In this document: piece by piece, positions 1 through 36,909 of the stretch
Numbering within the stretch: the first letter of the stretch is position 1
How the letters are laid out: each line of letters starts with the position of its first letter
NCBI RefSeq assembly: GCF_014859555.1
Contig: NZ_JACUTY010000016.1
Location: 1 to 36,909, forward strand
Direction: 5' to 3'
Length of the DNA stretch: 36,909 bases
Source of the DNA: Thiomicrospira sp.
GTDB lineage: Bacteria > Pseudomonadota > Gammaproteobacteria > Thiomicrospirales > Thiomicrospiraceae
The notes under the pieces: model-generated
What the model was told of the DNA's origin: nothing
The model's database searches: none
Seen by the model: the letters and a program-made list of their open reading frames with translations, nothing else
Made by a program: the position numbers and the translations under genes

Positions 1-10
1 GCGTTAAGTT

Positions 11-55
11 AGCCTAAAGGCATAAGCGCGTTTAACAAGCTTATGCCTTTAGGCT
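11..55. repeat. 17-bp perfect inverted repeat (stem-loop) after hmuV
   Basis: Bases 11-27 are the exact reverse complement of bases 39-55, with an 11-base loop between. The right arm ends one base before the hmuV stop codon. A transcript from either strand would form a very stable hairpin. There is no T-run on either side, so it is not a textbook Rho-independent terminator; it may protect the 3' end or end transcription in another way. The structure is certain, the function is inferred. Confidence 0.6.
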
Positions 56-832
56 TTAACGACTGCTCGGCACAATAATGCGCCAAGCATTTGGCCGCTC
101 AATCACCTCAACCGGTGTTTGGTACACGGCTTCTATATTGGCTTGAGTTAATACCGTTTCAACCCGCCCACTGGCGTAGACCGCGCCCTCATGTAACAAC
201 AAGGCTTGATCGGCAAACTGTGACGCTAAATTAAGGTCATGCAGTACCGCCACCACGCCCATATTCTGCTCGCGAGCACATTGCTTTAACACCTTAAAAA
301 CCTGCTGTTGATGGGCTAAATCTAGGTTTGAGGTACATTCATCTAATAACAAAAAACGCGCTGAAGCCGTTGTTAACGGGCTTAAGATTTGCGCCATCAC
401 GCGTGCTAAATGGGTACGTTGTTTTTCGCCACCCGACAAGGTTAAATAATTACGTTGTGCCAAGTGACTGACATCAAATAAAGCCAAAGCTTGCTTGACC
501 AGGTTTTCAATTTGATCGCGCGGAGCATCCAGTAATCCGAGTGCCACCACTTCTTTCACCCAAAATCCAAACTCTAAACCGACCGACTGTGGCATCACGG
601 CACGCAATCGCGCTAACTGGATTGGGGTGTAAGACGTTAATGGCTGTTGATTTAGACATACCTGCGATTGGAAAGCACTGAGTTCGCCCGACAACACATT
701 CAGTAAAGTCGATTTTCCGGCGCCATTGGGCCCCAGAATCACCCAGAGTTCGCCGGCTTTTACTTGCAGGCCGACGTGACTCAATATAGTTTTGTCGCCA
801 ATGGCATAATCAATAGATTCAATTTCTAGCAT
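56..832 (-). CDS. hmuV: Haem ABC transporter ATP-binding protein, HmuV-like
   Basis: This is the cytoplasmic ATPase of an ABC importer, most like HmuV, which powers haem uptake with a permease (HmuU) and a periplasmic binding protein (HmuT). From the ATG used here the protein has 258 residues, normal for the family. It shows a Walker A (GPNGAGKST), a signature LSGGEKQR and a Walker B (LLLDECTSNLD), then the H-loop VLHDLN. The usual DEPTS is DECTS here, so cysteine replaces the proline after the catalytic glutamate. An in-frame TTG nine bases upstream (841) is an alternative start; neither has a strong Shine-Dalgarno. It follows the AstE-like gene on the same strand after about 70 bases. No permease or binding protein is in the window, so they lie beyond the left edge or elsewhere. 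Haem versus siderophore or cobalamin specificity is inferred from overall resemblance only. Confidence 0.8.
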   Translation of the reverse strand: MLEIESIDYAIGDKTILSHVGLQVKAGELWVILGPNGAGKSTLLNVLSGELSAFQSQVCLNQQPLTSYTPIQLARLRAVMPQSVGLEFGFWVKEVVALGLLDAPRDQIENLVKQALALFDVSHLAQRNYLTLSGGEKQRTHLARVMAQILSPLTTASARFLLLDECTSNLDLAHQQQVFKVLKQCAREQNMGVVAVLHDLNLASQFADQALLLHEGAVYASGRVETVLTQANIEAVYQTPVEVIERPNAWRIIVPSSR

Positions 833-886
833 AGTGATCAAATAACCGCTAAATTGGTTGCTGCGCCGCTCTTAAAGCTCAGCGCA

Positions 887-906
887 AACCACCAGGCCTG
901 GTGGTT
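887..906. repeat. Iterated palindrome copy 1 (ACCAGGCCTGGT, extended to 20 bp)
   Basis: The 12-bp core is at 891-902. The dyad extends perfectly to 20 bp (887-906), the longest in the window, and overlaps the stop codon of the AstE-like gene. It is one of two copies outside coding sequence. It has no T-run, so it is not a standard terminator. Confidence 0.9.
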
Positions 907-1966
907 AATCCAAATAGGGATAAGTTTCGGCCTCTAAGGTTTCTTGGTAGGTTTCAATATTGCCCGCCGCAATATCGGTTCGATAGAAACGGGCGATATG
1001 GAATAAGGCTTCGCCTTCGTTCACTAACGGCAAATGCAATTGGCCGATAATGATGCCACTAAAAGGCGACCAAACATCCACCTCCGACTCGCCAAACGGA
1101 TCGGAGATGCGTCCCAATAAAGTTTGATCTTTTACGACGCGTTCGCCTTGCTTGACGCTAGCGCGGAAAATCCCGTCTTGCGGTGCGCGCACCCAGGCGG
1201 AAGATCGCGCTATTATGGGATCGGCCGGCGGTATTTTGCGCGATTTTGGCAGCATCTCCAGCTGGCGCATCACACGTAAAATACCCTGCACGCCGCCGCG
1301 AATCGCCAGCTCGTCAAATCGCAAGGCTTCTCCGGCTTCATATAATAAGACCGGAATGCCTTTTTTAGCGGCGGCTTCACGTAATGAACCATCGCGCAAA
1401 TCCGAGTTAAGTATCACCGGCGTACCAAACGCACGCGCTAAATCTAGGGTTTGCGCATCATCTAAATTGGCGCGAATTTGTGGTAGGTTTGAGCGATGTA
1501 TTGCGCCTGTGTGCAAGTCAATACCGTGGGTTGAACGTTCTACAATTTCTTCTAAAAACAACCGCGCGACACGCCCGGCTAACGAGCCTTTTTCAGACCC
1601 AGGAAAACTGCGATTCAAATCGCGACGATCGGGTAAATAACGGCTTTGGTTAATAAAACCATGTAGGTTAACAATTGGCACGGCAATCAACGTGCCTTTG
1701 AGCTGACGCAAACCCGGTACTTTAAGCAGACGGCGGATAATCTCTACGCCATTAAGTTCATCACCATGAATTGCGGCACTAACAAACATCACCGGCCCAG
1801 CTTGACGACCGCACAACACCTGCACCGGCATGGTGATCGGGCTATGAGTATAGAGTTTGCCAACCACCAAATCGACAGTACGACGTTCACCAGGTTGAAT
1901 CGTTTGACCGCCTAGTGTTATAGGCGAGTTCTTGCGCCGTTTTGACGCTGGGGAGTCTGATGCCAT
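905..1966 (-). CDS. Succinylglutamate desuccinylase/aspartoacylase family (M14-like) zinc hydrolase
   Basis: A 353-residue cytoplasmic metallohydrolase of the AstE/AspA branch of the M14 carboxypeptidase fold. Visible motifs are HGDE (H67 and E70, first zinc ligands), DLNRSFPG near 116-123 (substrate binding), DLHTG with H152 (third zinc ligand) and YEAGE with the likely catalytic E210. A C-terminal beta-rich stretch (about 255-330) looks like the barrel domain usual in this subfamily. Its ATG shares one base with the rimK stop codon (TAATG), so the two are translationally coupled. Homologues of this subtype often sit beside rimK and rimB. True AstE acts in arginine catabolism, but no ast genes are here, so a role in trimming or releasing glutamyl products of RimK is a plausible inference rather than a known activity. 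Confidence 0.85.
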   Translation of the reverse strand: MASDSPASKRRKNSPITLGGQTIQPGERRTVDLVVGKLYTHSPITMPVQVLCGRQAGPVMFVSAAIHGDELNGVEIIRRLLKVPGLRQLKGTLIAVPIVNLHGFINQSRYLPDRRDLNRSFPGSEKGSLAGRVARLFLEEIVERSTHGIDLHTGAIHRSNLPQIRANLDDAQTLDLARAFGTPVILNSDLRDGSLREAAAKKGIPVLLYEAGEALRFDELAIRGGVQGILRVMRQLEMLPKSRKIPPADPIIARSSAWVRAPQDGIFRASVKQGERVVKDQTLLGRISDPFGESEVDVWSPFSGIIIGQLHLPLVNEGEALFHIARFYRTDIAAGNIETYQETLEAETYPYLD

Positions 1967-2871
1967 TACCCCTTACCTTTGGTTTTGGTTTTATTTGGTT
2001 TGGCGGTTTTTTCAATAAAATCAATAATCAAACCCGCGACATCTTTACCTGAGGCGTTTTCAATGCCTTCTAAGCCAGGCGAGGAGTTTACCTCCATCAC
2101 CACCGGGCCGTGATTTGAGCGCAAAATATCCACACCACACACATTTAAGCCCATAATTTTAGCCGCTCGCAACGCGGTAGCACGCTCTTCTGGTGAAATC
2201 CGCGTCAACACCGCGCTGCCACCACGGTGTAAATTCGAGCGAAACTCACCTTCTTGACCTTGACGTTTCATCGCCGCCACGACCTTGCCACCGACTACAA
2301 AACAACGAATATCCGAACCGCCCGCTTCTTTAATAAACTCTTGCACTAAGATATGTTCTTTCAAACCCATAAAGGCTTGAATCACACTTTTGGCCGCTTG
2401 TTTATTTTCAGCCAGCACCACACCAATGCCTTGCGTACCTTCTAACACCTTAATCACCGCAGGCGCGCCACCCACAATGTTTAATAAGTCATCAATATCA
2501 TCCGGCGAATGCGCAAAGCTGGTAACCGGTAAGCCAACGCCATGCTTAGATAAAAGCTGCAAACTGCGCAACTTATCACGCGAACGTGAAATAGCCACCG
2601 ATTCATTAAGTGGGTAAACCCCCATCATTTCAAACTGACGCAATACGGCGGTGCCATAAAATGTAATGGACGCCCCAATACGTGGTATCACGGCATCAAA
2701 CCCGGTTAAGACCTCCCCTTTGTAGTGGATTTCCGGATGATGCGAGGTGATATTCATATAACAACGCAGTGCATCAATAACACGCACTTCGTGACCACGA
2801 TCCTCGGCCGCCTCAACTAAACGACGGGTAGAATAAAGGTTACGGTTTCTGGATAAAATGGCTATTTTCAT
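1966..2871 (-). CDS. rimK: Ribosomal protein S6 glutamate ligase RimK (ATP-grasp)
   Basis: RimK adds glutamate residues to the C-terminus of ribosomal protein S6, using ATP, and can also make free poly-glutamate. From the ATG at 2871 the protein has 301 residues, matching E. coli RimK (300), and starts [14 protein letters not shown], close to the E. coli start. An upstream in-frame extension to 2937 was not used because it adds 22 unconserved residues and overlaps rimB deeply. ATP-grasp features seen are the [13 protein letters not shown] segment, the GGSAVL glycine-rich region and the Mg2+-binding [13 protein letters not shown] near the C-terminus. The start overlaps the rimB stop by four bases (ATGA). 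The downstream AstE-like gene starts on the rimK stop, so rimB-rimK-astE-like form one tightly coupled unit. Confidence 0.93.
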
Positions 2872-3389
2872 GCGTGGCTCCCTTGAGCGACTGATTGGTC
2901 TAAATTCTGTAAATCTTGTTCTGGCAATCGCTGACAATAGGAGCGACTCACATCTACCACAAATCGGGTTTCCATTGCCACACGACCCAGTAACATTCGA
3001 AAACGCATGGTGTCGCGACTGGTTAAGGACAAATCAATCATAAAACGTTGGTCGCCCAACACCAGCTCGGTTTCGATAAAATAACGCTCAGTTTTATTAC
3101 CACCAGAATCCGTCACGACGCGCTTATCTTTAACCAAGGCTTCACACCAAACTTCGATTTCTAATTCTTGTTGGTGCGGATGAACACCAAATCTTATCCA
3201 GTCTTGGCCATCACGTTCAAAAGGTTCAACCGAAAAAGCATGCAGTGCAGAGGTTCGTGCTCCGGTATCCACTTTACATTTTAAAGCTTTAATGCCCAAG
3301 CCGGGCAAGGCAACCCATTCACGCCAACCTAGTGTTGGCTTGGTTAGGATAGGTTTATCTAGGGTTTGTTTAGTTGGTTTGGTTTTCAC
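2868..3389 (-). CDS. rimB: RimB-type retropepsin-like protease (PF05618 family)
   Basis: A 173-residue protein of the family once called ATP-dependent zinc protease and now known from Pseudomonas work as RimB, an aspartic protease tied to RimK and S6 modification. The signature is visible at residues 41-50: [12 protein letters not shown], where D41-T-G is the retropepsin-like catalytic motif. The rest is beta-rich, as expected. It ends in a four-base ATGA overlap with rimK, which supports joint translation. Its ATG lies 20 bases inside the end of the Bax-like gene, so the four genes are probably one transcript. Family membership is seen directly; cleavage of glutamylated S6 is established for Pseudomonas homologues and inferred here. 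Confidence 0.87.
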
Positions 3390-4203
3390 TTAATGACTCC
3401 AGCCAGTTTAGATCCATCTGATGCCAATCATTAAACCTTATCATAGCCTGAATTTCTTTAATATATTCTTCACGACGTTGCGAATAAGCCAATAACCCTT
3501 CGGCTAATTTTTCGCCCGTTAGAGCCTGATTGTTGTTACGCGAATCCAAGCGCAACTGGCGAAGATCGCGATAGGTGTGAAACGCATTTAAATTAAGCAT
3601 GTAAGCTTGTACCGATTGGCTGGGTGATTCAAATAAACGCACCTCGTATCTTTTTCCGGCTGGGCGTTGATCCGGCACTAAACCACACCCTACCGAGAAA
3701 CACCATTGGCCATAAAAGTTCATGCCCTGTGTTGCAAAACGTGATGTCCCCCAGGCGGATTCGTTAGCCGCTTGGGCTAAGGCCAGTGAAGGCGGAATAA
3801 CATCGACCTTTTTTAGTAAAGCCTGTTTCCATTGTGCATAAGTTTGTGTGGGTTTGCGTGATTGCTGATATTTTTCGGCGATTATCTCAACTCGCTGATG
3901 TTGTTTTTTAGTTAAATTTTTAAAATCCAGCGACTGTAAAAAACCACGCTCTTGTAATATTGACTCATTAGCTTGATGAATCGCCGGCAATAAGAAGTCG
4001 ATAAAAGCTTGTTTTTTTTCATTTACATCTTGAATACTGGCAAAGTCTGGTAGGGTCACTTTTTGTGTGGGCTGGTTCGACTTTAAAAGCGCATCATCCT
4101 GCGCCTGCATATCAGTTTGTTTATGTTCGCGTTCTTGGTTTACCAACACGCCAATCGCGACTAAAACCAGCCCTACTAACACTATTTGAATCAATCGTTC
4201 CAA
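3370..4203 (-). CDS. Bax-like membrane-anchored glucosaminidase (GH73 type)
   Basis: A 277-residue protein with an N-terminal membrane anchor (about residues 4-20, mostly I, V, L and G) followed by a polar linker and a C-terminal glucosaminidase domain like E. coli Bax. The domain shows QAANESAWGTSRFA (the likely catalytic glutamate is in NES), then NFYGQWCF and a long YMLNLNAFHTYRDLR stretch typical of the family. It should cleave or bind peptidoglycan from the periplasmic side. Start choice: the TTG at 4203 is preceded by GGAGGG at 4208-4213 with four bases between. A TTG four codons upstream (4215) is in frame but would place that Shine-Dalgarno inside the gene. It overlaps rimB by 20 bases and is divergent from the deacetylase. 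Confidence 0.82.
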   Translation of the reverse strand: MERLIQIVLVGLVLVAIGVLVNQEREHKQTDMQAQDDALLKSNQPTQKVTLPDFASIQDVNEKKQAFIDFLLPAIHQANESILQERGFLQSLDFKNLTKKQHQRVEIIAEKYQQSRKPTQTYAQWKQALLKKVDVIPPSLALAQAANESAWGTSRFATQGMNFYGQWCFSVGCGLVPDQRPAGKRYEVRLFESPSQSVQAYMLNLNAFHTYRDLRQLRLDSRNNNQALTGEKLAEGLLAYSQRREEYIKEIQAMIRFNDWHQMDLNWLESLSENQTN

Positions 4204-4263
4204 AACACCCTCCAAGGCTATTACACTATAATGTCGCTATTATCTCAAAACTAGGGAATCTAC

Positions 4264-5298
4264 ATGCTTAAAAAACGCTATCAACTCCTATCTATCTTAT
4301 GGCTGTCTGGCTTGATTAGCTCAATGGCTTATGCTAATTCATCCGCTGTGATTTTAATGTACCATCATTTCGGCGATGATACGCCCGCCAGCACCAGTGT
4401 CACCTTAAAACAATTTGACGCCCATCTCGACTACTTAGAGCAAAATGCGTTCAACGTTTGGCCCTTATCTAAATTGGTTCAGCACTGGCAGAATGATCAA
4501 GATGTACCGGATAAAACCGTGGTACTGACCGCCGATGACGCTTATAAAAGCGTGTATACCGAAGCTTATCCAAGGCTCAAAAAACTCGGCTGGAGTATGA
4601 CCACCTTTGTTAACTCAGACCCCATAGATAAGCGCTTTGGTAATTTCATGACTTGGGGTCAAATGCGCGAAATGCAAGCCGATGGCTTTGAGTTTGCCAA
4701 CCACACCCACACCCATGGCAAAATGCGGCCACTAGGCAATGAAACGCAACCACAAATGCTCAAGCGTGTTCGCGATGAGCTGACAATCACTCAAACACGT
4801 TTGCAAGAGGAGCTGGGAGATGATGCTAACCAAAACCCTAAATTATTTGCCTACCCTTACGGTGAATACAGTGAAAGTGCGGCGAACTTAATTGCCGAAA
4901 TGGGATACGTAAGTGTCGCTCAAGTATCTGGCGCAGTAGATAAACACTCTGATCACAAGGCATTAAATCGTTTTCCGATGGCGGTGAACTTTGCCAAAAT
5001 TCAAGATTTTGCATTAAAAGTAAACACCCTGCCCCTGCCCATTAGTAAACAAAGCCCGCGTGACCCATTAATTCAAACCAATCCACCTGAGCTTAGAATC
5101 CATTTAAGCCAACCGGTTAAGCAATTAAATTGCTTTAACAGCCTTGGTCAACCGCTAGACATGGATTGGCGTTCTGACACAGAACTCGTGATTAAATCAA
5201 AACAAGCACTCAAACCACCACGTGATCGATATGCCTGCACCGCACCAGCGGGTCAAGGCCGTTGGTATTGGTTTGGTCAGCTATGGATTATTGATTAA
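4264..5298 (+). CDS. Secreted polysaccharide deacetylase family protein
   Basis: A 344-residue exported protein with a signal peptide (positive MLKKR, hydrophobic core, cleavage probably after AYA near residue 24). A NodB-homology deacetylase domain spans about 27-245. Motif 1 is TADDAY (residues 89-94) instead of the usual TFDDGY, but both aspartates (D91 and D92, base and metal ligand) are kept. Motif 2 is seen as NHTHTH (H147 and H151, metal ligands). Later FAYPYGEYS is the conserved catalytic-face motif. The last 80 or so residues form an extra domain I do not recognise, with two cysteines that could pair. It is transcribed alone, divergent from the Bax-like gene, and ends at a bidirectional terminator shared with the rplS operon. 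The polysaccharide substrate cannot be told from sequence. Confidence 0.85.
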   Translation: MLKKRYQLLSILWLSGLISSMAYANSSAVILMYHHFGDDTPASTSVTLKQFDAHLDYLEQNAFNVWPLSKLVQHWQNDQDVPDKTVVLTADDAYKSVYTEAYPRLKKLGWSMTTFVNSDPIDKRFGNFMTWGQMREMQADGFEFANHTHTHGKMRPLGNETQPQMLKRVRDELTITQTRLQEELGDDANQNPKLFAYPYGEYSESAANLIAEMGYVSVAQVSGAVDKHSDHKALNRFPMAVNFAKIQDFALKVNTLPLPISKQSPRDPLIQTNPPELRIHLSQPVKQLNCFNSLGQPLDMDWRSDTELVIKSKQALKPPRDRYACTAPAGQGRWYWFGQLWIID

Positions 5299-5345
5299 TA
5301 AAACAACTGCGCCCCGCCTTATGCTTTAAACATAAGACTCAAAAC

Positions 5346-5372
5346 AAAAAAACCGCCTTTCGGCGGTTTTTT
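5346..5372. terminator. Bidirectional Rho-independent terminator between the deacetylase and rplS
   Basis: The hairpin ACCGCC-TTTC-GGCGGT (5352-5367) is flanked by an A-run on the left and a T-run on the right, so it can stop transcription on both strands. It sits between the convergent deacetylase gene and the end of the rpsP-rplS operon. Confidence 0.9.
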
Positions 5373-5397
5373 AATGGCTGCTTGTTTAAAGAAACTA

Positions 5398-5742
5398 TTA
5401 CAACTTTTCTTTAATACGAGCCGCACGACCTGACAATTCACGAAGGTAGTAAAGTTTCGCGCGACGAACATCACCACGACGCTTAACAGCAATACTTTCA
5501 ACCAACGGGCTATAGGTCTGGAAAGTACGCTCAACACCGACACCATGTGAAATCTTACGCACCGTAAAGGCTGAGTTTAAACCACGGTTACGTTTAGCGA
5601 TTACAACGCCTTCATAAGCCTGCAAACGTACGTTTGTGCCTTCTTGTACTTTAACCTGTACAACTACTGTGTCACCTGGTGCAAATGCTGGAATTTCTTT
5701 ACCCATTTGCTCAGTTTCAATTCGCTTGATGATATCGCTCAT
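5398..5742 (-). CDS. rplS: 50S ribosomal protein L19
   Basis: L19 sits at the 30S-50S interface. The 114-residue product matches the usual length and starts MSDIIKRIE. The ATG at 5742 has GGAGAG eight bases upstream. An in-frame extension to 5778 was rejected because it adds 12 unconserved residues. Family hallmarks include [11 protein letters not shown], the [11 protein letters not shown] segment, [15 protein letters not shown] and the basic C-terminus. It is the last gene of the rpsP-rimM-trmD-rplS operon, 54 bases after trmD, and is followed by a strong terminator. Confidence 0.97.
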
Positions 5743-5796
5743 CTTAAAGCTCTCCATATTCTTTGAAGTGGTTCTCACGTTTTCACTTCAAAATTG

Positions 5797-6549
5797 CTAT
5801 TCAACCAACTTGAGCCAAGCATCCAATTTTTGGCGTTGCTCAGAGGTTAGTGCCAATTTTTCTATCAAATCTGGTCGGCGTGCATGGGTGCGTAACCATT
5901 TCTGCCGCTCGCGCCATGCGTCAATTTTGGCATGATGGCCTTCCAATAACACACTTGGAACCATTCTGCCATCTACCGACTCAGGCCGCGTGTAGTGAGG
6001 ACAATCTAGCAAACCGTCTGAAAAAGAATCTTGCTGTGCCGACTGTGAATGACCAAGTGCGCCCGGTAACAGGCGTATCATGGCATCCATTAACATCATT
6101 GCAGGTAGCTCACCGCCACTTACAACAAAATCGCCAACACAAATTTCTTCGTCAACACACTGTTCAATCAAACGTTCGTCAATGCCTTCGTAGCGACCAC
6201 AAAGTAAGGTTACTTGTGGACGTTTAACCAACTCTTCCACTTTTGCTTGTGTTAAGGGTTGGCCTTGTGGCGACAAATAAACCACATGCGATTTCGCATC
6301 CGGCTGAGTTTGTTTGAGTGTTTGCTCTAACGCGTCAAAGGTATCTTTCAGAGGCTGGTACATCATTAACATACCCGGACCACCCCCGTAAGGGCGATCA
6401 TCTACCGTTTTATGCCGATCATGCGTAAAGTCGCGCGGATTCCAAAAATGCAGTTCAACCAACTCTTTTTGAAATGCGCGGCGACTTATGCCTTGCTGCG
6501 TAATCGCATTAAACATGTCAGAAAACAGCGTAATCACATCAAAACGCAT
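5797..6549 (-). CDS. trmD: tRNA (guanine-37-N1)-methyltransferase TrmD
   Basis: TrmD methylates G37 of tRNAs with G at position 36, using S-adenosylmethionine, and so prevents +1 frameshifting. The 250-residue length is typical. The SPOUT trefoil-knot motifs are clear: [12 protein letters not shown], then [13 protein letters not shown] and the LPG loop. The N-terminal [11 protein letters not shown] and the [10 protein letters not shown] segment with catalytic aspartate are also in place. It lies three bases after rimM and before rplS, the conserved bacterial order. Confidence 0.97.
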
Positions 6550-6552
6550 GCT

Positions 6553-7077
6553 TTACTGATCATCCTCTTCAAGTGCTTCGGGCTGCCAATTAACTAAAAT
6601 CTGCCGATGCTCCAAATCTACATCTAAGATGTAATTTTCGAACACAAACGGAATTAAATGACTACGCTCACCTTTAACTCGCAACACATCATGTGCGCCT
6701 GTCTCAACTAACTCGGTAACTTGACCCAGTTGTTCACCTTGTTGGTTTTTTACGTCACAGCCAATTAAGTCTATCCAATAAAAAACATCTTCATCTTCTG
6801 GAAACTGATCTCGCGTCACCGCAATGTCAGAGCCCATTAATTCACGCGCTAATTCACGTGAATCGATGCCTTTCAAGTGAGCTACTATCGCCTTGCCACC
6901 TTGCGGTGCATGGGTTTCGATAACTTGCATCTCCACCCATTGCCCCTGGCGTTTTACTAACCAGGGTTGGTAATTCAAAATATTACCGACTGGGTCTGTA
7001 TGCGAATACACCTTGACCCAGCCTTTGATGCCATACACGCCATTAATTCGGCCGATAATGAGTTTATCTTGGTTCAT
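6553..7077 (-). CDS. rimM: Ribosome maturation factor RimM
   Basis: RimM helps assemble the 30S head and binds S19. The 174-residue product starts with the conserved G-R-I-N-G-V-Y-G-I-K-G-W-V-K-V pattern and has a PRC-barrel C-terminal half (YWIDLIGCDV, then LIPFVFENYI and the VDLEHRQILVNW ending). It lies between rpsP (18 bases upstream) and trmD (3 bases downstream), as in most gammaproteobacteria, which makes the call secure. Confidence 0.96.
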   Translation of the reverse strand: MNQDKLIIGRINGVYGIKGWVKVYSHTDPVGNILNYQPWLVKRQGQWVEMQVIETHAPQGGKAIVAHLKGIDSRELARELMGSDIAVTRDQFPEDEDVFYWIDLIGCDVKNQQGEQLGQVTELVETGAHDVLRVKGERSHLIPFVFENYILDVDLEHRQILVNWQPEALEEDDQ

Positions 7078-7095
7078 TAGTTCGACCGAAAAGTC

Positions 7096-7332
7096 TTAAG
7101 CTTTCTTTATAATGCTTTTAACGCGATCACTCATTTGAGCGCCTTGGCCAACCCAGTGATCAACTTTCGCCTGATCAACACGAAGACGCTCTTCGTTACC
7201 ACGCGCGCTTGGGTTGAAAAAACCAACTTGCTCAATAAAACGACCGGTCACCGCAACACGACGATCGGCTACTACTAACTTATAAAACGGGCGCTTTTTT
7301 GAGCCACCACGTGCTAAACGAATTACAACCAT
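7096..7332 (-). CDS. rpsP: 30S ribosomal protein S16
   Basis: S16 is a small 30S assembly protein. From the ATG at 7332 it has 78 residues and starts [18 protein letters not shown], the standard S16 N-terminus. AAGGAG stands seven bases before this ATG. An in-frame extension to 7404 was rejected because it runs through the leader and carries no conserved residues. GFFNP and the C-terminal DRVKSIIKK are further marks. It is the first gene of its operon, preceded by a promoter near 7465-7493 and a leader of about 125 bases that holds one copy of the iterated palindrome. Confidence 0.96.
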
Positions 7333-7408
7333 TGTGTATCTCCTTAGGTTAATCAGGCGATGATGGGAAACCCCACCAACAAATTCTTCTTGGTTTACAG
7401 TCACCAGA

Positions 7409-7420
7409 ACCAGGCCTGGT
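7409..7420. repeat. Iterated palindrome copy 2 (ACCAGGCCTGGT), rpsP leader
   Basis: A perfect 12-bp copy in the untranslated leader of rpsP. An extra half-site to the left (TCACCAG, 7401-7407) can pair with CTGGTGA (7416-7422), giving a second possible hairpin that competes with the palindrome itself in the leader RNA. Confidence 0.9.
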
Positions 7421-7464
7421 GATGGGTTGATCTAGCTTTGGGGCTAGAGTCAAGTAAGCGCGTG

Positions 7465-7493
7465 ATTATACACGCGCACTAGGCGTTAAGCAA
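7465..7493 (-). promoter_or_regulatory. Sigma70-type promoter of the rpsP operon
   Basis: On the minus strand, TTGCTT (from 7493 to 7488) and a perfect TATAAT (7470 to 7465) are separated by exactly 17 bases. Transcription should start near 7458, giving a leader of about 125 bases before rpsP. The -35 element lies in one arm of the hairpin at 7482-7519. Confidence 0.72.
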
Positions 7494-7519
7494 AGTTTTT
7501 ATTGGCTTCGCTTAACGCC
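7482..7519. repeat. 14-bp inverted repeat between ffh and rpsP, overlapping the -35
   Basis: Bases 7482-7495 pair with 7506-7519 (13 Watson-Crick pairs and one mismatch position that becomes G-U in RNA), with a 10-base loop containing five T's. It lies 36 bases after the ffh stop. No T-run follows on the minus strand, so it is an atypical terminator or an operator; it shares bases with the rpsP -35 box. Confidence 0.7.
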
Positions 7520-7555
7520 GTGTTTGGTCGGCTAACTCATTGGACACCCAACTCG

Positions 7556-8935
7556 CTATCTGGGTGGCATGCCACCCATACCGCCCATACCCGGTGGTAA
7601 TTTGCCGGCCATGCCTCGCATCATGTTTTTCATGCCGCCCTTTGAAACTTTTTTCATCATTTTTTGCATTTGCTCAAATTGCTTGAGCAATTTATTAACA
7701 TCTTGAACCTGAGTACCCGAACCCGCTGCGATACGACGCTTGCGCGAGCCTTTTAATAAGGTTGGGAAGGCGCGTTCTTTAGGCGTCATGGAATTAATAA
7801 TGGCTTCTAGGCGTTTAAATTCTTTTTCCGCCACGCCTTCTTGCATTTGGTTTTTAAGCTGCCCCATTCCGGGTAATTTGCCCATCAAACCGCCAATGCC
7901 GCCCATGCCTTGAATTTGCTGCAATTGCTGACGGAAATCTTCTAAATCAAACTGACCGGTTTTTTGGATTTTTTGCGCAAAGGCTTGCGCTTTTTTATGA
8001 TCAATTTTGGTTTCGGCTTCTTCGATTAAGCTTAAAACATCGCCCATTCCCAAAATGCGACCCGCCATACGGTCTGGGTGGAACAGTTCCAGTGCTTCAG
8101 TTTTCTCACCCGCCCCAATAAACTTGATGGGTTTGCCGGTGACTTCACGAATAGATAACGCCGCACCGCCTCGAGCATCACCGTCGGTTTTGGTTAAGAT
8201 TACACCGGTTAAAGGCAAGGCATCATGGAAAGCTTTAGCCGTGGTGGCGGCATCTTGCCCGGTCATAGCATCGACCACAAATAAGGTTTCAATCGGTTTA
8301 ATCGCTTGATGCAGGGCTTTAATCTCGGCCATCATACCTTCATCAACATGCATACGACCGGCGGTGTCCACTAACAACACATCCATGAATTGTTTTTTGG
8401 CTTCGGCGCGTGCGCGCTCTACGATATCAACCGGTTTTTGATCGGCACTGGATGGCGAAAAAACCACACCCACTTGCTGCGCCAGCGTTTCTAACTGTTT
8501 AATCGCGGCTGGGCGATAGATGTCGGCTGACACCACCATGACTTTTTTCTTTTCACGCTCTTTTAACCAGCGCGCCAATTTGGCAACCGAGGTGGTTTTA
8601 CCTGCGCCCTGCAAACCAGCCACCATAATTACCGCAGGTGGCTCAACGTTGAAGTTAAGCGGTTCAACCTCCTGCCCCATGGTTTCGGTCAGCTGCTCGC
8701 GCACCACCTTGATAAAAGCTTGTCCTGGATTTAAAGCTGAAGAAACTTCTTGCCCGAGCGCTCGTTCCTGCACTTTGTTAATAAAGCTTTTTACCACAGG
8801 CAAAGCCACATCGGCTTCTAACAACGCACGCCGAACATCTCTCAAGGCGTCCTTAATATTATCTTCTGTGAGGCGACCTTGACCGCGAATGGTTTTCAGC
8901 GTCTTCGCCAAACGATCCGATAAATTATCAAACAT
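7556..8935 (-). CDS. ffh: Signal recognition particle protein Ffh (SRP54)
   Basis: Ffh binds 4.5S RNA and signal peptides and delivers ribosomes to FtsY at the inner membrane. The 459-residue product is full length. The N-domain is followed by the G-domain with GLQGAGKTTSVAKLA (G1), VDTAGRMHVD (G3), TKTDGDARGG (G4) and FIGAGEK (G5). The methionine-rich M-domain follows, with GMGGIGGLMGKLPG, a SRKRRIAAGSG RNA-binding segment and a Met/Gly-rich tail. It precedes rpsP as in E. coli but probably has separate transcription, given the promoter and hairpin in between. It is divergent from ypjD, again as in E. coli. Confidence 0.97.
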   Translation of the reverse strand: MFDNLSDRLAKTLKTIRGQGRLTEDNIKDALRDVRRALLEADVALPVVKSFINKVQERALGQEVSSALNPGQAFIKVVREQLTETMGQEVEPLNFNVEPPAVIMVAGLQGAGKTTSVAKLARWLKEREKKKVMVVSADIYRPAAIKQLETLAQQVGVVFSPSSADQKPVDIVERARAEAKKQFMDVLLVDTAGRMHVDEGMMAEIKALHQAIKPIETLFVVDAMTGQDAATTAKAFHDALPLTGVILTKTDGDARGGAALSIREVTGKPIKFIGAGEKTEALELFHPDRMAGRILGMGDVLSLIEEAETKIDHKKAQAFAQKIQKTGQFDLEDFRQQLQQIQGMGGIGGLMGKLPGMGQLKNQMQEGVAEKEFKRLEAIINSMTPKERAFPTLLKGSRKRRIAAGSGTQVQDVNKLLKQFEQMQKMMKKVSKGGMKNMMRGMAGKLPPGMGGMGGMPPR

Positions 8936-9033
8936 AACGATTCTCCATTGTTCTAAACCAACTCAATTTGTTGAATTAGGATTTGTTATCCGAAACCAAG
9001 AGAGAAATTCTTCTCAATAACTTTTAATTTCGC

Positions 9034-9040
9034 TATTATA
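9034..9040. promoter_or_regulatory. Shared -10 region of divergent ffh/ypjD promoters (candidate)
   Basis: The short run TATTATA reads as TATTAT (9034-9039) on the plus strand and as TATAAT (9040-9035) on the minus strand. Plus-strand TTCTCA at 9011 is a weak -35 at 17 bases; the minus-strand -35 is poorer. It lies in the 180-base gap between the two divergent genes and is offered as a candidate only. Confidence 0.3.
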
Positions 9041-9115
9041 GCGGATATGATGATTTTTCGTGATCTTTGCAAGCTTAACATTGCTCAGAATACCCGTAAC
9101 CAACAAGGAATTTAC

Positions 9116-9916
9116 ATGATCAGTAGCCTTAGTGCACTTATGGCGAGCTTACTTTATTTAATGAGCACCTATTATCTAATGCGCTGCATTCGCAACACAC
9201 AAATCAGCTCTGAATCATTACGACGCCCAATTTTAGGGGTCGCCACTTTTGCGTTAGTTCTGCATACCATTTCATTAACGCTTACTTTATTTACCCCGGA
9301 GTCGATGATTTTTAGTTTTGGCAATGGCTTATCCTTGATTGGCTGGATTGGCGTGTTTGCCTTGTTAATGATCAACTTAAATAAAAACACCGAAACCTTA
9401 GGCATCTTTATATTCCCGCTGGCTGCCTTGGTTACCTTGTTGCCTCAGTTGGTCGGTGAGCTGCGCCCGATTGATTACAGCTTAGGCTTCCATGTGGTTA
9501 TTTCGATCTTTGCTTACAGTGTACTGGGCTTGGCCACGGCTCAAGCCGTGTTGTTTTCTGCCCAGGAACGCCGTTTCCAACAACGCAATTTATCCAACCT
9601 TATTCGCGCCCTGCCTCCATTGCAGGTTATGGAGAAGACCTTAATTCAGTTGGTTGTACTGGGTTATATTATTCTGACGTTCGCGATTTTCAGCGGTGCT
9701 TACTTTATTGAAAACTTTTTCAGCCAGAACATTGCACACAAAACCTTCTTTTCAATATTGGCATGGTTAACCTACAGCTTGTTTTTATGGGGCCATTTTC
9801 AGTTTGGTTGGCGCGGCCAAAAAGCCGCTCAATACACTATCTGGGCCTACGGTTTATTGGTTATCAGCTACATTGGCACTCAGGGAATTTTAATGATCCT
9901 TAGCCCATCAACCTAA
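9116..9916 (+). CDS. ypjD: Inner-membrane protein YpjD, CcsA/HemX-like
   Basis: A 266-residue polytopic membrane protein of the cytochrome c assembly (CcsA/CcmC/HemX) superfamily, with about eight hydrophobic segments. The sequence LGFHVVISIFAYSVLGLA has the conserved histidine of the family, and a second region near LFLWGHFQFGWRG is similar to the haem-handling loop. The ATG at 9116 is preceded by AAGGA with six bases between; the longer reading frame from 9047 lacks a ribosome site and begins with charged residues. It lies between ffh and a CorB-type gene, the order known from E. coli (ffh, ypjD, yfjD). The precise role of YpjD is uncertain; links to cation efflux with CorB-type proteins have been proposed. 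Confidence 0.85.
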   Translation: MISSLSALMASLLYLMSTYYLMRCIRNTQISSESLRRPILGVATFALVLHTISLTLTLFTPESMIFSFGNGLSLIGWIGVFALLMINLNKNTETLGIFIFPLAALVTLLPQLVGELRPIDYSLGFHVVISIFAYSVLGLATAQAVLFSAQERRFQQRNLSNLIRALPPLQVMEKTLIQLVVLGYIILTFAIFSGAYFIENFFSQNIAHKTFFSILAWLTYSLFLWGHFQFGWRGQKAAQYTIWAYGLLVISYIGTQGILMILSPST

Positions 9917-9940
9917 GCGTTCAAACCTCAGGCATGCATT

Positions 9941-9964
9941 CGATTATAAAATTCGTTATAATCG
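9941..9964. repeat. 9-bp inverted repeat containing a TATAAT before the CorB-type gene
   Basis: CGATTATAA (9941-9949) and TTATAATCG (9956-9964) are perfect reverse complements separated by six bases. The right arm contains TATAAT (9957-9962), about 34 bases before the TTG start at 9996. It could be an operator placed over the -10 box. No good -35 is seen. Confidence 0.45.
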
Positions 9965-9995
9965 CAATCTTGTTTTCACACTCAATGGTAAAACT

Positions 9996-11282
9996 TTGAA
10001 CGACATCCCTTTAGCTTTGTTATTCTTTACTCTATTCATCATGATGGTTTTATCGGCACTCTTTTCGAGCTCCGAAACCGCTCTCATGTCACTCAACCGT
10101 TATCGCTTAAAGCATAAAGCGAATAGTGGGCATCGGGCGGCTATCAAAGCCCAAAAGCTGCTTGAAAAGCCCGATCGTTTACTCGGCGTGATTTTGCTTG
10201 GTAATAATTTTGTTAATATTTTAGCCTCCTCGATCGCGACCATTATTGCGCTGCGTTTAATGGGAGAAGCCGGTATCGCAATTGCCGCTGGTCTACTAAC
10301 TTTGCTGATCTTAATTTTTTCCGAGGTCGCGCCTAAGACAGTGGCCGCATTGTATCCAGAAAAAATTGCCTTCCCGATGGCTTACATACTTGATCCGATG
10401 CTTAAAATATTCAGCCCGATTGTTTGGTTTGTGAATTTTTTTGCAAACAATTTTCTGCGCTTATTTGGCATAGATGTTAATAAGGTGCAAGCTGATCACT
10501 CGTTAAGCCATGAAGAACTTCAAACCTTAATTGATGAGTCAACTGGCCAGCTGCCACAGCAATATCGCGACATGCTGACCAGCATCTTACGTTTAGAAAG
10601 TGTGACGGTGGAAGATGTGATGATTCCAAAGCAAGAGATTTATGGCGTAGACGTGGATCAGCCTTTTGAGGGCTTCCTAAAGTCGATCCAAAACTCACCC
10701 TATACTCGCGTGCCGTTATATCGTGGCACGTTTGATGCCGATTTAGTCGGCATTTTAAACCTGCGCCGCGCCTTACCATCGCTCATGAAAGCCGACATTA
10801 CGCTTAAGGATATTGTCAAACTTGCCAGACCAGCTTACTACGTGCCTGAAACGACACCACTCAACACACAATTAGCCAACTTCCATAAAAACAAACGACG
10901 TATGGCTTTAATTGTGGATGAATACGGTGAACTGCAAGGCTTGTTAACCATGGAAGATTTACTGGAAGAGATTGTGGGCAAATTATCGACCGATGCCAGT
11001 GCAAAATTAGCAGAGAATGTCGCGATCCATGCGGATGGTTCGATGACGGTTGATGCAGCGGAATTTATTCGCGACCTCAATAAAGATTACTTTCTTGAGT
11101 TGCCGACCGATGGCCCTAAGACCTTAAATGGTTTAATTCAAGAACATTTGGAAACGCTGCCGTCTAAAGGCATCTGCATTCGCATCGGAAATTACAGCCT
11201 TGAAGTGCTGGATGTGTCTCAGAACGCAATTGATAAAATCAAACTCAGTTTAATTGATCCTAAATTAGAAAAAACAAATTAA
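9996..11282 (+). CDS. CorB/YfjD-type CNNM-CBS membrane protein (HlyC/CorC family)
   Basis: A 428-residue inner-membrane protein of the CNNM/CorB family. It has a DUF21 membrane domain (about 1-180) with the conserved SSSETALMSLNRYRLK motif, two CBS domains (about 195-335, including MIPKQEIYGVD and LIVDEYGELQGLLTMEDLLEEIVG) and a C-terminal CorC_HlyC domain. Family members take part in Mg2+/Co2+ transport or efflux. The start is a TTG; it gives MNDIPL, the usual beginning of close homologues, although no clear Shine-Dalgarno precedes it. The nearest ATG (9985) is out of frame and stops after four codons. It follows ypjD by 79 bases and leads into the inositol-monophosphatase gene after 10 bases. 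Confidence 0.88.
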   Translation: MNDIPLALLFFTLFIMMVLSALFSSSETALMSLNRYRLKHKANSGHRAAIKAQKLLEKPDRLLGVILLGNNFVNILASSIATIIALRLMGEAGIAIAAGLLTLLILIFSEVAPKTVAALYPEKIAFPMAYILDPMLKIFSPIVWFVNFFANNFLRLFGIDVNKVQADHSLSHEELQTLIDESTGQLPQQYRDMLTSILRLESVTVEDVMIPKQEIYGVDVDQPFEGFLKSIQNSPYTRVPLYRGTFDADLVGILNLRRALPSLMKADITLKDIVKLARPAYYVPETTPLNTQLANFHKNKRRMALIVDEYGELQGLLTMEDLLEEIVGKLSTDASAKLAENVAIHADGSMTVDAAEFIRDLNKDYFLELPTDGPKTLNGLIQEHLETLPSKGICIRIGNYSLEVLDVSQNAIDKIKLSLIDPKLEKTN

Positions 11283-11292
11283 AAGGCACACT

Positions 11293-12102
11293 ATGTCTCA
11301 GCCCTTTTCCGACCACCAGGCCTGGTCAAAACTAAAACAAGCCATCGTGGCGCTGGCGCAGCAAGAAGTCATGCGTCGTTTTAACCAAGTGGGTTACGAA
11401 ATTAAAAATGACGGCTCCTTACTTACCGAAGCCGACACCAGCATGCAGCAACAGGTCGCCGACTATCTTAAAAACACCTGGCCTGAATTTGCCTTATTAG
11501 GCGAAGAATCAAGCCTAGAAACCCAGCAAGCCGCACTTGAACACCCAACCGGGTGCTGGGTGCTAGATCCGGTGGACGGCACCACCAATTTTGCGAATCA
11601 TATCCCCTTTTTTAGCGTGTCACTGGCTTTGGTAATTGGCGGAAAACCGGTCTTAGGTTTGGTGTATGACCCGGCTCGTGATGAGCTTTTTAGTGCGCGC
11701 TTGGGATTGGGAGCCGAATTAAATGACCAACCCCTTAAGGCTCCAACCATTACACCCGATCTAAAGCATTGCGTGGGTATTATTGACTTTAAGCGTTTGG
11801 CGCCAGCCTTAGCGACCGCCCTGGCAACCCAAGCACCTTACGCATCGCAACGCAGTTTTGGTTCAGTCGCGTTAGACTGGTGTTGGATTGCGGCCGGACG
11901 TGGTCAGGTTTATCTGCACGGCAATCAAAGCTTGTGGGATTATGCGGCCGGTTGGTTGATATTAGAAGAAACCGGCGGTGCCAGTTCTAATTTAGAGGGT
12001 GAAACGGTTTTCCAAAACAAAATCGGTAAACGTTCAGCCGTAGCCGCGATTAATTCAACGACGTTTTGCTTATGGCATGCGTGGATTCAACAACATAACT
12101 AA
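11293..12102 (+). CDS. Inositol monophosphatase family protein
   Basis: A 269-residue Mg2+-dependent sugar-phosphate phosphatase of the SuhB/CysQ fold. Metal-site motifs are present in order: GEESS (about residue 74), WVLDPVDGTTNFAN (about 92-105) and WDYAAGWLILEETGG near the C-terminus. It could be a myo-inositol-1-phosphatase, a 3',5'-bisphosphate nucleotidase or a fructose-1,6-bisphosphatase-like enzyme; sequence alone does not settle this. It starts 10 bases after the CorB-type gene with AAGG upstream, so they are probably co-transcribed. An iterated palindrome (11315-11326) encodes HQAW near its N-terminus. It converges on the sensor kinase with a 19-base gap and no visible terminator. 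Confidence 0.88.
   Translation: MSQPFSDHQAWSKLKQAIVALAQQEVMRRFNQVGYEIKNDGSLLTEADTSMQQQVADYLKNTWPEFALLGEESSLETQQAALEHPTGCWVLDPVDGTTNFANHIPFFSVSLALVIGGKPVLGLVYDPARDELFSARLGLGAELNDQPLKAPTITPDLKHCVGIIDFKRLAPALATALATQAPYASQRSFGSVALDWCWIAAGRGQVYLHGNQSLWDYAAGWLILEETGGASSNLEGETVFQNKIGKRSAVAAINSTTFCLWHAWIQQHN
11315..11326. repeat. Iterated palindrome copy 3 (ACCAGGCCTGGT), in the IMPase gene
   Basis: A perfect 12-bp copy in codons 8-12 of the inositol-monophosphatase gene, read as H-Q-A-W. Confidence 0.9.
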
Positions 12103-12121
12103 TGGGCGCATAAAACAACCA

Positions 12122-14356
12122 TCATTGGCTCCAACACCAGAGTGCTTTTTTGAGTGCTTCAACATCAATCGGTTTACTTAAGTAGTCATTCATACCCGCT
12201 GCCATGACTTTTTCACGATCCCCAAACATCGCATTCGCCGTTAACGCGATAATAGGGGTGCAAGCCAAGCGTTGATTTCCGTGACCACGAATGCGCCGTG
12301 TGGCTTCTAGACCATCCATCTTAGGCATTTGCATATCCATTAGAATTAAATCGAACTTAGTGTCGGACTTATTTAGCTGCTCAAGTACTTCAACGCCATT
12401 TTCAGCCAGCGTAACTTGATGCTTAAGTTTGGCTAGAATGGCCTTTATTAATAGCTGGTTAGACGGATTATCTTCGGCCACCAAAATAGATAAAGCACGC
12501 TGGTTTTGGTAATTAATCCGTTCACCTTCAAGTTCAACTTCTTCTGGGGTGGCTGGCACACAAGGCACTTCAAACCAAAAACAGCTGCCAACACCTAAGC
12601 GACTACGTGCACCAATATCACCCTGCATCGCCTGAGCCAGTTTTTTACTAATCGATAAACCCAAGCCGGTTCCACCATATTTTCGACTGATTGAGGCGTC
12701 CGCCTGCGTAAAGGCATCAAATAAATGCGCTAGCTTTTCTTCAGCAATTCCGATACCTGTGTCTTTAACTTCAAAACGGGCCCGGTGACCAATACCCATC
12801 ACTTTAAGAGTAACCGAGCCTTGCTCGGTAAATTTAATGGCATTACCCAAAAGATTTAATAAAACCTGACGCAAACGTGCCTGATCACCTTTTACATAAG
12901 CCACCAGGCCTGGTGCTTTTTCTAGCTTTAGTTCAATCCCTTTGGCTTGGGCACTCGGCTTTAGCATTTCAATCACGTTATCGATCTGCTGGTTTAAATC
13001 AAAAGCATGACTTTCTAACTCGACTCGACCAGCATCCAGTTTGTTAAAATCTAGAATGTCATTCACCAAGTGCAGCAGGTGCTGACCTGAGCGTTGAATC
13101 ATTTCGGCTTGATTTTTTTGTTCTGTGCTTAAGGCTTGGTCTAACAATAAATTAGACATGCCGATCACCGCATTCAGCGGTGTACGAATTTCATGACTCA
13201 TTACCGATAAAAATTCAGACTTGGCATTGGCCGCTGATTCCGCCTCTTGGCGCGCCTGCTCTAACACCTGCTCCATTTCTTTTCGTTCAGTAATATCTAA
13301 AGCGAAGCCCAATATCCAGATTTCTGGAGGTTGATCTGGACGCTGGATATGAATCGGACCCCGGCCGGTTAATAACCAGCGTGTCTGCCCCATCAACGTC
13401 AACGGCTCTTCCGACACAATAAGTTCAGCACTTTGTTTCGCTTGGCGATCATCATCAACAAACTTACGCGCTAATTCGATTGGAAATACTTCAAAATCGG
13501 TTCGACCAATGGCTCGATTGCGCTCGACACCTGTTATCTGTTCAGTTTGTTTACTGTAAAAACGGAAACAGCCTTGCGCATCTTTTACATAAATACTAAT
13601 TGGCAGCGCATCCAAGATCTGTTCAATCAGAACCTCTCGCTGCCGAACCGTTTGCTCAAGACGTTTGGCATCAGACACATCACGAACCGAACCGACTAAA
13701 CGATAAGCTTGATTAGAATCAGCCTGCCAAATGGCTTGACCCGTCAACTGCATCCAGATATAACTGTTACTGGACGTTTTAAAACGAAACATCACATTAA
13801 ACGGCCAACGCGCCTCAAGGTGTGCAAATAATGCGTCGTCGATACGCACTAGGTCTTGTGGATGGACACGCGCCATAATTTCGGCTTTAGTCTGCCCCAG
13901 CTCAACGGGGGAAATATCACACATCTGATAAAACCGATCACTGTAACGAATTAAATCTTGCTTTAAATCCCAATCAAACAAACCCAGTCCCGCTGCATCA
14001 GACACAGTACGATAGATTTGATCCTCAGGGCCTTGTTGGTTGAAATTTTCGGTGTGCGCACCTGCCATGACAAACTGGATCAAAATTCCGTCCTGGTAAT
14101 GAACCAATGTAAATTGACAAGCCTCGACCAAGCCTTTTAAAGCGTAGCGAAAGCTTGTAACACTGGTGCGCTGCATAGCACTCAATAATTGCAGTTTAAG
14201 TTCTACATCCAGATTGAGATCATAATGACCCCACAGAGAGTGGGCGGTTTGATTCTGCCAATTTATACGCCATTGCGATTCGTCGTTGCATACAGCAAAA
14301 GCCACCGCTAAGGGGGCGTTTGCATAAATTTCATTTAAAGCCGAGTTGGCAGGCAT
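12122..14356 (-). CDS. PAS-containing hybrid sensor histidine kinase with receiver domain
   Basis: A 744-residue signalling protein without obvious membrane segments, so probably cytoplasmic. It has an N-terminal PAS-like region (1-105), a PAS/PAC pair (about 115-235, ending VGSVRDVSDAKRLE) and another PAS/PAC (about 240-360, ending FALDITERKEMEQ). A coiled segment and HisKA domain follow with SHEIRTPLN (phospho-acceptor H388). The HATPase domain has N505 (N box), DTGIGI (532-537) and GGTGLGL (561-567). The C-terminal receiver (about 622-742) has its phospho-acceptor D674 in LMDMQMPKMDG and K728. No Hpt domain or partner regulator is nearby, so the output is unknown. AAGGGAT precedes the ATG. 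Residues 482-485 (PGLV) are encoded by an iterated palindrome. Confidence 0.93.
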   Translation of the reverse strand: MPANSALNEIYANAPLAVAFAVCNDESQWRINWQNQTAHSLWGHYDLNLDVELKLQLLSAMQRTSVTSFRYALKGLVEACQFTLVHYQDGILIQFVMAGAHTENFNQQGPEDQIYRTVSDAAGLGLFDWDLKQDLIRYSDRFYQMCDISPVELGQTKAEIMARVHPQDLVRIDDALFAHLEARWPFNVMFRFKTSSNSYIWMQLTGQAIWQADSNQAYRLVGSVRDVSDAKRLEQTVRQREVLIEQILDALPISIYVKDAQGCFRFYSKQTEQITGVERNRAIGRTDFEVFPIELARKFVDDDRQAKQSAELIVSEEPLTLMGQTRWLLTGRGPIHIQRPDQPPEIWILGFALDITERKEMEQVLEQARQEAESAANAKSEFLSVMSHEIRTPLNAVIGMSNLLLDQALSTEQKNQAEMIQRSGQHLLHLVNDILDFNKLDAGRVELESHAFDLNQQIDNVIEMLKPSAQAKGIELKLEKAPGLVAYVKGDQARLRQVLLNLLGNAIKFTEQGSVTLKVMGIGHRARFEVKDTGIGIAEEKLAHLFDAFTQADASISRKYGGTGLGLSISKKLAQAMQGDIGARSRLGVGSCFWFEVPCVPATPEEVELEGERINYQNQRALSILVAEDNPSNQLLIKAILAKLKHQVTLAENGVEVLEQLNKSDTKFDLILMDMQMPKMDGLEATRRIRGHGNQRLACTPIIALTANAMFGDREKVMAAGMNDYLSKPIDVEALKKALWCWSQ
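12902..12915. repeat. Iterated palindrome copy 4 (14-bp dyad), in the sensor kinase gene
   Basis: The 12-bp core is at 12903-12914, with one more matched base pair on each side. On the coding (minus) strand it is read P-G-L-V, between the HisKA and HATPase domains. Confidence 0.9.
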
Positions 14357-14422
14357 GGCCTATCCCTTAAAAACATAGTTGGATTTATTCTAGCCGATCA
14401 GACTTATTAATGGGGAAGTCTT

Positions 14423-15787
14423 TTACAATTGATCCAAAGCTTGCGCTAGATTATAGACTCCAACTAATTCCATGCCAACTACACCGCCTTTAGGGACGTT
14501 GGCCATCGGTACAATAGCGCGTTTAAAGCCGTGTTTGGCGGCTTCAAAAATGCGCTCTTGACCACTTGGAACCGGACGTATCTCACCCGCCAAACCGACT
14601 TCACCAAACACAATTAAATCCTGATCCAATGGTTTATTTCGCATGCTTGATAAGATGGCCACTAACAACGCAAGATCCGCACTGGTTTCGGAGACTTTTA
14701 TGCCCCCTACTACATTGACATACACATCCTGATCCGCCGCTTGAATGCCACCATGACGGTGCATAACGGCTAATAACATGGCGATTCGATTCGAATCCAG
14801 CCCCACACTCACTCGCCGCGGACTACCATAAGGCGATTCATCAACTAAGGCTTGAATCTCGACCAACAATGGCCGAGAACCCTCCCAAATCACCATGACA
14901 ACCGAACCCGGAGACGGTTCATTTGCACGTGATAGAAAAATAGCCGACGGGTTCTTGACTTGCTTTAAACCTAACTCTGTCATAGCAAACACACCCAGCT
15001 CATTCACTGCGCCAAACCGGTTTTTAATGGCTCGAAGTGTTCTAAAACGGCTATCAGACTGACCCTCCAAAAATAACACACTGTCGACAATATGTTCCAG
15101 CACTCTCGGACCCGCCACCTCACCGGACTTAGTTACGTGCCCGACTAAGAAAACGGCAATATTATTTTGCTTAGCAAAACGGGTTAGATAGGCCGCCGAT
15201 TCTCTGACCTGGGTTACCCCACCGGCCGCGGTGCCTATTTCGGCCAACTGCATGGTTTGGATAGAATCCACCACCATCACCTTTGGCGACTCTTGCTGCG
15301 CAAATCGGATGATTTGTTCGACCTCTGTTTCAGCCAACAAACGCAAATGATCTTCAGGTAATTGCATGCGTTTCGCACGCATCACCACTTGCTGCAGTGA
15401 TTCCTCACCGGTGACATACAATGCCGGAATAGTCTGACTTAAACCGCACATCACCTGAAGCAAAATTGATGATTTGCCGACACCTGGATCGCCGCCGATC
15501 AAGACCACCGATCCAGGTACAATGCCACCACCCAGCACCCGATCCAGTTCAGAGATGCCAGTTGAAAAACGCGGCACCTCACTCAGTTCTATATCACTAA
15601 CCGATAAAACCTGATTTGATTGGCTGCCGCTGTAACCCTTAACTGAACGAGAGGTGGTTTTACTGACGGCTGATATCGTGAGCTCTTTAAGGGTGTTCCA
15701 AGCGCCACATTCCATGCATTGACCTTGCCACTTGGTGTGCTCTGCACCGCAGTCTGTACAAACAAATACCGATTTTGCTTTCGCCAT
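14423..15787 (-). CDS. radA: DNA repair protein RadA/Sms
   Basis: RadA is a RecA-like, DnaB-type branch-migration helicase used in recombination repair and, in competent bacteria, in natural transformation. The 454-residue protein has the N-terminal zinc finger (C10, C13, C24 and C27), Walker A GGDPGVGKSS (98-107), Walker B MVVDSIQTM, the RadA-specific KNRFG motif and a Lon-like C-terminal domain (VNVVGGIKVSETSADLA onward). All parts are intact and the length is normal. It is transcribed towards the sensor kinase, 66 bases away, and begins 74 bases after the end of petC. The petABC terminator lies between, so it is a separate unit. Confidence 0.96.
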   Translation of the reverse strand: MAKAKSVFVCTDCGAEHTKWQGQCMECGAWNTLKELTISAVSKTTSRSVKGYSGSQSNQVLSVSDIELSEVPRFSTGISELDRVLGGGIVPGSVVLIGGDPGVGKSSILLQVMCGLSQTIPALYVTGEESLQQVVMRAKRMQLPEDHLRLLAETEVEQIIRFAQQESPKVMVVDSIQTMQLAEIGTAAGGVTQVRESAAYLTRFAKQNNIAVFLVGHVTKSGEVAGPRVLEHIVDSVLFLEGQSDSRFRTLRAIKNRFGAVNELGVFAMTELGLKQVKNPSAIFLSRANEPSPGSVVMVIWEGSRPLLVEIQALVDESPYGSPRRVSVGLDSNRIAMLLAVMHRHGGIQAADQDVYVNVVGGIKVSETSADLALLVAILSSMRNKPLDQDLIVFGEVGLAGEIRPVPSGQERIFEAAKHGFKRAIVPMANVPKGGVVGMELVGVYNLAQALDQL

Positions 15788-15833
15788 ATTTAATCCTTAA
15801 TAACTCGGGTTTGGCGCCTGTCTCGTCCTAAAT

Positions 15834-15855
15834 AAAAAAGCCCGCGAAAGCGGGC
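15834..15855 (-). terminator. Rho-independent terminator of petABC
   Basis: On the minus strand, GCCCGC-TTTC-GCGGGC (15855-15840) is followed by a T-run interrupted by one A. It lies seven bases after the petC stop codon. Confidence 0.9.
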
Positions 15856-15861
15856 CTATTA

Positions 15862-16548
15862 TCAATGTTTCACATCTCGCCAGTATTCTCTTTTGAGAAG
15901 ATAGGTTAGCAGCAACAACACCAATAGGAATAAAATTACCTTCCAGCCAAGATCCCAACGCTCTACTTTATTAGGCTCGGCAATGTAATCTAAGAAGTTA
16001 ACCAAATCACGTGTAACCTGATCAAACTCTTCCGGTGTGGCGTGTTTCTGAATCCCTTCTAGCACATTTGGCATAGAGGTTCCTGTCAACACTTTATTGT
16101 TCCAAATAGCCGGCTCCCATTCCCCTTCATTTTCTAGGTAGTAGCCGCGTAAAAAAGTATAGATATAATCATTGCCTTTTAAACGCGCCATTAAAGAAAG
16201 GTCTGGCGCTTGAATACCGAACTTACTTTGAGACACACCGTCTTCCATAAACGTCATCATATAATCAACCGTTACACGCTGATTATAGGCCAGTTTTTCA
16301 ACGACTTCTTCATCCGTCCAGCCCAAGTCACGCGCGACACGGTTGTAACGCATATACTGCGCTGAATGACAAACCATACAATAATTCGCAAACAGAACCG
16401 CACCGCGCTGCAGGGATTCTTTATCCCGAATATCGTTGTTGGCTTTTTCAAACGTTATATTGTAAGACGGTGCCGCAAATACCATGCTAACGGGTAACAG
16501 CATCGCGGCCAATACTAAACTCAATCTGCTTAAAAATGATGTCATCAT
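15862..16548 (-). CDS. petC: Ubiquinol-cytochrome c reductase, cytochrome c1
   Basis: Cytochrome c1 carries electrons from the Rieske centre to soluble cytochrome c in the periplasm. The 228-residue protein has a signal peptide (cleavage near VFAA, about residue 26), a haem c site CMVCH (C57, C60 and H61), a likely distal Met ligand in GTSMPNVLEG, and a C-terminal membrane anchor (about 204-222) followed by KREYWRDVKH. Its first ATG shares a base with the cytochrome b stop (TAATG). A second ATG follows at once, and the AGAGAGGAC upstream serves either. It is the last gene of petABC, followed by a terminator. Confidence 0.95.
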   Translation of the reverse strand: MMTSFLSRLSLVLAAMLLPVSMVFAAPSYNITFEKANNDIRDKESLQRGAVLFANYCMVCHSAQYMRYNRVARDLGWTDEEVVEKLAYNQRVTVDYMMTFMEDGVSQSKFGIQAPDLSLMARLKGNDYIYTFLRGYYLENEGEWEPAIWNNKVLTGTSMPNVLEGIQKHATPEEFDQVTRDLVNFLDYIAEPNKVERWDLGWKVILFLLVLLLLTYLLKREYWRDVKH

Positions 16549-17786
16549 TAAGTTGTCCTCTCTGGTACAGGTTTGGTTTTTTCATGCGCCGAGGTATAGG
16601 GCAGCAAAATGAAGAAAGCAAAATACAAGATCGTAAATATTTGCGCGAGCTTAGTATGAAGCGGGGTAGATGGTAAAGCACCTAACACACCCAACACAAC
16701 AAAACTGATGGCCAACATGGTTAACAATAACTTGTATGAGTAACCACGATAGCGAATTGAACGCACCTTACAACGATCTAGCCAAGGCATAGCAAACAAC
16801 ACCGCAATCGAGGCACCCATTGCAAGCACACCTAAAAACTTATCTGGCACGGCACGCAAAATTGCATAAAACGGGGTGAAATACCAAACCGGTGCGATAT
16901 GGTCCGGCGTTTTTAATGGATCAGCCGGTTCAAAGTTTGGTGCTTCAATAAAGTGGCCGCCACCTTCAGGCATATAAAACACCACTATCGCAAACAGGAT
17001 TAAGAAGAAAACCGCACCAAATGAATCTTTCACCGTGTAGTAAGGATGGAAAGGAATCCCATCTAGTGGCAAACCTTGCGTGTCTTTATGCTTTTTAATC
17101 TCGACACCATCCGGGTTGTTCGAGCCTACTTTGTGTAACGCCACAATGTGCATAAAGACCAACAGAACCAACACCAAAGGCATCGCAATCACGTGCAAGG
17201 CAAAAAAGCGGTTCAGGGTCGCGTCAGAAATAATGTAGTCCCCCCTTATCCACAACGCCAAGTCTGGACCAATCAACGGAATGGCACTAAACAAGGAAAT
17301 AATAACCTGTGCACCCCAATAAGACATTTGACCCCATGGCAACATATAACCCATAAAAGCTTCGGCCATTAATACCACAAAGATCAACATGCCGATCAAC
17401 CACACTAACTCTCGTGGCTTCTTGTAAGAGCCGTAGAGTAATGCGCGTGTCATATGTAAATAAATGACTAGAAAGAAGGCCGATGCCCCCGTCGTATGCA
17501 TATAACGGATCAGCCAACCCCATTCAACATCTCGCATAATGTATTCAATAGAGTGAAAAGCTTCATCGGCTGATGGTTTGTAGCTCATGGTTAGCCAAAT
17601 ACCGGTGATAAACTGAATCACCATGACCAGTAACGCAAACGAGCCAAAGAAGTACCAAAAGTTGAAGTTTTTCGGTGCATAGTATTGGGCAACGTGTTCG
17701 TTCCAAGTGCTGATCAACGGATAACGGTCATCTAACCACTTCAACATGCCGCCGGGTGGCGTTTGATTTGTATTTTTGTCAGACAT
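16548..17786 (-). CDS. petB: Ubiquinol-cytochrome c reductase, cytochrome b
   Basis: This is the membrane core of the bc1 complex, holding both haems b and the Qo and Qi quinol sites. The protein is 412 residues and full length. Haem ligands appear as H97 and H111 in helix B and H198 and H213 in helix D. The helix D spacing is 15 residues, against 14 in the alphaproteobacterial and mitochondrial proteins. The Qo-site motif is PVWY (299-302) in place of the classical PEWY, so the glutamate thought to accept a quinol proton is absent. This variant is known from other proteobacteria. The gene overlaps both petA (one base, TAATG) and petC (one base), so the three are translationally coupled. Confidence 0.96.
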   Translation of the reverse strand: MSDKNTNQTPPGGMLKWLDDRYPLISTWNEHVAQYYAPKNFNFWYFFGSFALLVMVIQFITGIWLTMSYKPSADEAFHSIEYIMRDVEWGWLIRYMHTTGASAFFLVIYLHMTRALLYGSYKKPRELVWLIGMLIFVVLMAEAFMGYMLPWGQMSYWGAQVIISLFSAIPLIGPDLALWIRGDYIISDATLNRFFALHVIAMPLVLVLLVFMHIVALHKVGSNNPDGVEIKKHKDTQGLPLDGIPFHPYYTVKDSFGAVFFLILFAIVVFYMPEGGGHFIEAPNFEPADPLKTPDHIAPVWYFTPFYAILRAVPDKFLGVLAMGASIAVLFAMPWLDRCKVRSIRYRGYSYKLLLTMLAISFVVLGVLGALPSTPLHTKLAQIFTILYFAFFILLPYTSAHEKTKPVPERTT

Positions 17787-18406
17787 TAAGCTTGCCCTCC
17801 TGATTCCGCATCTTCACCCACACGGATGTGTGTTTCTGTTAAATACATATAAGGTGGAATTTCCAAGTTAGTCGGCGCTGGCACTGAGCGAAACACTCGA
17901 CCGGCTAAATCAAAACTCGAACCATGACAAGGACAGAAAAATCCGCCACGCCAGCCCGCGGCCATATCCGCAGACCCTACCGCCGGACGATATAATGGCG
18001 CACAACCCAAGTGTGTACAAATCCCGACCACCACTAGATATTCTGGCTTGATCGCACGTGAAGGGTTTTGGCAGTATTCTGGTTGAATTGACGCATTCGA
18101 ATCTGGATCTCGAAGTTTATCGTCTAGCGTGGCTAAACGCTCCAGCATTTCAGCTGTACGACGTACAATCCATACGGGCTTACCACGCCAACTTAACGTC
18201 ATCATCTGACCAGGTTGCAATCCGCTAATGTCAGCATCCACCGGTGCGCCTGCCGCTTTTGCCTTTTCACTGGGTTGCCAAGAACCCAAAAAAGGCACTG
18301 CGACAAATGCCGCGCCAACCGCTCCCACAACGCCTGTTGCCCCGGCCAATACTTGACGGCGTTTTATATTTACCGTTTCTATCGTTTTCGTTTCAGACAT
18401 AGTCAT
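17786..18406 (-). CDS. petA: Ubiquinol-cytochrome c reductase, Rieske iron-sulfur subunit
   Basis: The Rieske protein takes the first electron from quinol. From the ATG at 18406 the product has 206 residues. A twin-arginine signal-anchor (KRRQVLAGATGVVGA) spans about residues 15-40 and keeps the folded 2Fe-2S protein attached to the membrane. The cluster boxes CTHLGC and CPCHGS are both complete, giving two Cys and two His ligands and the disulfide pair. GAGG stands five bases before this ATG; a second ATG six bases on and a TTG at 18424 are alternatives. It is the first gene of petABC. The upstream region carries a TAGAAT box and two 15-bp direct repeats. Confidence 0.95.
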   Translation of the reverse strand: MTMSETKTIETVNIKRRQVLAGATGVVGAVGAAFVAVPFLGSWQPSEKAKAAGAPVDADISGLQPGQMMTLSWRGKPVWIVRRTAEMLERLATLDDKLRDPDSNASIQPEYCQNPSRAIKPEYLVVVGICTHLGCAPLYRPAVGSADMAAGWRGGFFCPCHGSSFDLAGRVFRSVPAPTNLEIPPYMYLTETHIRVGEDAESGGQA

Positions 18407-18437
18407 GACTTCCTCATGGCTCAAAAAATTGGGCTCT

Positions 18438-18443
18438 ATTCTA
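18438..18443 (-). promoter_or_regulatory. Candidate -10 of the petABC promoter
   Basis: TAGAAT on the minus strand (18443-18438), about 32 bases before the petA start. No TTGACA-like box stands 16-18 bases upstream. Instead the proximal 15-bp direct repeat covers that place, which suggests activator-dependent transcription. Confidence 0.45.
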
Positions 18444-18459
18444 CAGAACCACCAAGTGA

Positions 18460-18496
18460 ACCGGTATAAATAAATGTCTATACCGGTATAAATAAA
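18460..18496. repeat. Two 15-bp direct repeats (ACCGGTATAAATAAA) at the petABC promoter
   Basis: Identical 15-bp units occur at 18460-18474 and 18482-18496, so the period is 22 bases, about two helical turns. The distal unit begins inside a perfect 12-bp palindrome TATACCGGTATA (18479-18490). The proximal unit covers the expected -35 position of petA. The layout is that of paired operator sites for a dimeric or cooperative regulator. The repeats are certain; the regulator is unknown. Confidence 0.65.
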
Positions 18497-18568
18497 ATTT
18501 ATTGCATTTGCGCATTTTAACCCGAGATTTAGCTTGAATACTCAGGGTTTTCACCCAGGCCAATCCGG

Positions 18569-19309
18569 TTAAACAGGATTGGCACAATCCACAAATCGGC
18601 ACTCAATACCGAACTGGTTTTGAATATATTCTGCAAGCGATTTCACCCCCCAGGTCTCGGTCGCATGGTGACCGGCTGCCAAATAGTGAATACCCGACTC
18701 TTTGGCAACATGGGTGGTCTGCTCAGATACTTCACCACTAATGTAGACGTCTGCCTGCCAATCCAACGCTTGTTGAATATAACCTTGTGCACCGCCGCTG
18801 CACCAGGCGATGGTCTGAACCAACTCTGGCCCACCAGGCAAATGCAATGGTTCGCGACCTAAACTCTCGGCCACCCTGCGCTTAAACTGATCCATTGAGA
18901 TAGGTTTCGCTAAACGCCCCAAACGCACCAGGCCTGGTACCGGTGTCATATCGTCTAACTGCCAAAGTTTACCAAGCTGAGCATTATTGCCATATTTGGC
19001 GTGGCCATCTAACGGCAAATGGTAAGCCAATAAGTTGATGTTATTTTGTATCAGTTTCTTAATACGTTGGTATTTCATGCCGGTAATGGTTTGAGCTTCA
19101 CTTTTCCAGAAATAACCGTGATGAACCAAAATCGTGTCCGCTTGGCATTCAATCGCTGCATCAATCAACGCCTGGTTGGCTGTCACGCCTAACACCATTC
19201 GTTTAATCTGCTCAGCCCCTTCAACTTGCAAACCATTGGGCGCGTAGTCTTGATACTGATCAACCTCTAACAACTGATGTAAATGCGCGACTAATTCATC
19301 TCTTAGCAT
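18569..19309 (-). CDS. Nif3-like dinuclear metal-centre protein (YbgI family)
   Basis: A 246-residue member of the conserved Nif3/YbgI/DUF34 family, hexameric rings with a two-metal site and no agreed function. Metal-binding signatures are VHHGYFWK (about 62-69), YHLPLDGH (about 95-102) and a C-terminal AAGHHATE with a following glutamate. It is the last gene of the same-strand run and begins nine bases after hisC. In Pseudomonas the same family member lies near hisC but with algW between; algW is absent here. A short inverted repeat (CCAATCC at 18560-18566 with GGATTGG at 18576-18582) covers its stop codon. PGLV in the middle is encoded by an iterated palindrome. Confidence 0.88.
   Translation of the reverse strand: MLRDELVAHLHQLLEVDQYQDYAPNGLQVEGAEQIKRMVLGVTANQALIDAAIECQADTILVHHGYFWKSEAQTITGMKYQRIKKLIQNNINLLAYHLPLDGHAKYGNNAQLGKLWQLDDMTPVPGLVRLGRLAKPISMDQFKRRVAESLGREPLHLPGGPELVQTIAWCSGGAQGYIQQALDWQADVYISGEVSEQTTHVAKESGIHYLAAGHHATETWGVKSLAEYIQNQFGIECRFVDCANPV
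18927..18938. repeat. Iterated palindrome copy 5 (ACCAGGCCTGGT), in the Nif3-like gene
   Basis: A perfect 12-bp copy, read P-G-L-V on the coding (minus) strand. Confidence 0.9.
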
Positions 19310-19318
19310 AAAACCTTC

Positions 19319-20410
19319 TCAAGTTTGGCTAGTTAAATGGTGCGAAAAGCTATTTAAAAACGCTTGATTTTCATTTGGGGTGCCAACGGTGACACGCAAA
19401 CAATCCGCCAATAATCCGCCCATCGGCGACAAGTTTTTAATTAACACACCGTCTTGTTTTAACCCGCTAAAAATTCGATTCGCTTGGTCTTTAGGTACTC
19501 GTAAGGTTACAAAATTGGCTTGCGAATCAAACACCTTTACCTCAGAGAACTCAGCTAACGCCTGCATTAGGATGGCGCGATCTTGTTTAATCTGTTCGGC
19601 TTGCTGTTTTAATACGTCGCTATGCTCTAACGCAAACGTCACCCCCATCTGGGTGACCACATTAATATTGTAGGGCAAACGCACTTTATCAAACTCCGCC
19701 ATCCAGGCCTGGTGGCCGATCATGTAACCTAGCCGAAAACCTGCTAACCCTTGCTTGGAAACGGTTCGCATCACAATTAAGTTGGGGTAATGTTGAATAT
19801 CGCTGATAAAGCTGTCATCGGCAAACGCGTTGTAGGCTTCATCCAACACCACCAGGCCTGGTGCTTGCTGGATAATTTGTTCGATATCTTGACGTGAAAA
19901 GGCGTTGCCGGTGGGATTGTTTGGATAGGCTAAAAACACCACGGCAGGCTGATGTTGCTGCATGGAATTTAAGAAAGCCGAAAGATCCAGCTCAAAATCG
20001 GATTGGAGTGGTACGCCATGAAAGGCCAACCCTACAAACTTAGCAATCATTTCATACATAACAAAGGTTGGCACCGGTGCCATCACGCAGCGGCCTGGCT
20101 GCGAAAAGGCCATCATAATGATCTGAATTAATTCATCCGAACCATTACCAAATACCAAGGTTTGATCGTCTGGCAAAGCCAACTCTTGCATCAATACATG
20201 GCGCAAAGACTCCGCCGTCGGGTCTGGGTAGCGATTAAAAGCCTGATAACGTACACGCTCAATCCAAGCCGATTGCATTCCAGGTGGCCAACCATATGGG
20301 TTTTCCATCGCATCTAGCTTGATCATGTTAGCCGCTGGCTGAACATGATAAGCTTTAATGTCTCGAATTTCAGGCCGAACCCAACGCTCAATCCAATTTG
20401 TCACGTCCAT
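19319..20410 (-). CDS. hisC: Histidinol-phosphate aminotransferase
   Basis: HisC is a PLP enzyme that transaminates imidazole-acetol phosphate with glutamate in histidine synthesis. The 363-residue protein shows LDAMENPYG near the N-terminus, NGSDELIQ (PLP phosphate region), FLAYPNNPTGN (159-169), VVLDEAYNAF with D190, the Schiff-base lysine K219 in TVSKQGLAG, and the arginine of GFRLGYMIG. It follows hisD by 23 bases. Two iterated palindromes lie within it, 148 bases apart: one encodes PGLV immediately before the D190 segment, the other HQAW just after the GYMIG motif. Confidence 0.94.
   Translation of the reverse strand: MDVTNWIERWVRPEIRDIKAYHVQPAANMIKLDAMENPYGWPPGMQSAWIERVRYQAFNRYPDPTAESLRHVLMQELALPDDQTLVFGNGSDELIQIIMMAFSQPGRCVMAPVPTFVMYEMIAKFVGLAFHGVPLQSDFELDLSAFLNSMQQHQPAVVFLAYPNNPTGNAFSRQDIEQIIQQAPGLVVLDEAYNAFADDSFISDIQHYPNLIVMRTVSKQGLAGFRLGYMIGHQAWMAEFDKVRLPYNINVVTQMGVTFALEHSDVLKQQAEQIKQDRAILMQALAEFSEVKVFDSQANFVTLRVPKDQANRIFSGLKQDGVLIKNLSPMGGLLADCLRVTVGTPNENQAFLNSFSHHLTSQT
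19703..19713. repeat. Iterated palindrome copy 6 (10-bp core CCAGGCCTGG), in hisC
   Basis: The core is 19703-19712, with the 3' T of the 12-mer also kept. The 5' A is replaced by T. It is read H-Q-A-W on the coding (minus) strand. Confidence 0.8.
19850..19863. repeat. Iterated palindrome copy 7 (14-bp dyad), in hisC
   Basis: The 12-bp core is at 19851-19862, with one more matched pair. Bases 19848-19867 are identical to 36078-36097 in the unrelated DTW-domain gene. It is read P-G-L-V on the coding (minus) strand. Confidence 0.9.
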
Positions 20411-20433
20411 GCGATCCGCATCCTTAAGAATTT

Positions 20434-21750
20434 TTATGATTTTTTGAGACGGTAACGTGCTGAAGCCGCGTGTGCCTGTAAACCTTCACCATCGGCTAAA
20501 ATTCCAGCCACGTCACCTAAAACGTTGGCACCATCCGCTGAACACATGATTAAACTTGAACGTTTCTGGAAATCATAGACTCCTAAAGGTGACGAAAAAC
20601 GCGCGGTACGTGAAGTTGGCAAGACGTGGTTTGGCCCGGCACAATAATCGCCTAAAGCTTCGGCCGTATAACGCCCCATAAAGATCGCACCAGCATGGCG
20701 AATTTGCGGCAAAAAGGCTTCTGGATTATCAACCGATAATTCCAAATGCTCAGGTGCAATAAAGTTGATCATCTCAATCGCTTGTGCCATATCATCCACC
20801 ACTATCACCGCGCCGCGCGCTTCTAAAGCGGTGCGAATAATTTTTTGACGTGGCATGGTCGGTAATAAACGATTCATGCTGGCGATGACCTTATCAGCAA
20901 AATCCGCATCGGGCGTAACCAAAATCGACTGCGCATCTTCATCATGCTCGGCTTGCGAAAACAAATCGACCGCAATCCAATCCGGGTCGGTTTCACCGTC
21001 ACACACAACTAAAATTTCAGACGGACCCGCGATCATATCGATCCCAACTGTACCAAACACCATACGTTTGGCGGTTGCGACATAAATGTTACCTGGCCCT
21101 ACCACCTTATCAACTGGCGGCACAGTTTCGGTGCCATAAGCTAAGGCCGCTACCGCTTGCGCGCCGCCGACACAGAACACACGATCGACACCACAAATGG
21201 CCGCGGCCGCCAATACCATTTCGTTGACTTCACCATCCGGTGTCGGCACAACCATAATCAACTCCGGTACACCGGCGACTTTAGCCGGAACCGCATTCAT
21301 GATCACAGAAGACGGATAAGCCGCTTTGCCGCCTGGCACATATAAACCAACACGATCCAAACAAGTTACTTGCTGACCCAACATCGTGCCGTCGGCTTCT
21401 GTGTAAGACCAAGATTCACTTTTCTGACGTTCGTGATACAGTCGAACCCGCTTAGTCGCCAGTTCCAACGCATCACGCTGATCTTTTGGAATATTAATTA
21501 ACGCTTGCTGGAGACGTTCTTGTGAAATTTCAAGCTCCGCGCCGGTTTTTAAGTCCAACCGGTCAAACTTAGCGGTATATTCCAACAAGGCTTTATCACC
21601 TTCGGTTTTAACCCGGTGTAAAACTTCTTTTACCACATTGTTCACGCGCTCATCTGAGACACCTTCCCAATCCAATAAACGATTTAACTCTTGTTTAAAA
21701 CCTGATGCATTGGCATCTAAACGGCGAATATTAATGGCTGAGTCTGACAT
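20434..21750 (-). CDS. hisD: Histidinol dehydrogenase
   Basis: HisD carries out the last two oxidations of histidine synthesis, from histidinol to histidine, with NAD+ and zinc. The 438-residue protein has normal length. Marks of the family are [27 protein letters not shown] and [12 protein letters not shown], then [10 protein letters not shown] (zinc ligands Q and H), the FIAPEHLEL segment with catalytic E-H, and [13 protein letters not shown]. It begins two bases after the hisG stop, so the two are translationally coupled. Confidence 0.97.
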
Positions 21751-21752
21751 AA

Positions 21753-22385
21753 TTATTTTCCTATTACAGTTTTGAACTGTTCGACGATTTCTTGAATCTG
21801 AGTAAACTTAGTTTTGTAAGCATGTTGGTTAACAATTAAACGCGAACTGATATCCGCAATATGTTCAAGCGGCTTTAGATGATTGGCTTTTAGTGTATTA
21901 CCGGTATCCACCAAATCCACAATACGATCCGCTAAACCAATTAAAGGCGCCAATTCCATCGAACCATACAACTTGATTAAATCTACCTGCTGGCCCTGTT
22001 GGGCATAATAAGCGCGCGCCGAATTAACATATTTCGTCGCAATTTTTAAACGATGACCATGAGGGCGATCTTGTTCTGGGCCCGCCACCATTAAACGGCA
22101 CTTGGCAATTTGCAAATCGAGCAATTCATACAAGTTATCGGATGGCGATTCCATCAATACATCTTTGCCCGCCACGCCAATATCAGCCGCACCATAAGCC
22201 ACATAAGTTGGTGCATCGGTTGTACGCACCACTAGCAAACGAACATTCGGCTGCGTGGTTTCTAGAATCAACTTACGACTGGTCTCTGGATCGTCCAAAG
22301 GCTCGATTCCGGCGGCTTTTAATAACGGCAACGTATCTTTAAAGATACGGCCTTTTGATAACGCAATGGTTAATGTCTGTTTCAT
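21753..22385 (-). CDS. hisG: ATP phosphoribosyltransferase, short form
   Basis: HisG joins ATP and PRPP in the first and regulated step of histidine synthesis. At 210 residues it is the short form, which lacks the C-terminal regulatory domain and needs the HisZ partner for activity and feedback control; hisZ is not in this window. Seen motifs are [30 protein letters not shown] and [16 protein letters not shown] (the PRPP-binding loop). It lies 10 bases after murA, the same order as in Pseudomonas (murA-hisG-hisD-hisC). Confidence 0.95.
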
Positions 22386-22395
22386 AATCTAAACC

Positions 22396-23658
<1,263 letters not shown>

Positions 23659-23663
23659 TCAAC

Positions 23664-23885
23664 TTACTCGGGTGCATGGGTTTTAATTGAAAGTGCGTGC
23701 AACTCACCATTTTCAAGCTGTGGTTTAAAAATATCATTAACCAAACGATGGCGCTTTAAGGGGGTTAAACCCACAAAAGCCTCACTGGTGACTTCGATAC
23801 TAAAATTACAGTCCGCACCGGACATTTTGACCTGACTGCCTGGTAAAGCGTCATGAATCATTTGTTGAATTTTTTCAGGAGACAT
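23664..23885 (-). CDS. BolA/IbaG family protein
   Basis: A small (73-residue) BolA-fold protein matching the IbaG/YrbA subgroup by place (just before murA) and by pattern: SPEKIQQMIHDALPGSQV, then FVGLTPLKRHRLVNDIF and HALSIKTHAPE at the end. BolA proteins bind monothiol glutaredoxins and [2Fe-2S] clusters through a conserved histidine, probably the one in LKRHRLV or the C-terminal THAPE. The ATG at 23885 is used; an in-frame TTG at 23900 is possible, and neither has a clear Shine-Dalgarno. The residues that IbaG carries after HAPE in E. coli are missing, so it is slightly short. Confidence 0.85.
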   Translation of the reverse strand: MSPEKIQQMIHDALPGSQVKMSGADCNFSIEVTSEAFVGLTPLKRHRLVNDIFKPQLENGELHALSIKTHAPE

Positions 23886-23904
23886 AGATTCGATACCCAA
23901 TTTT

Positions 23905-24666
23905 TTAGTGGCGTATTTTAACGCCTTTCAGCAATAAAATCAGATTTATCACAGTAACCACCAACAAAAAGGCCAGGGTAACCGCTAAGCTTAAATATAC
24001 AGAAACGTCTGAGCTGGCATAAAAACCATAACGAAAACCGTCTACCATATAAAAGAATGGATTAAAGTGCGACAAGGTTTGCCAGAATTCAGGTAAAGCA
24101 TGAATCGAATAAAACACCCCACTCAAAAAGGTCAGTGGGATGATGACAAAGTTTTGAAACGCGGCTAGGTGATCGTACTTTTCAGACAAAATGCCCGCGA
24201 TCAAGCCAACGCCACCCATTAAGGCGGCACTTAATACCGCAAACAGCACAACCCAACTCACCGAATACCATTGTAGATCAAACCATAACCAGCCAACCAC
24301 TAAGACACCAAGGCCGACGGCTAAACCACGTAATACCGCCGCGCCAATAAAGGCAATATACAATTCGAGCGGTGAAATCGGGCTCACCAACACAAAGGTT
24401 AAATTACCGTACATTTTTGACTGAATAATACTTGAGGACGAATTTGAAAACGCATTCTGCAAAATGGCCATCATCACCAGGCCTGGTATTAAGAATTGGC
24501 TGTAGGTTAAACCCGAAAATGAATCAATACGTGCTTCAATTACTTGGCCAAAAATTAACAAAAACAATAAGGTGGAGACCACCGGTGCAAAAATAGTTTG
24601 CACCACCACTGAATAAAATCGACGCACCTCTTTAACAAAAAAAGCCCAACATCCGTACCAATTCAT
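23905..24666 (-). CDS. ABC-2 type exporter permease, YadH-like
   Basis: A 253-residue membrane permease of the ABC-2 family. It has six hydrophobic spans, the N-terminal FFVKEVRRFYSVVVQTIFAP interfacial stretch, and the VSPISPLELY and IPLTFLSGVFYSI segments typical of YadH. It pairs with the ATPase just upstream; their reading frames overlap by four bases (ATGA). Substrates of YadGH-type exporters are not known. The pair stands between mlaB and the BolA-like gene, a place that is empty in E. coli and Pseudomonas, so a link to envelope lipid or glycan traffic is an inference from position. An iterated palindrome encodes PGLV in the first third. Confidence 0.88.
   Translation of the reverse strand: MNWYGCWAFFVKEVRRFYSVVVQTIFAPVVSTLLFLLIFGQVIEARIDSFSGLTYSQFLIPGLVMMAILQNAFSNSSSSIIQSKMYGNLTFVLVSPISPLELYIAFIGAAVLRGLAVGLGVLVVGWLWFDLQWYSVSWVVLFAVLSAALMGGVGLIAGILSEKYDHLAAFQNFVIIPLTFLSGVFYSIHALPEFWQTLSHFNPFFYMVDGFRYGFYASSDVSVYLSLAVTLAFLLVVTVINLILLLKGVKIRH
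24476..24487. repeat. Iterated palindrome copy 8 (ACCAGGCCTGGT), in the YadH-like gene
   Basis: A perfect 12-bp copy, read P-G-L-V on the coding (minus) strand inside a membrane span. Confidence 0.9.
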
Positions 24667-25586
24667 GCTTTCACCTCGGTTAAATCTAAAAACACTTCTT
24701 CAAGTGACGCATCGCGGGTACTGAGATCTTTAATGTTTAAACCGTTTTCTTGCAACCAACCCAGAATGACCTCCATCGAAATACTTTTTTCGACGCGGAA
24801 CAAGCAAGCTGAAGCTTCGCGCTCAACCAAACGCAATTGAAGTTCGCTGGTTAAATTGATGGTTTTTGGATTGTGCTCCGGCAAGGTAATACGCAAATAA
24901 CGGTAAGGGTGGCGTGCTAACAAAGCTTGAGTTTTTTCTAACGCTTTAACTTCGCCTTTTTGCATAATCGCGACCCGATCACACAAGGCTTCGGCTTCTT
25001 CTAGATAATGCGTGGTCAGAATAATGGTGTGGCCAGCGGTGTGCAACTCACGCGCAAACTCCCAAAGCGTTCGGCGTAAATCAACATCCACCCCGGCCGT
25101 AGGTTCATCTAGAACCAGCACTTGTGGTTTATGAACCAACGCCATCGCAATTAACACACGACGTTTCATGCCTCCAGAAAGTTGCTGGGTTTCAGCATTG
25201 GCTTTTTCAGTCAAAGCCAAACGCTCAAGCAATTCATCGACCCACGCCCACTGTGCTTTACCGCGTAAACCAAAATAACCGGATTGCACCCGCAATAACT
25301 CACGAATTGAGAAAAACGGATCCGAGATAAGCTCTTGCGGCACCAAACCCAGGGCGCGGCGAGCTTGACGGTAATCCCGAATCACGTCATGCCCCATTAC
25401 CGAAATACAACCTGAAGTGGGCCTAACTAAACTCGACATCGCATTAATAAGTGTCGACTTGCCTGCACCGTTTGGGCCAAGCAAACCAAAAAAACTGCCT
25501 TCTTCCACTTCAAAACTGACATTATTGAGCGCTTGCAAGTCGCCAAATTGTTTGGAGACCTGATCAAACTTTACCGCTCCACTCAT
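24663..25586 (-). CDS. ABC exporter ATP-binding protein, YadG-like
   Basis: A 307-residue ATPase of the DrrA/CcmA-YadG class. It shows Walker A GPNGAGKST, signature LSGGMKRR, Walker B VLVLDEPTAGVD and the H-loop ILTTHYLEEAE, then a C-terminal extension of about 90 residues common to this exporter class. Its ATG overlaps the mlaB stop by four bases and its stop overlaps the permease start by four bases, so it is embedded in the mla operon by translational coupling on both sides. Exported compound unknown. Confidence 0.9.
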   Translation of the reverse strand: MSGAVKFDQVSKQFGDLQALNNVSFEVEEGSFFGLLGPNGAGKSTLINAMSSLVRPTSGCISVMGHDVIRDYRQARRALGLVPQELISDPFFSIRELLRVQSGYFGLRGKAQWAWVDELLERLALTEKANAETQQLSGGMKRRVLIAMALVHKPQVLVLDEPTAGVDVDLRRTLWEFARELHTAGHTIILTTHYLEEAEALCDRVAIMQKGEVKALEKTQALLARHPYRYLRITLPEHNPKTINLTSELQLRLVEREASACLFRVEKSISMEVILGWLQENGLNIKDLSTRDASLEEVFLDLTEVKA

Positions 25587-25873
25587 ACTGTCTCCTCTGT
25601 AATGGGTAACATTTCTGTTAGGTTATATAAGCCTAATAAGGTTTTTAACGAGGCTGGCGCATGCACCAACACAAAATGCGCCGAACTGCGCTGTTGCAGC
25701 GCAAGCAACAACGCAATCCCGGCGCTATCCACCTGTGACACACCAGCCAAGTCAACCGTCACAACCTCTGCCATATTGACGGAATCTAGCTCGGCTGAAA
25801 CGACAGCTAAATTAGGCAGAACTAGGCGGCCATTAATTTTTAAACAGCCTGATGCAAGATTAATCGACTTCAT
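25583..25873 (-). CDS. mlaB: STAS-domain protein MlaB
   Basis: MlaB is the cytoplasmic STAS subunit that binds and stabilises the MlaF ATPase of the Mla phospholipid transporter. The 96-residue protein is a single STAS domain, with the core VTVDLAGVSQVDSAGIALLL carrying the conserved D-S-A-G. It overlaps mlaC by 14 bases and the next ATPase gene by four. Position after mlaC fixes the assignment more firmly than its short sequence does. Confidence 0.88.
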   Translation of the reverse strand: MKSINLASGCLKINGRLVLPNLAVVSAELDSVNMAEVVTVDLAGVSQVDSAGIALLLALQQRSSAHFVLVHAPASLKTLLGLYNLTEMLPITEETV

Positions 25874-26504
25874 GAAAAGACTTATTCCGTTCTTTCATCG
25901 CAACAATCACAGCCTCAAACCCACGACGTTCTATATCGGTCGCATAGGATTGGCGAAAGTTAACCAACAAACTGATATTTTCCACCACCACATCGTAAAT
26001 CAGCCATTTTCCACTACTGGCTTCTTTAAAAATGCGGTAGGTTACATCGGCGGTCGTGCCATCATCCTGGGTTACCTTGGTGGAGACAATGACCCGATTT
26101 TCGCCATCCGGCAAGGCTTGCGCCACATCAATTGAGCGCACATTCAGATTTAAGATAGTTTGCGAGTAGGAACGCATCATGGTTAAGGTAAACTGCTCTA
26201 TAAACTCATTCTGCTGATGCTCGGGGGCGGTTCGCCAGTAACGCCCCACTACATAACGCGCCATACGTGCGGTATCGACATAAGGCAAAATATTTTGATC
26301 AGCAAACTCGCGAATCGCACTCGGGTTATCCGTTAATTCGTCCGAGCGGTTTTTTAACTCATCCAACACCGAGGTTGAAAGTCCCAGCACCATTTCATGC
26401 GGGTCTTGCTGATTAAGCTGAATCACCTGAGCGGCCGCCCATCCGGACGTTAAAATCAAGCCCATTAAACTAGCTATAATTAATCCTGGCTTCAACATAG
26501 TCAT
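25860..26504 (-). CDS. mlaC: Periplasmic phospholipid-binding protein MlaC
   Basis: MlaC carries phospholipid through the periplasm between MlaA in the outer membrane and the MlaFEDB complex. The 214-residue product has a signal peptide (LIIASLMGLILTSGWAAA, cleavage near 25) and a Ttg2-type domain including YVDTARMARYVVGRYWR and YDVVVENISLLVNFR near the C-terminus. The first ATG overlaps the mlaD stop (ATGA) and has AAGGTGG eight bases before it. An ATG two codons later is equally possible. Confidence 0.93.
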   Translation of the reverse strand: MTMLKPGLIIASLMGLILTSGWAAAQVIQLNQQDPHEMVLGLSTSVLDELKNRSDELTDNPSAIREFADQNILPYVDTARMARYVVGRYWRTAPEHQQNEFIEQFTLTMMRSYSQTILNLNVRSIDVAQALPDGENRVIVSTKVTQDDGTTADVTYRIFKEASSGKWLIYDVVVENISLLVNFRQSYATDIERRGFEAVIVAMKERNKSFHEVD

Positions 26505-26971
26505 TTATCACCACCTTCCGTTAAGCTCACCATTAATCGTCCAATTAAACTCTCCAACACTAAAGCCGACTGGGTATAGTTAAACCGTGCACCATCTGCC
26601 AGCACCTCCTCATCTCCGCCTATCTCAACCCCAACATACTGACTGCCTAACAGGCCCGAAGTCAAAATAGAGGCGGACGAATCCATCGGCAAGTCGTTAT
26701 AATCATTGTAAATATCCATCGCCACTTTTGCGCGATAACTAATCGGATCAATACTAATTTTAGCCACCCGGCCAATGGTGACGCCACTTACTTTGACCGG
26801 GGCGCGCACCGTTAAGCCACCAACATTACTAAACAAGGCTTCTAGTTGATAACTAGGGCGGTCTTGCAAGGCGCTAAAGTTGCTCACTTTTAACGCAATA
26901 AATACCATCGATACCAGGGTAATCAACACCAGTAACCCTACTCCAATTTCTGCTTTAATTTGACGAGTCAT
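26501..26971 (-). CDS. mlaD: MCE-domain protein MlaD
   Basis: MlaD forms the hexameric periplasmic ring through which lipid passes. The 156-residue protein has one N-terminal membrane anchor (IGVLLVLITLVSMVFIALKV) and one MCE domain, with NVGGLTVRAPVKVSGVTIG and the later SASILTSGLLGSQYVGVEIG. The end is a short hydrophobic helix (LVLESLIGRLMVSL), as in E. coli MlaD. GGGAAAGG stands just before the ATG. Confidence 0.95.
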   Translation of the reverse strand: MTRQIKAEIGVGLLVLITLVSMVFIALKVSNFSALQDRPSYQLEALFSNVGGLTVRAPVKVSGVTIGRVAKISIDPISYRAKVAMDIYNDYNDLPMDSSASILTSGLLGSQYVGVEIGGDEEVLADGARFNYTQSALVLESLIGRLMVSLTEGGDK

Positions 26972-26980
26972 AACCTTTCC

Positions 26981-27781
26981 CTAAGTAAACATCAACGATG
27001 TCAAAATAAAATCCACACCCAATACCACTAGTGAGGCATGCACCACTGAGCGAGTTGTGGCGTGACTTACACCTTCCGAGGTTGGTACGGACTCATAACC
27101 TTCATACAAAGCAATAATGGCAATTAAAATCGCGAATACCACCGCTTTAACCAAGCCATTGATTACATCATCATACCAGTCAACTTGCTCTGACATTTGC
27201 GCCCAAAATGCGCCATCATCCACACCCAACCAGCCTACCGCCACCACATAACCGCCAAATATGCCGGTCGCAATAAAAATCATCGCTAGCATGGGTAAAG
27301 CAATAATGCTGGCCAAAATACGCGGGGCAATCACAAACTTCATCGGATCAACCGCCATCATTTCGAGCGCCGAAAGCTGTTCAGTAGACTTCATCAGTCC
27401 TACCTCAGCGGTTAACGCAGAACCTGCTCGCCCCGCAAATAAAAGCGCTGCCACCACCGGCCCCAGTTCACGAATTAAAGACAAGGCGGTCATGGTGCCT
27501 ACCGCTTCTTCCGAGTTGTAGGTGGTCAAAATATGATGACCCTGTAACCCCAACACCATACCCACGAACAAACCGGCCGTTAAAATAATAGGTAAAGACA
27601 ATACGCCCGCAAAGTAGATTTGCTTCATCAGCAAACGGATTCGCCAAACACTATAAGGAAGCGCCGGAATCACCGCCCAGACAAATAAAGCGCGTTTACC
27701 TAGGCCTTGCAAAGCGCCTAAAGTTGCGCTTCCCAGCCCTGCGATCAACCGCGTCGTTGTTTGCAAAATCCAAGCCAGCAT
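26981..27781 (-). CDS. mlaE: Mla transporter permease MlaE
   Basis: The inner-membrane permease of the Mla complex. The 266-residue product has the amphipathic N-terminal helix and about five spans, with the family sequence GLFVGMVLGLQGHHIL and the ELGPVVAALLFAGRAGSALTAE loop that docks MlaF. The ATG at 27781 overlaps the mlaF stop by one base (TAATG) and has GGAG nine bases upstream. An in-frame TTG at 27796 is rejected, since it would lie inside mlaF and separate the start from that site. Confidence 0.95.
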   Translation of the reverse strand: MLAWILQTTTRLIAGLGSATLGALQGLGKRALFVWAVIPALPYSVWRIRLLMKQIYFAGVLSLPIILTAGLFVGMVLGLQGHHILTTYNSEEAVGTMTALSLIRELGPVVAALLFAGRAGSALTAEVGLMKSTEQLSALEMMAVDPMKFVIAPRILASIIALPMLAMIFIATGIFGGYVVAVGWLGVDDGAFWAQMSEQVDWYDDVINGLVKAVVFAILIAIIALYEGYESVPTSEGVSHATTRSVVHASLVVLGVDFILTSLMFT

Positions 27782-28569
27782 TAGCCTACACTCCAAGGTT
27801 CAACCGGGTAATGCAGCGGCACCGGGCCATCCGGTAAACCTTTTAAAAACTGTTGAACATAGTCTGACTCCGACTGCTGAAGTTCTTGTGGCGTCCCTTG
27901 TTCTACAATACGACCTTCAGACAATACACAAGCAAACTCGGCGATCGACAAAACTTCATTTACATCGTGCGACACAATGATGCTGGTTAAGTTCAAACTG
28001 GCATTAAGCTTCTGAATCAACGACACCAGCACCCCCATCGTAATCGGGTCTTGGCCAACAAAGGGTTCATCATAAAATAGCATTTGCGGATCCAGCACAA
28101 AGGCTCTGGCTAAAGCCACCCGGCGCGCCATGCCGCCGGATAACTCGGCCGGCATTAAAGCATAAGCACCACGCAAGCCGACCGCTTCAAGCTTCATACG
28201 CACCAAGTTTGCGATCAAAGGCTCGGGGAGTTTGAAATGCTCACGTAATGGGAAAGCAATATTGTCAAATACGTTTAAGTCAGTCAATAACGCGCCCGTT
28301 TGAAACAACATCCCCATTTGTTGACGCAACTCATACAAGGCGTTACGACTCAACTGATTGACATCCTGCCCATTGATCAACACACGGCCTGAACTGGGTT
28401 TCAATTGACCAACAATCAACTTTAGCAACGTGGTTTTGCCCGTCCCACTCGGCCCCATAATGGCGGTTATTTGGCCGCGTGGAATTTGCAGACTTAGCTT
28501 ATCGAAAATTTTACGATCAGCTCGATAAAAGCTTAAGTTTTCGATTTCGATCAATGGCGCATTTTGCAT
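27781..28569 (-). CDS. mlaF: Mla transporter ATP-binding protein MlaF
   Basis: The ATPase that drives the Mla system. The 262-residue protein has Walker A GPSGTGKTT, a Q-loop (MGMLFQTGALL), signature LSGGMARRVALARA, Walker B MLFYDEPFVGQDP and H-loop IIVSHDVNE. The FQTGALLTDLNVFDN stretch is typical of MlaF/MkL-type ATPases. The last 20 residues (PVPLHYPVEPWSVG) resemble the C-terminal extension that wraps the other MlaF copy. It starts 29 bases after an uncharacterised gene and leads the mlaFEDCB set. Confidence 0.95.
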   Translation of the reverse strand: MQNAPLIEIENLSFYRADRKIFDKLSLQIPRGQITAIMGPSGTGKTTLLKLIVGQLKPSSGRVLINGQDVNQLSRNALYELRQQMGMLFQTGALLTDLNVFDNIAFPLREHFKLPEPLIANLVRMKLEAVGLRGAYALMPAELSGGMARRVALARAFVLDPQMLFYDEPFVGQDPITMGVLVSLIQKLNASLNLTSIIVSHDVNEVLSIAEFACVLSEGRIVEQGTPQELQQSESDYVQQFLKGLPDGPVPLHYPVEPWSVG

Positions 28570-28598
28570 AATAGGTTCGAATCCAAGCTCAAATTGAG

Positions 28599-29219
28599 TT
28601 AATAACCCAGCAACTCGGCCAGGATCTTGAGTTGCTGTAAATCATCCATCTTAATGGATTCGCCCCCAACAAAAAAGGGCACTACCGGTTTTTTATCCGC
28701 CAAACTGGCCGCCAAACTACGCAGCATTTGCGCTCTTAACTTAGGATCCGAATCCAATTCCCCCACCCAACCACAAGGTTCACCACTCAAGACTTGCTCA
28801 CCAAATCGCCAATGCCATCCTGACCAGGCCTGGTGGTTCGTCACCCAAGTGACTGGTCGTCCATGAAAGTGTTGATTATCTGGCAACCAGTTTGCGTCGA
28901 ATACAACAAAGCCAGCCACCCAATCCCCTAAGGCCGACAAAACATCGACTAAGTGCGGTGTAGAAATAACACGATGATCATCTATCCTTAAATACAACGC
29001 ACTTTCGTCTCGGCGAGCCATTTGCAGCTCTTCTATGTCTTGCGAAGTCCAATCTTGCCATTCGGTTTGTGCAATCAAGGCGCTACGATATTCATTTAAA
29101 TAATAATCGAACCGCCATTCAACCGGTAAGCCTTCAGGATAATAATGCTCAACTAACTCCGGACGCTGCCAATCATCCACCCCTATAGACATATTTTTTA
29201 GCATAGTTTGGTCACTCAT
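28599..29219 (-). CDS. Uncharacterised tryptophan-rich protein, distantly DUF72-like
   Basis: A 206-residue protein that I do not recognise with confidence. It lies 29 bases upstream of mlaF on the same strand, so it is probably the first gene of the mla transcript. The N-terminus (MSIGVDDWQRPELVEHYYP, then EGLPVEWRFDYYLNEYRSALI) has the rhythm of the DUF72 N-terminus (IGxxGW, FYPEGLP, YYAxxF), but the rest is short for that TIM-barrel family (usually 240 or more) and does not clearly match. It has about 11 tryptophans, no signal peptide and no membrane span. One HQAW is encoded by an iterated palindrome. Start: ATG at 29219 follows AGGTG directly; GTG at 29222 and later ATGs are alternatives. 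Confidence 0.65.
   Translation of the reverse strand: MSDQTMLKNMSIGVDDWQRPELVEHYYPEGLPVEWRFDYYLNEYRSALIAQTEWQDWTSQDIEELQMARRDESALYLRIDDHRVISTPHLVDVLSALGDWVAGFVVFDANWLPDNQHFHGRPVTWVTNHQAWSGWHWRFGEQVLSGEPCGWVGELDSDPKLRAQMLRSLAASLADKKPVVPFFVGGESIKMDDLQQLKILAELLGY
28823..28834. repeat. Iterated palindrome copy 9 (ACCAGGCCTGGT), in the unknown gene
   Basis: A perfect 12-bp copy, read H-Q-A-W on the coding (minus) strand. Confidence 0.9.
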
Positions 29220-29344
29220 CACCTAATTAAAATCAGACACGTTTAATAACACACAACCTACAATAAGCGATACCTGCGTGTAATCATTGGGTCGAAAAAA
29301 ACTAAAAGACCCATAAATCTTTTTTATATTAACCAACAAAATTG

Positions 29345-29350
29345 TATAAT
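29345..29350 (+). promoter_or_regulatory. Candidate -10 before the Ca2+/Na+ antiporter gene
   Basis: A perfect TATAAT about 44 bases before the ATG at 29394, within a 174-base divergent gap rich in A and T. No convincing -35 is seen at 16-18 bases, so the assignment rests on the -10 match and position. Confidence 0.35.
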
Positions 29351-29393
29351 GTCGGCCAAATTTTGAATCCTAGTCTATAGCGAGTAACCCGCC

Positions 29394-30380
29394 ATGTCGA
29401 CAACATTAATCCTACCCAGTGTCTTACTTATTATAGGTTTAGCGCTGTTGGTCTGGAGTTCTGACATTTTTATTGAAGGTGCGGCCAGCACGGCTTTACG
29501 CTACAAAGTTTCACCACTCATCATTGGTGTGGTTATTATTGGTTTTGGCACCTCAAGTCCTGAAATGATTGTCGCCATCATCGCCTCACTAGAGGGCAAC
29601 CCAGGCCTGGCGATTGGTAACGCAGTTGGCTCCAACATCACCAACATTGGTTTGGTCTTAGGCATTACTGCTCTGATTGCCCCACTAGTAGTGAAATCTT
29701 CCGTATTAAGACGTGAGTTTCCCATTCTGCTGTTTATTACCGGTTTTGGCCTGGCTTTATTAATGGACCATCATTTAGGCGTGATCGACGGTATTATCTT
29801 AATTTCCACTTTAATCGGCATCTTAATCTGGATGGTGCATTCTAATAAAAACATTGCTTCTGATGACCCGTTAAGTGAAGAAATCAATCAAGAACTGAGT
29901 GCCATCCCTAAACATTCAAAAACGCGTGCACTGATGTATTTATTTGTCGGTCTGATTGTGCTGATGATCAGTGCGCGTTTAATGGTGTGGGGCGCGGTTG
30001 AAATTGCCGAATTCTTTGAAGTACCCGACTTAATTATCGGTTTAACCATTGTTGCGATTGGCACCAGTCTGCCTGAATTGGCCGCCGCCATTACGGCCGC
30101 ACTAAAAAACGAAGTTGATATGCTGATTGGCAATATCTTAGGCTCCAATCTATTTAACATTCTCGCCGTGCTTGCTATTCCCTCCATTCTGGCACCTTCT
30201 TTAATTGATATGGAAGTACTTCAGCGTGATTACCCTATTATGCTGGCGTTTACGGTTGCCATGGTTTTAGTGGCCCTCCCGCGTAAAGGTAATGCCTCCA
30301 TTTCTCGCATGGAAGGCTTTTTGCTGCTGGCACTATTTGTTGGCTACTTAACTTTGTTATACTTCAACACTGTTTCTTAA
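29394..30380 (+). CDS. yrbG: Calcium/sodium antiporter, YrbG/CaCA family
   Basis: A 328-residue inner-membrane exchanger with about ten spans and the two inverted alpha repeats that form the ion path: GFGTSSPEMIVAIIAS with GNAVGSNITNIGLVLG, and AIGTSLPELAAAITAAL with GNILGSNLFNILAVLA. The two acidic residues (GTSSPE and GTSLPE) are the ion ligands. It opens the plus-strand run into the Kdo and LPS-transport genes, the same position as E. coli yrbG. An iterated palindrome core encodes PGLA between the parts of repeat 1. Confidence 0.92.
   Translation: MSTTLILPSVLLIIGLALLVWSSDIFIEGAASTALRYKVSPLIIGVVIIGFGTSSPEMIVAIIASLEGNPGLAIGNAVGSNITNIGLVLGITALIAPLVVKSSVLRREFPILLFITGFGLALLMDHHLGVIDGIILISTLIGILIWMVHSNKNIASDDPLSEEINQELSAIPKHSKTRALMYLFVGLIVLMISARLMVWGAVEIAEFFEVPDLIIGLTIVAIGTSLPELAAAITAALKNEVDMLIGNILGSNLFNILAVLAIPSILAPSLIDMEVLQRDYPIMLAFTVAMVLVALPRKGNASISRMEGFLLLALFVGYLTLLYFNTVS
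29601..29610. repeat. Iterated palindrome copy 10 (10-bp core CCAGGCCTGG), in yrbG
   Basis: Only the 10-bp core is kept; the flanking bases are C on both sides. It is read P-G-L-A on the coding (plus) strand. Confidence 0.75.
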
Positions 30381-30397
30381 TCTAAAAGCGCCTAAAT

Positions 30398-30922
30398 ATG
30401 GATTCTTTACAAGCCAAAGCTAAAAAAATAAAACTCTTGTTACTGGATGTCGATGGTGTATTAACCGACAACCGTCTGATATACGGAGACGACGGCCAAG
30501 AGTACAAAGCCTTTTATACACGCGATGGTCACGCGATGGTATTAATCCAAAAAAGTGGTATTGAAATCGGCATTATTACTGGTCGAACATCCAAACTTGT
30601 CGAAAAACGCATGCAAGACTTAAAGGTAAAGCATCTATACCAAGGTGTACCCGACAAGCTACCCACCTTTGAAGCCCTGCTTAAGTCAATCAACATTCAA
30701 CTAGATCAAGTCGCTTATATGGGTGATGACATTCTAGACTTACCTATCTTAACGCGCGTGGGACTAGCCAGCTGCCCGAAAGACAGTGACCCTGAAGTAA
30801 TCAAGCGCGTCGACTTTGTGAGTAACTTTAATGGTGGCCGCGGTGCGGTGCGTGAGTTTTGTGAGTTGATCATGCAAGCCCAAGACAGCTGGCAAACCCA
30901 GCTAGACTTTTACTTAAGATAA
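30398..30922 (+). CDS. kdsC: 3-deoxy-D-manno-octulosonate-8-phosphate phosphatase KdsC
   Basis: KdsC removes phosphate from Kdo-8-phosphate, giving Kdo for the lipopolysaccharide inner core. The 174-residue HAD-family (C0 capless) protein shows DVDGVLTD (D17 nucleophile, D19), then ITGRTSKLVEKR, the lysine loop near PDKLPT, and MGDDILDLPIL with the metal-binding aspartates. Length fits the tetrameric KdsC group. It starts 17 bases after the antiporter gene. KdsD, which usually lies between these two, is absent. Confidence 0.94.
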   Translation: MDSLQAKAKKIKLLLLDVDGVLTDNRLIYGDDGQEYKAFYTRDGHAMVLIQKSGIEIGIITGRTSKLVEKRMQDLKVKHLYQGVPDKLPTFEALLKSINIQLDQVAYMGDDILDLPILTRVGLASCPKDSDPEVIKRVDFVSNFNGGRGAVREFCELIMQAQDSWQTQLDFYLR

Positions 30923-30933
30923 CCCGCAACATT

Positions 30934-31482
30934 ATGTTGAAGAAACGCCCTTTTCTTATCAGCTTATTGCTTGGGCTGTTGGCGTTATTCATTTTAATCA
31001 ACAACCTTGAGTACAACCAAACCGATAAAATCAAAACAAAAATCGAACAAGACGATTGGCAAATCAGCCAATCACAAAGCTGGCTAATTAATCGCAACCA
31101 ACCCAACCAACAACAGTTTTTGCAAGCTGAGTTTATGAGAAAACAAGGTGAACAGGTGTTTATTGAACAACCGCTTTTGATCTTGCAAGATACCGATCAA
31201 CTGGTTCGCCTCGACAGTGAGCATTTACAAATCCGCCATCAAAACCTATTTGACTTTACAGGAAATGTGATCGTAAACCGCCTTAATCAAGCCCCTAACC
31301 AAAACAGCCGGCTACTCACAGAACACCTTATTTACAACCAACTAGACGAGCAACTAAGCAGTCCAATATTGGTTAAAATAGAAAGTCAAAATCAAATAAC
31401 CACTGGGGTTGGTTTGATCGCTGACCTAAAAACCAATCAAACCCAACTGCTCTCTGAGGTTAAAACCCGTTATGTCCCTTAA
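30934..31482 (+). CDS. lptC: LPS export protein LptC
   Basis: LptC is the single-span inner-membrane protein that passes LPS from LptBFG to LptA. The 182-residue product has an N-terminal anchor (FLISLLLGLLALFILINNL) and a periplasmic beta-jellyroll domain rich in glutamine and asparagine. Sequence conservation in this family is low, so the call rests on the anchor, the YKQFDKHGQL-like pattern (here QAEFMRKQGEQVFIEQP) and position between kdsC and lptA. It overlaps lptA by 11 bases. Confidence 0.87.
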   Translation: MLKKRPFLISLLLGLLALFILINNLEYNQTDKIKTKIEQDDWQISQSQSWLINRNQPNQQQFLQAEFMRKQGEQVFIEQPLLILQDTDQLVRLDSEHLQIRHQNLFDFTGNVIVNRLNQAPNQNSRLLTEHLIYNQLDEQLSSPILVKIESQNQITTGVGLIADLKTNQTQLLSEVKTRYVP

Positions 31483-32011
31483 GTATGCAATACACGCCAT
31501 TGTCATCTCATTTTTAGTTGGCTTATCACTCAACAGCTGGGCACAAACCCAGCCGATCGATGAAACCGCCTTACCGATTGATATTGAGGCCAATCAGCTA
31601 GACGCGCAAGATCAACAAGGCTTAACAGTTTATAGAGGCGATGTTATCGCCACCCAAGGCACCCTAACCCTTCAAGGCGACCAACTCGAAATCCACCACC
31701 CTGAGCGCCAAATACAAAAAATAACAACCACGGGTATGCCGGCCACTTTTAAACGTTTCTTAACCGAAGAAAATGCTTGGGTCAGTGGGCAAGCTCGCAC
31801 CATTATCTATCTAACGGAAACTCGCACCGTTGAGCTGATTGGCCAAGCTTATCTAGAACAAGAAGGCCGCCACAAAATTGAAGGGCCAAAACTGGTTTAT
31901 GATATGAATGCTCAAACACTTAATGCTGGCCAAACCGATGACGAATCAGGGCGGATAAAAATGACCATCACACCCAAAACCGAAGCCTCGCCCAGCCAGG
32001 GAGATAACTAA
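31472..32011 (+). CDS. lptA: LPS transport periplasmic protein LptA
   Basis: LptA forms the periplasmic bridge that carries LPS to the outer-membrane LptDE. The 179-residue protein has a signal peptide (cleavage after SWA, near residue 24) and an OstA-type beta-jellyroll: PIDIEANQLDAQDQQGLTVYRGDVIATQG and IYLTETRTVELIGQAYLEQEG are the characteristic stretches. The start lies inside lptC in another frame, and the stop shares one base with the lptB start (TAATG), with GGGAG seven bases before that ATG. Confidence 0.93.
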   Translation: MSLKYAIHAIVISFLVGLSLNSWAQTQPIDETALPIDIEANQLDAQDQQGLTVYRGDVIATQGTLTLQGDQLEIHHPERQIQKITTTGMPATFKRFLTEENAWVSGQARTIIYLTETRTVELIGQAYLEQEGRHKIEGPKLVYDMNAQTLNAGQTDDESGRIKMTITPKTEASPSQGDN

Positions 32012-32736
32012 TGGCGCATTTCTTTGCCCGAGGCTTAGCTAAAAGCTACAAAAAATATAAGGTCGTTACTTCGGTAGACATCGATGTTTACAGCGGTCAA
32101 GTGGTAGGATTACTCGGCCCCAACGGCGCCGGTAAAACCACCACATTTTATATGATGACCGGCTTAGTACAGCACGACCAAGGACACGTTTTTTTAGATG
32201 ATCGCGACATTAGCGCACTCACTATTGATCAGCGCGCCCGTCTCGGCATTGGTTATTTACCACAAGAAGCGTCAATTTTCCGCAAACTAAGTGTCAAAGA
32301 TAACATCTTAGCCATTTTGGAAATGCGCCCAGAGCTAGAAGCGCACCAACGCGAAGCAAAACTCCAGCATCTGCTCGAAGATCTGCAAATTACCCACATT
32401 ATTAATCAACCAGGCCAAGCCTTATCCGGTGGCGAACGCCGCCGTGTAGAAATTGCTCGTGCCCTAGCGATGGAACCCAAATTTATTCTACTTGATGAGC
32501 CTTTTGCCGGTGTTGATCCGATCTCAGTAAAAGAAATTCAAAACATCATCCAGCATTTAAAAGACAAACAAATTGGTGTGCTCATTACCGACCACAATGT
32601 GCGTGAAACCTTAGGTGTATGTGATCAAGCCTACATCCTGCATGCTGGTACAATTTTAGCGCAAGGTGAACCGCAAGCGGTATTAAACCATCCCGATGTG
32701 CGCCGGGTTTATTTAGGCGAAAATTTTCGCGCTTAA
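32011..32736 (+). CDS. lptB: LPS export ABC transporter ATP-binding protein LptB
   Basis: LptB is the ATPase of the LptB2FG machine that lifts LPS out of the inner membrane. The 241-residue protein has Walker A GPNGAGKTT, the LPQEASIFRKLSV Q-loop region typical of LptB, signature LSGGERRRVEIARALA, Walker B FILLDEPFAGVDP and H-loop LITDHNVRE. In many gammaproteobacteria rpoN follows directly; here 148 non-coding bases follow, then hpf. Confidence 0.96.
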   Translation: MAHFFARGLAKSYKKYKVVTSVDIDVYSGQVVGLLGPNGAGKTTTFYMMTGLVQHDQGHVFLDDRDISALTIDQRARLGIGYLPQEASIFRKLSVKDNILAILEMRPELEAHQREAKLQHLLEDLQITHIINQPGQALSGGERRRVEIARALAMEPKFILLDEPFAGVDPISVKEIQNIIQHLKDKQIGVLITDHNVRETLGVCDQAYILHAGTILAQGEPQAVLNHPDVRRVYLGENFRA

Positions 32737-32815
32737 ACACTTCACCAATAGACTTTAACTCGCTTATGAACCCACACAAATACCGACAACACAAAGCCTT
32801 CATTTAAAACGAATG

Positions 32816-32824
32816 TGCTATACT
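32816..32824 (+). promoter_or_regulatory. Extended -10 promoter candidate of hpf
   Basis: TGCTATACT, an extended -10 (TGn then TATACT), lies about 60 bases before the hpf start. A -35 box is not clear, as is usual for extended -10 promoters. Confidence 0.45.
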
Positions 32825-32884
32825 AAAACTAAGTTTTAAACCCATATATACAACGTTCCACACACAATACATAAGGAGTCGGGA

Positions 32885-33217
32885 ATGCAAATTAACATTA
32901 CAGGCCATCACGTTGACCTAACAGACGCTCTGCGCGATTACGTTCAAGAAAAATTGACTAAAATAGCGCGTCATTTTGACCATGTTACGAATGTTCACGT
33001 AATTTTGACGGTTGAAAAACAAGGTCAAAAAGCGGAAGCCACCGTGCACGTATCTGGTCAAGATTTGTTTGCACAAAACGAGACACAAGACATGTACGCT
33101 TCGATTGATGGCTTAGTTGATAAGTTAGACCGCCAAATCATTAAACACAAAGAAAAGATTAGCGATCATAACCAAAAATCGGGTGGCGTTAAAAACATGC
33201 TAACGGACGAAGAATAA
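32885..33217 (+). CDS. hpf: Ribosome hibernation promoting factor HPF
   Basis: HPF binds the 30S decoding region and helps form inactive 100S ribosome dimers in stationary phase. The 110-residue protein is the short type, with MQINITGHHVDLTDALRDYV at the start and KLDRQIIKHKEK near the end; the acidic tail LTDEE is extra. AAGGAG (32873-32878) lies seven bases before the ATG. It has its own candidate promoter and terminator, so it can be regulated apart from lptB. The usual neighbours rpoN (before) and ptsN (after) are missing. Confidence 0.94.
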   Translation: MQINITGHHVDLTDALRDYVQEKLTKIARHFDHVTNVHVILTVEKQGQKAEATVHVSGQDLFAQNETQDMYASIDGLVDKLDRQIIKHKEKISDHNQKSGGVKNMLTDEE

Positions 33218-33238
33218 TTAAACCCTTCTAGTTCTGTT

Positions 33239-33268
33239 AAAAAGAGCGCGTCCTGCGCTCTTTTTTTT
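33239..33268 (+). terminator. Rho-independent terminator after hpf
   Basis: The hairpin AAAGAGCGC-GTCCT-GCGCTCTTT is followed by an unbroken run of T (33261-33268). It lies about 22 bases after the hpf stop. Confidence 0.92.
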
Positions 33269-33331
33269 GTTTAACGCTTTAAATCCTCCTGCCCTGCGCA
33301 TTTAACCTTTTCAAACATTTTTCCACAAAAC

Positions 33332-33367
33332 GGTCATGCTTTTCATAAGCATATCTCAGTCATGACC
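33332..33367. repeat. Nested inverted repeats in the mgtE leader
   Basis: GGTCATG (33332-33338) pairs with CATGACC (33361-33367). Inside it, ATGCTT (33336-33341) pairs with AAGCAT (33347-33352). The nest lies just before a TATAAT (33370-33375), a place suited to an operator. The arms are short, so chance is not excluded. Confidence 0.35.
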
Positions 33368-33369
33368 TT

Positions 33370-33375
33370 TATAAT
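33370..33375 (+). promoter_or_regulatory. Candidate -10 of mgtE
   Basis: A perfect TATAAT, 25 bases before the mgtE ATG at 33401. No clear -35 is seen. If used, transcription would start near 33382, after the upstream in-frame ATG at 33362. Confidence 0.35.
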
Positions 33376-33400
33376 AAGCGCACCAGAACGAGGATTCCGC

Positions 33401-34747
33401 ATGACTGAATACGACGATATAAAACTCACCGATCAATTAATTGAAGCCTCCAAACAAGAAGACGAAGCGAGTATTCGTTACTTCTTAAATACGATGGTCG
33501 CTGAAGAAATCGCCGATGTTCTCGAAGCAACGCCTCCGAAACTGCGTAATATCATCTGGCCATTTGTAGAGTCGGACAAACAAGGTGACATTCTTGGTCA
33601 CACCAACGATGAAGTGCGCGCGGCTCTTCTCGACCAGCTAAACACCGAACAGATCGTCGAAATTGCTGAAGAACTAGAAACCGATGACATTGCGGTCATT
33701 GCCCAATCGTTACCGGATGACGAAAAACAAACCTTTCTGGATGCGTTAACCGAAGAAGATCGTACTGCGGTCGAAATGGCACTGAGTTTCCCAGAAGACA
33801 GTGCCGGTGGCATCATGAGCACCGACTTTATCGCGGTGCGTGCTGATATCACGCTAGATGTGGTACTGCGTTATTTGCGCAAACAATCCGAGCTGCCCAA
33901 ATCAATGGTCAATTTGTTTGTGCGTGATCGCGATGGCCGCTACATGGGTACGTTGAAACTTAACCATATCCTTACTAAAGACGGTGATACCCTAGTATCA
34001 GAATTGGTTGAAGATACCGAACCCACCGTCAACGCCCTCCTCTCGACCAAGGAAGTGGCACGTGTGTTTGAGATTCACGATTTGATTTCGACGGCGGTGC
34101 TGGACGATAAAAACCAAATTCTTGGCCGCATCACAATCGATGACGTGGTGGATATTATTCGTGAAGAAGCCGAATACACTCAAATGAAAAGTGCCGGTTT
34201 GGATGATGAAGATGATATTTTCGCTCCCGCGCCGCGTACCGCTAAACGTCGTACATTTTGGCTAGGTATTAATTTAATCACGGCCTCATTCGCCGCCTTT
34301 GTGATCAGCTTCTTTGAAGCCACGCTGGATCAGATTGTCGCCTTAGCGATTATGATGCCGATGGTCGCAAGCATGGGCGGTGTGGCGGGTACGCAAACCT
34401 CTACCGTCGCGATTCGTGCCTTGGCAACCGGTAAGTTAGTATCCAGCAACAGCCGAGCCTTGTTAGTGAAAGAAAGTGTGGTGGGTGTATTGAACGGCAT
34501 CACCTGGGCGATTCTAACCGCGATTGGCGCCTATATTATTTTGCAACAGGTCGATTTAAGTATTATTTTTGGTGCGGCGATGTTAATCAACCTTGTAGCG
34601 GCCGCGATCGCAGGGGTTTTGATTCCGCTGATCTTAAAGCGCATGAACATAGACCCGGCGCTGGCAACCGGTTTAATGATTACCACCGTCACCGATTCTC
34701 TAGGCTTTTTTGTGTTCCTGGGTCTGGCGACGATCGTATTAATGTAA
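33401..34747 (+). CDS. mgtE: Magnesium transporter MgtE
   Basis: MgtE is a dimeric Mg2+ channel gated by cytoplasmic Mg2+. The 448-residue protein has the N-terminal helical domain (about 10-125), two CBS domains (about 130-260, with STDFIAVRADITLDVVLRYL and ILGRITIDDVVDIIREEAE), a linker helix, and five membrane spans from about 285. The pore has PMVASMGGVAGTQTSTVAIR and the last helices ITTVTDSLGFFVFLGLA, with the pore-lining aspartate. The ATG at 33401 has GAGGA eight bases upstream; an in-frame ATG at 33362 was rejected, as it precedes the likely transcription start. In Vibrio and Shewanella mgtE lies after hpf-ptsN-rapZ-npr; here it follows hpf directly. Confidence 0.94.
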   Translation: MTEYDDIKLTDQLIEASKQEDEASIRYFLNTMVAEEIADVLEATPPKLRNIIWPFVESDKQGDILGHTNDEVRAALLDQLNTEQIVEIAEELETDDIAVIAQSLPDDEKQTFLDALTEEDRTAVEMALSFPEDSAGGIMSTDFIAVRADITLDVVLRYLRKQSELPKSMVNLFVRDRDGRYMGTLKLNHILTKDGDTLVSELVEDTEPTVNALLSTKEVARVFEIHDLISTAVLDDKNQILGRITIDDVVDIIREEAEYTQMKSAGLDDEDDIFAPAPRTAKRRTFWLGINLITASFAAFVISFFEATLDQIVALAIMMPMVASMGGVAGTQTSTVAIRALATGKLVSSNSRALLVKESVVGVLNGITWAILTAIGAYIILQQVDLSIIFGAAMLINLVAAAIAGVLIPLILKRMNIDPALATGLMITTVTDSLGFFVFLGLATIVLM

Positions 34748-34758
34748 CGACATCTCGA

Positions 34759-35676
34759 TTAACTCAGGGTTTTATCAATTTTTAACTTTTGGTAAATCGG
34801 CTGTTTTCTTAAACCTTCTAGCAACGGATCCGACTCTATTTCTTCTAGATAGCTTTCCGAATAACCCAGCGTCTGGGTTAAAAACCGCACCGACTCCTCA
34901 TACTGCTCTAGCTGAGCATAAGCGCAGCCCAACTGGAAAAACGCAAACGCATTCTCTGGGTCTAACTGCAAAGCTTGATGACACAAGTTAATCGCCCAGC
35001 GAGGTTCATCCATTTCGAGTACCGCATCGGCTTTGTAGGTATAAGCTTCGACGCTACTCGGGTCAATGACTAAAATTTGATCGTAAATCTTAACTTTATT
35101 GTTGGGCGAATGTTCTTGCTCAGCTCGCAACCAAAGCGCGTGCAGTTCTTGCGTGCGTTCAATTTGTTCTTTGTTTGAATCAATAGTTTGGGTTTTATCT
35201 TCAATCAAGTGTTCCATCGCACGCAAACGCTCTTCGTATTGGGTCACGAGCTTAGTGACTTTCTGTTCCGCCAGCGTGTGCACACGCTCTTTAATATCAC
35301 GAATGGATGTCCAGCCCACCCAAACCAATACCGTACTCACACCAAGGATCAAATAGAAAAAATAGGTCACCGTATTAGTGGCATAACCTAACGAGCGATC
35401 GGCAACGGTCATTTCACGATCCACCACCTCGCGTACGATTTCAACGCGCTGGTTCGCCATATCAATACGTAACTGTTTAATCTCATCCAAAATATAACGC
35501 TCAATAAACGCCGAATACATTGGCTTTTCTAAGCCTTCAACGACCTTCATAGCCAAATCGTCTTGATGGTTAGGCTGAGGCGGATCGGCCGTATAGTTAT
35601 TATTGGCCCACACACTGTTGGCAAACATCGGCATCAAAATCATTAATAAAATGATTAGCCCACTCAACTTGTTCAC
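34759..35676 (-). CDS. Membrane-anchored TPR-repeat protein, function unknown
   Basis: A 305-residue protein. From the GTG at 35676 it starts with a signal peptide or first span (LSGLIILLMILMPMFANSVWA). A charged helix follows, then a second span (about 104-122, FFYLILGVSTVLVWVGW), a long coiled-coil (about 125-175) and at least two tetratricopeptide repeats, around YDQILVIDPSSVEAYTYKA and LQLDPENAFAFFQLG. The GTG is chosen because GAGGA stands seven bases before it, whereas the ATG at 35694 has no ribosome site. It probably scaffolds a protein complex at the inner membrane. I cannot name a partner. It converges on mgtE with an 11-base gap and no terminator. Confidence 0.75.
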   Translation of the reverse strand: MNKLSGLIILLMILMPMFANSVWANNNYTADPPQPNHQDDLAMKVVEGLEKPMYSAFIERYILDEIKQLRIDMANQRVEIVREVVDREMTVADRSLGYATNTVTYFFYLILGVSTVLVWVGWTSIRDIKERVHTLAEQKVTKLVTQYEERLRAMEHLIEDKTQTIDSNKEQIERTQELHALWLRAEQEHSPNNKVKIYDQILVIDPSSVEAYTYKADAVLEMDEPRWAINLCHQALQLDPENAFAFFQLGCAYAQLEQYEESVRFLTQTLGYSESYLEEIESDPLLEGLRKQPIYQKLKIDKTLS

Positions 35677-35743
35677 ACGCGTATCCTCTTGCATTTATCT
35701 GGCTTTTAACCTTAACAAAGAATGCGGTGGATGTCGAAATTTG

Positions 35744-36391
35744 CTAAGTCTTATTTAAGGCATTTTTATTCGCTAACATAAACTGACTTCTTTGCGCCAC
35801 AAACGCATCAAATCCGTGTTTTAGATCGTCAAATTGGCTGGTTTTTTCGAGCTGGCTTAATAAAAAGTAGATGGCTTCCAAAGTTGATAAACTATTGGCT
35901 TTATTCGATTTACGAATCACATAACCGGTCGCTTGAACGTCAGCCAAAGCTAGCCTAGGCAGCGATTGAAGGATTGGATTTAACTGCAAAATTTTATGGG
36001 TTTTGCGCCAAGTACCGTCCAATAAAAGCACTTGAAACGAGCCTGGTTTAGATTGCTTCGCCAAGTCCTCAGTCGAAACCACCAGGCCTGGTGCTTGTTG
36101 TGGGTACAATAAATAAGTCGGTTTTTGGGTTAACCAAGTTTGCAAATCTGGTAATAAATCGACTTGTTCGCCCACCCAAATCGGGCAGTCCGACAAACAC
36201 AAACTCGCCAGCTTAGCCGTGCCCTTCGCCTGTTTAACTTCGGATGGGTGCTGTAAAATACCTAAACGGGTTTGGTGCGAAACCCTGCGCACCAGCCCGC
36301 AAATACAAGCACGCTGAGGTCGTAAACATTTCGTACAGATGGCACGTTTAGCACCTTCAACATAAGTGGAATCAAACGGTGGATCAATCAC
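35744..36391 (-). CDS. DTW-domain tRNA-uridine aminocarboxypropyltransferase
   Basis: DTW-domain enzymes (TapT in E. coli) transfer the 3-amino-3-carboxypropyl group from S-adenosylmethionine to uridine in tRNA (acp3U). The 215-residue protein has a zinc-type cluster near the start (C19, C22, C29 and C31), the family motif as LLLDGTWRK (D125, T127 and W128) and YVIRKSNKANSLSTLEAI, which matches the conserved Y-x-I-R-K and S-T-x-E-A parts. The start is GTG at 36391 with AGGG upstream; no ATG, GTG or TTG occurs between it and the first cysteine. It therefore overlaps the divergent GNAT gene by 13 bases. PGLV (101-104) is encoded by an iterated palindrome. Confidence 0.88.
   Translation of the reverse strand: MIDPPFDSTYVEGAKRAICTKCLRPQRACICGLVRRVSHQTRLGILQHPSEVKQAKGTAKLASLCLSDCPIWVGEQVDLLPDLQTWLTQKPTYLLYPQQAPGLVVSTEDLAKQSKPGSFQVLLLDGTWRKTHKILQLNPILQSLPRLALADVQATGYVIRKSNKANSLSTLEAIYFLLSQLEKTSQFDDLKHGFDAFVAQRSQFMLANKNALNKT
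36080..36093. repeat. Iterated palindrome copy 11 (14-bp dyad), in the DTW gene
   Basis: The 12-bp core is at 36081-36092. With its flanks (36078-36097) it is identical over 20 bases to the copy in hisC. It is read P-G-L-V on the coding (minus) strand. Confidence 0.9.
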
Positions 36392-36813
36392 AACATAAAC
36401 CCTATCAATTCAAACTGGCCGACACCCAAAGCTGGGGCTTAATTAAACGTTTCCATAAACAAACCAAACTCAGCACCCCGTTGCAAACGGACAAGGTGTT
36501 TTACGTTCTGAATAACGAAAGCTTAGTCGGTGTGGCGCGTTTTGTTCAACACCACCAGGCCTGGTGGTTAAGAGGACTCTATATCCAGCCCGAATATCGT
36601 CAAAAACATTTGGCAACTCAGTTAATCGAGTTTGCATTTAAATCGTTAGACGCGCCTTGTTACGCCTTCGCCCAACCTAATCTAGCGCGTTTTTACCAAA
36701 CATTAAACTTCGAACGTAACACGCCAGACAGCTTACCGAAAGAGCTGGCCGTTCTGTACAAGCGTTACCAAACAAACAAACCCCATCTGCAAATTTGGCT
36801 TCGAGAGACTTAA
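36379..36813 (+). CDS. GNAT-family N-acetyltransferase
   Basis: A 144-residue GNAT-fold protein. The central strand and helix are seen in AWWLRGLYIQPEYRQKHLATQLIEFAF, where the acetyl-CoA loop normally reads R/Q-x-x-G-x-G/A. Here it is R74-Q-K-H-L-A79, with histidine in place of glycine, so catalytic strength may differ. The later NLARFYQTLNFERN is the usual family ending. The start is GTG at 36379 with no other usable start near, so its first codons overlap the divergent DTW gene. Substrate unknown. An iterated palindrome (18-bp dyad) encodes HQAW next to the core strand. Confidence 0.8.
   Translation: MDQSQHKPYQFKLADTQSWGLIKRFHKQTKLSTPLQTDKVFYVLNNESLVGVARFVQHHQAWWLRGLYIQPEYRQKHLATQLIEFAFKSLDAPCYAFAQPNLARFYQTLNFERNTPDSLPKELAVLYKRYQTNKPHLQIWLRET
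36551..36568. repeat. Iterated palindrome copy 12 (18-bp dyad), in the GNAT gene
   Basis: The 12-bp core is at 36554-36565, with three more matched pairs. Bases 36551-36571 are identical to 888-908, the copy after the AstE-like gene. It is read H-Q-A-W on the coding (plus) strand. Confidence 0.9.
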
Positions 36814-36868
36814 AAACCTGTTTAGATACAACAGCCTGCCTTGATATGGCGTCAAATATTTAAGCTAT

Positions 36869-36898
36869 AAAAAAAGCCCGAACAAGTCGGGCTTTTTT
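36869..36898. terminator. Bidirectional Rho-independent terminator after the GNAT gene
   Basis: The hairpin GCCCGA-ACAAG-TCGGGC (36876-36892) has an A-run on its left and a T-run on its right. It lies about 60 bases after the GNAT stop and may also serve a convergent gene beyond the right edge. Confidence 0.9.
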
Positions 36899-36909
36899 AT
36901 TAATCTGGC

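Follow-up and report, generated by a model that had tools for sequence, protein, structure and literature searches.

The window analysed here, a stretch of 36,909 nucleotides from Thiomicrospira sp., carries on its minus strand the three genes of the cytochrome bc1 complex, all identified by Pfam: petA (17786..18406), which codes for the Rieske iron-sulphur protein and may start at either of two ATG codons (18404-18406 or 18398-18400), petB (cytochrome b, 16548..17786) and petC (cytochrome c1, 15862..16548). Upstream of petABC and in the same direction lies a DUF34/NIF3 gene (18569-19309, minus strand), while the second gene downstream of petC (12122-14356, minus strand) encodes a histidine kinase of the hybrid type, in which PAS domains are combined with a receiver domain. 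The start of petA is covered by a sequence, CCATGAGGAAGTCATGACTATG (18398-18419, minus strand), that is identical in all nine genomes of the genus. This sequence may contain a four-codon leader ORF (ATG AGG AAG TCA TGA), the stop codon of which shares bases with the first of the two petA start codons; alternatively, it may represent a ribosome site alone. The petA gene itself was found in all nine genomes of the genus (g1) and in 61 of the 62 genomes of the family, which cover seven genera.

The predicted petABC promoter is of the sigma-70 type. Its -10 hexamer, TAGAAT (18438..18443, minus strand), was recognised as such by the initial annotation, and this assignment agrees with the finding that the surrounding sequence, GTAGAATAG, is identical in nine of nine genus genomes. 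Throughout the text, positions are numbered from a start assumed to lie 7 bp past the -10, the window coordinate being equal to 18431 minus the (negative) position. A -10 of the form TARAAT could be anchored in 52 of the 61 petA promoters of the family; outside the anchored set are those of G011, G019, G020, G046, G047, G048, G052, G053 and G054. The -35 region of the 52 anchored promoters was scored as the best match to TTGACA at spacers of 15-19, which gave 12 promoters with 4 of 6 bases, 35 with 3 and 5 with 2. Over the family, these scores spread like those of shuffled sequence, where a match of at least 4 is reached in 24% of cases. Within the genus, however, six of the nine petA promoters match the -35 at 4 of 6, which speaks against the -35 having been lost altogether in the genus and lowers our confidence in the class II reading set out below. 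Some members of the genus, though not the window species, may have retained a weak -35.

Between the DUF34/NIF3 gene and petA, two exact copies of the 15-mer ACCGGTATAAATAAA are present on the plus strand, which in the sense of the promoter (petA being on the minus strand) read TTTATTTATACCGGT. The near unit (18460..18474) spans -43..-29 and the far unit (18482..18496) spans -65..-51, so that the two are 22 bp apart from start to start, with a gap of 7 bp. Both the pairing of the units and the location of the nearer one over the expected -35 had been pointed out in the initial annotation and were recovered here; the best -35 match of this promoter is 3 of 6. Nowhere else in the window does a 15-mer recur exactly within 40 bp, and such a pair arose in none of 300 windows shuffled by 60-bp blocks. 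In 20 control stretches of 20 kb taken from related genomes, close 15-mer pairs, counted by the same criterion, were absent from 17 and numbered 14, 9 and 5 in the remaining three, L233, L234 and L236, respectively. Since 3 of the 20 controls hold several pairs, close 15-mer repeats do occur in the real DNA of this family.

Additional copies of the unit, for which a genome-wide search had been suggested, were not detected: the whole genome (2.1 Mb in 146 contigs) has no further exact or one-mismatch copy, and at two mismatches, where seven places in the genome were matched, a reversed control pattern gave 15 hits versus nine for the unit. Of the 61 family genomes with petA, the other 60 likewise lack the exact unit in the petA upstream region; for these two reasons, the exact repeat was rejected as an operator. 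Within the relatives examined, sequence comparison indicates that the repeat is specific to the window species. The 12-bp palindrome TATACCGGTATA (18479..18490, centred at -53.5), which had been assigned to the far unit, is indeed present, but it begins 3 bp outside that unit. It is not conserved, being found upstream of petA in the window genome alone and in none of the other 60 of 61 genomes, and as the window contains 26 perfect 12-bp palindromes, TATACCGGTATA by itself means little.

The upstream DNA of the 61 petA genes was then compared as a whole, with G053 covered by a locus pattern search alone and G054 represented by 163 bases. A conservation profile of 31 representatives of the seven genera, anchored on the -10 and built from related, hence non-independent, sequences, has its high values over -71..-57 and -51..-33 and its low ones over -56..-52 and -27..-20. 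The centres of the two blocks are ∼22 bp apart, and their spacing to the -10 is almost invariant. Of the class II layout with a second upstream site that had been proposed from the window, the arrangement as such is supported by these two blocks, whereas the 15-bp units and the palindrome as binding sites are not, as they are absent from the petA upstream regions of the other 60 genomes; in other words, the upstream regions of the relatives lack the exact repeats and conserve the layout.

The proximal conserved block (-51..-33; 18464..18482, minus strand), a proposed class II activator site, reads TATAGACATTTATTTATAC in the window, GGTATAAACATTTATATATACC in the nearest relative, the petA of which is 94% identical, and TATAAAGATTTATATATAC in two other members of the genus, with close variants in the remaining ones. 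Its sequence changes between genera, as exemplified by CATAAATAGATATTTATG in g3, TATAAGTAGATACTGATTTAAG in g6, GGGATAAAAATTTGTAATCCC in g2 and CCTCATAAAGGAATACTTATGAGG in one genome of g5, while its spacing to the -10, as judged by eye, is constant to ∼1 base. No clear proximal block was seen by eye in two other g5 genomes, G025 and G026. Among the promoters outside the anchored set, G020 displays a similar block ahead of a TATGAT hexamer and G019 an alike sequence (both by eye, neither counted). The distal conserved block (-71..-57; 18488..18502, minus strand), ATAAATTTTATTTAT in the window, is A/T-rich and represents a proposed alpha-CTD (UP-like) site or a second activator site; it consists of A/T throughout in the window species and in the genus consensus, and has at least one G or C in the other genus members. 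Outside the family, where the best 80 of 588 loci yielded 79 usable upstream regions, the element scores high in L010 only, the upstream region of which is nearly that of G045 (genus g6). The 15-bp units straddle the conserved blocks in a different register and coincide with neither of them. To judge from these comparisons, the exact repeats overlie a putative control site that is older and conserved. A caution is in order here, as an exact repeat of a single genome may be misleading: what is conserved sat beneath it, in another register.

The proximal block shows a tendency towards palindromic symmetry around -42, which is significant only if the position is fixed beforehand. In the window, an imperfect palindrome of the form GGTATA-N10-TATACC (18463..18484, minus strand) is centred at -42.5, and it is also found in the nearest relative, G005. 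When averaged over the 31 representatives, the pair score is highest at -42.5, where its value of 5.10 is below the 95% point of the shuffles (5.13). The centres of the best palindromes that fall in -44..-40 add up to a weight of 6.58 of 31, compared with a shuffle mean of 1.38, and none of 200 shuffles was as high; with the position left free, the same statistic is reached by 109 of 200 shuffles. Because the class II position had been proposed beforehand, in the initial annotation, the fixed-position figure is given some weight, but no more. Direct repeats of 11 bp, as in sites of the OmpR/PhoB type, were tried and rejected (z of -2.0 at lag 11 and 0.8 at lag 22 over the 31 representatives), lag 22 being raised just locally, within the genus.

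A search for other targets of the element was also undertaken. At three mismatches or fewer, the genus element matched petA in eight of nine genomes, along with seven other places (control 5), and the g6 element had 19 matches, which came from 19 of the 32 genomes and were without exception at petA (control 0). A pattern based on g3 matched 19 places in 15 genomes, five of them at petA, with 18 for the control. Away from petA, the element has roughly as many close matches as the controls do, and at this stringency no second target stood out as convincing. With looser patterns, the places other than petA slightly exceed the control: a composite pattern returned 32 places in the nine genus genomes, namely the nine petA promoters and 23 others (control 16), and a looser pattern returned 68 places in 28 genomes of g3, g6 and g7, including 19 at petA and 49 others (control 39). 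Nine of the 23 composite places were inspected, and the genes beside them include ccoG, hemA and one that we take to be glyA. When recurrence was assessed by position or matching sequence, the ccoG site was seen in three genomes, the glyA-side site in three and the hemA site in two. Inspection of 20 of the 49 places in g3, g6 and g7 revealed no coherent set of genes.

The promoters of the cbb3 oxidase genes were compared with that of petA in more than one way. The upstream promoter of ccoN contains GTCATAAA in nine of nine genus genomes and, by eye, the ccoN promoters and (in many genomes) those of ccoG have a similar block ∼37-40 bases ahead of a -10-like hexamer. A matrix made from petA only placed 14 of 17 ccoN and 10 of 20 ccoG upstream regions above 95% of 139 control upstream regions (the ccoN start was not found in 3 of 20 loci), with several of these best matches falling, by eye, away from the block in question. 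For ccoN of the genus, eight of nine exceeded 95% of the controls, all of them at the GTCATAAA block. When each region was compared with shuffles of itself, 9 of 17 ccoN and 8 of 20 ccoG regions had no more than 2 of 40 shuffles as high; the corresponding counts for the window genome are 1 of 40 for ccoN and 20 of 40 for ccoG. The petA and ccoG matrices, the latter from 25 of 30 ccoG promoters, correlate at 0.42 in register +1 (46 of 2000 permutations as high), at 0.41 in register -2 and at 0.29 in register 0. The resemblance of the petA promoter to those of ccoN and ccoG is weak to moderate and suggestive, and it is possible that bc1 and cbb3 are under a shared regulator.

Two further features of the cbb3 region were recorded. 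Upstream of ccoN (L204-L223, 6 kb upstream of ccoG) there are two promoter-like stretches, the upstream one being that with GTCATAAA in the genus and the downstream one carrying an FNR-like box that is conserved, TTGAT-N4-ATTAA (12 of 17 regions reach 9 of 10 matches). The gap between ccoP and ccoG (L174-L203) harbours, in many genomes, a terminator-like hairpin (GGCCTA...TAGGCC) directly upstream of the ccoG promoter, the 3' arm of which is near the place of the distal block.

The best reading of the petABC promoter, and one on which our judgement is evenly balanced, is that a class II activator site, accompanied by an upstream block, replaces the -35. With its centre near -42, the proximal block would substitute for the -35 and be occupied by a dimeric activator in contact with RNA polymerase, which amounts to class II activation. 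The distal A/T-rich block, two helical turns further up, could provide a docking place for either the alpha C-terminal domains or another dimer of this activator. Such a putative activator would probably turn on the bc1 respiration genes. The 15-bp repeat would be a recent accident, a few substitutions having made two already similar blocks read alike. A stronger version, namely a dedicated activator for which the petABC promoter is the sole strong target in each genome, kept in most members of seven Hydrogenovibrio-related genera while its site drifts by genus with hardly any change in its spacing to the -10, is considered unlikely.

In sigma-70 promoters with UP elements, upstream A/T-rich DNA is read by the alpha-CTD, and both blocks described here are A/T-rich. 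The promoter might thus be activator-free, with the alpha C-terminal domains reading the two blocks to offset a weak -35 and petABC being constitutive. Close matches elsewhere are no commoner than those of the control, as would be expected without a specific regulator, yet G and C are conserved at fixed proximal places within genera (G at -45 and C at -33 in g1, G at -30 in g6), and 23 specified bases are retained, with three mismatches or fewer, in 19 of 32 g6 genomes. Moreover, the proximal block, at -51..-33, lies lower than the usual UP element, which spans -59..-38. We regard a constitutive promoter of this kind as unlikely. A repressor operator overlapping the -35 region would suit a palindrome at this place equally well; nevertheless, the window species has no good -35 to block (3 of 6), and the nearly constant distance to the -10, together with a second block upstream, makes repression very unlikely.

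With regard to candidate regulators, the genome was profiled for PF13545, PF00486 and the LysR HTH. Promoters of the LysR type have a recognition site near -65 (T-N11-A) and an activation site. In the genus (g1), T at -70 and A at -58 are invariant in nine of nine genomes and give a T-N11-A centred at -64 within ATAAATTTTATTTAT, so that a LysR-type activator might use this as its recognition site and have its activation site near -42. Six LysR HTH matches above the cut-off are available in the genome, but there is none among the eight window proteins scanned, and the distal dyad peaks at -66 in genus g6, which leaves this explanation decidedly improbable. The sole PF13545 match above the Pfam cut-off (a second one is below) is FNR, the oxygen sensor, by NCBIfam (244.4 bits versus a cut-off of 228), and FNR proteins activate bc1 genes elsewhere, according to excerpts of one report (PMC5934665). 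However, most petA promoters lack the FNR box TTGAT-N4-ATCAA: of the 52, 49 have 6-7 of 10 matches (24 with 6 and 25 with 7), two have 8 and one has 9, which is like shuffled sequence, whereas the ccoN upstream regions, by contrast, reach 9 of 10 in 12 of 17. For this reason, FNR acting on petABC through a degenerate box is very unlikely. ArcA was rejected as a candidate, given that none of the four PF00486 matches in the genome reaches the ArcA cut-off; two of them, PhoB and a regulator of the heavy-metal type, are above their cut-offs, and the other two, nearest to BaeR and to a sortase-system regulator, are below.

Returning to the class II reading, the two blocks offer a defined, testable control site for a central respiratory complex in the Hydrogenovibrio-related family. 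A search of titles and abstracts of open-licence papers found no literature on this petABC promoter. In a Shewanella oxyR mutant, the promoter activity of the pet operon was without significant change, according to the part of the report consulted (PMC5307378). With LysR-type promoters, the region described here shares blocks near -64 and -42 and, in the distal block of this genus, the T-N11-A; it differs from them in that the distal dyad of g6 is located elsewhere and no adjacent regulator gene is present among the scanned proteins. Conserved A/T-rich upstream DNA is a likeness to sigma-70 promoters with UP elements, while the positions of the blocks and the conserved G/C set it apart from a plain UP element. 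In Herbaspirillum seropedicae, according to excerpts of a published study (PMC5934665), Fnr1 and Fnr3 jointly activate petABC, and the fnr1 promoter has a site with its centre at -42 that is termed class II. Unlike the Herbaspirillum FNR promoters, most petA promoters of this family are without an FNR box, and their A/T-rich proximal block varies by genus, with a binding protein that is putative. Like the class II FNR promoters of that species, as far as the excerpts describe them, they combine a proposed activator site near -42 that overlaps the -35 with bc1 genes placed under a presumed activator, and the layout is that of an old, conserved promoter of a known, ordinary kind.
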